Shown here: piece after piece, positions 1 through 55,507 of the stretch
Layout of the letters: the number at the start of each line of letters is the position of its first letter
Position numbering within the stretch: the first letter of the stretch is position 1
Assembly: GCA_007693725.1 (NCBI GenBank)
Contig: REDD01000144.1
Coordinates: forward strand, 1 to 55,507
Source: Phycisphaeraceae bacterium
Lineage (GTDB): Bacteria; Planctomycetota; Phycisphaerae; Phycisphaerales; UBA1924
Direction of reading: 5' to 3'
DNA length: 55,507 nucleotides
The notes under the pieces: model-generated
The model's database searches: none
What the model was told of the DNA's origin: nothing
What the model saw: only the letters and a program-made list of their open reading frames with translations
Translations under genes and position numbers: made by a program

Positions 1-3
1 TGA

Positions 4-990
4 TCAACGAACGAAATCGTCTACGGGGAGTCCGAGTGCTTCCATGGCTTCGATGGCCGCGCTGACATGGCTGTTCTCATCGACGGTGCGGAACTGGGTC
101 GCGCCGTAGACATTGGCGAGGAGTTCGGGGCGCTCGTCGGAGAGTGCGAGGAGTGCATCGGTGATGCGTTGTCCGAGGTCTTCGGAGATGCCGCCGCGGA
201 CACAGACGAGGTGCGTGGGGACGCCGGGTGTTCGCGCGAGGATGCGGAGTTGTGCGCGTTCCTCGGGTGTTGTGTAGACATCCGCGGTGGGGCCTTCGAC
301 GGTGTAGAAGGAGACGGCGCAGAGGTCGGCTCGCCGTGCGAGGACTTCGTGGAGGGCCTGTGTGTATCCGCCGGCGTAGGCGACCGCGCGGAAGATGCCG
401 CTGGGATCCTGCTTCGGACGGAGGATGCCCTCGCGGACGAGGCGGAGGTTGGCCATGACATAACCGGAGGTCGATGTCCGGCTGGTGAAGGCGACGCGGA
501 GCGAGGCGACCCGCTGCGCGACATCCTCGAAGGTGTGGAGATCGGAGTCCTCGCGCGTGACCCAGACGGAGTCGTAGTCGGTGCGCAGTTCGCCCTCGGC
601 ATCGGCGCGGACTTCGGCGACGAGGATGCGAGCACCGGCATCGCGTCGCGCGAGCAGAAATGGCAGCGCGGAGACATACGCGACATCGGCCTGCTCGGAG
701 ACGAGCGCCTGAACCGAAGCGGCGTAGTCGCCGGGGACCACGGCACGCACGGGGATGCCGAGTCGCTCGGACAGGAACGCCGCTGCAGCATCGGCGCTCT
801 CGCGCGTCTGCGACGGGTCGCGCTGGCGTTGGAAGAGGAACACCAGTTGCGCGGGGTCGGAGGTTCCGGAGGTCGTGCTGCCCGGCTCGTCTGTGGGATC
901 GCCGGAACAGGCGTGGAGGAGTGCCGCGCCGATGAGCAGGAGGGCACCGAGGATGCTGGTCTGGAGCGAGCGATGTGTGGTGGAGGTCAC
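4..990 (-). CDS. PhnD-like phosphate/phosphonate ABC transporter substrate-binding lipoprotein
   Basis: A 328-residue periplasmic binding protein of the PhnD/phosphonate family. The N-terminus is a lipoprotein signal: hydrophobic stretch at about residues 12-25 followed by the lipobox LLHAC, with Cys28 as the lipidation site. The mature part has the type-2 binding fold, including FLSERLGIPV near residue 75, QADVAYVSALPFLLARR near 100 and FTSRTSTSGY near 165, a loop typical of oxyanion binders. It would capture phosphate, phosphite or phosphonate for an ABC importer; substrate cannot be told from sequence. It is the first gene of a minus-strand unit whose ATPase and permease, if present, lie beyond the left edge. 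Family assignment is firm, ligand is not. Confidence 0.8.
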   Translation of the reverse strand: MTSTTHRSLQTSILGALLLIGAALLHACSGDPTDEPGSTTSGTSDPAQLVFLFQRQRDPSQTRESADAAAAFLSERLGIPVRAVVPGDYAASVQALVSEQADVAYVSALPFLLARRDAGARILVAEVRADAEGELRTDYDSVWVTREDSDLHTFEDVAQRVASLRVAFTSRTSTSGYVMANLRLVREGILRPKQDPSGIFRAVAYAGGYTQALHEVLARRADLCAVSFYTVEGPTADVYTTPEERAQLRILARTPGVPTHLVCVRGGISEDLGQRITDALLALSDERPELLANVYGATQFRTVDENSHVSAAIEAMEALGLPVDDFVR

Positions 991-1173
991 GGGTGGCTCT
1001 CAGCGTCGAAGGGGGCGTTTCCGGGGGTGGCCGGGAGTTCCGGGGGTTTCCGGGGGTCCGGTGACTGTGCGGGCACGGGAGGGGAAGGGAGTGTAGTCGG
1101 CTATTGAGACTGAGGCGCAATTAGGGCGAGGGTTTGGATGGGGTGTGGATTTCGCGGGGGTGGGGGGACTGAT

Positions 1174-1233
1174 GACAGGCGGGACGCCTGTCCCACCGTT
1201 GGACAGAAGAGGAGCACCGGTCGGAGACTGGTG
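1174..1233. repeat. Twin hairpins, each 8-bp stem with GGA triloop
   Basis: Two adjacent palindromes: GACAGGCG-GGA-CGCCTGTC at 1174-1192 and CACCGGTC-GGA-GACTGGTG at 1215-1233 (one G-T wobble). Both stems are 8 bp, both loops read GGA, and both are followed by a CCACC-containing tract. A third, degenerate copy may follow at about 1242-1290. They lie between the PhnD-like gene and the end of the metallo-hydrolase gene and look like a dispersed REP-type element. Genome-wide copy number cannot be judged here. Confidence 0.6.
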
Positions 1234-1250
1234 CCACCAAGGAGCGCCAG

Positions 1251-2168
1251 TCACCCGAGCCGCTGGGGCGTCTCGCTTGAACTGGCGGCACAAGACTCGG
1301 AAGAGATGGGGATGGGGCTGGTGGGATCCTGATGGTGGGCGATGGTGAGGCGGTAGGGCTGGTTGTGGTGGTGGGCGGCGGCACGATCGGGGGTGTTGCA
1401 CTGTCGGGAGAGGTGGAGGAGGACGACCTCGCGTTGGGGTGCGATGGCGCGGACGGCCTCAGCGCATTGCTCGTTGGAGAGGTGCCCGCCGCCGTCGGTG
1501 ATGCGTCGCTTGACGAATTCGGGTCGGTCGCTGGCGGCTTGGAGGTGGGGGCAGTAGTTGCTCTCGATGGCGAGGACATCGACGCGGGCGAGGGTGGTGA
1601 CGAGCTGCTCGGTCGGGCGGCCGAGGTCGGTGGCGTAGCCGAGGGAGGTGGGGGCGGTGTCGGGTACGGGTGTGGGGAGGTCGATGCGGAAGGCGACGAC
1701 GCCGAGGGAGTCGTGGGAGAGGTGGATGGGTGTGATGTGGAGGTTGCCGGAGATGTGGAAGGGTTCGTCCGAGAAGATGTCGGTGCGTCGTTTGAGGAGT
1801 CCGGCGCGGGAGGCGCGCCCGCGGTGTCGCTCGAAGATGCGGAGCTTGGCGTGCGGCGGGAGTTGCTTCACCCAGCCGGGGTGGCAGTGGTCCTGGTCGA
1901 GGTGGGTGAGGAGGACATCGTCGATGCGTTCGAGTCCGAGTCCGAGGGTGGCGAGGTAGCGCCGGACGCGGAGTGGCGAGAGCCCGGCGTCGAGGAGGGT
2001 GATGCGACGGCATCTTCCCTCGCCTCGGAGGAGGAGCGAGCAGTTGCCCGCGGATGAGGAGGCGAGGACGACGAGCTCGACGGTCTGTGGCTCGGTGGGG
2101 TTCGGCTCTTCCCACAGGGAGAGCGCTTTGGGTTTGGGAGGTGTCGCTCGCTTGGGCGGGAGGAGCAT
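1251..2168 (-). CDS. WalJ/YycJ-like MBL-fold metallo-hydrolase
   Basis: A 305-residue metallo-beta-lactamase-fold protein. Visible features are LASSSAGNCSLL near residue 35 (family start strand), the metal motif THLDQDH near 88 where the usual THxHxDH has Asp instead of the second His, the segment IESNYCPHL followed by RITDGGGHLSNEQCAEAV near 205-235, and LLHLSRQCNTP near 250. The last two match the WalJ/YycJ subgroup, exonuclease-like enzymes tied to cell-wall and DNA maintenance. The natural domain end seems to be about YRLTIAHHQDPTSP; the final 15 residues read into repeat-rich DNA and are probably not conserved. It is divergent from typA. Family is firm, exact role is not. Confidence 0.75.
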   Translation of the reverse strand: MLLPPKRATPPKPKALSLWEEPNPTEPQTVELVVLASSSAGNCSLLLRGEGRCRRITLLDAGLSPLRVRRYLATLGLGLERIDDVLLTHLDQDHCHPGWVKQLPPHAKLRIFERHRGRASRAGLLKRRTDIFSDEPFHISGNLHITPIHLSHDSLGVVAFRIDLPTPVPDTAPTSLGYATDLGRPTEQLVTTLARVDVLAIESNYCPHLQAASDRPEFVKRRITDGGGHLSNEQCAEAVRAIAPQREVVLLHLSRQCNTPDRAAAHHHNQPYRLTIAHHQDPTSPIPISSESCAASSSETPQRLG

Positions 2169-2183
2169 GGGGGGAAGATACCG

Positions 2184-2215
2184 GCACTAGGCACTAGGCA
2201 CTAGGCACTAGGCAC
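2184..2215. repeat. Tandem heptamer GCACTAG, four copies plus GCAC
   Basis: Four perfect head-to-tail copies of GCACTAG followed by a partial copy, in the gap between the divergent metallo-hydrolase and typA genes. It contains CTAG, a tetranucleotide usually rare in bacterial DNA. Probably a slippage-prone tandem repeat upstream of both genes. Confidence 0.85.
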
Positions 2216-2292
2216 GCGTTGTGTGCCTACGATGGTGGCTGCCATGGCGGGTGTGCCGTGGAATCGCCTTTGATCCAGATTGAAATACTCAG

Positions 2293-4182
2293 ATGACCGA
2301 TCACCTTCGGAATGTGGCGATCATCGCGCATGTCGACCACGGTAAGACAACGCTCGTTGATCAGTTGCTCAAGCAGTCGGGGATGTTCCGCACGGGCGAG
2401 CTGGACAAGCTCGCGGGTGGTCAGCACGGCCTGATCATGGACAGCAACCCGCTGGAGCGGGAGCGGGGGATCACGATCCTGTCGAAGAACTGCGCTGTGA
2501 CCTATCACCGTCCGGCGGAGTTCAGCCCGGACGGGAAGGCGACGGACATCGGCATCAACATCGTGGATACGCCGGGGCACGCCGACTTCGGCGGCGAGGT
2601 GGAGCGTGTGCTCCGGATGACGGACGGTTGCCTGTTGCTGGTGGATGCGTTCGACGGTCCGATGCCGCAGACGCGGTTCGTGCTTGCGAAGGCGATCGAG
2701 TCGGGTTTGAAGCCGGTGTTGATCGTGAACAAGTGCGATCGTCCGGACGGTCGGCCGCAGGAGGTCGTGAACGAGGTGTTCGATCTGCTGGTGGAGCTTG
2801 GCGCGGACGATCACGCGCTGGACTTTCCGGTGGTGTACGCATCGGGCCGGGACGGGTGGGCGACGAATGATCTTGCGGTGAAGAAGGACGATCTGCGGGA
2901 TGTGTTCGAGGCGATCGTCAATCATGTGCCGCCGGCGAGCGGGGATCCGGCTGCGCCGTTGCAGATGCTGGTGACGACGCTGGACTACAGCGAGTATGTG
3001 GGCCGGATCGGCATCGGGCGCGTGTTCGAGGGGACGCTGCGGACGGGCCAGCAGGCGATTCTGATGCACCGCGACGGCGGTCAGAAGAAGGTGAAGATCG
3101 GCAAGCTGATGACCTTCTCGGGTCTGGGGCGCGAGGAGGCGAAGGAAGTCCGCGCGGGTGATCTGTGCGCGGTCATCGGCGTCGAGGGCATCGACATCGG
3201 CGACACGATCGCGGATGTGGACAAGCCGGTGGCGCTCGCGCCTGTGCGCGTGGACGAGCCGACGCTGACGATGGTGTTCCGGGTGAACGACTCGCCGTTC
3301 GCGGGGCAGGAGGGCGAATATGTGACGAGCCGCCAGATCCGCGATCGTTTGATGCGCGAGTGCGAGCACAATGTCGCGTTGCGGGTGGCCCCGACGGGGG
3401 CGGGCGATGAGTTCGTGGTCTCCGGGCGCGGGCTGCTGCACCTCGGGATCCTGCTCGAGAACATGCGTCGCGAGGGCTTCGAGCTGGCGGTCGGCAAGCC
3501 GCAGGTGGTGATCAAGGAGATCGACGGCGTGAAGCACGAGCCGATCGAGATTCTCGTGGTGGATGTGCCGACGCAGTCGATGGGGTCGGTGATGGAGCTG
3601 GTGGGGGCACGCCGCGGCGAGATGCAGACGATGGAGCCGCGCGGGGAGACGATGACGCATCTGGAGTTCGAGATCCCGGCGCGCGGGCTGATCGGCCTCC
3701 GGAGCCGGATCCTCACGGCGACGCAGGGCGAGGCGATCATGCACCACGCCTTCGAGCGGTTCGCGCCGATGACGGGCGAGGTGATCGGTCGTCAGCAGGG
3801 CGTCCTGATCGCGACGGAGGGCGGCGCGGCGACCTCGTTTGCGATCGAGGGACTCGGGGATCGCGGGATCATGTTCGTCAAGCCGCAGGACAAGGTGTAC
3901 GCGGGGCAGATCGTCGGGGAGCACAATCGGGAGACGGATCTGACGGTGAATGTGGTGCGGATGAAGGCGTTGACGAACATGCGCGAGGCGAACAAGGAGG
4001 CGTTTGTTCGTCTCAAGTCGGCGCGTGAAATGTCGATGGAGCAGTGTCTGGAGTACATCGAGGATGATGAACTCGTGGAGATCACGCCGAAGAGCATCCG
4101 TATGCGGAAGCGAATGTTGAACGAGAGCGACCGGAAGAAGGCGTCGCGATCCGCGAAGGACAAGGCGACGGCGTTGACCTGA
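2293..4182 (+). CDS. typA: Ribosome-associated translational GTPase TypA/BipA
   Basis: A 629-residue EF-G-like GTPase. The G1 motif AHVDHGKT is at residues 12-19, the G2/switch region follows with [11 protein letters not shown] near 57-67, G3 is DTPGHAD near 92, and G4 is NKCD near 147. The C-terminal half carries the EF-G domain III/V-like parts and the TypA-specific C-terminal domain ([21 protein letters not shown] near 460, and [11 protein letters not shown]). Length equals the usual 600-630. It binds ribosomes under stress or cold and assists large-subunit assembly. It starts at an ATG with no clear Shine-Dalgarno. lysC follows 16 nt downstream, so the two may be co-transcribed. Confidence 0.97.
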
Positions 4183-4198
4183 GTGGGAGGGATCGGGC

Positions 4199-5491
4199 GT
4201 GGGGATCGTGGTCCAGAAGTTCGGTGGGTCGAGCGTCGCGGATGTCGAGCGGATGCGCCGTTGCAGCCGTTGGGTGATGCGGGCGGTGGATGCGGGGCAT
4301 CGGGTGGTGGTGGTGGTGTCCGCGATGGGGAAGGCGACGGATCGGCTGGTGGAGCTGGCGGAGGAGGCGTGGTCGGGTCCGGGGACGATGGCGTTCGAGC
4401 GCGGGGAGGGCGGCGAGGTCCGGGTGAAGCCGGGGTCGGGTCCGCCTCGGCGCGAGGTGGACATGCTGTTGTCGACGGGCGAGCAGGTGTCGATCGCCGC
4501 GATGAGCATCGTGCTGGAGGCGCAGGGGCAGCCGGCGATCTCGTTCACGGGGCGGCAGATCGGCATGACGACGGACGCCTCGCACACACGGGCGCGGATC
4601 GAGTCGATCGATGCCGGGGCGATCCGGAAGCAGTTGGACGCCGGGCGCGTGGTGGTGGTCGCCGGGTTTCAGGGTGTGACGCCTGAGGGCGAGATCACGA
4701 CGCTCGGACGCGGCGGGAGCGACACGACGGCGGTTGCATTGGCGGCAGCGCTTGGTGCCGAGGCGTGTGAGATTTATACGGATGTCGATGGCGTGTACAC
4801 GGCGGACCCGCGGATCGTTCCGAACGCACGCCGGATCGACTGGATTTCATACGAGGCGATGCTGGAGATGGCAGCGCTGGGTGCGAAGGTGATGCATCCG
4901 CGTGCCGTGCAGTTCGGCGCACGCTACGGCGTGCCGATTCTGGTCTTGCACAGTCAGCAGGAGGGGCCGGGGACGCTCATCAGCGAGAGGATCGAGGGCA
5001 TGGAGAAGATCGAGGTTGCGGGTGTGGCGATCAAGGCGGATCTCGGACGCGTGACGCTGACCGGACTGCCCAACAAGCCGGGCGTCGCGGCGGCGATCTT
5101 CGCCATGCTCGCGGACCACCAGATCCTGGTCGACGACATCATCCAGACGGTGGTTCCGAATGGTGAGGGCGGGTCGGCGGTGACGGTGAGCTTCACGGTG
5201 GAGCATTCGGACCTGGCGGACCTGCCGCCGGTGATGGACAAGGTGCTGGAGGCGGTGGGGGGCGGGAAGTCGACGATTGATGTCGGATTCTCGAAGGTCA
5301 GCGCGGTGGGCGTCGGGATCCGATCCCACGCGGCGGTGGCGGCGGTGATGTTCCGGGCGCTCGCCGATGCAGGGATCAACATCGCGAACATCACCACCAG
5401 CGAGATCAAGGTCTGCACGATCGTGGAGAAGGCGGACGGGGAGCGGGCTCTGCGGGCGATCCACGATGCATTCGGGCTGGGCGGAGGTTGA
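4199..5491 (+). CDS. lysC: Aspartate kinase
   Basis: A 430-residue monofunctional aspartokinase that makes aspartyl phosphate, the first step to lysine, threonine, methionine and diaminopimelate. It begins at a GTG; the motif VVQKFGGSSVADVERM at residues 4-20 is the family signature. Further motifs are STGEQVSIAAMSI near 95, GRGGSDTTAVALAAAL near 170, and DVDGVYTADPR near 196. Two C-terminal ACT domains from about residue 280 should bind feedback inhibitors (lysine and/or threonine). A 25-residue insertion with charged and glycine residues follows the first helix near residues 60-85. thrC of the same pathway is at 37 kb, not in the same operon. Confidence 0.96.
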   Translation: MGIVVQKFGGSSVADVERMRRCSRWVMRAVDAGHRVVVVVSAMGKATDRLVELAEEAWSGPGTMAFERGEGGEVRVKPGSGPPRREVDMLLSTGEQVSIAAMSIVLEAQGQPAISFTGRQIGMTTDASHTRARIESIDAGAIRKQLDAGRVVVVAGFQGVTPEGEITTLGRGGSDTTAVALAAALGAEACEIYTDVDGVYTADPRIVPNARRIDWISYEAMLEMAALGAKVMHPRAVQFGARYGVPILVLHSQQEGPGTLISERIEGMEKIEVAGVAIKADLGRVTLTGLPNKPGVAAAIFAMLADHQILVDDIIQTVVPNGEGGSAVTVSFTVEHSDLADLPPVMDKVLEAVGGGKSTIDVGFSKVSAVGVGIRSHAAVAAVMFRALADAGINIANITTSEIKVCTIVEKADGERALRAIHDAFGLGGG

Positions 5492-5686
5492 GTCGAGTTG
5501 AAACTGGGGGCGGTTTCGGGGCTGGGCGAGTGATCGTGGTCCGAGAACCGCGCAGGGCCCGTGTTTTCACTGGTCATCGCTTGCGACCACCCGAATCCGG
5601 GGGTAATGTTGTCGTGACGTTTGTGTGTATCGGCGTCATTGCAGATTGGGGATCCGGCAGGCGCCACCTGCCCGGAGTCAGACAAC

Positions 5687-5693
5687 AGGAGAG
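5687..5693 (+). promoter_or_regulatory. Ribosome binding site fixing the start at 5700
   Basis: AGGAGAG lies 6 nt before the ATG at 5700, whereas the upstream in-frame alternatives have no such site. It sets the start of the secreted protein at a signal peptide. Confidence 0.75.
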
Positions 5694-5699
5694 AAGACA

Positions 5700-6236
5700 A
5701 TGCGTCCCATGCTTTGCGGCGCGGCCGCGCTGGTGCTTTGCGCCGGCGGTGCGGCACACGGTGCGTTCATCGACACCGAGCCGAACAACAACACCCCGGC
5801 GGGTGCCGATTACCTCGGCGTGTTCGGCGACGGCGATGCTCGCGTGATTGTGGCATCGCTCTTTCCGAGCGATGTTGATTGGTTCCGGATCGATGTCGAC
5901 ACGGACATTCCGGGCTTTCTGACGACAATCACCTTCCCGCTGACCAATCCGAACAACGATCCGGACACGGTGTTGGGCGTTTTCGATGCGGATCTGAATC
6001 TCCTGGGCATCAATAATGACGGAACAGACTCGTTCGGCTCGGCGGTGCGTCTGCCGGCATTGCCCGCGGGTTCGTACTACATCGCGGTGTCCGGTAATCC
6101 TGACATGCAGTTTGCGGGCCAGCATTCGCAGTCGGGGTTCTACGCCCTGACGGTCTCGTTCGTGATTCCGACGCCGGGGGCGGGAGCCCTTGCGGCGTGT
6201 GCGGGTCTGCTCACGCTTCGTCGGCGTCGTCACTAA
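5700..6236 (+). CDS. Secreted PPC-like protein with PEP-CTERM-type sorting tail
   Basis: A 178-residue exported protein. Residues 1-22 form a signal peptide ending at AHGA. The body resembles the bacterial pre-peptidase C-terminal (PPC) beta-sandwich: EPNNNTPAGADYLG near 26, SDVDWFRIDVD near 59, VLGVFDADLNLLGINNDG near 95 and LPAGSYYIAVSG near 126. The C-terminus has the three-part layout of PEP-CTERM-like signals: PTPGAGAL, a short hydrophobic stretch, then RRRRH. This variant tail is common in planctomycete surface proteins (family knowledge). It has its own ribosome binding site and a downstream terminator, so it is probably monocistronic. Function beyond surface display is unknown. Confidence 0.8.
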   Translation: MRPMLCGAAALVLCAGGAAHGAFIDTEPNNNTPAGADYLGVFGDGDARVIVASLFPSDVDWFRIDVDTDIPGFLTTITFPLTNPNNDPDTVLGVFDADLNLLGINNDGTDSFGSAVRLPALPAGSYYIAVSGNPDMQFAGQHSQSGFYALTVSFVIPTPGAGALAACAGLLTLRRRRH

Positions 6237-6266
6237 AAGCAAGCTTTTGGTCATCCACCAACCCTT

Positions 6267-6310
6267 GAGCGAGGTCGGGCGCCCTGTGTGTCCGGCCTCG
6301 CTCCCTTTTT
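6267..6310 (+). terminator. Rho-independent terminator after the secreted-protein gene
   Basis: Stem GAGCGAGGTCGG (6267-6278) pairs with CCGGCCTCGCTC (6292-6303) through one T-G wobble and is followed by CCTTTTT. It ends the transcript of the preceding plus-strand gene and insulates proS. Confidence 0.85.
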
Positions 6311-6331
6311 GGGCTGGGCTACACTGGCGGC

Positions 6332-8224
6332 ATGAATCAGTCGAGCCAGACGGAAACGAAGCGTGATGGGTCGGGGAGCATCGTGGGCACGGAGCGGCGC
6401 GGCGTGATCCACTCGTGGTCACGGACGCTGATTCCGACGGCGAAGGATGCGCCATCGGATGCGGAGGCGCCGTCGCACAAGCTGCTGTCGCGGGGCGGGT
6501 TCATCCGGCGGGTCGGCGCGGGCATCTACGAGTATCTGCCGTTGGGCTGGCGGGTGCTGACGAAGATCAGCAACATCGTGCGCGAGGAGATGGATGCTGC
6601 GGGGGGTTCGGAGTTTCTGATGCCCGCGCTCCTGCCGACGGAGTTGCTGAAGGAGACGGGGCGTGCCGAGGCGTACGGCGACTTGCTGTTCCGGTTCGAG
6701 GATCGGCACGGGCGCGATTCCTATCTCGGCCCGACGCACGAGGAAGTGATCACGGACCTGATGCGGGGGACGATCAGCTCGTACAAGCATCTGCCGTTGA
6801 ATCTGTATCAGATCCAGACGAAGTACCGGGACGAGTTCCGCCCGCGCGCGGGGCTGTTGCGCTGCCGCGAGTTTCTGATGAAGGATGCGTACTCGTTCGC
6901 GATGAGCGTCGAGGGGCCGGGCGGGCTGAACGAGCAGTACGACGCGATGGATCGTGCGTATCAGCGGATCTTCGAGCGGTGCGGTCTGGACTTCACGCGC
7001 GTCGAGGCGGAGTCCGGGCCGATCGGCGGGAGCGCTTCGCACGAGTTCATGGTGAATTGTGCGACGGGCGAGGACACGATCATGGTGTGTCCGAAGACGG
7101 GGTACGCGGCGAATGTCGAGAAGTGCGAGACCGGCCCCCGGAAGCATGACTTTGCGGGAGATCCGAGCGGCGAGCTGGAAGAGGTGCACACGCCGGGGTG
7201 TCCGGGGATCGAGGATGTCAGCAAGCTGATGAAGGTGAAGCCGCGGAACATGCTCAAGACGGTGGTGTTCAAGGTGCAGAGCACCGCGGCGGATCTGGAG
7301 AAGTTCGGCGAGGAGTGGGTGCTTGCGGTGGTGCGCGGGGATCACGATGTCAACGAGGGGAAGGTGCGGGATGCGGCGGGGTGCCCGGTCGTGCTCGCGG
7401 ATGCGGAGGAGGCAAAGGCCAAGGGATTTGCGATCGGGTTCGTGAGCCCTCGGGCGGCGGTGGGGAAGAAGGGTGTGCTGCTGCTGGTGGATCCGGATGC
7501 CGCGCAGGGCGTGGATACTGCGAGCGGGAAGCCGATGTTCTGGGTGACCGGCGCGGACAAGGTCGACCACCATGTGAAGCACTTCAACTGGGTGCGCGAT
7601 CTGGGGAAGGATCCGGTGGAGGCGGAGCGCGCCGGCGATAAGTTTCTGATGGTCGCGGACATTCGCAACGCGGTGGAGGGCGATCCATCGCCGCGTGCGG
7701 AGGGCGTCGCGCTCGAGGCGAAGCGGGGCATCGAGGTCGGGCACATCTTCAAGCTGGGGACGAAGTACTCCGAGGCGATGGGCTTCGAGATTCTCGATGA
7801 GAAGCAGGAACGCCGCCCGGTGATCATGGGGTGCTACGGCATCGGCGTGTCGCGGACGATGGCGGCGTGCGTCGAGATGATCCACGATGAGAACGGGATC
7901 GTCTGGCCCGCGCCGATCGCTCCGTACCATGTCATTCTGGTGCCGATGACGAATGATGCGGCATCTGATGTGATGCGGGTGGCGTGCGATCTCTCGGGAC
8001 GGCTCGCACGGGCGGGGTGCGATGTGCTGGTGGATGACCGCGATGAGCGGCCGGGCGTGAAGTTCAAGGATGCGGATTTGATCGGCGTTCCCCTGCGGAT
8101 CGTGATCGGCGAGAAGGCGCTGGCTCAGGGCGGCGTAGAATTCAAGGTCAGGACGGATGCGGGGAAGGGTGAGGTTGTTGCGGTGGATGGCGTGGTGGAG
8201 CGGTGTCTGGCGATGCTGGGGTAG
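6332..8224 (+). CDS. proS: Proline--tRNA ligase (bacterial type with editing domain)
   Basis: A 630-residue class II aminoacyl-tRNA synthetase. The catalytic core starts near residue 29 (SRTLIPTAKDAPSDAEAPSHKLL) after a non-conserved leader of about 28 residues. Motif 2 is seen as KYRDEFRPRAGLLRCREFLMKDAYSF near 165-190 (cited in part), with GPTHEEVITDL before it. The insertion (editing) domain that clears Ala-tRNA(Pro) spans about 235-410. Motif 3 is GCYGIGVSRTMAA near 500, and the anticodon-binding domain ends the protein. Length is that of the E. coli type rather than the eukaryote-like type. The leader could be shorter in reality if a later start is used. Confidence 0.96.
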   Translation: MNQSSQTETKRDGSGSIVGTERRGVIHSWSRTLIPTAKDAPSDAEAPSHKLLSRGGFIRRVGAGIYEYLPLGWRVLTKISNIVREEMDAAGGSEFLMPALLPTELLKETGRAEAYGDLLFRFEDRHGRDSYLGPTHEEVITDLMRGTISSYKHLPLNLYQIQTKYRDEFRPRAGLLRCREFLMKDAYSFAMSVEGPGGLNEQYDAMDRAYQRIFERCGLDFTRVEAESGPIGGSASHEFMVNCATGEDTIMVCPKTGYAANVEKCETGPRKHDFAGDPSGELEEVHTPGCPGIEDVSKLMKVKPRNMLKTVVFKVQSTAADLEKFGEEWVLAVVRGDHDVNEGKVRDAAGCPVVLADAEEAKAKGFAIGFVSPRAAVGKKGVLLLVDPDAAQGVDTASGKPMFWVTGADKVDHHVKHFNWVRDLGKDPVEAERAGDKFLMVADIRNAVEGDPSPRAEGVALEAKRGIEVGHIFKLGTKYSEAMGFEILDEKQERRPVIMGCYGIGVSRTMAACVEMIHDENGIVWPAPIAPYHVILVPMTNDAASDVMRVACDLSGRLARAGCDVLVDDRDERPGVKFKDADLIGVPLRIVIGEKALAQGGVEFKVRTDAGKGEVVAVDGVVERCLAMLG

Positions 8225-8458
8225 TCAGAGTGCCTCGGAGAAATCTTCCGGGGTGATTCTGAGGTCACGCAGCATGTTTCGGAGTGTTCCCTGTGCGATC
8301 GGATCGCGCTGGGGGAGCGTGGTGCGGCGGGATGAATCGTCGTGGTGATAGATGACCGCGTGACTCCCTTTCCCGCGGGATTCATCGATCTCGAAGCCAA
8401 GTTCTCGGAATGCTTTGATGGCTTTGCGGCGAGCGATATTTCGCAAATGGTGCGTCAT
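8225..8458 (-). CDS. hicA: HicA-like toxin (module 1)
   Basis: A 77-residue HicA/YcfA-fold protein, a small mRNA interferase. The sequence has the KAFRELGFEIDES helix-strand and the motif GKGSHAVIYHH with the catalytic His near residue 35, then TLPQRDPIAQGTLRNMLRDL. I chose the ATG at 8458 because AGGAG sits about 10 nt upstream; the ATG at 8467 is only 1 nt from that site. The gene lies downstream of a hicB on the same strand, in hicB-hicA order, and is convergent with proS, whose stop codon directly adjoins its own. Confidence 0.8.
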   Translation of the reverse strand: MTHHLRNIARRKAIKAFRELGFEIDESRGKGSHAVIYHHDDSSRRTTLPQRDPIAQGTLRNMLRDLRITPEDFSEAL

Positions 8459-8510
8459 GGGGCTCATTCTCCTGGGTTACACCCAGTAGACGCCGCAGGA
8501 TTGATTCCCG

Positions 8511-8720
8511 TTACTGCACGGTTTCGAGTGATGCTGTTCCGGGATCTGCAGGAATAGGTTCGTCACGGCTACGAAGAAAATGCTCCATCGTGATGATGGC
8601 GTCGCGGACATTATCGAGGGCCTCTTCGCGGGTATCACCTGCGGAGTGACAGCCGGGCAGGGAGGGTACCTCTGCGATCCAGACACCATCTTCATCCTGA
8701 TGCACGAAGACCTGACGCAT
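8511..8720 (-). CDS. hicB: HicB-like antitoxin (module 1)
   Basis: A 69-residue HicB-fold protein with the family core: FVHQDEDGVWIAEVPSLPGCHSAGDTREEALDNV. HicB neutralises HicA. It is short: the partial RNase H-like domain is complete but no C-terminal ribbon-helix-helix or helix-turn-helix DNA-binding domain follows, so autorepression by this protein alone is unlikely. hicA lies 52 nt downstream. The start is divergent from pcm. It is a clear paralogue of the HicB at 12.2 kb. Confidence 0.82.
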   Translation of the reverse strand: MRQVFVHQDEDGVWIAEVPSLPGCHSAGDTREEALDNVRDAIITMEHFLRSRDEPIPADPGTASLETVQ

Positions 8721-8844
8721 GGGGGAACAGTACCCCAGCGGGGCCTGTGAGCAAAGGGGAGAGGTCTCAGACGCGTAGAATTGACCTTACAGGATGCCCA
8801 AATCGGGCCCGTGGGCGGGCGACGGACTGAGAGGCGGTGGCCTC

Positions 8845-9516
8845 GTGACGGATGATGAGCGGAGAGCGTGGTCGGGGGAGCGTGTGGAGATGGTGCGTCG
8901 GCAGATCGCCGCGCGGGGTGTGCTGGACGAGCGGGTGCTCGAGGCGATGCGGACGGTGCCGCGTGAAGTGTTCGTGCCTGAGCATGAGCATGAGCGGGTG
9001 TGCATGGATGGGCCGCTGCCGATCGGGCATGGGCAGACGATCTCGCAGCCGTACATCGTGGCGCTCATGCTGGAGTTGCTGGAGTTGAAGCCGAGTGATC
9101 GCGTGCTGGAGGTGGGCTCGGGGTCGGGTTACGCGACCGCTGTGATGAGTCGGCTGGTCCGCTCGGTGGTGGGGATCGAGCGGCATGGGGATCTCGCGCG
9201 GGAGGCATCGGCGCGCCTGGCATCGCTCGGGTACGACACCGCGCGGATCGTGCACGGGGACGGAACGACGGGATGGGCGGAGGGGGCGCCGTACGATGCG
9301 ATTCTGGTCAGTGCCGCGGCGGGGGATGGTGTGCCCGCTGCGCTGCTCGGGCAGTTGGCGGTGGGGGGGCGGTTGATCGTGCCGGTGGTCGTTGATGAGA
9401 AGCGCCAGCGGTTGGTGCGGGTGCGAAGGGTGGCTGGGGATCAGTACAAGCGCGAGGAGTTGGGCGCTGTGTCTTTCGTGCCGTTGGTTGAAGGGATACC
9501 CGAACTCGGCGAGTGA
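8845..9516 (+). CDS. pcm: Protein-L-isoaspartate O-methyltransferase
   Basis: A 223-residue SAM-dependent enzyme that methylates isoaspartyl residues in aged proteins as the first repair step. Motifs are VPREVFVPE, GPLPIGHGQTISQPYIVALM (substrate and cofactor pocket, around residues 55-75), then SAM motif I LEVGSGSGYATAVM, and DAILVSAAAG. Length fits the family (about 210-225). I prefer the GTG at 8845, which has GAGAGG about 10 nt upstream; an ATG at 8794 in the same frame adds 17 unconserved residues. Transcribed alone and divergent from hicB. Confidence 0.93.
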   Translation: MTDDERRAWSGERVEMVRRQIAARGVLDERVLEAMRTVPREVFVPEHEHERVCMDGPLPIGHGQTISQPYIVALMLELLELKPSDRVLEVGSGSGYATAVMSRLVRSVVGIERHGDLAREASARLASLGYDTARIVHGDGTTGWAEGAPYDAILVSAAAGDGVPAALLGQLAVGGRLIVPVVVDEKRQRLVRVRRVAGDQYKREELGAVSFVPLVEGIPELGE

Positions 9517-9519
9517 GAA

Positions 9520-10431
9520 TCAGGCGTATTCGGGGGCGTGGCGCGCGATGACGCGCTGGGCTTGAGCGAGTGCGCTGCTGGAGAGGTAGTCGCGGAAGCC
9601 GCCGGTGATGCCGCGTCGGAGGAGGCGCTTGTTGGGATCGGTGGGGAGGCGGAGGCCGAGTCGGCCCTGGTTTTCGGCATCGCGAAGGGCTTCGAAGCGG
9701 GAAGCGTGGGCGATGCCGGCGACGCGCTGGGCGGTCGCTTCCATGTGGAGGAAATTGAGCAGTCGCCCGATTTCGAGATGCGGATCGGCGTGGAGGTGTT
9801 CGTAGGTGACGATGTGCGAGCTGCCGAAGGTATGTGTCGCGGCGATCCAGTGGTGCTGTGTCGCGGCGAGGGTCGCGAGCCCGGCATGCTCGGTGTCGAT
9901 GAGCGATTCGAGTTCGTGTGATGAGGATGCACCCTCGGAGGCGGGGCGGAGGGCGTATCGGCGGGCGATGATGGTCGTTGCGATGTCGCGCGGGTCGCGG
10001 GTGAGGACGATGACGGGGACTTTGGCGAGCCACGGGAAGGCGCGGGGCATCTGCTCCGGGGTGGACTTCCAGGGGTTGACCTTGCCGTTGGTCGCGACGA
10101 TGCGGGGGAGGCGCGGGTCGATGGTGGTCCAAGAGTCGATGTCGAGGGGCTTGGCGGGGAAGTCGGCGGTCTTGTTGGGGAGCAGGTCGGCGAAGGCGTG
10201 GGCGAGGATGGCACCGAGCCAGGCGCGTCCGGCGCCCGGGAGCGCGAGGATGACCGCCGCGGGGCGACGGAAGGCGCGCGCGACGCGGGTGTCGAGGAAC
10301 GAGGCGCCGACGATGGTGGGTTCCTGGAACGGCGCGAGGCGGAGGTCGAGGTGCTGATGGATGTGATAGACGGGCGTCGCGGGAGTGCGTGGAGGGGTGC
10401 TGGGCACGGGGTTGGAGGGGATCATTGCCAC
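9520..10431 (-). CDS. Sulfotransferase family protein
   Basis: A 303-residue PAPS-dependent sulfotransferase-fold protein. The 5'-phosphosulfate loop reads ALPGAGRAWLGAIL near residue 63-76, the 3'-phosphate motif is VIVLTRDPRDIATTI near 140-154, and the C-terminal segment LLRRGITGGFRDYLSS near 268 corresponds to the RKGxxGDWK region. YEHLHADPHLEIGRLLNFLH near 205 is the usual dimer-side helix. The loop has Gly-Ala where many enzymes have Lys-Ser/Thr, so activity needs checking. The acceptor (carbohydrate, lipid or other) is unknown. Planctomycetes commonly carry many such genes. Confidence 0.75.
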   Translation of the reverse strand: MAMIPSNPVPSTPPRTPATPVYHIHQHLDLRLAPFQEPTIVGASFLDTRVARAFRRPAAVILALPGAGRAWLGAILAHAFADLLPNKTADFPAKPLDIDSWTTIDPRLPRIVATNGKVNPWKSTPEQMPRAFPWLAKVPVIVLTRDPRDIATTIIARRYALRPASEGASSSHELESLIDTEHAGLATLAATQHHWIAATHTFGSSHIVTYEHLHADPHLEIGRLLNFLHMEATAQRVAGIAHASRFEALRDAENQGRLGLRLPTDPNKRLLRRGITGGFRDYLSSSALAQAQRVIARHAPEYA

Positions 10432-10485
10432 GGGTGAATGGTAGGTGGGTCGGCGTGCGAGGAAGCCGGGGTGAGCGGGAGGGCG

Positions 10486-10908
10486 TCAGAGGGCGGCGCG
10501 GATGGCCTCGGAGAGCGCCTCGGCTTGTTCCTGAGGGAGTTTTCCGGACTCCCACTCGATGCCGAGCCCCTGCTGGCCGGTCGGGGCCTCGGGGAAGCGG
10601 GGGATGATGTGGAAGTGGACATGGAAGACGGCCTGATGGGCGGCGGGGCCGTTGTTCTGGAGGATGTTGTAGTCGGTGCACCCGGTGGCCTTGACGATGG
10701 CACGGCAGAGGCGCGGGAGGATCCGCCCGATCGCGGCGGCGGACTCATCGGAGAGTTCGGCGAGGGTCGCCTTGGCCTCCTTGGGGATGACGAGGGTGTG
10801 GCCCTTGGAGAGGGGGCCGATGTCGAGGAAGGCGAGGACGAGGTCGTCCTCGTAGATGCGGTGGCAGGGGATCTCGCCGGCGATGATCTTGGAGAAGATG
10901 GTGGGCAT
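10486..10908 (-). CDS. HIT-family nucleotide-binding hydrolase
   Basis: A 140-residue histidine-triad protein (HinT-like). It begins MPTIFSKIIAGEIPCHRIYEDD and has the hallmark HVHFHIIPR near residue 97-105, giving the HxHxHxx triad. Such enzymes cleave purine nucleoside phosphoramidates or acyl-adenylates. The open frame reaches much further upstream but that portion overlaps the transporter gene; the ATG at 10908 matches the family start. It follows the queuosine-precursor transporter by 19 nt, and the two probably share a transcript. Confidence 0.92.
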   Translation of the reverse strand: MPTIFSKIIAGEIPCHRIYEDDLVLAFLDIGPLSKGHTLVIPKEAKATLAELSDESAAAIGRILPRLCRAIVKATGCTDYNILQNNGPAAHQAVFHVHFHIIPRFPEAPTGQQGLGIEWESGKLPQEQAEALSEAIRAAL

Positions 10909-10927
10909 GCCCTGAGGATATCGCGCG

Positions 10928-11806
10928 TTACCCGACTCCGGCCTCGACTGCGGCGGGTCCGCCTGGATGCGGCACGGCGCTGGGCGGCGGGAGGCGGAGA
11001 TAGCGGGCCAGGCGGAAGGCGCCGAGGTAGAAGGGGATGGTGTCGACGAGCGCGCAGAGCATCTTGAAGAGGTAGCCGGTGGCGATGAAGAGCAGCAGTT
11101 GGGGCCAGAGGGCGTGGTCGTCGGCGATGGGGAGGGCGCGGGCGTAGAAGTGGGTGATGAGAATGACGGCGGTGGTGTCGACGAGTTGTGAGACGAGGGT
11201 GGAGCCGTTGTTGCGGAGCCAGAGGTGTCGGCCGCGTGTGAGTTTCTTCCAGAAGTGGAAGACATGGACATCGACGAGTTGCGCGACGAGGTAGGCGATC
11301 ATGGAGGCCGCGACGGCTCCGAAGGCGAGGGTGCGGACCTCGAAGAAGACGGGGAGCCGTCCGGCCTCATCGACTGCGATGGCCCCGGTATCGGGGTTGA
11401 TGGCTTCGAAGCCGGGGAGGACGCCGCCGATCCAGAGGATGGTGACGACCCAGATGTTGAGGAGGAAGCCGGTCCAGACGACCTGGTTGGCGCGTTTGCG
11501 CCCGTACAACTCGCAGATGAAGTCGGTGCAGAGGAAGGTGATGGGGTAGGGGAGGACGCCGACGGCGATGGCGAAGACGAGCTTGAAGCCCCAGAGGGTG
11601 GCGGTTTCGCCGGTGTCGTCGGTGATCTCGAAGAGCTTGATGAAGCGGGTGATGCCCAGGATGTTCAGCATCGCCAGCGTGCCGAGGAAGATGCCGGAGA
11701 AGATGAGGAAGGTGCGCTCGCGCCGGTTGTGGAGGACGGCTTCGGAGAGTTCTGGGAGGTCGTCGTAGCGGTGCTGGAGTGAGGGGAGGGGGGCGTGGTG
11801 GGACAT
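10928..11806 (-). CDS. yhhQ: Queuosine precursor transporter (YhhQ/QPTR family)
   Basis: A 292-residue membrane protein of the DUF165/YhhQ family that imports queuosine precursors such as preQ0 or preQ1. Six or so membrane segments are visible, with the family signature PITFLCTDFICELYGRKRA near residue 100-120 and AQLVDVHVFHFWKKL near 188, then NNGSTLVSQLVDT near 212-224. The N-terminus has about 30 extra soluble residues and the C-terminus a Pro/Gly-rich tail. The HIT gene follows closely. Confidence 0.88.
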   Translation of the reverse strand: MSHHAPLPSLQHRYDDLPELSEAVLHNRRERTFLIFSGIFLGTLAMLNILGITRFIKLFEITDDTGETATLWGFKLVFAIAVGVLPYPITFLCTDFICELYGRKRANQVVWTGFLLNIWVVTILWIGGVLPGFEAINPDTGAIAVDEAGRLPVFFEVRTLAFGAVAASMIAYLVAQLVDVHVFHFWKKLTRGRHLWLRNNGSTLVSQLVDTTAVILITHFYARALPIADDHALWPQLLLFIATGYLFKMLCALVDTIPFYLGAFRLARYLRLPPPSAVPHPGGPAAVEAGVG

Positions 11807-11888
11807 CGCTGGAGTTCCGGCGGGGTGCGTGTGGGGCGATGGTAGGGCTTCGCGGGGAGATTGCCGGTGGATGGGGGTGTGGGCGGAT

Positions 11889-12119
11889 TCAGCGGTCGAG
11901 AAGCTCGCAGAACTGCTCGACGGTGAGATCGGCCTGACGGATGATCGCGCGGAGGGTGCCGGGCGCGAGTTCCTTGTGGAGCGGGACGACGATCAGGCGA
12001 CGGGGCGGGCCGGGGTTGACCAGTGAGACATGGCTGCCCCGTTGCTTGCGAACGCTGTACCCGGCGCGTTCCAAGGCGGCGACGGTTTGTTTCCCACTGA
12101 TGACAGGAAGTTGTGCCAT
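11889..12119 (-). CDS. hicA: HicA-like toxin (module 2)
   Basis: A 76-residue YcfA/HicA protein: MAQLPVISGKQTVAALERAG, then QRGSHVSLV with the conserved His near residue 29, and VVPLHKELAPGTLRAIIRQA. This is the canonical small HicA form, more typical than module 1. The start at 12119 matches the family. It follows its hicB by 115 nt, an unusually wide gap that carries palindromic sequence (12168-12187). Confidence 0.88.
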   Translation of the reverse strand: MAQLPVISGKQTVAALERAGYSVRKQRGSHVSLVNPGPPRRLIVVPLHKELAPGTLRAIIRQADLTVEQFCELLDR

Positions 12120-12167
12120 GCGACGAGCGTACCCACCATCTCGTGGGCCGTAACAAAACGACAGATC

Positions 12168-12187
12168 GTCCACACAGAGTTATGGAC
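12168..12187. promoter_or_regulatory. Inverted repeat in the hicB-hicA gap
   Basis: GTCCA (12168-12172) and TGGAC (12183-12187) form an inverted repeat with a 10-nt centre. A DnaA-box-like nonamer TTATTCACA (one mismatch to TTATCCACA) follows at 12211-12219. It could be an operator or promoter element for separate hicA expression; this is inference from sequence only. Confidence 0.3.
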
Positions 12188-12234
12188 ACACGCCGCGCGC
12201 AGGCGACAGGTTATTCACATTCGGGGGCGGGGGT

Positions 12235-12462
12235 TCAGGCGGCGGTCGACACATCCACGACCTCGGCGGTCATGGGGTCTTCGGGGACGGGCCAGCCCTC
12301 GGCCTTGGCCGTCTCGATCCAGAGTTCGATGGCCTCGCGGATGTTGGCGAGTGCTTCCTCGCGGGATGTGCCCTGAGAGAGGCAGCCGGGGAGCGAGGGA
12401 ACCTCGACGATCCAGAAGCCGTCTTCACCTTGGTGCAGGATGACTTGTCGTGCTTGCTGCAT
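12235..12462 (-). CDS. hicB: HicB-like antitoxin (module 2)
   Basis: A 75-residue HicB-fold antitoxin: VILHQGEDGFWIVEVPSLPGC, then SREEALANIREAIELWIE. It is strikingly similar to the HicB at 8.5 kb (shared EVPSLPGC and REEAL-NxR-AI cores) and likewise lacks a DNA-binding C-terminus. The start may be at 12462 or the ATG at 12474; only about 16-28 nt separate it from the divergent mutL start, so each promoter must lie partly inside the other gene. Confidence 0.85.
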   Translation of the reverse strand: MQQARQVILHQGEDGFWIVEVPSLPGCLSQGTSREEALANIREAIELWIETAKAEGWPVPEDPMTAEVVDVSTAA

Positions 12463-12490
12463 GCGTCTGATCATAGACTGACACGAAATC

Positions 12491-14434
12491 ATGACTCAGG
12501 CCAGCCCGATTCAATCCGAAATCCGTGTGCTCCCGGCTCTGGTGGTGGATCAGATCGCCGCGGGAGAGGTGGTGGAGCGTCCGGCCTCGGTGGTGAAAGA
12601 GCTGCTGGACAACGCGATCGATGCCGGTGCGGGGCGGATCACGGTGGAGCTGGAGAAGGGGGGCATCGAGCTGGTGCGGGTGGCGGATGACGGGGCGGGG
12701 ATCGCGCCGGGGCAGTTGGGGCTGGCGGTGCATCCGCACGCGACGAGCAAGATCCGCTCGACGGAGGACCTGGACCGGATCGCGACGATGGGGTTCCGGG
12801 GCGAGGCGCTGGCGTCGATCGCCTCGGTGTCGCGGCTGAGCATCCGGTCGCGGGCGCGGGGCGAGGATGGCGCGAGCGTGATCGAGGTGGAGGGCGGGAG
12901 TGCGAGCGCGGTGCGTCCGGATGCGGGGCCGGTGGGGACGGTGGTGACGGTGCGGAATCTGTTTTTCAACACGCCGGCGCGCCGGAAGTTTCTCAAGACG
13001 CCGACGACGGAGCAGGGGCACTGCGTCGATCTGGTGCGGGCGCTGGCGCTCAGTCATCCGGCGATCGGGTTTGTGGTGCGGTGCGACGGGCGGGTGGTGC
13101 TGGATGTGCCATCGGGGCAGGCGGTGCGGGAGCGGGCGTTCGCGATCCTCGGGCGGGAGATGGAGACGCAGTATGTGGAGGTGCACGCGGATCGGTTCGA
13201 TGATGCGCGCGGGATCGCGTTGTGGGGCTTGGCGGGGCTGCCGGTGCTGGCGCGACCGACAGCGCGGTGGCAGCATCTTTTTCTGAATGGGCGTCCGATC
13301 CGGGATCGGACGGTGCAGCACGCGCTGCGTGAGGCGTATCGGGGGCTGATCGAGCCGGGGCGACAGCCGGCAGCGCTGCTGATGCTGGAGATGGATCCGG
13401 GGGCGGTGGATGTGAATGTGCATCCGGCGAAGGCGGAGGTGCGCTTCCGGGATTCGGGGATGGTGCACAAGGCGGTGTACATGGCGGTGCGCGAGGCGCT
13501 GCGGAGCACCGATCTGACAGCGCGTGAGGACGCGCAGCGGTTTCGCTTCGAGCCGGTGGTGAATGGTGGAGCGGCGGCAACCGGGAAGAGCGCGGTCGGG
13601 GAGCGTTTCGCGGAGTACTTCGAGCGGCTCGTGCCGGATGCGGGAACAAAGAACTTCGATTACGAGGGCATCAAGCGCACGCTGGAGGAAGAGCGGGCCC
13701 AGATCGAGCGCGAGAACGCGCGGCTTGAGGACGAGCGGCGACGGATCGCGGCGAGTGCGCCGGATGCTCCCGAGGGCGCGCGGGCGCGGACGCCGGACAT
13801 GGCGGGGCAGCACGGCTTGGTGGAGATGCGTCCGGGGGGGCGGATCCTGCAGGTGCACAACTCGTTTCTGGTGACGCAGGATGATCAGGGGATGGTGATC
13901 ATCGATCAGCACGCGCTGCACGAGCGCGTGATGTACGAGAAGATCAGCGATCGGCTCGCGGCGGGGGCGCTGGAGAGCCAGCGGCTGCTCGTGCCGGAGA
14001 TCTTCGAGGCGTCGAGCGCCCGGATCGAACTGCTGGAGCCGCTGTCGGGGTTGCTGGAGCGGTTGGGGATCGACGCGACGCCGGCGGGGCCGCACTCGGT
14101 GAGCGTGCATGCCTTCCCGACTTTTCTGTTCGACAAGAAGGTGGAGCCGGGGGCGTTCGTCGGCGAGTTGCTGGAGCGCGCGGAGGCGGACGGCTGGGAC
14201 CGGACGATGGAGGGCGGGAGCGATTCGGCCCGCGAGGAGTTGCTGCACGAGATCGTGGACATGATGTCGTGCAAGGCGGCGATCAAGGCGGGCGATCGGC
14301 TCAGCGAACAGGAACTGGACGAACTGCTCGCGATGCGCGAGCGGGTCGAGCGGTCGAGCAACTGTCCGCACGGCAGACCCACGGCGATCCGGCTGACGAT
14401 CCGCGAGTTGGAGCGTCAGTTCGGGCGGTCGTGA
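12491..14434 (+). CDS. mutL: DNA mismatch repair protein MutL with endonuclease motif
   Basis: A 647-residue MutL. The GHKL ATPase is N-terminal: QIAAGEVVERPASVVKELLDNAIDAG (motif I, partial), DDGAGI (motif II) and GFRGEALASIASV (motif III). A charged linker lies near residues 400-450 (TLEEERAQIERENARLEDE). The C-terminal dimerisation domain has DQHALHERVMYE near residue 471, the metal-binding DQHA(X)2E(X)4E endonuclease motif, and CPHGRPT near 625. Nicking MutL proteins belong to methyl-independent mismatch repair, so strand choice probably does not use Dam methylation. mutS is not in the window. Confidence 0.96.
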   Translation: MTQASPIQSEIRVLPALVVDQIAAGEVVERPASVVKELLDNAIDAGAGRITVELEKGGIELVRVADDGAGIAPGQLGLAVHPHATSKIRSTEDLDRIATMGFRGEALASIASVSRLSIRSRARGEDGASVIEVEGGSASAVRPDAGPVGTVVTVRNLFFNTPARRKFLKTPTTEQGHCVDLVRALALSHPAIGFVVRCDGRVVLDVPSGQAVRERAFAILGREMETQYVEVHADRFDDARGIALWGLAGLPVLARPTARWQHLFLNGRPIRDRTVQHALREAYRGLIEPGRQPAALLMLEMDPGAVDVNVHPAKAEVRFRDSGMVHKAVYMAVREALRSTDLTAREDAQRFRFEPVVNGGAAATGKSAVGERFAEYFERLVPDAGTKNFDYEGIKRTLEEERAQIERENARLEDERRRIAASAPDAPEGARARTPDMAGQHGLVEMRPGGRILQVHNSFLVTQDDQGMVIIDQHALHERVMYEKISDRLAAGALESQRLLVPEIFEASSARIELLEPLSGLLERLGIDATPAGPHSVSVHAFPTFLFDKKVEPGAFVGELLERAEADGWDRTMEGGSDSAREELLHEIVDMMSCKAAIKAGDRLSEQELDELLAMRERVERSSNCPHGRPTAIRLTIRELERQFGRS

Positions 14435-14446
14435 GGGGGCCGGGGC

Positions 14447-15760
14447 TCACTCAAAATTGTCCGCCTCGGGCATGGCGAGCGAAGCGATGACACCCAGCAG
14501 ACTGCACGCCGCGAGCGCGCCGATGGTGATGCGAACCCCCGCGAATTCCGCGAGCAGCCCGAAGAGCCCGGCAACGAAGATGAGCAGGCCGATGGAGGTG
14601 TTGGCGACCGCGACATACAGGGGGCGCTCGGTCTCCGGCGCGGCATCGACGATGTAGGTCTTGCGACCGAGGCGTGCGCCCGCGTAGGCGACGCCGAGGA
14701 GGAAGAGCAGGGGCGAGAAGGTCCATGCGTTCTGCCACTCGTCGGGAAGCAGTGTGATCGCGATCGCGCCGAACGAAGCGAGCGTTGCGAGCAGACCGGA
14801 GGCGGCCATGACCAGTCTTGCCGAAGCGTCCGCGAAGCGACCCCAGACGGGGCTGGCGACGATCTGTGCGAATGCGTTGGCGATGATGAAGATGCCGAGT
14901 GAGCTGATGGTCGCTCCGGGGAGGTCGCGGGCGAGCAGTGCGTAGAAGGGGAGCGCGAGGGGGATGCTCAGGAGCAGGGCACGGGCGTAGAGGAATCGGC
15001 GGAGTCCTCGGGATGCTCGGAGCAGGTGGAGGCCGTGGCGTGCCTCGGCGATGGCGTTGCGTCCGCCCTGTGTCGCGCCGGCGGGCTCGATCATGATGGC
15101 GAAGATCAGCGATGCGCCGAACCAGAGTGCGGAGGCGATGGCGACGAGCAGGATGTAGACGCCGGTGTCCGCATCGTCCTTGACGAACAGACGCAGCAGG
15201 AGTCCGGCCCCGAGGGTGAGGATGCCGCCGATGGTGCTGCGGAGGGCGAGCAGTCGGCCGCGTCTGCCCTTGGGGATGGTCTTGGCCATGACCTCCTTGA
15301 AGGCGATGGAGCCGACGCCCGAGGCGATGCTGAAAATCCCGAGCAGAACGAGGATTGCCAATCCGGCGCCGGTGGGGGGGAGCAGTGCGACGGCGGGGAG
15401 CATGAGCGCGAGCGCAGCGCTCTGGGTGATGCCCGCCGCGACCCAGAACCACTTCCGGATGGCAAATGCGCGGATGCGCGAGGAGACGACGAGCTGCGGC
15501 AGCAGCGATCCCGAATCCTTGATCGGGATCAGCCATCCCGCGATTGCGGTGGGGGCGCCGATCGAGGCCAGCAGCCACGGAAGGACGAGCCCGGGGCTGG
15601 CGATCTGCTCCGCGAGCTTGGTCAGTGCGCCGTTGCCGGTGTTGAGGAAGAAGTTGCGGGGGACTTCCTTGCACGCCTCTTCCGGAATCGCGAGGCACGA
15701 GCGGTCGTCATCCTCGGTGATGAACTCGTAGGCCCGGTCGAGTGGCGTCCTCTCGGTCAT
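14447..15760 (-). CDS. MFS-type transporter, substrate unknown
   Basis: A 437-residue polytopic membrane protein with roughly twelve hydrophobic segments, starting about residue 50 after an acidic, Cys-containing N-terminus. Between the second and third segments is ISSRIRAFAIRKWFW-type loop chemistry, and the loop TIPKGRRGRLLALRSTIGG near residue 165 fits the MFS signature loop; VWGRFADASARL near 305 is the matching loop in the second half. No substrate-specific motif is recognised. Convergent with mutL and divergent from the AAA ATPase. Confidence 0.75.
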   Translation of the reverse strand: MTERTPLDRAYEFITEDDDRSCLAIPEEACKEVPRNFFLNTGNGALTKLAEQIASPGLVLPWLLASIGAPTAIAGWLIPIKDSGSLLPQLVVSSRIRAFAIRKWFWVAAGITQSAALALMLPAVALLPPTGAGLAILVLLGIFSIASGVGSIAFKEVMAKTIPKGRRGRLLALRSTIGGILTLGAGLLLRLFVKDDADTGVYILLVAIASALWFGASLIFAIMIEPAGATQGGRNAIAEARHGLHLLRASRGLRRFLYARALLLSIPLALPFYALLARDLPGATISSLGIFIIANAFAQIVASPVWGRFADASARLVMAASGLLATLASFGAIAITLLPDEWQNAWTFSPLLFLLGVAYAGARLGRKTYIVDAAPETERPLYVAVANTSIGLLIFVAGLFGLLAEFAGVRITIGALAACSLLGVIASLAMPEADNFE

Positions 15761-15819
15761 GGCGGGAAGTTAGCGGGTTCGGGGTGTGTAGGCGGCGTGA
15801 GTCGGGTACCTTGAGTGTC

Positions 15820-17334
15820 GTGAACGGGCCGAAGCAGATCACACCCGGGGAGCGGTTCCTGCAGCTTCTGCGGATGAGGCATCGTTGCATCATGATTTCG
15901 ACGCTCGAAGAGCATTTCGCTCTCGATATTGTTCGAGATGCGGCGATGTCGCTCGGGAAGTCGCTGCGGATCTGGTCGGCGGTTGAGGGCGTACGTGAGG
16001 GGCTGCTGGAGGGCGCGGTAGGGCAGTCGCAGACGGAGAACGCCGCGGCGGGGTTGTACGCGATGGCGCGTGATGAGCGGGCCGAGTTGTGCGTGTGCCT
16101 GGATCTCGCGCCGCACCTGACGGCCGATCCGCGTGCGCTGCGCGCGTGCCGCGAATTGATCGAGCGGCTTGCGGCCCGGAACGGCCATCTCGTCCTGATC
16201 GATTTCGATGTGTCGCTGCCGGCAACGATCAGCGCCCAGAGCACGCCCTTCGAGATCCCGTTGCCGGAGGAGGATGAGATCGAGCATCTGGTGCGTCGGA
16301 CCCTCCAGCGGATCAATCGTGAGACCCCGGTCGATGCCAGGATCGCGACGCGCGATCTGAATCGTTTCATCCGTGCCCTCCGGGGATTGACACGGCGGCA
16401 GGTGGAGCAGGTCGTGACCGAGGCGGTGCTCCGGGACGGTCGATTCTGCATCGACGACATGGACATCGTTCTGGATCGCAAGCGAGCGATGATGTCCGAT
16501 TCCGGCGTGTTGCAGTTTGTCAACACGCCCGCGGATCTGTCGGAGATTGCCGGATTGCGCCGGCTGAAGGCGTGGCTTGCTCGACGCGAGCACGCACTGA
16601 CGGACGAGGCGAGGGGATTCGGCATCGATCCGCCGCGCGGCGTGCTGATGCTGGGTGTGCAGGGCACGGGCAAGTCGCTGTGCGCGAGAGCGATCGCTTC
16701 GGCGTGGAAGCGGCCTTTGCTGCGCCTCGATCCGGGCACTCTGTACGACCGTTACATCGGCGAATCCGAGCGTCGGTTGCGCCATGCGCTCCAGCAGGCG
16801 GAGGCATTGTCGCCTTGTGTGCTGTGGATCGACGAAATCGAAAAGGGGTTTGCCGCGGCGGCGAGCCAGAGCACGGATGGCGGGTTGAGCCAGCGGATGT
16901 TCGGTGCGCTCCTGACATGGATGCAGGAGCACCGCGCCCCGGTGTTCATCGTCGCGACGGCGAACAACATCGATGCATTGCCGCCGGAGCTTCTGCGCAA
17001 GGGGCGTTTCGATGAGATCTTCTTCGTGGATCTCCCCGATGAGGAGGTGCGCCGAGAGATCTTCGCGATCCATCTGCAGAAGCGCGGGCGAGATCCGGTC
17101 TCGCTCGGGATCGATCTGGATGTGCTGGCCTCGGCGAGCGGAGGGTTTTCCGCTGCGGAGATCGAGCAGGGCGTGATCAGTGCCCTGCACGAGGCCTTTG
17201 CATCGGGTGGAGAGGTGACGACCGACTCGCTGCGGGCGTGCATCGAGGGTTCGCCGCCGCTGAGCGTCACCGCCGCGGAGCGTGTGGGCGCCTTGCGTCG
17301 GTGGGCGGTGGGCCGGTGTGTGCCCGCGGATTGA
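15820..17334 (+). CDS. Ycf46-like AAA ATPase
   Basis: A 504-residue ATPase resembling the cyanobacterial/plastid Ycf46 family. The N-terminal half (about 1-220) contains a non-ATPase region with the segment RHRCIMISTLEEHFALDIVRD. The C-terminal AAA module has Walker A GVQGTGKS near residue 281, Walker B LWIDEIEK near 338, ATANNIDALPPELLRKGRFDE near 383 with the arginine finger region, and a small helical lid. Ycf46 proteins are reported in carbon-use regulation in cyanobacteria, but no role is known here. The GTG at 15820 is chosen because an ATG at 15742 would overlap the divergent MFS gene. Confidence 0.8.
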   Translation: MNGPKQITPGERFLQLLRMRHRCIMISTLEEHFALDIVRDAAMSLGKSLRIWSAVEGVREGLLEGAVGQSQTENAAAGLYAMARDERAELCVCLDLAPHLTADPRALRACRELIERLAARNGHLVLIDFDVSLPATISAQSTPFEIPLPEEDEIEHLVRRTLQRINRETPVDARIATRDLNRFIRALRGLTRRQVEQVVTEAVLRDGRFCIDDMDIVLDRKRAMMSDSGVLQFVNTPADLSEIAGLRRLKAWLARREHALTDEARGFGIDPPRGVLMLGVQGTGKSLCARAIASAWKRPLLRLDPGTLYDRYIGESERRLRHALQQAEALSPCVLWIDEIEKGFAAAASQSTDGGLSQRMFGALLTWMQEHRAPVFIVATANNIDALPPELLRKGRFDEIFFVDLPDEEVRREIFAIHLQKRGRDPVSLGIDLDVLASASGGFSAAEIEQGVISALHEAFASGGEVTTDSLRACIEGSPPLSVTAAERVGALRRWAVGRCVPAD

Positions 17335-17346
17335 GGGCTGCTGGGG

Positions 17347-18162
17347 TCAGTGTCTTCTGGCGTACACGAATTCTGCCTGCTGCGGATCGGTCACTTCGGC
17401 GAATGTGTGCGTGCGCGCCGTGTGCCTGAACCCCTTGGCCGTGAGCGTGTCGAGCACATCCTGCACGCGCCCCCACTCGGGGTGGATCTCCATGCAGAGA
17501 ACATCAACCCGATCGAGCCATTCGGGGTGCTGGAAGAGCTCGTACTCGGATCCCTCGATGTCCATTTTGAGGAGCGAGATCCGATCTATCGAGTGATGAT
17601 CGAGAAGTTCGTTCATGGTGATGGTTCTGGTCTTCCGGGCATCGTAGTTTCCGCCGGCGCCGATGAAGGCGGACTCGACGGAGATGTGATCGAAGCCGTT
17701 CAGCTTTGCGGTGTGCAGGATGCCTTCCACATGCTCGGGAAGAACTTCTACGGCGATGACTTTGTCTGCGCGAGGCGCCATCATCATCGAGAAAACGCCT
17801 CTGTTCGCACCGAGATCGACAACAGCGCCGAGTCGTTCCGGCAGTTGCGAGGCCTCGTCACGCAGATAGCAGTTTCGGATGTAGAGCTCTCGCATGACCC
17901 CGAAGGTGTAGGTGCCGTCGTCAAAGTGCTCATCGGAGAACTGCGCATTGAAGATGAAGCGGTGGCCCCCGACGCGGCAGGTGATCGGACGACGCCCCAT
18001 GCGTTTGTCCAGCGGCTTCAGATCGCGCTGCCTGACGATGATGGGGAGCTCAATCGCAAATGAAGTGACCAGTCGAAGATACCCGTTGGGTCCCAGCACG
18101 CTGATGGCCCTTGGCCCCAGATTCAGGGCGAGTTTCTTCACAAAGACTGCGAGGCCGCCCAT
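17347..18162 (-). CDS. FkbM-family methyltransferase
   Basis: A 271-residue SAM-dependent O-methyltransferase of the FkbM family. The SAM loop is VVDLGANRGVFSMMMA near residue 114, with an acidic IAVEVLPEH next, then LLKMDIEGSEYELF near 207, the family hallmark. The first 45 residues are hydrophobic and basic and may anchor the protein to the membrane. FkbM enzymes often modify sugars in polysaccharides or antibiotics; the target is unknown. It lies 37 nt after sthA, possibly in the same transcript. Confidence 0.83.
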   Translation of the reverse strand: MGGLAVFVKKLALNLGPRAISVLGPNGYLRLVTSFAIELPIIVRQRDLKPLDKRMGRRPITCRVGGHRFIFNAQFSDEHFDDGTYTFGVMRELYIRNCYLRDEASQLPERLGAVVDLGANRGVFSMMMAPRADKVIAVEVLPEHVEGILHTAKLNGFDHISVESAFIGAGGNYDARKTRTITMNELLDHHSIDRISLLKMDIEGSEYELFQHPEWLDRVDVLCMEIHPEWGRVQDVLDTLTAKGFRHTARTHTFAEVTDPQQAEFVYARRH

Positions 18163-18199
18163 GCTTCACTCCGTGTCGTGGATTGTGGCGTTGATGCAA

Positions 18200-19612
18200 T
18201 CAGACATGAATCAGTTTGTTGACGACATTCAATGCCGCGACCTTGTAGCACTCGGCGAGCGTCGGGTAGTTGAAGACCGTCTCGACGAAGTAGTCCACGG
18301 TGCCTTTCAACGACATGACGGCCTGCCCGATGTGGATGATCTCCGTCGCGCCGGTGCCGATGCAGTGAACCCCGAGGATGTGGCGGGAGTCCTGGTGAAC
18401 CAGGATCTTGAGCATGCCGATGGCATCGCCGAGCAGTTGGCCGCGGGCGATCTCGCGGTAGTGCGCGATGCCGGTCTCGTACGGAATGTCTTCGCGGGTG
18501 AGCTGCTCCTCGGTCCACCCGACCATCGAGATTTCAGGCACGGCGTAGATGCCGAAGGGGAAGAGTTCCGGCGTTGATTGGGTGGGCACGCCGAACATGT
18601 GACACGCGGAGAGCCGACCCTGCTCCATGCTCGTCGAGGCGAGCGCCGGAAACCCGATGACATCGCCCGCGGCGTAGATGTGGGGGACCTCCGTCTGGTA
18701 GTGCTCGTTGACGGTGATCCTGCCCCGGTTGTCGGCCTGGAGTCCGATGGCGTCGAGGCCCAGTTCATCGGTGCAGCCCTGACGCCCGACGCAGTAGAGC
18801 AGGGTGTCCGAACGGAGCACCTTCCCAGATTCGAGTGTCGCTTCGACGAGCTTCCCGGAGACCGATCGGGCGCCATCCGGCGCGTCGATCAGGGCGACCT
18901 TGACCACCTTCTCTCCGAGCCGGAGGGTCATGCCCGCCTGGCGGAGGTGGTACTGGAGGGACTCGCGGATCTCGGAGTCGAGGAATTCCATGAGTTCGTT
19001 GCGGCCCTCGATGAGCGTCACTTTGACGCCGAGGGCCTGGAGCATGGAGGCGTACTCGGTTCCGATGACCCCGCCCCCGACGACCGTGAGGGTGCGCGGG
19101 AGCGAATGGAGCCCCAGGAGGCCATCGGCATCGACGATGTGGTTGTGGTCGAAGGGGATGTCCTTGGGTCGGGCCGGGCGGGTACCGGTCGCGATGAGGA
19201 AGTGGTCGGCCTCGATGCGGGTTTCCTCATTGCCGTGCCGGACGCGGACGGCGTTCGGGTCGACGAAGGTGCCGGTGCCGACACGGACCTCCACGCCGTT
19301 GCGGGAGAGCTGGGAGCGGACGACATCAATCTCGCCCTTGATCACATGCTGGCACCAGTAGGTCAACTCCTCGATGGTGACATCGCGTCTCCCGATCGGG
19401 CCGCTGGCTTGGGCGAGGCGGTGCTTGAAGGCGGTGGAATGGAGGATGGCCTCCCGGAGGGCCTTGGAGGGGATGGTGCCGGTGTTGATGGCGACGCCGC
19501 CGATGACCTCGCGCCGTTCGATGATGCAGACCTGGCGCCCGAGTTTGGCGGCCTGGACGGCGGCCCGCTGGCCGGCTGGTCCGCTCCCGATTACGCACAG
19601 GTCATAGCGCAT
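18200..19612 (-). CDS. sthA: Soluble pyridine nucleotide transhydrogenase (Si-specific)
   Basis: A 470-residue FAD-dependent flavoprotein that exchanges reducing equivalents between NADPH and NADH. FAD motif YDLCVIGSGPAGQRAA at residues 3-18, then the region equivalent to the redox disulfide reads AINTGTIPSKALREA: both cysteines found in lipoamide dehydrogenase are absent, as expected for SthA-type enzymes. The NAD(P) motif is VVGGGVIGTEYASML near 165, AAGDVIGFPALAS near 300, and the C-terminal HCIGTGATEIIHIGQAV matches SthA rather than E3. Start at 19612 gives the family N-terminus; a GTG at 19648 would add 12 residues. Divergent from sucA. Confidence 0.92.
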   Translation of the reverse strand: MRYDLCVIGSGPAGQRAAVQAAKLGRQVCIIERREVIGGVAINTGTIPSKALREAILHSTAFKHRLAQASGPIGRRDVTIEELTYWCQHVIKGEIDVVRSQLSRNGVEVRVGTGTFVDPNAVRVRHGNEETRIEADHFLIATGTRPARPKDIPFDHNHIVDADGLLGLHSLPRTLTVVGGGVIGTEYASMLQALGVKVTLIEGRNELMEFLDSEIRESLQYHLRQAGMTLRLGEKVVKVALIDAPDGARSVSGKLVEATLESGKVLRSDTLLYCVGRQGCTDELGLDAIGLQADNRGRITVNEHYQTEVPHIYAAGDVIGFPALASTSMEQGRLSACHMFGVPTQSTPELFPFGIYAVPEISMVGWTEEQLTREDIPYETGIAHYREIARGQLLGDAIGMLKILVHQDSRHILGVHCIGTGATEIIHIGQAVMSLKGTVDYFVETVFNYPTLAECYKVAALNVVNKLIHV

Positions 19613-19936
19613 CCTGACTCGGCTCCGTCTCTGGAGGATCCCGGCCACGCTGGGGTGCTGCCGCGGCGGGTGGTGGTTCCGCCATCAATATCGGTCGGAA
19701 TCCGGGGGGGCACCACTTGGGCATCCTAACAGGGGGCTCGTCGGTGCGGCTCGCCCGTTTGTGGACAAACTGCTCTGGGCAGGTGGCAGCAGGAATGTCC
19801 CCCGATTTCGCAAAGGGTCTGGTTGGCTGGAGTCGATGCTAGCGTAGACTTCCTGTTACACACGAGTTCCCGGTCTACGCCGAGCTCCGCTCGCCAGCCA
19901 TGGGGGCGAGGGCGGCAGTTCGGCTTCCAGCGGCGG
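19613..19936. other. Gene-free divergent spacer between sthA and sucA
   Basis: About 320 bp with no credible coding frame. It should hold the promoters for both sthA and sucAB. The plus strand reads T-rich in places near 19770-19860, and the best promoter-like element is listed separately at 19823-19850. I see no clear operator palindrome. Confidence 0.6.
19823..19850 (+). promoter_or_regulatory. Possible sigma-70-type promoter of sucAB
   Basis: TTGGCT (19823-19828), 16-nt spacer and TAGACT (19845-19850). It would give a leader of about 80 nt before the sucA start. Match is moderate, so this is a suggestion only. Confidence 0.35.
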
Positions 19937-22822
19937 ATGTCCATCGCCATGAGCAACACACCCAAGCCCTCGCAGCACTCCGTCAACGGATGGAACGCCC
20001 AATACCTTGAGTCGCAGTACCAGAGGTACCAGAGCGATCCTTCATCCTTGCCGGCGGATCTTCGAGCTTTCTTCCACGGATTCGAAGCCGCGATGAACGG
20101 GGCAACCCCCGGGATGGGGGGACGCCTCGGCGCGGCGCTCTCCTCCGAGGATGCGCGGGATGCCGAGGATCGCGCGCAGTCCGCGGTGACCCGGCTGATC
20201 GAGGAGTACCGGTCGGTCGGCCATCTGTGCGCGAAGATCGACCCCTTCGGTCGCGAGCGTCCGGTCCCCGAGACCCTGCGACCCCTGGCGCACGGACTGT
20301 CGGAGGCGGATCTCGATCGAACTTTCAACCCGGATCATCTCACCGAGGACGACTCACCGCTGGCCCTGCGTGAGATCATTTCGATACTGGACGAGACATA
20401 CTGCTCCTCGATCGGCGTGGAGTTCGCGCACATCTCCGATCGCGAGCAGCGCGATTGGCTTCAGGAGCGGCTGGAGCGTTCGCGCAACAAGCCGCAGCTC
20501 AGCCGATCGCAGCGGGCGCATGTGCTGTATCAACTGCATCGCGCGGACATGTTCGAGAAGTTCTGCGGGAAGCGTTACCCCGGTGTGAAACGATTCTCGC
20601 TGGAAGGCGCAGAGTCTTTGATTCCGATGCTCGATTGCTTCATCGAGCGTTGCGCCGATGAGTATCCGGTCGAGGAAATCGTCTTCGCGATGGCCCATCG
20701 CGGGCGGCTGAATGTGCTGGCGAACATCGTCGGCAAGACCTTCGAGCAGATCTTCACCGAGTTCGAGGATGCGTGGGACGACGACAGCGCGCTCGGCGGC
20801 GGCGATGTGAAGTATCACAAGGGTTTTTCGTCCGCACGCGTCATGCCCTCCGGCAAGAGCGTGTGGGTCGGCATGACCTCGAATCCGAGCCATCTGGAGA
20901 GCGTCGGCCCCGTCGCGCTCGGTCGCTGTCGGGGCAAGCAACGATTGAAGGGTGACCATGAGCGGACGCGCGTGGTTCCGCTGCTTATCCACGGCGATGC
21001 GGCGATCATCGGCCAGGGCGTCGTGGCCGAGTTGTACAACATGTCGCAGCTTACGGGGTACACGGTCGGCGGGACCGTCCATGTCGTTGTCAACAACCTG
21101 ATCGGGTTCACCACCGGTGAGGATGATGCACGGTCTTCGCGGTACTGCACCGACACCGCCAAGATGATCGAAGCTCCGGTCTTCCATGTGAACGGCGAAG
21201 ATCCCGAGGCGTGCGTGCATGCCATCGCGATGGCGCTCGACTATCGGATGAAGTTCAAGCGCGATGTCGTCATCGACATGCTCTGCTACCGGCGTCACGG
21301 CCACAACGAGACCGACGAGGCGGCGTTCACGCAGCCGCTCCTGTACAAGATGATCAAGGAGAAGCCCTCGGTGCTCACGACCTACGCGGAGCACCTGGAG
21401 AGCGAAGAGGTCATCACCGCGAAGGATCGCGAAGAGATCGCATCATCGCTGGACGAGCAGTTGGACAAGGCGTATCTGAGTGCCCGCGAGACGCCGGTCG
21501 ATCCGACGCCCGACCCGGGACACCTCATGTGGGTCGGCGTGGACAACAAGTACACCTTCACGCCCGTTCCGACAGGAGTGAATCGCGACGATCTCGCGGA
21601 GATTGCCAAGGCGTTGGGCACATGGCCCGAGGGCTTCACCCCGCACCGCAAACTCGCCCGCGTGCTCGCCGAGCGGGCAAGCACCGTCGCCGAGAACAAG
21701 CCGATGGACTGGGGCACGGCGGAGTCGCTGGCGGTCGGATCGCTGCTGATCGAGGGCATCATCGTGCGTCTGACCGGTCAGGATGCCCGACGCGGCACCT
21801 TCAGCCACCGCCACGCGGTGCTCCGCGACTACAACACCGCGGATATCTATGTCCCGCTGAACCATGTCCGAGAGATGGGCCAGCCCGGCACGGACAAAGA
21901 GGTCGGCACGGTCAACGAGAATGGGCAGATCCGGCAGGGACGCTACTGCATCTATGACAGTCCGCTCTCCGAGTTCGGGGTGTTGGGCTTCGAGTACGGA
22001 TTCTCGCTCGTCTCCCCGCGAACACTGGTGGTCTGGGAGGCACAGTTCGGCGACTTCTCGAACGGTGCGCAGGTCATCATCGATCAGTTCATCGCATCGG
22101 CCGAGGCGAAGTGGCAGCGCTGGTCCGGTCTCGTGCTGCTGCTCCCGCACGGCTACGAGGGACAGGGGCCGGAGCATTCCTCGGCTCGTCTCGAGCGATT
22201 CCTCAAGCTCTGCGGCCAGAACAACATCGAAGTCACATACCCCACCACGCCCGCGCAGATGTTCCACATGCTGCGTCGGCAGGTGCTGCGCAAATTCCGC
22301 AAACCCCTCATCGTGATGACCCCGAAGAGTCTGCTGCGCCACCCAAAGTGTGTCAGCACCCCGGCTGAACTCACCGAGGGCTTCTTCCAGGAGATCATCG
22401 ACGATCACAACTTCGGCGCGGAGGATGCCAACGCTCGTCGCAAGGTACGCAAGCTGATCCTCTGCTCCGGAAAGGTCTATTACGATCTGGATGAGCGTCG
22501 CCGGGAGATCGGCGCGGAGGACACCGCCATCGTCCGTGTCGAGCAGCTCTACCCGCTGCACACCGAGCGGCTGGAGCAGGTCGTGACCTCCTACCCCGGC
22601 GCGGAGTTGGTGTGGGTGCAGGAAGAGCCGAAGAACATGGGCGCCTGGGGCCACATGGCGATCTCGCTCCGCGAGGCCTTCGGCTGGGATCTGCCGTACA
22701 TCGGGCGTCCGTCCTCAGCGACACCCGCCACCGGATCGGCGAAGAAGCACAGGCAGGAACTGGAGAATCTGCTGACACAGGCGGTCGGCGCCCCGAAGTC
22801 CGCTGCGGTCACGGCCGCGTGA
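19937..22822 (+). CDS. sucA: 2-oxoglutarate dehydrogenase E1 component
   Basis: A 961-residue thiamine-diphosphate enzyme that decarboxylates 2-oxoglutarate in the TCA cycle. The N-terminal NAQYLESQYQRYQSDPSSLP near residue 17 is the E2/E3-interaction segment. FAMAHRGRLNVLANI near 250, GDAAIIGQGVVAE near 352, NNLIGFTT near 385 and RYGHNE-equivalent YRRHGHNETDE near 450 line the ThDP site. C-terminal half follows as transketolase-like. I take the start at ATG 19937; an ATG at 19949 is equally possible. sucB follows 93 nt later. No lipoamide dehydrogenase gene is in the window. Confidence 0.97.
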   Translation: MSIAMSNTPKPSQHSVNGWNAQYLESQYQRYQSDPSSLPADLRAFFHGFEAAMNGATPGMGGRLGAALSSEDARDAEDRAQSAVTRLIEEYRSVGHLCAKIDPFGRERPVPETLRPLAHGLSEADLDRTFNPDHLTEDDSPLALREIISILDETYCSSIGVEFAHISDREQRDWLQERLERSRNKPQLSRSQRAHVLYQLHRADMFEKFCGKRYPGVKRFSLEGAESLIPMLDCFIERCADEYPVEEIVFAMAHRGRLNVLANIVGKTFEQIFTEFEDAWDDDSALGGGDVKYHKGFSSARVMPSGKSVWVGMTSNPSHLESVGPVALGRCRGKQRLKGDHERTRVVPLLIHGDAAIIGQGVVAELYNMSQLTGYTVGGTVHVVVNNLIGFTTGEDDARSSRYCTDTAKMIEAPVFHVNGEDPEACVHAIAMALDYRMKFKRDVVIDMLCYRRHGHNETDEAAFTQPLLYKMIKEKPSVLTTYAEHLESEEVITAKDREEIASSLDEQLDKAYLSARETPVDPTPDPGHLMWVGVDNKYTFTPVPTGVNRDDLAEIAKALGTWPEGFTPHRKLARVLAERASTVAENKPMDWGTAESLAVGSLLIEGIIVRLTGQDARRGTFSHRHAVLRDYNTADIYVPLNHVREMGQPGTDKEVGTVNENGQIRQGRYCIYDSPLSEFGVLGFEYGFSLVSPRTLVVWEAQFGDFSNGAQVIIDQFIASAEAKWQRWSGLVLLLPHGYEGQGPEHSSARLERFLKLCGQNNIEVTYPTTPAQMFHMLRRQVLRKFRKPLIVMTPKSLLRHPKCVSTPAELTEGFFQEIIDDHNFGAEDANARRKVRKLILCSGKVYYDLDERRREIGAEDTAIVRVEQLYPLHTERLEQVVTSYPGAELVWVQEEPKNMGAWGHMAISLREAFGWDLPYIGRPSSATPATGSAKKHRQELENLLTQAVGAPKSAAVTAA

Positions 22823-22915
22823 TTCATGGAATGATCCGCGCCGGTACACTTGAAGCGATACGCCCGGAGAGGGCAGCAACATTCCTCCACGACGGGGTTC
22901 GACCCCACGAGAGCC

Positions 22916-24295
22916 ATGGCAACCGACATCGTGATTCCGCAACTTGGTGAGTCGATCAGCGAAGCCGTCATCGCTTCGTGGCTCAAGGGCGACGGCGAGT
23001 ATGTCGAGCGCGACGAGGAGATCGTCGAGCTCGAAACGGACAAGGTCACCATGCCGCTCCCGTCCTCCGCCGCGGGGATCCTGCGGCACAACGCCGCCGA
23101 GGGCGATACGGTCGCGGTCGGCGCGGTGGTCGCGCGTGTGGACGAATCCGCCGACAAGCCCAAGAGTGATTCCGCCGGGAAGTCAGCCAAGAAGGACGAG
23201 GGCGCGGCGAAGGCGAAGCAGGGCAAGAAGGAGTCCGACGCGTCGGCATCCCCGCCCGCCGCCACGACAACCGCGGAGGCCAAGCCCGCCAAGCAGGAGT
23301 CGACCTCCCCCCCGGCATCCTCGAAAGAGGCCGGCGCGTCGAAGTCCGAAGGCGACAGCGCATCGAAGGATGTCAACGCGACCCCGGTCGCGCGCAAGCT
23401 CGCGGAGGAGCAGCACCTCGATCTCTCGCGCATCAGCGGTACCGGCCCCGGCGGACGCATCCGCGAGCAGGATGTCCTCGCCTACCTCCAGACCGCCAAG
23501 TCGAACGGTTCGCCCGCGCAGGGCACGACACCGAGCGCCCCCGCACCTTCCGGGGCCGGCGCGTTCTCCCGCGAGACCCGACGCGAGCGGATGAGTCAGT
23601 TGCGCCAGCGGATTGCCGTCCGCCTCGTCGAGGCGCAGCACACCGCGGCCATGCTCACCACCTTCAACGAGTGCGACATGAGCCGCGTCATGGCCCTCCG
23701 ATCGAAGCACAAGGACGACTTCGAGAAGTCCCACGGCGTGCGCCTCGGCTTCATGTCGTTCTTCATCAAGGCGGCGTGCAGCGCTCTGAAAAAGTACCCG
23801 TCGGTGAATGCGTACATCGTCTCCGGCGAGAAGGGTCCGGAAGTCGAGTATCACGACTACTGCGACATCGCCGTCGCCGTCGGCACCGACAAGGGGCTCG
23901 TCGTGCCGGTGCTGCGCAACGCCGAGTCGCTCTCCTTCGCCGGGATCGAGTCGGGGATCGGCGATCTCGCCGTCAAGGCGCGCGACGGCAAGCTGACCAT
24001 CGAGGACATGTCCGGCGGAACCTTCACCATCTCCAACGGCGGCGTCTACGGCTCGATGATGTCCACGCCGATCCTCAATCCGCCGCAGTCCGGCATCCTC
24101 GGGATGCACAACATCATCCGCCGCCCCATCGAGAACCCGGACAAGCCGGGGTCCGGCGAGGTGGTCGTCCGTCCGATGATGTATCTCGCGTTGTCGTACG
24201 ACCACCGGATCGTCGACGGCGAGGGCGCGGTGCGATTCCTTCGTCACATCAAGGAGTGCATCGAGGATCCCGAGCGATTGCTGCTGGGAATGTGA
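22916..24295 (+). CDS. sucB: Dihydrolipoyl succinyltransferase (E2 of 2-oxoglutarate dehydrogenase)
   Basis: A 459-residue E2. The lipoyl domain is at 1-80 with [13 protein letters not shown], where the Lys carries lipoate. A Lys/Ala/Ser/Glu-rich linker of about 75 residues follows (roughly 82-155), then the peripheral-subunit-binding domain ([32 protein letters not shown]). The catalytic domain ends with [16 protein letters not shown] near 425, including the HxxxDG catalytic motif. It acts as the core of the complex with SucA and an E3 not found here. The ATG at 22916 is clearly the family start. Convergent with the DUF486 gene with 3 nt between stops. Confidence 0.97.
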
Positions 24296-24298
24296 GTT

Positions 24299-24709
24299 TC
24301 ACTCTCCCGCCTCGATCTTCGTCTCGTCTTCGATTGCCGGCGTGATGATCGCCGGTCGGCCCCACATCGAGACGACCACCGCCGACAGAATCAGCACGAA
24401 GGCGATGATGTCATTCACGCGCATCTTCTCCTTCAGGATCAGGATCGCAAAGCCGGTGAAGACCGTCAGCGTGATGGCTTCCTGAAGGATCTTGAGTTGC
24501 GGCGCTGTGAAGGGTCCGCCCTGCGAGAAGTGGCCGATCCGGTTGGCCGGCACCTGAAAGATGTACTCGGGCAGGGCGATCATCCACGAGATGGCGATCG
24601 CGGTCAGGAATCCCCAGTGGGCCTTCTTGAGATGGCCGTACCACGCCCATGTCATGAAGATGTTCGAGCAGACCAAGAGCCCGACGGTCAGGATGATTTT
24701 GTGGGTCAT
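24299..24709 (-). CDS. DUF486 (DMT-type) membrane protein
   Basis: A 136-residue integral membrane protein with about four hydrophobic segments. The signature NRIGHFSQGGPFTAPQLKIL (in part) followed by QEAITLTVFTGFAILILKE near residues 68-96 identifies the DUF486 family, related to small drug/metabolite transporters. The function is unknown. Its downstream neighbour on the same strand is upstream in coordinates; the phosphatase gene ends 30 nt before its start, so they may be co-transcribed. Confidence 0.85.
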   Translation of the reverse strand: MTHKIILTVGLLVCSNIFMTWAWYGHLKKAHWGFLTAIAISWMIALPEYIFQVPANRIGHFSQGGPFTAPQLKILQEAITLTVFTGFAILILKEKMRVNDIIAFVLILSAVVVSMWGRPAIITPAIEDETKIEAGE

Positions 24710-24739
24710 GGCGAGATCGTATCGCTCGCCCGCGACGGT

Positions 24740-25246
24740 TTACGAGGCCAATTCGTCGAGCATGCCCAGGCACGCGGCACGGACCATGTGGTAGACCTGC
24801 TCGAAGCCGTCTTCCCCGCCGTAGTACGGATCCGGCACCTCCAGCGCGTGGTCCGGCTTGCCCGTGAGGGCGGGGTCGAACGAGCGGAGCAGCCGGACCC
24901 GCTCCTCCGGCGCCCCCAGATCGAGAAGATCATCCCGGTTGCTCCGGTCCATGGCGATCAGCCAGTCGAAGCCGCCCTCCCCCGTCAGCATCGGGAAGTC
25001 GGAACCGGGGTCCACCTTGCGCGCACGGCTCACGAGCTCGACGCCATGGCTCTGCGCGGTCGCTCGCATTCGCGGATCGGCCCGATTGCCGACATGCCAG
25101 CCGCCGGTGCCCGCGGAATCGATGCTGAAGCGATCGAGCACGCCCCGTTCACGGGCATGATGAATGAACAGCCCTTCCGCCAGCGGCGAGCGGCAGATGT
25201 TGCCGAGGCAGACGAAGAGGATCGAGGTCTGGTCGTGTGCGCCCAT
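24740..25246 (-). CDS. Low-molecular-weight protein-tyrosine phosphatase
   Basis: A 168-residue LMW-PTP. The phosphate-binding loop CLGNICRS at residues 13-20 contains the nucleophilic Cys and invariant Arg, and the general acid Asp is in VPDPYYGGEDGF near 139. GVELVSRARKVDPGSDF fits the family middle. Such enzymes dephosphorylate tyrosine kinases of polysaccharide export or arginine-phosphate; no kinase gene is nearby. Sits between the VOC gene (43 nt gap) and DUF486. Confidence 0.95.
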   Translation of the reverse strand: MGAHDQTSILFVCLGNICRSPLAEGLFIHHARERGVLDRFSIDSAGTGGWHVGNRADPRMRATAQSHGVELVSRARKVDPGSDFPMLTGEGGFDWLIAMDRSNRDDLLDLGAPEERVRLLRSFDPALTGKPDHALEVPDPYYGGEDGFEQVYHMVRAACLGMLDELAS

Positions 25247-25288
25247 GGCGTCAGCGTAGTCCCCCGCGCCGATGGTTGCAGCACGCCC

Positions 25289-25726
25289 TCACCGATCCCA
25301 GATCTCCCCCTCGACCAGCTCCACCGAGTTCCCGCCGGGATCACGCACATAGATCGACTTCGCCCCCGAAGCCCAGGTGACTTCCTGCTCGATCTCGATG
25401 TTCTGCGCAACAAACCAGCATCGCCACGCGTCGAGTTGGCCGGGTTCGATGCGGAACGCCACATGCCCGACGCCCTCCCGCGTGCCGTGGCTGGGCACCT
25501 CGCGCCCGGGCATGCTCGCTTCTTCGGGGTCGAAGATGAGCAGGACCGAGCGGGCGTCGATCCGCAGGCAGACCGCGGTCGGCAGAAAATCCGCCACCTG
25601 CCGAAGCCGAAGGATGTCGGTGTAGAACGCCAGACACACGCGGACATCCGGTGCGTACAGGACGGTCTCGTAGATGGACTGGATGCCCGCAGGTTCGGGT
25701 GCATCCCCTGAAGTGCTGGCGGTCAC
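25289..25726 (-). CDS. VOC-family metalloprotein coupled to phhA
   Basis: A 145-residue vicinal-oxygen-chelate (glyoxalase-fold) protein. Two beta-alpha-beta-beta-beta units are seen: SIYETVLYAPDVRVCLAFY near 18-36 and GVGHVAFRIEPGQLDAW near 86. Likely metal ligands are the Glu of YETVLYAPD (where glyoxalase I has His), the His of GVGHVAF, and the Glu of PGGNSVELVEG near 136. Its start codon overlaps the phhA stop by 4 nt (ATGA), so translation is coupled. It might act in aromatic amino-acid or lactaldehyde metabolism, but it is too short to be the 4-hydroxyphenylpyruvate dioxygenase that follows phhA in tyrosine breakdown. Confidence 0.8.
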   Translation of the reverse strand: MTASTSGDAPEPAGIQSIYETVLYAPDVRVCLAFYTDILRLRQVADFLPTAVCLRIDARSVLLIFDPEEASMPGREVPSHGTREGVGHVAFRIEPGQLDAWRCWFVAQNIEIEQEVTWASGAKSIYVRDPGGNSVELVEGEIWDR

Positions 25727-26598
25727 CCCTTGATCGCCGCGAGTTCGTCGAGCCGACCGACCTCATCCAGCACGCGCTCGGCGTAGGTCACCATCGCGTC
25801 GCGCAACTGCTCGAACGATTCGAGCACATACAGGATCGGCTGGTAGTGATCGATCTCGAACGATGTATCGCAGACCCGCTCCAGATCGAAGGGGCGTCGC
25901 TCGACCTTCGGGCTCTCCAGCGCGTGGTGTCCCTCGCCCTCCGAGGAGATCAGGCCGGAGCCGTACAGCTTCGTCTTGCCGCCCTCGTGGATGAGACCGA
26001 ACTCGACCGTGAACCAGAAGAGGCGGGCGAGCCGCTCGGTGTGGAACTCGCTGTTCGTGAAGAGCGCTGCCTTGCCGTAGGTCTGGAGGAAGTCTGCGAA
26101 GACAGGATCCGCATGCAGCGGCACATGACCGAAGACATCGTGGATGATGTCCGGTTCGGGGAGATAGTCCATCTGCGTCTTGGGGCGGACGGTGACGGTG
26201 GTCGGGAACTGGCGTTGCGCAAGGAAGGCGAAGAAGGATTTCGCCGGGAGATAGCCCGGGACGCCGTGGCTGGACCAGCCGGTGCACTCGTTGAGCCGAC
26301 GGTTCACCTCGCGAAGATCGGGCACGCGGTCCGGCTGGAGATTGATCACCTTCGAGCCGTCGAGAAAAATGTTGCTCCCGTAGTCGGCCAGTTGCTCCAT
26401 CCGCTTGGCGAAGATGATGCCCCAGACCTCGTGGTTCTCCGGCGTGTACTTCTCGTAGTGCTGCGTGATCTTCATCGAGTCGATGTCGATCTTGTCGGGC
26501 GGGAGATTCGCCGAACGATCGGCGGCCTCCTGGGCGCGCCGGGCCTCATCTGAATCGATGACCGGAGAAGTGATCGCCGCTTTTCCTGCTTCACCCAT
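25723..26598 (-). CDS. phhA: Phenylalanine 4-monooxygenase
   Basis: A 291-residue pterin-dependent hydroxylase that converts phenylalanine to tyrosine. Start ATG at 26598 is fixed by AAGGAGG 6 nt upstream. The iron site is HDVFGHVPLH near residue 146-155 (His, His) with the third ligand Glu in TVEFGLIHEGG near 193. The N-terminal 35 residues are low in conservation (Ala/Glu-rich). No pterin-4a-carbinolamine dehydratase (phhB) adjoins, as is usual for the pathway. It is followed by the VOC gene through a 4-nt overlap. Confidence 0.95.
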   Translation of the reverse strand: MGEAGKAAITSPVIDSDEARRAQEAADRSANLPPDKIDIDSMKITQHYEKYTPENHEVWGIIFAKRMEQLADYGSNIFLDGSKVINLQPDRVPDLREVNRRLNECTGWSSHGVPGYLPAKSFFAFLAQRQFPTTVTVRPKTQMDYLPEPDIIHDVFGHVPLHADPVFADFLQTYGKAALFTNSEFHTERLARLFWFTVEFGLIHEGGKTKLYGSGLISSEGEGHHALESPKVERRPFDLERVCDTSFEIDHYQPILYVLESFEQLRDAMVTYAERVLDEVGRLDELAAIKG

Positions 26599-26747
26599 GC
26601 CAGACCTCCTTGCGTGGTCGAATCCAGACCGGGCGGGTGTGGATTCGGAGATGGGGAGCGAACTCCGAAGCATGCTAGGCGGGAAACCCCGTGGCCCTCA
26701 AATCCGTGGGGCCAGCGGAACCGACCCCGGCCTGGGGCTGCTCGCGG

Positions 26748-26882
26748 TCAGGTGAAGAGGGGCAGGAACACACCGACCGTGAATGAGATCAGGACGATGC
26801 TGACAAAGAGGCCGAGGATCCCGAGCGCACAGAGCCCGAGGATGAACACAAACTGCTCGAATGGGGTTCGTTGCTTCATCAT
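26748..26882 (-). CDS. 44-residue one-pass membrane protein after mreD
   Basis: A tiny protein starting MMKQRTPFEQFVFILGL, with one long hydrophobic stretch covering about residues 9-40 that could form a membrane hairpin or single helix. Only 5 nt separate its ATG from the mreD stop, so it is very probably the last gene of the mre operon. I recognise no family. Its place suggests a small partner or regulator of the Mre complex. The frame has no overlapping strong candidate, which supports it being real. Confidence 0.55.
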   Translation of the reverse strand: MMKQRTPFEQFVFILGLCALGILGLFVSIVLISFTVGVFLPLFT

Positions 26883-26887
26883 GACAC

Positions 26888-27454
26888 TCAGGGCATCTTG
26901 AAACCGCGTTTGGTGTCCGCCGGGAACCCGAAGATCGGGCGCATCACGCTCAGGATCAGCCCGACCACGAGCGCGACGACCGCGGTGTAGACCGTGCTGC
27001 CCAAGCGGTATCCAAGCTCTCCCGCGACGCCCCCGAAGACCGGCTCGCCCCACACGCCCCGGAGATACAGCAGCGCCCACGCCACGATGTGCATGAGTGC
27101 CCCCGCCACAAGACAGAGAAACGCCAGCGCGAGGGCATTCCGCCGGAACATCAGGCCGCGCATGTTCAGCACGGCGTAGCCCCCGAGCAGCAGCCCCAGC
27201 GCGTGCGGCCCCGGCACCGTCAGCCACCGCTCCGTGCCCTGGACCTGTTGCAGGTACAGGAAATCCAGCAGCAGGCCGACCACCAGACACGCAGCCATCA
27301 GCGCCTGCGGCGAGGCCCACAGGCACACGAACACCCCGAGGATCAGCAGGAAGGACGGCGCGACCGGGGTTTGCCCGAGCCGGAAGGCGTCCTTCAGGCC
27401 GTACTCCAGCCCGCAGGCGACCCATGCCGCGATGGCGAAGGCGATCCAGTTCAT
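26888..27454 (-). CDS. mreD: MreD-like rod shape-determining membrane protein
   Basis: A 188-residue hydrophobic protein with about six membrane helices; it lies immediately after mreC, which it overlaps by 4 nt (ATGA). MreD proteins are poorly conserved; placement, size and topology are the main evidence. In the elongasome MreD links MreC to the cell-wall synthases. Conserved features within this one include Trp/Gly-rich loops near 40-60 (VFVCLWASPQALMA) and a Pro-Gly-Pro tract near 80. An unrelated small transporter cannot be excluded on sequence alone. Confidence 0.75.
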   Translation of the reverse strand: MNWIAFAIAAWVACGLEYGLKDAFRLGQTPVAPSFLLILGVFVCLWASPQALMAACLVVGLLLDFLYLQQVQGTERWLTVPGPHALGLLLGGYAVLNMRGLMFRRNALALAFLCLVAGALMHIVAWALLYLRGVWGEPVFGGVAGELGYRLGSTVYTAVVALVVGLILSVMRPIFGFPADTKRGFKMP

Positions 27455-28329
27455 CGTCCGCCTCCCCCCTCGCTGGGAATAAAGAGAATCACGCTCCGCA
27501 AGCCGCTCGGATCGACCTCCGGCGTGACGATGACCCGACGGAACAGGGGATCATCCAGCGGCTCGATGCTTGTGATCCTCCCCAGCACGAGCATCGCAGC
27601 AGCGCTCGGCCATGTGTTATCGTCCAGACGCACGCGCTGGCCGACCTGCATGCGCTGGGCCTGATTCACACCGACCTCCTGCGAGACCAGCGTCCCGTTG
27701 CCCGCCGGACGGAGCTGCATCCTCGGAAGCGCTGCCAATTGCTCCGCGGTGGTCGGGGCGACCTCCGGAATCGCGACCGCCTCCAACAGGTTCGGGAAAA
27801 GACGACGATCCGTCACGAGATGCACGGTGCTCGTGGATGCCCCGACGCTCGTGACGATGCCGACGAGCTGCTGGCCGCTGCGCGAGACCGCGACGCTGCC
27901 CTCCACGACGCCATGCGTTCGTCCCCGTGCGACCTCGATCGTGCCCGCGGCCGGGCTCGACCCCGCCCGCATGGCCTCGACACGGAGCACACCGACAGCA
28001 CGCTGGTACGGCACGCCGCCCTGAATGTCGCGGATGAGTTCTTCCAGTTCGAGAATCCGCGCCTCCGCACGGAGCAGGTGCAGCGCCATCTCATCGCGCT
28101 GGCGTTCGAGTTCGCCCTCGGGCGTATCCGGGCGGGGCAGGTGCTCGCCGGGGCGCAGGCCCGAGGACAGACGCGAGAGGGGAGCCGAAGCCGGAGCGAT
28201 GATGGTCATCAGCGGGCTGCGGAACCAGCCGACCCATCCGATGAACCGTTCGGGCAGTTGCGAGATCACAAGCAGCGCCACGATCGACGCCGCCAGCAGC
28301 GTCCGTGGGCTCGGGGATCTTCGCTTCAT
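27451..28329 (-). CDS. mreC: Rod shape-determining protein MreC
   Basis: A 292-residue MreC. After a short basic N-terminus (MKRRSPSPR) a transmembrane helix covers about residues 10-30, followed by a coiled-coil region near 60-105 (ERQRDEMALHLLRAEARILELEELI) and the beta-barrel pair. The conserved core has GTIEVARGRTHGVVEGSVAV near 130 and VGIVTSVGASTSTVHLVTD near 155. The ATG at 28329 is preferred because GGGAG is placed 6 nt upstream; a GTG at 28368 is a weaker alternative. It acts in the periplasm, binding MreB via MreD and organising wall synthesis. Confidence 0.9.
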   Translation of the reverse strand: MKRRSPSPRTLLAASIVALLVISQLPERFIGWVGWFRSPLMTIIAPASAPLSRLSSGLRPGEHLPRPDTPEGELERQRDEMALHLLRAEARILELEELIRDIQGGVPYQRAVGVLRVEAMRAGSSPAAGTIEVARGRTHGVVEGSVAVSRSGQQLVGIVTSVGASTSTVHLVTDRRLFPNLLEAVAIPEVAPTTAEQLAALPRMQLRPAGNGTLVSQEVGVNQAQRMQVGQRVRLDDNTWPSAAAMLVLGRITSIEPLDDPLFRRVIVTPEVDPSGLRSVILFIPSEGGGGR

Positions 28330-28386
28330 CCGCGCTCCCGTTGTTCGCGCCCGGAGTCGGTGCTCCACCCGGGCTCACAGGTACGG

Positions 28387-29472
28387 TCAATGATCGAGAT
28401 TGCTCTCGATCGTGTTCTTCCACATCTCGAGGTTTTCGAGGAACACGGCGGTGCCCGCCGCCACGCAGGTCAGGGGGTCGTCCGCGATGCGGACCTCCAT
28501 CCCCGTCGCGTTCTGGAGCACGACATCCAGGCCACGGAGCAACGCCCCGCCGCCCGCCAGCGTGATGCCGTTCTCGACGAGGTCCGCCGCGAGTTCCGGC
28601 TCCGCCCGTTCCAGTGTCCGCGTGACCGCCTCGACGATCGCGTGGATCGGCTCGTGAAGCGCTTCCCGGATTTCCTCGCTCGTCACGACCGTCTTGCGGG
28701 GCAGACCGGAGATCATGTCGCGCCCGCGGGCCTCCATCGTCCGCTCCTCGCCAACCGCCGCGGCGGAGCCGATCTCGATCTTGATCCGCTCGCTCGATTG
28801 CTCGCCGATCATCAGGTTGTAGTGCTTTTTCATGTGGGCCATGATGGCCTCGTCCATGTCGTCGCCCGCGACACGCACCGACTCGCACACCGCGATGTCC
28901 GCCAGCGACATGATCGCCACTTCCGTCGTCCCGCCCCCGATGTCCACGATCATGCTCGCCGTCGGCTCGGCGAACGGCAGACCCGCGCCGATGGCCGCCG
29001 CGATCGGCTCCTCCACCAGATACACCTGACGCGCCCCGGCTCGCTCCGCCGAATCCTTCACCGCCTGCTTTTCCACGGCGGTGATGCCGCTCGGCACCGC
29101 GATCACGACACGCGGCCCAAAGAGCCGTGCCCGCCCGCTCACCTTCCGGATGAAGTAGGCGAGCATCGCCTCGGTGATCTCGAAGTCGGAGATGACGCCG
29201 TCCTTCAGCGGACGGATCGCCGTGATCGACCCCGGCGTCTTGCCGAGCATCTCCTTGGCACGCCAGCCGACCGCCTGCCCGTTGTTCAGCACCTGATTCG
29301 TGCCCTTGCGGACCGCCACCACGCTCGGTTCGTTCAGAACGATCCCCTCGCCTCGCACGCACACCAGCGTATTGCAGGTGCCGAGGTCGATTCCCATGTC
29401 GATGCTGAACCAACTGAGGATGCTGTCAGCCCACACGCGCGTTCGTCCTTGCGCTGTCGAGGGTGGTCGCAT
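28387..29472 (-). CDS. mreB: Rod shape-determining protein MreB
   Basis: A 361-residue bacterial actin. The phosphate-1 loop is DMGIDLGTCNTLVCVRG near residue 25 (Cys for the usual Ala-Asn), connect-1 PSGITAVEKQAV near 125, phosphate-2 VDIGGGTTEVA near 170, adenosine motif GITLAGGGALLRGLD near 290. It starts with an N-terminal extension of about 20 residues from the ATG at 29472; a GTG at 29436 gives a shorter one closer to the family. Cys at the ATP loop is unusual but conservative. First gene of the mreBCD core; upstream on the same strand are two small membrane-anchored genes. Confidence 0.95.
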   Translation of the reverse strand: MRPPSTAQGRTRVWADSILSWFSIDMGIDLGTCNTLVCVRGEGIVLNEPSVVAVRKGTNQVLNNGQAVGWRAKEMLGKTPGSITAIRPLKDGVISDFEITEAMLAYFIRKVSGRARLFGPRVVIAVPSGITAVEKQAVKDSAERAGARQVYLVEEPIAAAIGAGLPFAEPTASMIVDIGGGTTEVAIMSLADIAVCESVRVAGDDMDEAIMAHMKKHYNLMIGEQSSERIKIEIGSAAAVGEERTMEARGRDMISGLPRKTVVTSEEIREALHEPIHAIVEAVTRTLERAEPELAADLVENGITLAGGGALLRGLDVVLQNATGMEVRIADDPLTCVAAGTAVFLENLEMWKNTIESNLDH

Positions 29473-29638
29473 GCTTGCGGCACACCCGCTCGATGTCTCT
29501 TGTACCGCCTTCGCGCAACGCGAGCCGAATCATCGGCGGTTCCATGACGCAAACCATATCGGAAATTGAACAACCCGGCACAAACCCCGGTGGGGACAAC
29601 TCCGCGCCCCCCAAATCTGATCAGCCGACCCGATTCGG

Positions 29639-29863
29639 TCAGCGGGATTCCAGCCGGACCTCCCGGCCCTCGGGATGGATCGTCAGGGCGGACATGACTC
29701 CGCTCCCCGGACCCACCTTCATCCCCGCGAGCAGCACGAAGGCGATCGCGCCGATCAGGCACGCCACCGTCCCCAGCATCAGACCCGTGTACACATTCAC
29801 ACCGGAGGGCCTCACCCGCTGACGACCCGGCATCTGCATCCCAAGACTGCTCATCTCACACAC
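29639..29863 (-). CDS. Small one-TM protein upstream of mreB
   Basis: A 74-residue protein: a 20-residue basic/Gly-rich N-terminus, then one hydrophobic helix at about residues 25-45 (YTGLMLGTVACLIGAIAFVLLAG), then a short polar tail MKVGPGSGVMSALTIHPEG. I recognise no family. It is 59 nt downstream of the coiled-coil gene and 166 nt upstream of mreB, on the same strand, so it may belong to an extended mre operon. Frame and hydrophobic pattern support it; it is otherwise unconfirmed. Confidence 0.5.
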   Translation of the reverse strand: MCEMSSLGMQMPGRQRVRPSGVNVYTGLMLGTVACLIGAIAFVLLAGMKVGPGSGVMSALTIHPEGREVRLESR

Positions 29864-29922
29864 TCTCCAACATCATGCTGCCGGACACGCATCCGGGCGG
29901 GTCATCTCGTTCGGCGGGAGTC

Positions 29923-30765
29923 TCAGAGCGAAGCCGGCAGGACAAGGTCGCCGGAAGTGATCGCGGGGGCATCCGGGACACGCAGGGTCAGCCGCCCGAC
30001 CGATTCGTTCAGATCGACGCGCTCGAGGGTGACCGTGCCGAGGAACCGCCCCTCCCGCACGACATTCAGCCGCATCCGATTGGCGAGCCGATCGTTCGTG
30101 CCCGCATCGATGCTCACGAGCAGATCGTTGTTCGCATCGCGCTGCACCCGCAGCACCCGCGCCCGGAACGAAGACGGTGCAGTGGCGACGGCATCGGCCC
30201 GTCCGGCGGTAGGACCACCCGCAAGGGTCTGCTCAAGCTCGACCACCTGCTCGCGCAGTGCCCGCAGCGTGCCATCCTTCGCCTCGATCTCGCTTTCAAG
30301 GTCAGAAAGACGGTCGGTCAATTCCAGTTCACGCCGCTGCAACGCGAGTTCGCGCTGGCGGAGCGTGCCGATCTCGACCTGGAAACCGCGGAGCACCTCG
30401 ACCATCGAGTCGATGCGTGCCGCGTAGTCGTCGATGCTCGTCTGGTACGCCTGCTCGGCGATGTTCAGACGCTTGTTCTCGGCCAGCAGACGGTTGTTGT
30501 CCGTCCGCAGCGCGTTCATCGAGGTCCGTGTCTCGGTGAGCGAGGCTTGGAGTGACTCGACCTGACGCTCAAGAGCATCGCGGGCGCTCGCCTCGGTCGC
30601 GGCCGAACGCTGTGCGGTCGACTCCGCATTGGCGGCTCGGGCTCGTGCCCCGTCAAGCTCGGCGCGGATCGCATCGGCGTTGGATGTGTACGCGATGGTC
30701 AAACCCGAAAGCAGCACGCCCAGCACCGCAGTCAAGACAACCAGCAACTTGGTCAAGATGTGCAA
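29923..30765 (-). CDS. Membrane-anchored coiled-coil protein with MreC-like layout
   Basis: A 280-residue protein. One N-terminal membrane helix at about 5-26, then a long coiled coil at about 30-190, rich in Leu/Glu/Arg heptads (LERQVESLQASLTETRTSM, LREQVVELEQTL), a Gly/Ala linker near 190-200, and a small beta domain to the end (ARVLRVQRDANNDLLVSIDAG, GRFLGTVTLERVDLNESVGRL). TM, coiled coil and two small beta-sheet parts is the same order as in MreC. The identity to MreC is not shown, only the architecture and the position two genes upstream of mreB. Function unknown. Confidence 0.7.
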   Translation of the reverse strand: MHILTKLLVVLTAVLGVLLSGLTIAYTSNADAIRAELDGARARAANAESTAQRSAATEASARDALERQVESLQASLTETRTSMNALRTDNNRLLAENKRLNIAEQAYQTSIDDYAARIDSMVEVLRGFQVEIGTLRQRELALQRRELELTDRLSDLESEIEAKDGTLRALREQVVELEQTLAGGPTAGRADAVATAPSSFRARVLRVQRDANNDLLVSIDAGTNDRLANRMRLNVVREGRFLGTVTLERVDLNESVGRLTLRVPDAPAITSGDLVLPASL

Positions 30766-31040
30766 TGCTCACTCCTTCGCACGCGATCACTCGTGGCCAA
30801 TCCGACGGGCCTTGGCCCGCTGCCGGACCTGCCCTCTGCGCCGCCCATCCGGCGGATGGGTCTCTCGGCTCAGGCAAGGGGGTAGTTCTCTTTTCGTGTC
30901 ACGACGGGACGCGGATCCGAGCAAACTCGGCCGCTCTCGACGCGAGGCGGGTGTAGTACCCCAGCCCGCACCACACTGTCAAACGCATACCCCCCAACAA
31001 TCCCCAATTCGGGTGTCCAGAGGCCCGGCCGGCCTCCGCC

Positions 31041-32207
31041 TCATCGCCCGCGACGATCCGACCCCTCCAGGACTTTCAGCAGCCCCGCCGCCGCCGAGAC
31101 ACGCACGATCTCGTCCTCATCCCCCAGCATCCGCTCCAGAATCTTCACATCCTCGTTCCGACGGGTTTCCGACAGCACGAAGGCCACCTGAGCCCGCACC
31201 GCCGGTTGCGGGTCGCGGGCGTACTGCAATCCCACATACCAGCCGTCCGGATACCCGAGCTGAGCCAGCGAACGCGCGGCGGCGAGGCGCAATTCCTTGG
31301 GATAAAGATAGATACGACGCATCGGATCCGGATGCTCCGTCGTCCCCGGAGCGATGCGGGTCACCAGCCGCACCAGTTCCGCCGCGGCGTCCGCGTCCCT
31401 GATCTCACCCAGAATCTGCGCGGCCAGCACCGATGCCTCGAGTTCCTCCGTCGCCGCGGGGTACAGCGCCGCACGGATCGCATTCCGGGCCGACTCATCC
31501 CCCAGTTTCGCAAGCGCTTCCCCGATCTGAAGACGAAGCAGCCGAATCTCCGTCGCAGGCAGCACATCCGCATCCGAGGATTGCAGGCGGCGCGAGGCAT
31601 CGAGCAGCAGCGGCACCGCCGAACGCTCCCCGAGTTCACCCAGCACGAACGCCGCCACTTTCCGCTCCCGCACGCTCCCCCTCATCAGCGCCTCGCTCAC
31701 GGGCGTCAGGTCCACCGATTCCCCGAACCGGGTCAGGGCGTACATCGCGGCGATGCGCACCGATCCGTCGTGATCCCGCAGAAGCGGGCGGACCAGCGGT
31801 GCGGTCTCCTTCAGACGCAAACGCCCCGCGACCATCGCAGCGCTGTACCGAACCCCCAGATTTTCATCCGCCAGACCGGTCCGCACGAAGGGCTCCACCC
31901 GCGTCGGCACATTCGACATGCCCTCGAGCGCATTCGCACGCAGCAACGCCCACTCCGAGAGCGCCGCATTCTCCAGAACGCTCAGCGCCTGCTCGCGCAG
32001 GCGTGAACGCTCCAGAACATCCAGATCGATGGCGCCGGAGCGAGGTGGCGGCGATTGCGTCGTCGGGCGCGCTGCCCCCGGCGTGCCCGCAGAGCCGATC
32101 GTTTCCGTCGTCCACCCGTCGTTGGAGCTCTGACAGCCGCCGAGCAGGAGGCCTGTGGTCACACATGCAGTCAGCAGCGTTCGTGTCGGAAATTGTCTGT
32201 GCTTCAC
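31041..32207 (-). CDS. HEAT-repeat lipoprotein
   Basis: A 388-residue secreted lipoprotein. The start is the GTG at 32207, which overlaps the lnt stop by 4 nt (GTGA) and leads straight into a lipoprotein signal (LLTACVTTGLLLGGCQSSN, lipidated Cys about residue 25). After a Ser/Thr/Pro-rich spacer come helical HEAT-like repeats, roughly residues 60-385, each carrying an alternating Leu/Ala/Arg pattern (VRYSAAMVAGRL, VRIAAMYALTRFGE, VRAQVAFVLSETR, VRVSAAAGLLKVLEG). HEAT solenoids act as protein-binding scaffolds. Direct coupling to lnt, which acylates lipoproteins, is notable. Function unknown. Confidence 0.8.
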   Translation of the reverse strand: MKHRQFPTRTLLTACVTTGLLLGGCQSSNDGWTTETIGSAGTPGAARPTTQSPPPRSGAIDLDVLERSRLREQALSVLENAALSEWALLRANALEGMSNVPTRVEPFVRTGLADENLGVRYSAAMVAGRLRLKETAPLVRPLLRDHDGSVRIAAMYALTRFGESVDLTPVSEALMRGSVRERKVAAFVLGELGERSAVPLLLDASRRLQSSDADVLPATEIRLLRLQIGEALAKLGDESARNAIRAALYPAATEELEASVLAAQILGEIRDADAAAELVRLVTRIAPGTTEHPDPMRRIYLYPKELRLAAARSLAQLGYPDGWYVGLQYARDPQPAVRAQVAFVLSETRRNEDVKILERMLGDEDEIVRVSAAAGLLKVLEGSDRRGR

Positions 32208-33991
32208 GCGGCGCCTCCGGGTGCATCGTTCGTCTTTTCTGCCATCGGTTCGCGTGACGATCGCGAGCCACTTCCCGCCCGAATCACCGGAACAAGCAGG
32301 CAAACCGAGAGGCCGAGGCAGATCCAGCCGACCAGGTTGCCGACCCGTCCGTACGCCGTGACACCCGCTCCGGGTTCGACCGCACCGACAATCACCCCCG
32401 CCCGCTGCTCATCACCCCGCCCGCCCGGACGCATGCTCCAGTCATCATCCAGCACCGACTGCGGCCCACGGATCAGCACCCGCCCGCGAGCATCGATCAC
32501 CGCGCTGATCCCCGTATTCGCCGACCGCACCATCGGCGTCCCCAACTCCACGCACCGCCACCGCGAGACCAGCAGGTGGTGGGCTCGACCGCCGGGATGA
32601 CCGCCAAACCACCCGTCGTTCGTCAGGTTCAGCAGGACATCCGCCCGCCTCTCCGCCCCCTCGAAGACCAGCCGACGGCATACCCGGCTGATGGTCGCCT
32701 CGAAGCAGATCGGCGTGGCCAGCCGGATGGTCCGCCCATCGCGGGTCTCAACGCTCAGCACGACCGGCGTTTCCCCGGCATCGAGATCGAACGCCATCCC
32801 CGCCGCCCCGAACGACAGCAGACGCGACTCCAGCCACTTCCAATTCGAGATGTACGGCATCACCTCGCCGAAGGGCGTCAGGTGCATCTTGTCGTACCGC
32901 TGCGCCTCGATCACCCCGTCGGTCACCACGAACGCGCTGTTGTAGGTGCCGTCCCACACATCGACGAACCGATCCCCGCCGGCGCTCTCGATGCGAAACC
33001 CGTCGTACCCGCGCGCACCGATGATCATCGGAATCGAGAGCTGAGCGGAGATCTGTCGCATGGTCGTGTCGAACAGCAGCGGCTCGACATCGTGCCCGGG
33101 GTACAGCCCCTCGTAGTGAGCCCGGAGTTCGGCGAGCGCATCCTCGGAAAGCGTCGGCCCCGGGAACAATGTCTCCGGCCAGACGATCAGGTCCGGCGAC
33201 GGCTCATGCATCACCGCCTCGAAAGAAAGAGTGATCAATCGGCGCATCGTGTCGATGCGGTCCTCAAGCGACCACGCGCCACGGATCGTCTGCGGCAGAC
33301 TCGTCTGCACCACCCCGATACGGACCGGCGCCCGCTCCGAAGATGCAGCGGTGCTCCCGCCGATCACCGAGAGAACCACGCTACACGCGGTGATGCACGC
33401 GCCCGCGATGCCGATGTTCCTCCAGCGGTGCGTCTCGCAATTCCGGCAGGCAATCGCGCAGGCGAGCAGTGCCGAGGCGCTGCACACAATCAGCGAGAGC
33501 GCGTACACGCCGAAGACCGAAGCGCCGCGCGAGAACCACTCCCATTCGATCATTGGATGCGCGAGCAGAAACCACGGATAGCCGTGCCAGACGACCTCGC
33601 CGCGCAGCATTTCGAGCCCGGTCCAGACCACCGGGGCGCCGAGCCAGTACACCCAGTCGCGCGTGCGTGCGAGCCGGGCCATCATCCAGACGAAAATCCC
33701 CGGCCACAGCGACAGATACAGCGCAAGCGGCGGGAGCCCGAGCGCGGAGATGCCCCCAATCCACGAGTGATGCAGCGCCCACATCGGCATAGTCGCCGCC
33801 GAAACGCCGACGGCGCACCACAGCGGGCGCGAGCAGCCCCGGGCCGCAAGGAGCAGCGGGACCGGCGCGAGCACGACCAGCCACCAGAGGTCGGTGGGGG
33901 GGTACGCAAGCCCGAACAGCAGCGAAAAGATAACCCCGAAAAGAAGGCCCCGAACGAATGAGCGTGTGCGAGTGCGTTCGCGCTCCATCAT
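32204..33991 (-). CDS. lnt: Apolipoprotein N-acyltransferase
   Basis: A 595-residue inner-membrane enzyme completing lipoprotein maturation. The N-terminal part has several membrane helices (about residues 10-220), the rest is the nitrilase-like periplasmic domain with the E-K-C triad: Glu in DLIVWPETLFP near 272, Lys in YDKMHLTPFGEVMPY near 374, Cys in TPICFEATISRV near 434. It is longer than the usual 510 residues. Overlaps accD (4 nt) on the 5' side and the lipoprotein gene (4 nt) on the 3' side. Confidence 0.92.
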   Translation of the reverse strand: MMERERTRTRSFVRGLLFGVIFSLLFGLAYPPTDLWWLVVLAPVPLLLAARGCSRPLWCAVGVSAATMPMWALHHSWIGGISALGLPPLALYLSLWPGIFVWMMARLARTRDWVYWLGAPVVWTGLEMLRGEVVWHGYPWFLLAHPMIEWEWFSRGASVFGVYALSLIVCSASALLACAIACRNCETHRWRNIGIAGACITACSVVLSVIGGSTAASSERAPVRIGVVQTSLPQTIRGAWSLEDRIDTMRRLITLSFEAVMHEPSPDLIVWPETLFPGPTLSEDALAELRAHYEGLYPGHDVEPLLFDTTMRQISAQLSIPMIIGARGYDGFRIESAGGDRFVDVWDGTYNSAFVVTDGVIEAQRYDKMHLTPFGEVMPYISNWKWLESRLLSFGAAGMAFDLDAGETPVVLSVETRDGRTIRLATPICFEATISRVCRRLVFEGAERRADVLLNLTNDGWFGGHPGGRAHHLLVSRWRCVELGTPMVRSANTGISAVIDARGRVLIRGPQSVLDDDWSMRPGGRGDEQRAGVIVGAVEPGAGVTAYGRVGNLVGWICLGLSVCLLVPVIRAGSGSRSSREPMAEKTNDAPGGAA

Positions 33992-34830
33992 TTGTTCGCA
34001 AAGTCGATCAGCCGTGCGATCTCGTTGCGCAACTCACGACGCGGAACCACCCGGTCCACCATGCCCGCATCGAGCAGAAACTCGCTCGTCTGGAATCCTT
34101 CGGGAAGATCCTGCCGGATCGTCTGCTTGATCACCCGGGGACCGGCGAAGCCGATCAGGGCGCGCGGCTCCGCGAGGATCACATCTCCCAGCATCGCGAA
34201 CGAGGCCGTGACCCCGCCCGTCGTCGGGTCCGTCAGCACGCTGATGTACAGGCCGCCCGCATCGTCGAAACGCGCCAGCGCCGCGGCAGTCTTGGCCATC
34301 TGCATCAGCGACAGACCCGATTCCTGCATCCGTGCGCCGCCGGAAGCGCTCACGATCACCATCGGAAGATCCCGCTCCGTCGCGTACTCGATCGAGCGCG
34401 TGATCTTCTCCCCGACCACACTCGAAAGCGTGCCCATGAAGAAGTTCAGGTCCAGAACGCACAGCATCACGGCACGCCCCTTGATGAACCCCTCGCCGCA
34501 CTGCACGCCCTCATCCTCGCCCGTGCGCTCCTGCTCCTTCGCCAGCCGGTCTTTGTACGGCCGGGAATCGACGAACTTGAGCGGGTCGTTGGTGAACAGG
34601 TTCGTGAACATCGACACGAACGAACCGTCATCGAGGAGTTGCCGCACACGCTCAACCGCGCCGATCCGGAAGTGATGATCGCACTCCGGGCAGCAGTGCA
34701 GATTGGACTCCATCTGCTTGCGGTAGATCATCTGTGCGCACGCCGGGCAGCGCAACCACAATCCCTCGGGCACCCGCGTCGCGCGAGCGGGCTTCAGTTC
34801 CGTCCAGGATCGGACCGGGGCGCGTGACAT
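33988..34830 (-). CDS. accD: Acetyl-CoA carboxylase carboxyltransferase beta subunit
   Basis: A 280-residue AccD of the malonyl-CoA-forming enzyme that starts fatty-acid synthesis. The N-terminal zinc ribbon is LRCPACAQM near residues 26-34 and CCPECDHHF near 46-54. The crotonase-like body has VSASGGARMQESGLSLMQM near 150 and DPTTGGVTASFAMLGDV near 190, lining the CoA and biotin pockets. accA is not nearby. It follows the dead histidine-phosphatase gene by 4 nt and overlaps lnt by 4 nt, so all four genes (including the HEAT lipoprotein) look like one translationally coupled unit. Confidence 0.95.
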   Translation of the reverse strand: MSRAPVRSWTELKPARATRVPEGLWLRCPACAQMIYRKQMESNLHCCPECDHHFRIGAVERVRQLLDDGSFVSMFTNLFTNDPLKFVDSRPYKDRLAKEQERTGEDEGVQCGEGFIKGRAVMLCVLDLNFFMGTLSSVVGEKITRSIEYATERDLPMVIVSASGGARMQESGLSLMQMAKTAAALARFDDAGGLYISVLTDPTTGGVTASFAMLGDVILAEPRALIGFAGPRVIKQTIRQDLPEGFQTSEFLLDAGMVDRVVPRRELRNEIARLIDFANK

Positions 34831-34834
34831 CGTT

Positions 34835-35467
34835 TCAGGCGCTCGCCTTCAGTTCATCGAGTGCGGTGCGAAACACCGAAAGCTCCAGCAATCGACGCTC
34901 GTGCATCGGACCGTCCTCGATCAGGCGATGCACCTCGCTGGTCGGCATGCGATGCATGATCGAGCGAAGCACGCCGTACTCCAGCGGACGCACCACCACG
35001 CCGACGCACTTGCCCACTTGCTTGTCCAGCGCCTTCAGCAGCGCCGCCAGCAGCCGGGCCTCCGCCGCGAAGAAGGTCTCGCCCTCCGGCGGATTCACCG
35101 AGGACGGATCCTGCCGCCACTGGCGGTACGACTTCGAGAAACGCTCGTCGAGCTCCTCTTCCAGCATCCCCTCCCACAGCCCGAGCCGGAACGCGCCGAG
35201 CCCGGGGCAGACCTTCGTCTTCCCGCCGCAGCGATCCGCCAGGATCCGCGCGGTCTCCGTGCTCGCCTCATCCGGCGCGCAGACGATCGTCGACAGCGCC
35301 AGATCCGGATGGGTCAGGGTGATGTGGGTCACGGTGGCACGCACCACGGATCGCCCGGGATCGCTCAGCGGCAGATCCGTCGATCCCTGCAGGCGGCCGA
35401 CCTCTTCCCACTCCGTCCGCCCGGAGCGGGCGAACAACAGGTCTATTTCTGACTTCTTGGCCATCAA
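34835..35467 (-). CDS. Histidine-phosphatase-fold pseudoenzyme upstream of accD
   Basis: A 210-residue member of the phosphoglycerate-mutase/histidine phosphatase superfamily. The family opening LxLxRHGxTEWN here reads LLFARSGRTEWEEV: the catalytic His is Ser15. The DLxRAxxTA site reads APDEASTETARIL with no Arg, and the second histidine of the VxHG motif is replaced (VVVRPLEYGVLR). The Glu loop GLWEG is kept. So the fold is intact but the catalytic residues are lost, which makes phosphatase activity improbable. It precedes accD by 4 nt. Probable binding or regulatory role; no function should be assigned yet. Confidence 0.85.
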   Translation of the reverse strand: MMAKKSEIDLLFARSGRTEWEEVGRLQGSTDLPLSDPGRSVVRATVTHITLTHPDLALSTIVCAPDEASTETARILADRCGGKTKVCPGLGAFRLGLWEGMLEEELDERFSKSYRQWRQDPSSVNPPEGETFFAAEARLLAALLKALDKQVGKCVGVVVRPLEYGVLRSIMHRMPTSEVHRLIEDGPMHERRLLELSVFRTALDELKASA

Positions 35468-35570
35468 TGCGCCTCATCGGCCAGCGGGGGTCCATCCCCA
35501 CAGTGGCCCGAACCATATCACCCGCCGCCCGCCGGGGCCATGCCCGCGACAAAACCCGAACAAAATTCTA

Positions 35571-36302
35571 TCATTTTCCCCGAATCGCCCGGATCACGCC
35601 GCTCCGCTCCCCCGAGGGCCGCCCGAACACCGCCGACGCCGCCACGAGGACATCGCACCCCGCCTCGCGGCACGCCCCCGCGGTCTCCGTCCCGATCCCC
35701 CCGTCCATCTCGATCCGGACCTCGCCGCCGACCCGCTCACGCAGCCAACGGACCTTCTCCAGCACCTCGCCCATGAACGACTGCCCCGAGAAGCCGGGGT
35801 TCACACTCATCACCAGAATCAGGTCGAAGTCGCTCAGGAACGGCTCGATCGCCTCCACCGGGGTGCCCGGGTTCAGGGCGAGCCCGGCGGTCATCCCCGC
35901 CTCCCGGATCCGCGCCCCGACCGCGCGCGGGTCGTACCCCTCGGAGAGCGGGCTGCGACCCGTCCCGGAGTGCCGGTCGACCGCGGGCTCGATGTGGATC
36001 GTCAGGTGGTCCGCCCCGGCATCGCGGAACGGCGCGATGTACTGCTCCGGATCCGTGACCATCAGGTGTACATCGAGAAACGCTTCGGGCAGCATCCGCC
36101 GCAGACTCGCGCACAAAGCGGGTCCCATCGTCAGATTCGGCACGAAGTGCCCGTCCATGACATCGAGGTGCAGCAGGTCCGCCCCGCCCTCCGACAGCAC
36201 ATGGCGGCACTCCTCCCCCAGCCGCGCGAAATCCGCCGACAGGATCGACGGAGCGACCAGCGGAAGCCGTTTCGGATGCAGGAAGAGATTCTCGGTGCCC
36301 AT
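35571..36302 (-). CDS. rpe: Ribulose-phosphate 3-epimerase
   Basis: A 243-residue TIM-barrel enzyme that interconverts ribulose 5-phosphate and xylulose 5-phosphate. Key motifs are APSILSADFARLGEE near residue 16, LLHLDVMDGHFVPNLTMGPA near 43 with catalytic Asp and metal-binding His, VDRHSG-like loop near 108, VMSVNPGFSGQ near 165 and EMDGGIGTETA near 196 with the second catalytic Asp. It begins 9 nt after the glutamine amidotransferase gene on the same strand. Confidence 0.95.
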   Translation of the reverse strand: MGTENLFLHPKRLPLVAPSILSADFARLGEECRHVLSEGGADLLHLDVMDGHFVPNLTMGPALCASLRRMLPEAFLDVHLMVTDPEQYIAPFRDAGADHLTIHIEPAVDRHSGTGRSPLSEGYDPRAVGARIREAGMTAGLALNPGTPVEAIEPFLSDFDLILVMSVNPGFSGQSFMGEVLEKVRWLRERVGGEVRIEMDGGIGTETAGACREAGCDVLVAASAVFGRPSGERSGVIRAIRGK

Positions 36303-36311
36303 GCGTGCAGA

Positions 36312-37088
36312 CTACCGCTTCCCGTCGGCGTCCCGCGCCGCGAGGCAGGCCCGGACGAGTTCGTCGAACAGCCCCTGACCCAGCGCCCCATCCCCGGACC
36401 GCTCCGGATGCCACTGCACCCCGATCCAGAACCGGCGCGCGGGATGGTCCACCGCTTCGATGACCCCATCCTCCGACCGGCTCAGGACACGCAACGGTCC
36501 CACGCTCCGCAGCGCCTGCCGGTGGTGGCTCGTGACCACGCCCTCCAGCCGCCGGTCCGCCGGGAGATCCGGAGCCGCCCGAATCGGGTGGGGGCGGTCG
36601 GACCAGTGGTCCGCGTGGCTCGGCGTGTCGTCGGGCATGTGCTGGTTCAGTGTTCCGCCCGAGACCAGCCCCATCATCTGCATCCCGAGACAGACCCCCA
36701 GAACCGGTGTCTCCGGGCACGCCTGATCCAGATGGCGCAGCAGGCATGTCTCGACCCTCTGGCGCAGCGGGTCGATCGGCTTGGCCTTGGGGTGCGTCGG
36801 CTCTCCGAACGGCTCCATCGCCGGGTCGTCCCCGCCGGTGAAGACGAAGCCCTCGCACAGCTCGACCCATGCCCGCACCATCCGTTCCAACGCGGCATCG
36901 TTCGGGATGTCAGCCGGGGCGAGGATGATCGGCAGCCCCCCGGCACGGGTGATGCAGTCGATGTACGCCCTGCGAACCCGCGCCTCGCGCTCATCGAGGT
37001 TGGGCGTGATGCCGATGAGCGGGGGGGTTCCGGGGGTTCCGGCGTGTCGAGCGTGGTCGGCGCTGCTCTGGGGGCTGTGTTGCATCAT
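36312..37088 (-). CDS. Class I glutamine amidotransferase-like hydrolase (peptidase C26)
   Basis: A 258-residue protein of the gamma-glutamyl hydrolase/PuuD family. Nucleophilic Cys is in [14 protein letters not shown] near residue 127, His/Glu in [11 protein letters not shown] near 220, and the family opening is [11 protein letters not shown] near 23. These enzymes cleave gamma-glutamyl bonds or supply ammonia. The start is probably ATG at 37088 (or 37085); earlier ATGs would overlap the divergent thrC gene. The N-terminal 20 residues run through the G-rich element at 37021-37042 and are low complexity (HAGTPGTPP). Confidence 0.83.
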
Positions 37089-37122
37089 CGGTATCATCGG
37101 CCTGAGAGAGTGTGACGCCAGC

Positions 37123-38577
37123 ATGAACCCTTGGACCCATCTCCGTTCGATCGATCCTGCGGATTCCGGGCTGCTGCCCGCCGATCGGACATCATTTCTC
37201 GCCGACGACGGGCACACCCTGCTCGATGTCGTCTACGACTGGGAGCGGGCACACCGCGAACTCGGGTTCGGACGGGATCCCGCACTCTTCGCGAAGCGGC
37301 TCGCGCTGGGCGCGGCCTGCGCCACGGGATCGTCGGAAGCGATGCTGGATGCTTCGGGCGTCTGGCGGTTCCGCGAACTGCTGCCCTTTGTGCGCGCGCC
37401 GCACGACACTGTGAGCGTCGGCGAGGGAAAGACGCTCCTCCAGCGGAACGATGCGCTGGCGCGCCTGCTCGGTTTCGAGCCATGGCGTATGCCCGACGGC
37501 TCCCGCTCCGACCGTCCGGGGCTGTTTCTCCAGTACGAGGGGTTGAATCCGAGCGGGTCGTTCAAGGACAACGGCATGACCGCCGCATTCTCGCACGCCC
37601 GCATGGTGGGGGCGAAGAAGGTCGTGTGTGCTTCCACGGGCAACACCTCCGCGAGTCTGGCCCTGTACGCGAGCGCGGCGGGGGTGCCGGGGTTCGTGCT
37701 GGTGGGCTCGGGCAAGATCGCGATGGGCAAGCTCGCGCAGGCGCTGGACTATGGGGCGCGGACGCTGCAGGTCGATGGCGATTTCGATGCCTGCCTTGCG
37801 CGCGTGCGGGAACTGAGCACCGACCGCCCTGAACTGGGCGTGTACCTGATGAACTCGATCAATCCGTTCCGGCTCGAAGGCCAGAAGACGATCATGTTCC
37901 GCGTGCTCGATGCGCTGGGATGGCAGCCCCCGGATTGGGTGGTTGTTCCGGGCGGCAATCTCGGCAATTGCTCCGCCTTCGCCAAGGCGTTTCTGGAGTT
38001 GCACGAGTTGGGAATGATCGACCGGATCCCGCGTCTGGCGGTGATCAACGCCTCCGGCGCACGGACGCTCGACCGCATCTACAACGAGCTGGGCATCCGC
38101 TGGAACCACGGTCGGTGCGACAATGCGTCCATCCGCACGGAATATTCCCGGATGGATGCGGCGGGCGAGCGTGCCGCGACGGTCGCCACCGCGATCCAGA
38201 TCAACCGGCCCGTGAATCTGCCCAAGGCGCTGCGGGCGCTGGATGTCATGGACGGCGTGGTGCGGAGCGTGGATGACCACTGCATCATGGAGCACAAGGC
38301 GCTCGTGGGGCGTCACGGCTTCGGGTGCGAGCCGGCGAGCGCTGCGAGCGTGGCGGGGGCGCGCCGATTGCTCGAAGAGGGCATCATCAGGCCGGACGAG
38401 CGGGTGGTCTGCATCCTGACCGGTCACGCGCTGAAGGATCCGGATGCGACGGTGCGCTACCACGCGATCCACAGGCACGGGCGCGCGGGGGATGTCTCGA
38501 TTCCGCTGGGATGCTCATCGAATCGGCCCGTGCCGGTCGCGGACGATGTCGAGGCGATTTTGCGGGAGATGGGCTGA
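37123..38577 (+). CDS. thrC: Threonine synthase
   Basis: A 484-residue PLP enzyme converting O-phosphohomoserine to threonine. The PLP Lys is in [17 protein letters not shown] near residue 145-155, followed by [19 protein letters not shown] near 170 (phosphate/substrate loop), and [18 protein letters not shown] near 275. The C-terminal part has ILTGHALKD near 430. The start at ATG 37123 gives the family N-terminus; a long upstream frame is antisense to the amidotransferase gene and is not coding. 34 nt separate it from the divergent amidotransferase start. Confidence 0.94.
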
Positions 38578-38650
38578 AGATTCAGCATCGTCGTGGTTTG
38601 CTGCGATCGGCCTGCGTTGACGCCAAGCCCGGTCTCTGGGACGATTGGTC

Positions 38651-40204
38651 ATGGCGACCTTCACGAGCACCTCCTCCGTCACCCCCTCCGGCGTCAAGTT
38701 TCTGGGCGAGGGCATCACCTTCGATGATGTCCTGCTTGTGCCGCGGCACAGTCAGGTCCACCCCTCGGAGGTGGATCTGGCGTCACGCCTGACCCGGGGC
38801 ATCACGCTGAAAATCCCCCTCGTCTCGGCCCCGATGGACACGGTCACCCGGTCGCGGCTGGCCATCGCGCTCGCGCAGGAGGGGGGCATCGGGATCATCC
38901 ACAAGAACATGCCCCCGGAGGAGCAGGCGATCGAGGTGCAGAAGGTCAAGCGCTCCGAGAACGGCGTGATCGTCGACCCGGTCACGCTCGGCCCGGAGCA
39001 GACCGTCGGGGATGCGCTGCGATTGATGGATGAATACAATGTTTCGGGGTTTCCGGTGGTCGAGGGTGGGGCGATGGGGCCGCGTCAGGGGGGGCGCGTC
39101 GTGGGCATTCTCACCGAGCGGGACTTGAAGTTCATCGACTCGCCCGATGTGCCTGTCGGCGAGGTCATGACGAAGTCGAACCTCGTGACCGCGCCGCCGC
39201 AGACCACGCTTGAGGAGGCCAAGCGCATCCTGAACCGCGGCAAGGTGGAGAAGCTGCTGCTTGTGGATGGGCAGGGGCAGTTGGCCGGGCTGGTGACGAT
39301 GCGGGATCTTGAGCAGCTCGATCGTTTCCCGCTTGCGTGCAAGGATGCGAGGGGGCGGCTGCGCTGCGGCGCGGCGGTGGGGGTGTACCAGTACGAGCGT
39401 GTCGAGCGGCTGATCGCGGCGGAGGTGGATGTCATCGTCGTGGACACGGCGCATGGCCACTCCGAGGCGGTCCTCACCACGGTGCGCGAGATCAAGAAGC
39501 GCTACAGCATCGAGGTGATCGCGGGGAATGTTGCGACGACCGATGGGGCGCGGGCGCTGATCGATGCCGGGGCGGATGCGGTGAAGGTCGGCATCGGTCC
39601 GGGCTCGATCTGCACGACGCGGGTGGTGACGGGTGTCGGCGTGCCGCAGGTCAGCGCGGTGATGAATGCGGTGGAGGCGTGCGAGGGCGCCGGTGTGCCG
39701 GTGATCGCGGACGGCGGGATCCGCAGTTCGGGCGACATCGCCAAGGCGCTGGCGGCGGGAGCGAGCAGCGTGATGATGGGGGGGTTGTTCGCGGGTCTGG
39801 ATGAGTCTCCCGGCGAGGTCGTGATCAGCGAGGGGCGTCGCTACAAGACCTACCGGGGGATGGGGTCGGAGGGGGCGATGGCGGCGGGCTCGGCCGATCG
39901 GTATTCGCAATCGGAGAAGCTCGAAGCCCGGAAAGCCGACAAGGCGACCGCGGTGAAGTTCGTGCCCGAGGGTGTGGAAGGGCTGGTGGCGTACCGCGGC
40001 ACGCTCGCGGAGTTCGTGTACCAGATGACGGGGGGCGTGCGTGCGGCGATGGGGTACTGCGGCTGCGCCACCATCGAGGATCTTCGGCGTGATGCGCAGT
40101 TCTGCCGCGTGACACAAGCGTCGATGATCGAGAGCCATCCGCACGATATCCGCATCACGAAGGAATCGCCGAACTACATGCTCGAAGCGGCGCGCCGACT
40201 GTGA
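38651..40204 (+). CDS. guaB: Inosine-5'-monophosphate dehydrogenase
   Basis: A 517-residue IMPDH, which makes XMP for guanine nucleotide synthesis. The barrel starts near [18 protein letters not shown]; a CBS pair (Bateman module) is inserted at about residues 110-230 and may bind adenine nucleotides. The catalytic loop [15 protein letters not shown] near 315 carries the catalytic Cys, and [18 protein letters not shown] near 410-430 forms the flap. ATG at 38651 preferred; the frame can also be opened from a TTG 6 nt upstream. Confidence 0.96.
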
Positions 40205-40240
40205 ATTCGCGCTGCTGATTTCGGATCAGGGAGAAGGCCG

Positions 40241-40651
40241 ATGCCCCACCAGCGACAACGGGTGCTGACCGGAACGACCTGGGAGGAACGCAACGGGTAC
40301 GCGCGTGCTGTGCGTGTCGGGCCGTTCGTGTATGTCTCGGGCACGATCGCGGCGGATGAGGCGGGGAACATCCACGCGCCGGAATCCACATTTCTTCAGA
40401 CCATGTACGCGCTGGACAAGATCGAGGGGGCACTCGAAAAGCTGGGGGCGACGAAGCGCGATGTCGTGCGCACACGGATCTTCGTGAAGCACATACGCAA
40501 TCAGGATGATGCCGGGCGGGCGCATCTGGAGTTCTTCGGCGATCTCATGCCCTGCTGCACCATGCTGGAGGTCAGTGCGCTGGCTTCGCCGATGGCGCTC
40601 GTTGAGATCGAGGTCGATGCCGTGATCGCAGCGGAGCTGCCCGGTGGGTAG
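40241..40651 (+). CDS. RidA/YjgF-family protein
   Basis: A 136-residue trimeric-fold protein of the RidA superfamily, with VGPFVYVSGTIAADEAGN near residue 26 and FLQTMYALDKIEGALEKLGA near 52. The classical enamine/imine deaminases have an essential Arg about residue 105 in a PxR-TVEV context; here the equivalent reads SPMALVEIEVDA, with no Arg, so ordinary RidA deaminase activity is doubtful. It belongs to the branch often called YjgH/unknown RidA. DUF429 follows 3 nt after. Confidence 0.82.
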   Translation: MPHQRQRVLTGTTWEERNGYARAVRVGPFVYVSGTIAADEAGNIHAPESTFLQTMYALDKIEGALEKLGATKRDVVRTRIFVKHIRNQDDAGRAHLEFFGDLMPCCTMLEVSALASPMALVEIEVDAVIAAELPGG

Positions 40652-40654
40652 CGC

Positions 40655-41374
40655 GTGAGCGGATCGGCATCGAGAGGGATTCTGGGTGTGGATGGCTGTC
40701 GAGCGGGGTGGGTCGGCGTGCTGGGGCATCTCGTGAAGCGGGCCATCGTCGTGGATGAGGTGCGAATCTTCGGGGATTTTCGTGAGGTTGTCGTGCTGGG
40801 CTGCGGTGTCGTCGCGGTGGATATCCCGATCGGGCTGCCGCGAGCGGCGATGCCGGGTGGGCGCGCGGCGGATCGTGCCGCGCGGGCCATGCTCGGCAAG
40901 CGTGCATCGAGCGTCTTCTCGACGCCCATCCGTGATGTGCTTGGGTGCGCCACCTACCGCGAGGCCCTGAGCGTGATGCGATCAAGCTCGGAGCACTGCA
41001 TCGGGCTGACGATTCAGACATGGAACATCGTGGCGAAGATCCGCGAGGTGGATGAAGTCGTGCGCTCGCGGGGCGGAGGCATCGTCGAGGAGTGCCACCC
41101 GGAGTTGTCGTTCTCCGCGATGGCGGGTCGGCCGATGTCGCACCGGAAGGCCACGCCGGAGGGGGCTGCGGAGCGCATCGCAGCGCTGGAGGCGTCGGGG
41201 ATCGCGGTGGCGTCCGCAGCGCTTCCCGGAGCGAAGCTCGACGATGTGGTCGATGCGCACGCGTGTCTGTGGACGGCTGCGCGGATCGCGCTGGGCGAGT
41301 CATCGTGCGTGCCCGATCCGGATGAGATGGAGGAGGTCGATGCGTGCGGGCTGCGCATGCGGATCCGTTACTGA
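40655..41374 (+). CDS. DUF429 domain-containing protein
   Basis: A 239-residue protein that starts at a GTG. The motif GVDGCRAGWVGVL near residue 10 and VAVDIPIGLP near 53 are the DUF429 signature (actin-like/RNase-H-like fold predicted). ECHPELSFSAMAGRPMSHRK near 148 and DAHACLWTA near 208 are also typical. The function of the family is unknown; a nuclease is sometimes proposed. 3 nt after the RidA-like gene and overlapping rsgA's end by 7 nt (convergent). Confidence 0.88.
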   Translation: MSGSASRGILGVDGCRAGWVGVLGHLVKRAIVVDEVRIFGDFREVVVLGCGVVAVDIPIGLPRAAMPGGRAADRAARAMLGKRASSVFSTPIRDVLGCATYREALSVMRSSSEHCIGLTIQTWNIVAKIREVDEVVRSRGGGIVEECHPELSFSAMAGRPMSHRKATPEGAAERIAALEASGIAVASAALPGAKLDDVVDAHACLWTAARIALGESSCVPDPDEMEEVDACGLRMRIRY

Positions 41375-42348
41375 TACGGATCGAAGGTGGGATCGTCGGG
41401 GTCCATCGGGCGGGGCATGGGGCTGCTGGTTCGGTCGGCCTTGAGCAGCATGCGGGTGTAGGCCTGATGACGGCGCGGGTCGATGTCGCCCCGTTCGAGT
41501 GCGGCGAGGATGGCGCAGCCGGGTTCGTGGATGTGCGTGCAACTGCCGCCGAACTTGCAGTCGTCCAGATGCTTGCGGAGATCGGGGAAGAGGTACGCCA
41601 GGCGATCGTCCTCGATGTCCCACGCGACGAGGGCACGGATGCCGGGCGGATCGGCGAGAAAACCGCCGCCGTGCAGCGGCACGAGGCGCGCCCGTGTCGT
41701 GGTGTGCCGGCCCTTGCCGGTGCGATGTGAGATCTTGCCGACTTCCCGCGATTCGCTGGACAGTGCCGCGGTGAGGGCGGATTTTCCTACGCCGGATTGG
41801 CCGAGCATCATCGTGATGGCGTCGCGTGTGTGCTCGCGCAGCGCCTCGACGCCCTCGCCGGAGATGATGGAGACGCTGAGCACGGGGTAGCCGACCTGCT
41901 CGTACATGCGTGCGTGCTCGCGTGCGGCGGCCGCACCCTTCAAGTCGCTCTTCGTGAGGACGACGGTGGGGGGGATGCGCTGCGCCTCGGCGATGACGAG
42001 CGAACGATCGAGCATGCCCCATGCCGGCTTGGGTTGTGCAGATGAGACGATGCACAGAAGCCGATCGACATTGGCGCACATCACCATCGGTTCTTCGCGC
42101 TCGCCCGGTCTGCGACGAACGAGGTGGTTGTGTCGCGTGTGGACACGCAGCAGGTCCGCCTCGTCGGCATCATCGATCGGTGAGAGGTCGATGCGGTCGC
42201 CGATGACGATCGGTCCGGCATCGAGTCCGGGTGTCGAGGCGCGGATGCGGAGCCGAACCGTTCGGGGCTTGCCGTCGATCAGCACATCGCACTGACGGTG
42301 GACGGGGGTGTTGAGGACAAGCAGATTTGTCAGCGGCTCGTCCGTCAT
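41368..42348 (-). CDS. rsgA: Ribosome small-subunit-dependent GTPase A
   Basis: A 326-residue circularly permuted GTPase for 30S maturation. G4 is VVLTKSDL near residue 128, G1 GQSGVGKSAL near 183, G3 DPPGIRAL near 228. After the GTPase comes a zinc-binding segment CKFGGSCTHIHEPGC near 272 with the C-x6-C-x-H-x5-C ligands. The N-terminal OB domain is at 1-90. ychF lies 15 nt upstream on the same strand. Confidence 0.94.
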   Translation of the reverse strand: MTDEPLTNLLVLNTPVHRQCDVLIDGKPRTVRLRIRASTPGLDAGPIVIGDRIDLSPIDDADEADLLRVHTRHNHLVRRRPGEREEPMVMCANVDRLLCIVSSAQPKPAWGMLDRSLVIAEAQRIPPTVVLTKSDLKGAAAAREHARMYEQVGYPVLSVSIISGEGVEALREHTRDAITMMLGQSGVGKSALTAALSSESREVGKISHRTGKGRHTTTRARLVPLHGGGFLADPPGIRALVAWDIEDDRLAYLFPDLRKHLDDCKFGGSCTHIHEPGCAILAALERGDIDPRRHQAYTRMLLKADRTSSPMPRPMDPDDPTFDPYQ

Positions 42349-42363
42349 GGTCGCTGCATCCAG

Positions 42364-43479
42364 TTAGACATTGAAGAGGAAATGGCAGACATCTCCATCC
42401 CGCATGACATATTCCTTGCCCTCGATCCGCATCTTGCCGGCTTCCTTGATGGCCTTCTCGGTCTTGTGGCGGACGAGATCGTCCACGGAGTACACCTCGA
42501 CGCGGATGAATCCGCGCTCGAAATCGGTGTGGATCACTCCCGCGGCCTGCGGGGCCTTGCAGCCGACGGGGATGGGCCAGGCCCGGACTTCCTTGGGACC
42601 GGCGGTGTAGAACTCCTGAAGCCCGAGCAGTCGGTACGCCGCGCGGGCGACGCTGTGGAGGGCTGGCTCTTCCATGCCGAGATCCTGCAGCATCTCGAGG
42701 CGGTCGGCGTCGTCGAGGTCCGCGAGTTCGGATTCGATGCGTGCGCACACGGGGACCATCTGCATTCCTTCACGCTCGGCGTGCTCGCGGACACGGCTGG
42801 CCAACTCGCCCTCGCCGCGGGGGTCGGTGTCGTCGACATTGGCGATGTACAGCACGCGCTTGGCCGTGATCATGCCCAGTGTCTTGACTGCCCGCTTGGA
42901 CTCCGTGTCCTCGAACGCGCCGGCCTCGGTAAGCATGCGCGCCGGCTTGCCCTCGGCGAGCACGGGGTAGAGCTCGCGGAGGACGCGGTGGCGGGCGACC
43001 GCTTCGGGATCCTTGCTCTTCGCGGCACGCTCCGCCTTGGGCAGGGCGGATTCGACGGTTTCGAGGTCCGCGAGGATGAGCTCGGTATCGATGATCTCGA
43101 TGTCGTGGAGGGGATCGACCTTGCCCGTGACATGGGTGATGTCTTCGCCGCCCGGCGCCTTCTCGAAGCAGCGCACGACATGGCAGATCGCATCCACCTC
43201 GCGGATGTGGCCGAGGAACTTGTTTCCGAGTCCCTCGCCCTTGCTCGCCCCGGCGACCAGACCGGCGATGTCGACGAGGTGCAGCGCGGTCGGGATGACC
43301 TTCTGCGTCGGGATGTACTGGCAGATCGTCTGGAGGCGGGGATCCGGCACGGGCACGACGCCGACATTCGGCTCGATGGTCGCGAAGGGATAGTTCGCGG
43401 CCAACGCGCCCGCACTCGTGAGCGCGTTGAAGAGGGTGGATTTCCCGACATTGGGCAGACCGACAATCCCGGCTTCCAT
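42364..43479 (-). CDS. ychF: Redox-regulated ATPase YchF (OLA1-type)
   Basis: A 371-residue Obg-family NTPase preferring ATP. G1 motif [15 protein letters not shown] is at residues 6-20, switch region [22 protein letters not shown] near 67-90, helical domain follows, then the C-terminal TGS domain with [21 protein letters not shown] near 310. The ATG at 43479 gives the family start; the frame upstream is antisense to aat. It binds ribosomes and peroxide-stress regulators. rsgA follows. Confidence 0.95.
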
Positions 43480-43496
43480 GCTGCATCCCAATCGAA

Positions 43497-44237
43497 TCAA
43501 GTGGCCTTGGGGGAGTGTGTGGGGCGGGGATCGTAGCCGAGTGCGGGGTGAGGGAATGGGATCCAGCGATCCGGGTCGTCGCTGACGGCGTCGAGGCGGG
43601 TTTCGAATTCGGCTCGGCTGACCTCCTGTCCCCCGAATCGGCGGACATGCTCGGTGACCATCTGCGTATCGAAGAGCGTGTAGCCGCAGGCGGCGAGGTG
43701 GCGGACGAGCATGACGAGGCAGACTTTGGAGGCATCGGTGCCGTCGAGCGGATCGCGATGTCCGTCGGGCAGACGGCGTCGGGGTTCGCAGAACATCGAT
43801 TCGCCGAAGAAGGCGCTCCCGAGCGACACGCCGTAGATCCCCCCAACAAGGGTGGGGCGGTCGTTGACCGGATCGCGTCGCCAGGCCTCGATGCTGTGTG
43901 CGTGCCCGTGTCGCGACAGTGCGGTGTACCAGCTCACGAGTTCGTCCGAGATCCACGCCTCATCCCCCGGGCAGCGGGGCAGCGCGCACCGGCGCATGAC
44001 CTCCTCGAAGGCGCTGTCCGCCCGGATCTCGAAGCGGCCGCTCCGGATGACCTTCTCGACCGACCGCGGCACATGGAAGCCCTCGTGCTCGTGCAGGGGC
44101 AGGATCCCGCGCGGATCGGCGGTGTAGAACCCGATCATCCCCGTCCGGCTGTCCGACATCGGGAACGCACCCATCCGGTAGGCGTTTAGAAGCCCTTGAA
44201 CGATGTCGTCATCGTCTGGGACGAATGGGCGTTTCAT
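43497..44237 (-). CDS. aat: Leucyl/phenylalanyl-tRNA--protein transferase
   Basis: A 246-residue GNAT-fold enzyme that adds Leu or Phe to the N-terminus of proteins for ClpS/ClpAP degradation. The family signature [14 protein letters not shown] lies near residues 20-33, then [16 protein letters not shown] near 88 and [19 protein letters not shown] near 133-152. The C-terminus has [15 protein letters not shown] near 190. It overlaps gmhA by 4 nt (ATGA), indicating coupled translation. No clpS in the window. Confidence 0.93.
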
Positions 44238-44812
44238 TTGAGCGTGTACGCGGCCTCGATGGCTTCGAGCACCAGATGCACCAGCACCTGATGGGCCTCC
44301 TGAATGTGTTCCGTCTCATCACAATCGACGATGATCGCGTGGTCGCACAGTGCAGCGCAGGCCCCGCCGCCCTTGCCGAGCAGCCCGATGCAGACGGCCC
44401 CCTTCTCCCGCCCCTTGGCGAAGGCCCGGCGGACATTCTCGCTTGCGCCGCTCGTCGAGAAGCCGACGACCACATCGCCCCGATGCACCAGTGCCTCGAC
44501 CTGTCGGGAGAAGACCTGCTCGAAGCCGAAGTCGTTGGCGATGCAGGTGAGGGCGGTCGGATCGGCGTTGAGGCAGATCGCCGGGAGTGCGGGGCGGTCG
44601 AGCCGATACCGGCCGATCAGCTCCTCCGTGAGGTGCATCGCCTCGGCGGCGGATCCGCCGTTTCCGCAGGAGACCAGCAGCCGCCCGTGGGACAGCGACT
44701 CCTTGATCGCGTCGATCATGCGGGCGATCGCGCCCGCGTTCGACTCCAGCGAGGCGATGACCCGGGCCGAGCGGTCGATCCGGTTCCGAACGAAGGATTC
44801 CTCTGTAGCCAT
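44234..44812 (-). CDS. gmhA: SIS-domain sedoheptulose-7-phosphate isomerase
   Basis: A 192-residue sugar isomerase of the GmhA/DiaA family. VSCGNGGSAAEAMHLTEELIG near residue 46-66 is the phosphate-binding loop, then CIANDFGFEQVFSRQVEAL near 96, FSTSGASENV near 125, and the Glu/His-bearing ETEHIQEAHQVLVH near 165-180. The product feeds heptose or the DNA-initiation associating factor paralogue; GmhA is preferred because of the HIQEAHQ metal site. Start at ATG 44812 fits the family (the frame can open 12 codons earlier). Overlaps aat by 4 nt. Confidence 0.85.
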   Translation of the reverse strand: MATEESFVRNRIDRSARVIASLESNAGAIARMIDAIKESLSHGRLLVSCGNGGSAAEAMHLTEELIGRYRLDRPALPAICLNADPTALTCIANDFGFEQVFSRQVEALVHRGDVVVGFSTSGASENVRRAFAKGREKGAVCIGLLGKGGGACAALCDHAIIVDCDETEHIQEAHQVLVHLVLEAIEAAYTLK

Positions 44813-44960
44813 CCGCAGAGTCTCCCACACCCCCGCCCTCGGGACCACCTCACTCTGGGGAATCTGCCGAGGCGGTCGGGGACTTGGTGGATGGGTAAGA
44901 TTCCCCCTTCCCCATGGGTCGCTCGTCTGACTCCGGTGGCGTCACCGGGACGAATCGAAA

Positions 44961-44989
44961 ATGAAACCTCAACGATCACGCGTTAGCAT
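44961..44989 (+). promoter_or_regulatory. Possible promoter of tRNA-Lys
   Basis: ATGAAA (44961-44966), 17-nt spacer and TAGCAT (44984-44989); each hexamer matches consensus at 4 of 6 positions. The predicted start lies only about 10 nt before the mature tRNA end. Weak prediction. Confidence 0.3.
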
Positions 44990-44998
44990 GCGTTTTCA

Positions 44999-45071
44999 GG
45001 GGGTGTAGCTCAGTTGGCAGAGCATCGGCCTTTTAAGCCGCTGGTCCAGGGTTCGAGTCCCTGCACCCCCA
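44999..45071 (+). tRNA. tRNA-Lys (anticodon TTT)
   Basis: A 73-nt cloverleaf. Acceptor GGGGGTG (44999-45005) pairs with CACCCCC (45064-45070), discriminator A. D-arm GCTC/GAGC, anticodon loop CTTTTAA with TTT at 45032-45034, T-arm CAGGG-TTCGAGT-CCCTG (45047-45063). One T-C mismatch at the top of the anticodon stem. No CCA is encoded. It stands immediately before the SNF2 gene. Confidence 0.96.
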
Positions 45072-45091
45072 TTCTCCGGATTCCCGCCGTC

Positions 45092-48000
45092 ATCGTTCTG
45101 CACGCGCAGTGGAGCGACGGACGCCTCCACCTCTGGGGGGAAACCGCTCCGGAGGATGGTGCGCCTCCCCTGCCCGGGCGTCATCCCTTCGCGGTCGATC
45201 CGTCCACGCTCCGTACTGCCGCACAGGACATTCTCCCGGATGATGTCGTCGAGACGGAACTCGCCCTTCGTCTGCCCGCCGACGCCGGCAGCCGTTCGAC
45301 GCTCCCCAGCCGCAGCGCACGCCACTGGCTCGGGCTCCCGGAAAACACCAACGACGCCTTCGAGATGCTCAGCGCAACGGTTCCTGCTCTGAGTTTCGGA
45401 GCGGGTGAGGTTCCGGCGTTGCTGACAGCACTGGAAGAGATCGGCGACTGGTCCGAGCGCCGACTCCTTGACGAGATGGCGGGCCACGAGGACGACATCG
45501 CCTGCCACATCCTGCTGGCGGACTCGGTGCGTTATCTCGCCGGGGCCACGCGGATGGTCCAGTCGCTGCTCGCCGCGGAGCGATTCGTGCCGACCGTGGT
45601 TCAGGATCGCGACTTGCCGCTCCGAGCGGCGTGGGAGCCGTGGCTCTCCGATGACAGCGTGAGCGAGCAGATCGCGTTTTTGCTCGGCGCCATGCCGCCG
45701 GCGCTGCGTGCCACGGAAGATGAGTACAGGCACGACGGCGCTGCGATTCTGGAATCGTTCATGCTCACGCTCGCCGATGCGCTCTGCCGTCGGGTCCTCC
45801 ACGCGGAGAAGATGCACGAGGCGCTCGAAGACTGGGACGATCGGGACGATCCGCATGTGGCATGGTTGACCGGTCTGTTGTTTGACGAGCCGCGTGTGCC
45901 CGCCGAGGCGATGCGTCAGGCGTCGCTGGTTCGTGGCGTCCGCCGATGGATCGGCGGTCTGGAGGACCGCGGTCAGGGCGGGGCGTGGCGACTGGCGATG
46001 CGGATCAACGAACCATTCGCGATCGGTGATCTTCCCGAGTTCGGCCCGCCGGACAGCGATGTTGTCTGGACATTGAGTTTCCATCTGCAATCGCTGGAAA
46101 ACGATCGCCTGCTGCTGGATGCGGAAGATGTGTGGGCGCTGCGCGGCTCCTCCGCTTCCGTGGATGGACAGGCCATCGAAGCGCCGCAGGAACTGCTGCT
46201 CGCGGAGCTTGGTCGCGCCTCGCGCATCTACAAGCCGATCGAAGCGGCGCTCGAAGACACATCGCCCGTCGAGATCGAGCTGAACACCGCCAAGGCGTAC
46301 GACTTCCTGCGCGAGGTTCGCCCGATCCTGATGGAGCAGGGCTTCGGTGTGGTCGCGCCGGAGTGGTGGGATTCGCCCTCGGCGCGGCTGGGTGCTCGTC
46401 TCATGCTCAGTCCGCGCGATGCCCGGCTGGCCGAGTCGGGCGGTACCGGGCCGAACTCCGTCTCCGAGTCTCGGATGGGGCTCCAGGCGCTGGTGTCGTA
46501 CCAATGGCGTCTGGCGGTCGGCGATGTCCCGCTGACGCTCTCCGAATTCGAGAAACTCGCAGCGCAACGATCTCCGCTGGTCCGGGTCGATGGACGCTGG
46601 GTCGAGATCCGCCCGGAAGACATCGAGCACGCCATCAACTTCCTGCGCGAGCACCCCGGCGGCGAGATCCGCATGGGCGAGGCGCTCCGCATGGCCTACG
46701 GGCTCGATATGGGCGAATTCAAACTCCCCATCGCGGGTATCGACGCTTCGGGATGGGTCGCGGAGTTTCTCGGTCAGGAGCCGGGGCAGAGCAGCTTCAA
46801 TCTCGTCGAAGCCCCGCAGGGTTTCCACGGCGAACTGCGGCCCTACCAGCGCAAGGGTCTCTCCTGGCTCGTCTTTCTCGATCGCATCGGCCTCGGGCCC
46901 TGCCTCGCGGATGACATGGGTCTCGGCAAGACGATCCAACTGCTCGCGCTGCTCGTGCATGAGCGGGAGCAGGACATCGCGGCGAATGCCCAGCCAGCCC
47001 CCCCGGAAACCCCAGAACCCCCGGAACTTCCGGGGGCGCACAACATCGATCCGACGCTGATCGTCGTTCCGATGTCCGTTGTCGGGAACTGGATGCGCGA
47101 GGCCAAGCGTTTCGCTCCATCGCTGCGGGTCATGGTGCATCACGGCGTGGAGCGTGCGACCGGTGAGGAGTTCTTCCGCAAGGCGGCGCAGGCGGATCTC
47201 GTGATCACGACCTACGCCCTGGCGCACCGCGACCATGAGACCATTGAGTGCGTCCGTTGGGGGCGCGTCGTGCTCGATGAGGCGCAGAACATCAAGAATC
47301 CCTCCGCGAAGCAGAGTCAGGCGGTGCGGTCGCTCGATGCGCCGCGTCGTGTGGCGCTCACGGGCACGCCCCTCGAAAACCGGCTCAGCGAACTGTGGTC
47401 GATCATCGACTTCTGCAATCCGGGCTTCCTCGGGAGCGCCGGCGAGTTTCGGCGCACCTTCGGCATCCCCATTGAGCGCTATCGTGACAAGCAGCGGGCC
47501 AATCAACTCCGTTCGCTCGTCCGCCCGTTCATTCTCCGGCGTCTCAAGACCGATCCGCTGGTCATCTCGGATCTTCCCGAGAAGCTGGAGACCAAGGAGT
47601 ACTGCCGCCTCACGAGCGAGCAGGCCGATCTCTACGAGTCGTGCGTCCGCACGATGCTCGGAGAGGTCGAGCGCACGGAGGGCATCCGTCGACGAGGCAT
47701 CGTGCTGACCGCGCTCATCCGCCTGAAGCAAGTCTGCAACCACCCCTCGCTTCTCGACAAGGAAGACACCGGCACGCCTTCGAGCATGTTGCCGACGCGA
47801 TCCGGCAAGTGCATCCGTCTGCTGGAGATGCTCGAGGAAGTGGTCGCTTCCGATGAACGCGCCCTCGTCTTCACGCAGTTTCGCCAGATGGGCCACCTGC
47901 TCGCCTCGATGATCCGGCACGCCTTCGACCGCGATGTGCTGTTCCTGCACGGCGGCACGCCGCAGGGCCAGCGCGAAGCCATGATCGATCGTTTCCAGAA

Positions 48001-48346
48001 GAGCGATGGGACCTGCCCGATCTTCATCCTCTCGCTGAAGGCGGGCGGCGTCGGACTGAACCTCACCGCGGCATCGCATGTCTTTCATTTCGATCGCTGG
48101 TGGAACCCCGCCGTGGAGAATCAGGCCACCGACCGTGCTTTCCGCATCGGTCAGAAGCGCACGGTGAATGTTCACAAGTTCGTCGTCACGGGTACGCTCG
48201 AGGAGCGCATCGATCAGATGATCGAGAGCAAGATCGCGCTCGCGGAAGATGTGATCGGGTCCGGCGAGGATTGGCTCACCGAGCTGTCGACCCAGCAACT
48301 CCGCGACATCCTGCAACTGCGTCCGGATGCCATTGGAGACGAATAG
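45092..48346 (+). CDS. SNF2-family helicase (DEAD/DEAH-like) with SNF2-associated domain
   Basis: A roughly 1084-residue ATPase. The N-terminal 600 residues include the SNF2-associated (DUF3670-like) region near 440-560 (EFEKLAAQRSPLVRVDGRW). Helicase motifs: I ADDMGLGKTIQLLALL near 607, II LDEAQNIKN near 728, III ALTGTPLENRLSELWSIID, IV FTQFRQM, V LKAGGVGLNLTAA near 990, VI QATDRAFRIGQ near 1012. A Pro-rich insert (PETPEPPELPG) lies between motif I and Ia. No ATG, GTG or TTG exists in frame between the tRNA end and residue 120; homologues begin near IVLHAQW, so a rare ATC at 45092 is used here, with a TTG inside the tRNA at 45014 as alternative. Confidence 0.85.
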   Translation: MVLHAQWSDGRLHLWGETAPEDGAPPLPGRHPFAVDPSTLRTAAQDILPDDVVETELALRLPADAGSRSTLPSRSARHWLGLPENTNDAFEMLSATVPALSFGAGEVPALLTALEEIGDWSERRLLDEMAGHEDDIACHILLADSVRYLAGATRMVQSLLAAERFVPTVVQDRDLPLRAAWEPWLSDDSVSEQIAFLLGAMPPALRATEDEYRHDGAAILESFMLTLADALCRRVLHAEKMHEALEDWDDRDDPHVAWLTGLLFDEPRVPAEAMRQASLVRGVRRWIGGLEDRGQGGAWRLAMRINEPFAIGDLPEFGPPDSDVVWTLSFHLQSLENDRLLLDAEDVWALRGSSASVDGQAIEAPQELLLAELGRASRIYKPIEAALEDTSPVEIELNTAKAYDFLREVRPILMEQGFGVVAPEWWDSPSARLGARLMLSPRDARLAESGGTGPNSVSESRMGLQALVSYQWRLAVGDVPLTLSEFEKLAAQRSPLVRVDGRWVEIRPEDIEHAINFLREHPGGEIRMGEALRMAYGLDMGEFKLPIAGIDASGWVAEFLGQEPGQSSFNLVEAPQGFHGELRPYQRKGLSWLVFLDRIGLGPCLADDMGLGKTIQLLALLVHEREQDIAANAQPAPPETPEPPELPGAHNIDPTLIVVPMSVVGNWMREAKRFAPSLRVMVHHGVERATGEEFFRKAAQADLVITTYALAHRDHETIECVRWGRVVLDEAQNIKNPSAKQSQAVRSLDAPRRVALTGTPLENRLSELWSIIDFCNPGFLGSAGEFRRTFGIPIERYRDKQRANQLRSLVRPFILRRLKTDPLVISDLPEKLETKEYCRLTSEQADLYESCVRTMLGEVERTEGIRRRGIVLTALIRLKQVCNHPSLLDKEDTGTPSSMLPTRSGKCIRLLEMLEEVVASDERALVFTQFRQMGHLLASMIRHAFDRDVLFLHGGTPQGQREAMIDRFQKSDGTCPIFILSLKAGGVGLNLTAASHVFHFDRWWNPAVENQATDRAFRIGQKRTVNVHKFVVTGTLEERIDQMIESKIALAEDVIGSGEDWLTELSTQQLRDILQLRPDAIGDE

Positions 48347-48349
48347 GCC

Positions 48350-49345
48350 ATGGATACAGGACATTTCAAACGGCCGAACAAGTACACCGAGCGTCCGCGT
48401 CGGGTCCGCGGGGGGGTTCGTCTCGATGCGAAGGGGTTTCCGGAGCGGCTTTCGCCGCTTGCGCAGCGCTTCCTCGCCATCCTCGCGCCGATGGGCGCGC
48501 CCGAGGCGTGGGTCGAGGGCATGGAGTACGCATCCAAGGGGCAGACCCGTCAACTCACGATCGAACCGGGGAAGATCGTCGCATCGGTTCAGGGGCGGCG
48601 CTTTCGCGCGTACCGAACCACGATTCAGACCAAGCCCCTGACCACCGAGCAGTGGGAAACCGCCATCCGGATCATGGTCGAGCAGGCGCTCTTCAGCGCC
48701 AAGCTTCTCGCAGGCGAATGGCCACCCAATACCGAGGAAGTCCTCGCCTCTGCGGGCATGGAGTTGCTTCCGCCCTCCCCCGCTGCGTGGCAGGCCAGTT
48801 GCGAGTGCGACGATCCGGCGGACTGGTGCAAGCATGCCTGCGCGGCGGCGTACCTGATCGCCGAGATCATCGATGAAGATCCCCTGACCCTCTTCACGAT
48901 CCGCGGCATGGCATCGGATGACCTGATCGAGCGGCTCCGCCAGCGGCGCGAGGCCACCTCCGGCGCGGAGGATGGGCGTCCGCGATCCGGTGTCGCCCGG
49001 CGCGCCTTCCCCGGCGCCGACGACCGCGCGGCACAGCCGCTGGAAGCGTGCATCGATCGATTCTGGGATGCCGGACCCGAGTTCGTCCTCGTTGAAACAC
49101 CGATCCGGCGTCCGGAGGTTCGGCACCCGCTTCTGCGTCGCCTCGGGCCGACCCCCTTCGAGGAGGGGCGGTTCCCTCTCGTCGGTCTGCTCGCGACCTG
49201 CTACGAGGCGATCAGCGAGGCGACACTCCGCGATGCCCAACGGTCGGCCGAGGCCGCCGCGGACACCCAGAAGACGCTGAGCGAGCAGTCGGCGGATGCA
49301 CATCTCTCCGCCGATCAGCCCAAGCACGAGATCCCTGTCGAGTAG
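48350..49345 (+). CDS. SWIM zinc-finger protein paired with the SNF2 helicase
   Basis: A 331-residue protein starting MDTGHFKRPNKYTERPRRVRG, 3 nt after the helicase stop. The SWIM zinc finger CxCxnCxH is CECDDPADWCKHACAA near residue 162-175. The N-terminal part has WVEGMEYASKGQTRQLTIEPG near 55. The C-terminal tail is acidic and Ala/Glu-rich. SNF2/SWIM pairs occur in many bacteria, apparently working together on DNA, with no settled role (family knowledge). The C-terminal 100 residues are less conserved and of unknown use. Confidence 0.83.
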   Translation: MDTGHFKRPNKYTERPRRVRGGVRLDAKGFPERLSPLAQRFLAILAPMGAPEAWVEGMEYASKGQTRQLTIEPGKIVASVQGRRFRAYRTTIQTKPLTTEQWETAIRIMVEQALFSAKLLAGEWPPNTEEVLASAGMELLPPSPAAWQASCECDDPADWCKHACAAAYLIAEIIDEDPLTLFTIRGMASDDLIERLRQRREATSGAEDGRPRSGVARRAFPGADDRAAQPLEACIDRFWDAGPEFVLVETPIRRPEVRHPLLRRLGPTPFEEGRFPLVGLLATCYEAISEATLRDAQRSAEAAADTQKTLSEQSADAHLSADQPKHEIPVE

Positions 49346-49366
49346 GCGGGCGTCGGGGAGTTGGGA

Positions 49367-49846
49367 TCACTCTTTCTCGTTGGCCTGGAGCATCCAGAGG
49401 TGCTTTTCGAGGTCCGCGCAGATGCCGATCAGCAGATCCTGGGAGACAGGATCGTGCTCATCGAGCACTTCGATGGCGTGGCGCAGCCCCTTGACCACCA
49501 TGGCGGAGCGGTCGCTGCACAGCCGAACCGTGTCCTTGGAGCCGACAAAGCCGGGCGGGTACGCCTCGACGCGGGATGACTTCGCGACCGAACCGGCCCG
49601 TCCATCGGGAGCCACTCCAAGCGCCGAGAGGCGCTCGGCCACATCGTCGCTCGCCTCGCGGGCGACATCCACGATCTCGTCGAGGTGCAGGTGGAGCGAG
49701 CGGAAGTGCTCTCCCTGGACCACCCAGTGGGCCTGTTTCATGGCGAGGGAGAGGTCTACGAGGTCGGTCAGACAGGCCTGCAAGGTCTCGGTGACGGTCG
49801 TCGTCTGCTTGCTGTCGAGTAGTGCTCGGTTCCAGTGTGATGCCAT
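49367..49846 (-). CDS. dps: Dps-family DNA protection / ferroxidase protein
   Basis: A 159-residue four-helix bundle of the Dps type. The ferroxidase site is spread over LAMKQAHWVVQGEHF near residues 34-48 and LHLHLDEIVDVAREASDDVAERL near 52-74; the rest fits the family. It forms a 12-mer that stores iron and shields DNA from peroxide. AAAGGAGG lies a few nt upstream of the ATG. Convergent with the SWIM gene; both genes concern DNA handling but are on opposite strands. Confidence 0.93.
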   Translation of the reverse strand: MASHWNRALLDSKQTTTVTETLQACLTDLVDLSLAMKQAHWVVQGEHFRSLHLHLDEIVDVAREASDDVAERLSALGVAPDGRAGSVAKSSRVEAYPPGFVGSKDTVRLCSDRSAMVVKGLRHAIEVLDEHDPVSQDLLIGICADLEKHLWMLQANEKE

Positions 49847-50345
49847 TCGGGGCCTCCTTTGCCTGCGCGGACTGAATTTTTAGGACGCTGACCGGCCGTG
49901 GGCACGCCGGTGGAACGGATTCATGGCAGGAGAGGATCGTTCATGGGTGTCGGGGGCTGTCGGCGTGCCGGGCGATGGCTCCTCCCCGGGGAGTTCATGG
50001 GTGTCGCGGGCGGTGGGGGGGGTGTTGGCTGGGAGAATCCCTTTGTTGAGCCCCGGGGAGCGGCGGGATACACTCCCCGCACTTCCCCATTCGGGAGCCG
50101 ACGACGACGGATCGCCTTCGGGCGTGAGGCGCGTCATGGGCCCTCAAACCGCGGCACTGCGGGGGTCTCGCTCCGGTGGAAGTTTGGCCGCGGACCTGCT
50201 CGCTCTGTCGCTCGGTGCGACGCCGGAGTTTCCGGAGTGCAGGCCGCGAGAGTGGTCTGTGGAAATCCGGCCGAAGGCGTCGGTCAAGCAACAGGAGTCT
50301 CCAACCCCCGATCGAATGAAGCGGCGCTCCGCCGTGAGGTACGCA
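49847..50345. other. Gene-free 500-bp region between dps and tRNA-Gln
   Basis: No convincing coding frame: weak frames run into the tRNA and look like random high-GC translation. The left half holds the dps promoter area, two perfect 14-nt direct repeats GTTCATGGGTGTCG (49939-49952 and 49993-50006), and a strong promoter-like element at 50046-50074. The right half (about 50080-50345) has stable hairpins such as CGCC-TTCG-GGCG near 50111 and CCGGA-GTT-TCCGG near 50222, consistent with a long leader or ncRNA. Confidence 0.6.
50046..50074 (+). promoter_or_regulatory. Promoter-like element upstream of tRNA-Gln/glmU-like/prs
   Basis: TTGAGC (50046-50051), exactly 17 nt, TACACT (50069-50074). It predicts transcription from about 50081, giving roughly 265 nt of untranslated RNA before tRNA-Gln. 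The best promoter match I found in the window; still only a motif match. Confidence 0.5.
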
Positions 50346-50416
50346 AGACCCGTGGTGTAACGGCAGCACTCGTGGTTTTGGTCCACGCAGTCTAGGTTCG
50401 AATCCTAGCGGGTCTG
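50346..50416 (+). tRNA. tRNA-Gln (anticodon TTG)
   Basis: A 71-nt cloverleaf. Acceptor AGACCCG (50346-50352) with CGGGTCT (50409-50415), discriminator G. D-stem GTGT/GCAC, anticodon arm CGTGG-TTTTGGT-CCACG with TTG at 50378-50380, T-arm CTAGG-TTCGAAT-CCTAG. No CCA encoded. The nucleotidyltransferase gene follows after 50 nt. Confidence 0.95.
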
Positions 50417-50466
50417 TTCCGCACTCCCGCGTACCCGAGCGTTCGATCGACCGGCAAGAACGACAC

Positions 50467-51252
50467 ATGCGAGAACTCACCGCGATCATTCTGGCTGCGG
50501 GCAAAGGCACGCGTATGCGCAGCGACCTTCCGAAGGTTGCGCACCATGTCGCGGATGCTCCGATGGTCCGCTGGGTCGCCGATGCGTGCGCCGAGGCCGG
50601 GTGTTCGCGCATCATTCTGGTCGTGGGACATCAGCAGGAGATCATCCGTGCGATCTTCGAGGACTGGGGCAACGACGAGTGCGCCGTCGAGTTCGCGGTG
50701 CAGGAGCCGCAGCTCGGCACCGGTCACGCCGTCCGCTGCGCCGAGCCGTTCTTCGAGGGTCGTCCCGCGTGTGATGTCTTCGTGCTCGCGGGCGACGGCC
50801 CGCTCATCCGCGCTGCCACACTTGCCACGCTCCACGAGCGGCATGCTTCGTCCGGAGCGAAGGCCACGCTTGCAACCAGCATCATTTCCGATCCGTCCGG
50901 TTACGGCAGGATTGTTCGCGACGAGCAGGGCCGCTTCCTCGCCATCGTCGAGGAGAAGAACTGCACGCCCCAGCAGCGTGAAATCAACGAGGTGAATCCG
51001 TCGTACTACTGCTTCGACTCGGGGGCGCTCTTTGATGCCCTCGCCCGGGTCTCGCGCGACGAACGGACCGGCGAGTTTTTCCTCACCGATGTTCCGGCAC
51101 TCTTGCTGGCGGATGGCGTACGCGTCGAAGTCATCGATGCGGTGCCGAGCGAGGATGTGCTCTCGATCAACACGCCCGAGCAACTCGCGGAGGTTGATGC
51201 GATTCTTCGCTCCCGCCTCGGCGCGGCACGCACCACCGGAGGGATGCGCTGA
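50467..51252 (+). CDS. One-domain nucleotidyltransferase, GlmU N-terminal-like
   Basis: A 261-residue protein equal to the uridylyltransferase half of GlmU. The signature LAAGKGTRMRSDLPKVAHHV is at residues 9-28, with QEPQLGTGHAVRCAEPF near 78, VLAGDGPLIRAATL near 101, and NEVNPSYYCFDSGALFDAL near 175. The left-handed beta-helix acetyltransferase domain of full GlmU is missing; another gene would have to supply GlcN-1-P acetyltransferase, or the true product is a different NDP-sugar. It shares one base with the prs start (TGATG), so translation is coupled. Confidence 0.85.
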   Translation: MRELTAIILAAGKGTRMRSDLPKVAHHVADAPMVRWVADACAEAGCSRIILVVGHQQEIIRAIFEDWGNDECAVEFAVQEPQLGTGHAVRCAEPFFEGRPACDVFVLAGDGPLIRAATLATLHERHASSGAKATLATSIISDPSGYGRIVRDEQGRFLAIVEEKNCTPQQREINEVNPSYYCFDSGALFDALARVSRDERTGEFFLTDVPALLLADGVRVEVIDAVPSEDVLSINTPEQLAEVDAILRSRLGAARTTGGMR

Positions 51253-52238
51253 TGGCATGGGATGATGTCAACGGTCTGAAGGTCTTCGCCGGTCGCAACT
51301 CCATCGACCTGACGCAGCGAATCTGCAATCACCTGGGCATACCCCTCGGCTACGCCCGCACGGAGCTCTTCCCCGACGGCGAACTGATCGTCCATGTCGA
51401 GGAGGATGTCCGCGGGCGCGACTGCTTCGTGGTTCTCGGGACGAGCGAGCCGGTCAATTCCAATCTTGTCGAGTTGCTGATCTTCGCCGACTCACTGCGT
51501 CGCGCCTCCGCTCGGCGCATCACCGCCGTGATGCCCTACTTCGGGTATGCCCGTCAGGACCGCAAGGAGCGTGGTCGCACGCCGATCACGGCGAAGCTCG
51601 TCGCGAATCTGATTACCACCGCGGGGTACAGCCGCGTCCTCGTGCTCGACCTGCACGCCGCGCAGATCCAGGGCTTTTTCGATCTTCCCGTCGATCATCT
51701 GGCGGCGGGGGCCATCTTCCTCCAGCACTTCAACTCCATGCGGGATGAACTGGATGATCTGGTTGTGGTCAGCCCCGATGTCGGCAATGTCAAGATCGCC
51801 CAGTCCTACGCCGATCGCCTCGGCGCCGATCTCGCCATTGTCTACAAGAAGCGTCACTCGGGAACGGTCGTTGATGCCGAAACCATCATCGGCACCGTCA
51901 AGGGCAGGAATGTCCTGATGGTCGACGACATGATCTCGACGGGCGGGACGATCTGCGAGGCGGCGACATTGGTGCGAGAGCACGGGGCGAAGCGGATCAT
52001 CGTGGCCGCGACGCACGCCGTCATGGCCGGTGAGGCCGTGCAGCGCCTCAGCGCCGCTCCGATCGACGAGATCGTCATCACCAACACCATCCCCGTGACC
52101 GACGATCGCGTCGGCCCCATCCGCGATCGCCTGACAGTCCTGTGCGTCAGCCAACTCATCGCCGATGCCATAGATCACATTCATCAGAACAAATCCGTGA
52201 GCGCTCTGTTCAAGCGCTTCTCGGAGTCCAAGAGGTAA
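51252..52238 (+). CDS. prs: Ribose-phosphate pyrophosphokinase
   Basis: A 328-residue PRPP synthase. Motifs include ELFPDGELIVHVEEDVRGRD near 38, MPYFGYARQDRKERGRTPIT near 95-114 (catalytic flexible loop start), LDLHAAQIQGFFDLPVDHLA near 132 (ATP/Mg site), and VDDMISTGGTICEAATL near 224 (PRPP loop). The N-terminus is slightly extended. It supplies PRPP for purine, pyrimidine, His, Trp and NAD routes, consistent with the nearby guaB and translation genes. rplY follows 54 nt later. Confidence 0.97.
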   Translation: MAWDDVNGLKVFAGRNSIDLTQRICNHLGIPLGYARTELFPDGELIVHVEEDVRGRDCFVVLGTSEPVNSNLVELLIFADSLRRASARRITAVMPYFGYARQDRKERGRTPITAKLVANLITTAGYSRVLVLDLHAAQIQGFFDLPVDHLAAGAIFLQHFNSMRDELDDLVVVSPDVGNVKIAQSYADRLGADLAIVYKKRHSGTVVDAETIIGTVKGRNVLMVDDMISTGGTICEAATLVREHGAKRIIVAATHAVMAGEAVQRLSAAPIDEIVITNTIPVTDDRVGPIRDRLTVLCVSQLIADAIDHIHQNKSVSALFKRFSESKR

Positions 52239-52292
52239 CACATTCGTTCAAAGGTTTGGGGACTGCGAGCAGCAGCCCCGGGAGCAATCATC

Positions 52293-52946
52293 ATGCAAAG
52301 CACACACACACTCGCAGTCAAGCGTCGTGAAAAGAACGGAACCCGTTACGCAAAGCGGGATCGTGAAGCCGGAAGACTCCCCGCGGTCCTCTACGGACAC
52401 GGGCGTCCTCCCGTCTCGCTGACCCTCGATGCCAAGGAGGCGATCCGCTTCTTCAATCAGGGCGAAAAGGTGTTCAACATCGAACTCGGCGAGGAAGGCA
52501 AGACGCAGACCGTCCTCCTCAAGGACATCCAGTTCGATTATCTGGGCACGAACATCATCCATGTCGACCTCGCCCGCGTCGATCTCGACGAGGAAGTCGA
52601 ATCCCACGCCCACATCCATCTCGTCGGTGAAGCACGCGGCCTGAAGCGAGCCAACGCCATCCTCACCCATCCGACGACATCCATCACCATTCGGTGCTCG
52701 GTCCAGAACATTCCCGAGGAAATCCGGGTCAACATCGCGGACCTCGATGTCGGCCAGCAGATCACCGCGGGCGATGTCGTATTGCCCGAGGGCGTGGAAC
52801 TTCTGAGCGACCCCTCCGACCTGATCGCATCGATCAATACGCAGATCGAGGAAGTCGTAGAGGGTGAGGCCGCCGCGGTGAGTGCTGAAGAGTCACAGCC
52901 CGAGGTCATCAAGAAGAAGAAGGACGACGAGGAAGGCGGCGACTGA
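52293..52946 (+). CDS. rplY: Ribosomal protein bL25/Ctc (TL5 type)
   Basis: A 217-residue 5S-rRNA-binding protein of the long Ctc/TL5 class, as distinct from the 94-residue E. coli form. The N-terminal L25 domain (ALKRREKNGTRYAKRDRE-like start, then GRLPAVLYGHG near 30) is followed by the C-terminal beta domain (HIHLVGEARGLKRANAIL near 110, VLPEGVELLSDPSDL near 170). The last 35 residues are acidic then Lys-rich (EVIKKKKDDEEGGD). pth follows 2 nt after, a common pairing in bacteria. Confidence 0.94.
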   Translation: MQSTHTLAVKRREKNGTRYAKRDREAGRLPAVLYGHGRPPVSLTLDAKEAIRFFNQGEKVFNIELGEEGKTQTVLLKDIQFDYLGTNIIHVDLARVDLDEEVESHAHIHLVGEARGLKRANAILTHPTTSITIRCSVQNIPEEIRVNIADLDVGQQITAGDVVLPEGVELLSDPSDLIASINTQIEEVVEGEAAAVSAEESQPEVIKKKKDDEEGGD

Positions 52947-52948
52947 GC

Positions 52949-53710
52949 GTGAAACTGATCGTCGGGCTTGGAAATCCCGGTCCCCAGTACGAGCGCACCC
53001 GCCACAACGCGGGGTTCATGACGCTCGACCGGCTCGCGGCACGCCATGCGCCCGGCGCTGTCTCTCGTTCGCGTTTTCAGGGTCTCGCCATCGAGGCCCG
53101 TCTCTCTCCCAAGTCGCAAGCGTCCGGCTGGGCAAAGCCCGCTCCCTCACCCGAGCCCGCGACGGTCGAGGAAGACATCCGGCTTCTCCTGCTCAAGCCG
53201 ATGACCTACATGAACCGCTCGGGCTTCTCCGTCGTCGAAGCCGTCCACTACTACCGCATCGAGCCGCATCGCGATCTTCTCATCGTTGTCGATGAAGTCG
53301 CACTCGATGTCGGCGACATCCGCCTGCGTCCGAAGGGTTCTCCCGGCGGGCACAACGGCCTCGCCGACATCGAGCGGGCGCTCGCCACCGACAACTACCC
53401 GCGGCTCCGCATCGGCATCGGCCCCCGCGGCGTCATCCCGCAGGTCGACTATGTCCTCGGGCGTTTCACCGAGGAACAACTCCAGCCCCTCGACGACGCC
53501 CTCGAACGCTCCGCCGATGCCTGTGAAGTCTGGGCGCGCGAAGGCATCGACGCCGCGATGAACCGTTTCAACACGAAGCCCCGTCCGGACCCGGACACAA
53601 GCTCACAGGACAGCGCCCCGACGGGCGACTCCGACCAGAACCAGACATTGAACCAGTCAACATCGAACCAGCCGACACCGGCGCCCCGCCGAACCGTAGA
53701 AGGAAACTGA
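52949..53710 (+). CDS. pth: Peptidyl-tRNA hydrolase with insertion and tail
   Basis: A 253-residue Pth that recycles peptidyl-tRNA. It starts at a GTG. Catalytic motifs: LIVGLGNPGPQYERTRHNAGF near 3-23 (His20 region), LLKPMTYMNRSGFSV near 80, and KGSPGGHNGLADIERAL near 130 with Asp/Asn of the active site. Between them lies an insertion of about 25 residues (FQGLAIEARLSPKSQASGW with Pro-rich KPAPSPEPATVEED near 45-75), and the C-terminus adds about 45 low-complexity residues (RPDPDTSSQDSAPTGDSDQ). Both are outside the catalytic core. Standard Pth is about 190 residues. Confidence 0.94.
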   Translation: MKLIVGLGNPGPQYERTRHNAGFMTLDRLAARHAPGAVSRSRFQGLAIEARLSPKSQASGWAKPAPSPEPATVEEDIRLLLLKPMTYMNRSGFSVVEAVHYYRIEPHRDLLIVVDEVALDVGDIRLRPKGSPGGHNGLADIERALATDNYPRLRIGIGPRGVIPQVDYVLGRFTEEQLQPLDDALERSADACEVWAREGIDAAMNRFNTKPRPDPDTSSQDSAPTGDSDQNQTLNQSTSNQPTPAPRRTVEGN

Positions 53711-53712
53711 CC

Positions 53713-54147
53713 ATGGCAGAATCGAAGAATCGGAAGAACTATTACGAGGCGATGTTCCTCATCTCACCCAGCGTCGCGACTGACCTCGGTGGCGCGATCG
53801 AGCACATCCGCGAGATCCTCGGGCGCGGCGATGTCGAGCTCATCTCGCTCCGCAAGTGGGACGAGCGTCGCCTCGCCTACGAGATCCAGAAGAACAAGCG
53901 GGGTGTGTACATCCTCGCTTACTTCGCGGCCGACCCCTCCCGTCTCGCCCTGATCGAGCGTGCCTGCAATCTGTCTGAGCAGCTTCTACGCTCGCTCATC
54001 ATCCGCGCCGACCACCTCACGCTTGATGAGATGCAGGCCGCGGACGGTCAGGCCGAACTCGCCACCGAGATCGAACTCCGCAAGGCACGCATGGCCGAGG
54101 AGCGCGAAGCGGCCACATCACCCGCCGAGTCCTCTTCCGCCTCGTGA
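53713..54147 (+). CDS. rpsF: Ribosomal protein bS6
   Basis: A 144-residue S6. The core YYEAMFLISPSVATDLGGAI near residue 9-28 and KWDERRLAYEIQKNKRGVYIL near 50-70 are typical; the C-terminal 45 residues are charged, low complexity. AAGGAA is placed shortly upstream of the ATG. ssb follows 43 nt downstream. The usual third member, rpsR (S18), is absent from the operon. Confidence 0.94.
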   Translation: MAESKNRKNYYEAMFLISPSVATDLGGAIEHIREILGRGDVELISLRKWDERRLAYEIQKNKRGVYILAYFAADPSRLALIERACNLSEQLLRSLIIRADHLTLDEMQAADGQAELATEIELRKARMAEEREAATSPAESSSAS

Positions 54148-54190
54148 ATCCAGATCACTCCACCCTCACTCCTGATCGGAGGCATCCCAC

Positions 54191-54661
54191 ATGGCCGGAA
54201 ACTACAACAAGGTCCTGCTGCTCGGGAACCTCACCCGCGACATCGAGCTGCGTTATCTCCCGAATACGAACACTCCCGTCGCCAAGATCGGCCTCGCGGT
54301 GAACCGTCGTTTCAAGACTTCCACCGGGGAGCAGCGCGAGGAGACGACCTTCGTCGATTGCGAAGCCATGGGCCGCACCGCCGAGGTCATGAGCCAGTAC
54401 CTCCAGAAGGGCCGTCCGGTCTTCATCGAGGGGCGGCTCAAACTCGATCAGTGGGAAGACAAGCAGACCGGCCAGAAGCGGTCCAAGCTCCTCGTCTTCG
54501 TCGAGGGGTTCCAGTTCGTCGATTCCGGCGGGGGTCAATCCGGAGGTGGGGGCGGAGGCGCCGGTGGCGGCGGAGCACGCCGCGGCGCCTATGCTGGCGG
54601 CCCGGCACGAAGCAGTGCCGAAGCCCACGAGCCCATCGACGAGGATGACATCCCGTTCTGA
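54191..54661 (+). CDS. ssb: Single-stranded DNA-binding protein
   Basis: A 156-residue SSB. The OB domain runs about 1-112 with NYNKVLLLGNLTRDIELRYL at 4-23, KIGLAVNRRFKT near 36-47, TFVDCEAMGRTAEVMSQYL near 57, and FIEGRLKLDQWEDKQTGQKR near 82. It is followed by a Gly-rich linker (near 120-140) and the acidic tip EPIDEDDIPF, which binds partner proteins such as RecO, PriA and Exo I. Placed between rpsF and rplI. Confidence 0.96.
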   Translation: MAGNYNKVLLLGNLTRDIELRYLPNTNTPVAKIGLAVNRRFKTSTGEQREETTFVDCEAMGRTAEVMSQYLQKGRPVFIEGRLKLDQWEDKQTGQKRSKLLVFVEGFQFVDSGGGQSGGGGGGAGGGGARRGAYAGGPARSSAEAHEPIDEDDIPF

Positions 54662-54763
54662 TCCGGTCCGCCGTCCGTTTCGGCGGCCGATCCATCGTTG
54701 GGGTCCGCACGGTGCGGGCTCCTCAACTTACAGCGCCCACCGGCGCGAAAGGACAGCGAAACC

Positions 54764-55339
54764 ATGCCAAAGACACTGCAACTCCTGCTCACCGAGAATG
54801 TCGAGAACCTCGGCATCGTCGGCGATGTCGTGAAGGTCCGTTCCGGCTTTGCCCGCAACTACCTCCTCCCCCGCGAGCTCGCCACCGAGCCGAGCGAGGA
54901 AAAGGTCCAGGCCCTCGCGGCGCGCAGAGCCGATGCCGAGCGTCAGCTCGTTGAACTCCGCAAGCAGCGCGAGGGAATGATCAGCAAGCTCGACAACTAC
55001 GAACTCACCCTCCAGCGTGCCTGCAACGATCAGGGCCTTCTCTACGGCTCAGTCACCCAGCACGACATCGCCCTTGCGCTCCGAGCCGCAGGCTTCGATG
55101 TTCGCGACCGTGATGTGCGATTGGGGCAGACCATCAAGCGGATCGACTCCTACGAGATCACCGTGAAGCCCGAGTCCGATCTCGAAGCGTCCATCAAGCT
55201 CTGGGTCGTCGCGGATCGCAAGCTCGAGTCCGTCGACGATCGCGAGGAGATGGAGTTCGACGCGGAAGGCGAACTTGTCGAGAATCAGCCGGAGCCCGCC
55301 GCCGAAGCAGAGGCGGAAGCAAAGCCGACCGAAGCCTGA
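54764..55339 (+). CDS. rplI: Ribosomal protein bL9
   Basis: A 191-residue L9. The N-terminal domain QLLLTENVENLGIVGDVVKVRSGFARNYLLPRELA (cited in part) near residues 6-40 is the rRNA-binding fold; the long central helix follows near 45-80 and the C-terminal domain near 85-160. A final 25 residues are Glu/Ala-rich (EPAAEAEAEAKPTEA). AAAGGA is seen upstream of the ATG at 54764. A strong terminator follows, ending the translation operon. Confidence 0.95.
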   Translation: MPKTLQLLLTENVENLGIVGDVVKVRSGFARNYLLPRELATEPSEEKVQALAARRADAERQLVELRKQREGMISKLDNYELTLQRACNDQGLLYGSVTQHDIALALRAAGFDVRDRDVRLGQTIKRIDSYEITVKPESDLEASIKLWVVADRKLESVDDREEMEFDAEGELVENQPEPAAEAEAEAKPTEA

Positions 55340-55369
55340 TCCATCTCAATGATGTTCGATCACACGATC

Positions 55370-55402
55370 AAAACGGGCCGTCGAGGCCCGTTTTTTTTTT
55401 TT
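55370..55402 (+). terminator. Strong Rho-independent terminator after rplI
   Basis: Stem AACGGGCC (55372-55379) pairs with GGCCCGTT (55385-55392) over a 5-nt loop and is followed by a run of T to 55402 (12 Ts in all). It ends the glmU-like/prs/rplY/pth/rpsF/ssb/rplI transcript. Confidence 0.95.
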
Positions 55403-55429
55403 CATGCGCCGGCGAGATCCTCACGCCGA

Positions 55430-55507
55430 CTATCGGTTGCCGGCTTGCAGCGACGGGTTGAACCGAGCGACCAGATCCACCTGGTTGTCCCCTGTCCTGA
55501 ATCCGAA
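55430..55507 (-). CDS. C-terminal end of a protein, cut by the right edge
   Basis: On the minus strand an open frame enters from the right edge and ends at TAG (55430-55432), encoding FGFRTGDNQVDLVARFNPS and a few more residues. Only 25 residues are visible. The alternating pattern ending in a basic residue fits a beta-strand-rich outer-membrane or secreted protein, but that is weak. It converges with rplI across the terminator. Confidence 0.4.
   Translation of the reverse strand, partial: FGFRTGDNQVDLVARFNPSLQAGNR

Follow-up and report, generated by a model that had tools for sequence, protein, structure and literature searches.

A catalytically degenerate histidine phosphatase family conserved beside rpe and accD in Planctomycetota, probably acting as a non-catalytic partner

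Genes at the locus

The window analysed in this study, a 55,507-nucleotide stretch of a Phycisphaeraceae genome (contig REDD01000144.1), carries on its minus strand a gene for a pseudo-histidine-phosphatase of 209 aa (P0001, 34835..35464), with ATG 35464 as start and a stop ending at 34835. The initial annotation had given the span as 34835-35467, placing the stop correctly but the start one codon too far upstream, where 35467 is the first letter of a TTG. The gene ends 4 nt before the ATG of its downstream neighbour accD (33988..34830, minus strand; acetyl-CoA carboxylase carboxyltransferase beta subunit, TIGR00515 386 bits against a cut-off of 317), and upstream of it, across a gap of 106 nt, lies rpe (35571..36302, minus strand; ribulose-phosphate 3-epimerase, TIGR01163 over cut-off). 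Three further genes follow accD on the same strand: lnt (32204..33991; apolipoprotein N-acyltransferase, TIGR00546 over cut-off), a HEAT-repeat lipoprotein gene with the lipobox LLGGC (31041..32207; PF13646), and a gene for a coiled-coil protein (29923..30765), the next member of a block shared at the level of the order. The 4-nt gap before accD and the 4-nt overlaps of accD with lnt (33988-33991) and of lnt with the lipoprotein gene are as first described, the last provided that the lipoprotein gene starts at the GTG at 32207. Immediately upstream of rpe, in the window (36312-37217, minus strand) and likewise in some relatives, lies a gene for a class I glutamine amidotransferase / peptidase C26.

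Loss of the catalytic residues and predicted fold

The window protein matches Pfam His_Phos_1 (PF00300) with E = 1.3e-24 and 87 bits against a cut-off of 21.7, and by sequence profile and histidine phosphatase (HP) fold it belongs to branch 1 of the histidine phosphatase superfamily, but it lacks every catalytic feature of the active branch 1 enzymes. Alignment against active histidine phosphatases of the same class, in the numbering of the 209-aa protein, showed that the catalytic His of RHG is replaced by S14 (R13-S14-G15), leaving Arg13 as the sole remnant of the RHG catalytic site, that A67 (CAPDEASTETA) takes the place of the second phosphate-binding Arg in the 'RAxxTA' loop, and that the second His near the C-terminus is R159 (VVRPLEY). 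The initial annotation had reported these three losses in a phosphatase-fold protein, with the Ser numbered 15, and the alignment bears it out; two more had escaped it, the Asn of TxWN (E20 in the window protein) and the general acid Glu before FGxWEG (A91).

An AlphaFold2 model built from 15 sequences reached a pLDDT of 94.2 and a pTM of 0.90, and Foldseek retrieved the PspA-type phosphoserine phosphatase as best match, together with PhoE, glucosyl-3-phosphoglycerate phosphatase and CobC (probability 1.00, TM <= 0.77); thus the HP fold is predicted to be intact. The metal-independent PspA of Hydrogenobacter thermophilus (PDB 4ij5/4ij6), the best match in both sequence and fold, shares with the window protein the branch 1 fold and the W..P..V..GE region, but PspA has the catalytic set, and the window protein scores 50.8 bits on NCBIfam NF045917 against a cut-off of 350. 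The fold is also shared with the alpha-ribazole phosphatase CobC / PhoE group, whose TIGR03162 is the best NCBIfam match of the window protein, but at 62.7 bits against a cut-off of 162.9, and without the catalytic residues.

In Hydrogenobacter, PspB is an inactive subunit that stabilises active PspA in a heterodimeric phosphoserine phosphatase. PspB resembles the window protein in being a non-catalytic HP homologue with a partner role, and the closest solved structures are those of PspA itself, so that the window protein could likewise be the inactive subunit of a heterodimer, stabilising an active HP encoded elsewhere in the genome. However, PspB pairs with an active HP paralogue, whereas in the window genome (93% complete) no other HP of the CobC/PspA type was found and the neighbours are rpe and accD; the only other His_Phos_1 match is short, covering profile positions 1-77, and many gene-bearing relatives likewise have only short second matches. 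We therefore consider an active HP paralogue a very improbable partner, and a partner of another kind would be needed.

Distribution of the family in Planctomycetota

The searches covered genomes of Planctomycetota. Within the order, 57 of 121 genomes gave matches, 53 of which are orthologues (that of the window counted), and the catalytic His is absent from all 53; the weak RHG-bearing matches in the order (L055-L058) adjoin neither accD nor rpe. A set of closer sequences yielded 14 named loci, all of them in Phycisphaerae (Phycisphaerales/Phycisphaerae metagenome assemblies). A profile built from the order-level sequences (A1) was then used across the class and the other classes of the phylum, and it recovered the family throughout the window's class and in other classes of Planctomycetota. 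Within the class, scores separate the two groups well, with at least about 125 bits for proteins carrying the degenerate motif and at most 111 bits for RHG-bearing phosphatases, but elsewhere in the phylum active phosphatases score up to 127 bits, so that outside the class membership was decided by motif and neighbours. The family is also present in about 130 of 199 genomes of a second class, where its degenerate motif is internally conserved but unlike that of the window's class: RPG for RHG, GLWQG, and EP near the second His.

Members were examined in 134 genomes from many families and at least two classes, and none keeps RHG or the second Arg. In the alignment, all 12 active HPs have both the catalytic His and the second Arg, and none of the 99 family members has either; a His stands in the second-His column of 5/99 members (12/12 active HPs), and the general acid Glu is kept in 55/99. 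RHG is likewise missing from another 46 loci next to rpe, accD or both, the majority of which come from the second class. The same losses and the accD neighbour thus recur in other Phycisphaerae, as the initial annotation had proposed to check, and beyond them as well; orthologues retaining RHG beside accD, the observation that it had set against its own reading, were sought in other families and in another class, and none was found. Sequencing error, chance or local loss is ruled out as the origin of the degenerate motif, because about 130 orthologues in other genomes likewise lack RHG and share the losses. A tree of 81 proteins has a branch, supported at 100/99, that sets all 66 degenerate proteins apart from the active histidine phosphatases; this fits a single ancient loss of catalysis in the family, with the root of the tree not fixed.

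Two variants may be recorded here. In family f92 (L200, L202, L205, L206, L257, L259, L261, L262, L279, L281, L285 and L286) the degenerate phosphate loop reads CGPC, a thioredoxin-like CxxC after a strand, where the window protein has CAPD. One metagenome assembly (G246) holds two pseudophosphatase-accD pairs (L153 and L154), by duplication or contamination.

Conserved residues and the remodelled pocket

Residues conserved across the family include R24, G95 and G99 (99/99), P126, G128 and R137 (98/99), and E129, and P32, W97, W116 and P120 are conserved more in the family than in active HPs. The altered pocket has a conserved form of its own in each class: in the window's class R159-P160 might form salt bridges with D20/D65/E66 in the former phosphate-binding pocket, and R13 might do so with E160-P161 in the second class. 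This within-class conservation exceeds what a plain scaffold would need, and could point to a repurposed enzyme, with new chemistry or a ligand-sensing pocket built from residues particular to each class (for the window's class D20/D65/E66/R159-P160, for the second RPG, N91 and EP at 160-161). We consider this quite unlikely, since a single catalytic set would normally be expected to persist if a reaction were conserved, whereas the two classes have different residues in the pocket and opposite charges around the position of the former second His; the window copy has also lost the acid Glu.

Conservation of the rpe and accD neighbourhood

Among 146 pseudophosphatase loci (a few genomes enter twice), accD adjoins the gene in 129, rpe in 127, and one or both in 142, while neither adjoins any of 20 RHG-bearing phosphatases. 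In all 53 order-level orthologues accD is the next gene downstream, in the same orientation, and most are preceded by rpe, with lnt, the HEAT lipoprotein gene and the coiled-coil gene on the downstream side. Beyond the order the arrangement rpe-X-accD persists while lnt and the HEAT gene have left the neighbourhood; lnt and HEAT are kept only in L149 and L150, from a family (f2) of the window's own order. The conserved neighbourhood anticipated by the initial annotation thus holds for accD, but rpe, as constant a neighbour, had been overlooked. The linkage of the pseudophosphatase gene to lnt and the HEAT lipoprotein proved local to the order, so that nothing in particular speaks for a role in lipoprotein lipidation, and a role tied to lnt or the lipoprotein is rejected, as these are neighbours only within the order. 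Nor is the 4-nt translational coupling a conserved trait, with an overlap in only about 6 of the 53 order-level orthologues.

Exceptions occur on both sides. The gene adjoins accD without rpe in seven named loci (L043, L052, L081, L135, L136, L193 and L203), and rpe without accD in L118, L141, L148, L151, L196, L209 and others. The four loci with neither neighbour belong to family f8 (L119, L120, L123 and L124); there it follows pgk (phosphoglycerate kinase), with accD elsewhere in the genomes tested, and in L120 and L123 it precedes a gene for a DeoC/LacD-type aldolase; at one f5 locus (L039:6855-7505, plus strand) a KDPG/KHG aldolase gene replaces rpe upstream of the pseudophosphatase gene and accD. 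The gene has kept its place with rpe and accD while other neighbours came and went, and selection for the association is favoured because the gene stays with accD where rpe has left, stays with rpe where accD has left, and has parted from lnt and HEAT outside the order. On the other hand, inherited gene order may account for some of the linkage, since rpe and accD stay adjacent after loss of the gene in many genomes.

Selection and repeated loss

Pairwise dN/dS of the gene in close relatives was 0.10-0.41, similar to that of rpe and above that of accD, and these values indicate that the pseudophosphatase is under purifying selection. The earlier proposal of a selectively maintained pseudophosphatase beside accD thus agrees with both the substitution rates and the neighbour counts. 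The gene is absent from 16 genomes of the window's family and from other families of the order, where accD is present and rpe often lies directly upstream of it; as these absences are scattered on the AccD tree and need several changes, the gene has been lost more than once in the window's order. Since accD stayed through these losses, the function of the pseudophosphatase is accessory and dispensable.

Such a pattern might also be left by a relic, a decaying former phosphatase with little function that is kept by inherited gene order: several losses in the order have left rpe directly upstream of accD in many genomes, and the pseudophosphatase evolves faster than AccD. We regard this as highly unlikely in view of the purifying selection, the intact reading frames, the strongly conserved residues and the retention across classes.

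Columns of AccD were compared between the 16 gene-lacking and 47 gene-bearing genomes of the window's family, and none separated them above the permutation null. The same comparison of Rpe gave one column above the null, which lies at a highly variable position, has only 9 negatives and is not trusted.

Putative function of the pseudophosphatase

The pseudophosphatase is probably a binding partner or regulator rather than an enzyme, as it has been stripped of its catalytic residues and yet kept across Planctomycetota between rpe and accD. While the partner could be sought on either side, the carboxyltransferase is favoured because accD is immediately downstream in most loci and stays when rpe leaves. 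Our leading proposal, held tentatively and given somewhat less than an even chance, is thus an ancient, catalytically dead HP-fold family of Planctomycetota residing in the rpe-X-accD block and acting as a non-catalytic partner, most likely of the carboxyltransferase, or else of the carbon node formed by rpe and accD. The protein would bind the carboxyltransferase (AccD/AccA) and thereby help it to assemble or tune how much malonyl-CoA it makes, and this might depend on sugar-phosphate metabolism through Rpe, or through PGK/aldolase in one family; it would be an accessory modulator, with accD persisting in lineages that lost it. Against a partnership with AccD, no AccD column tracks loss of the gene, and the f8 gene follows pgk with accD elsewhere.

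The main rival places the partner on the other side: the protein would bind Rpe, or a sugar phosphate, so as to tune lower glycolysis or the pentose phosphate pathway, and accD would only be co-transcribed. The partner could be Rpe because several members have rpe and no accD nearby, these being among the 127 loci with rpe adjacent, and sugar-phosphate metabolism is suggested by the KDPG aldolase gene in the place of rpe in f5 and by pgk upstream in f8, with the DeoC/LacD-type aldolase gene downstream in two loci. However, adjacency to accD persists in the seven named loci without rpe, and the lone separating column of Rpe is the variable one described above. We judge this rival fairly unlikely as it stands.

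Returning to the carboxyltransferase, we infer from sequence and gene order that the pseudophosphatase may regulate acetyl-CoA carboxylase. That it is a regulatory or assembly subunit of the enzyme evolved from a histidine phosphatase, coupling fatty-acid synthesis to the pentose phosphate or glycolytic state, is a possibility we put forward as somewhat unlikely. Plant BADC proteins are inactive BCCP homologues that regulate plastid acetyl-CoA carboxylase. They offer an analogy only, that of a dead enzyme-fold protein regulating acetyl-CoA carboxylase, for their fold is unrelated, and they descend from a carboxylase subunit whereas the pseudophosphatase descends from a phosphatase.

No description of this family was found in the open-access literature; judging from sequence, it appears to be a group of pseudoenzymes that arose among the histidine phosphatases and is widespread in Planctomycetota. 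Annotation by family name would mislead for these proteins, because Pfam places them in the phosphatase superfamily although they lack its catalytic residues. Should the connection with AccD prove true, it would represent an undescribed, phylum-wide control point at the committed step of fatty-acid synthesis, and bacterial pseudoenzyme control of the carboxyltransferase. The retention, loss and relocation of the gene among rpe, accD and pgk make it a directly testable case of a metabolic enzyme turned non-catalytic partner.
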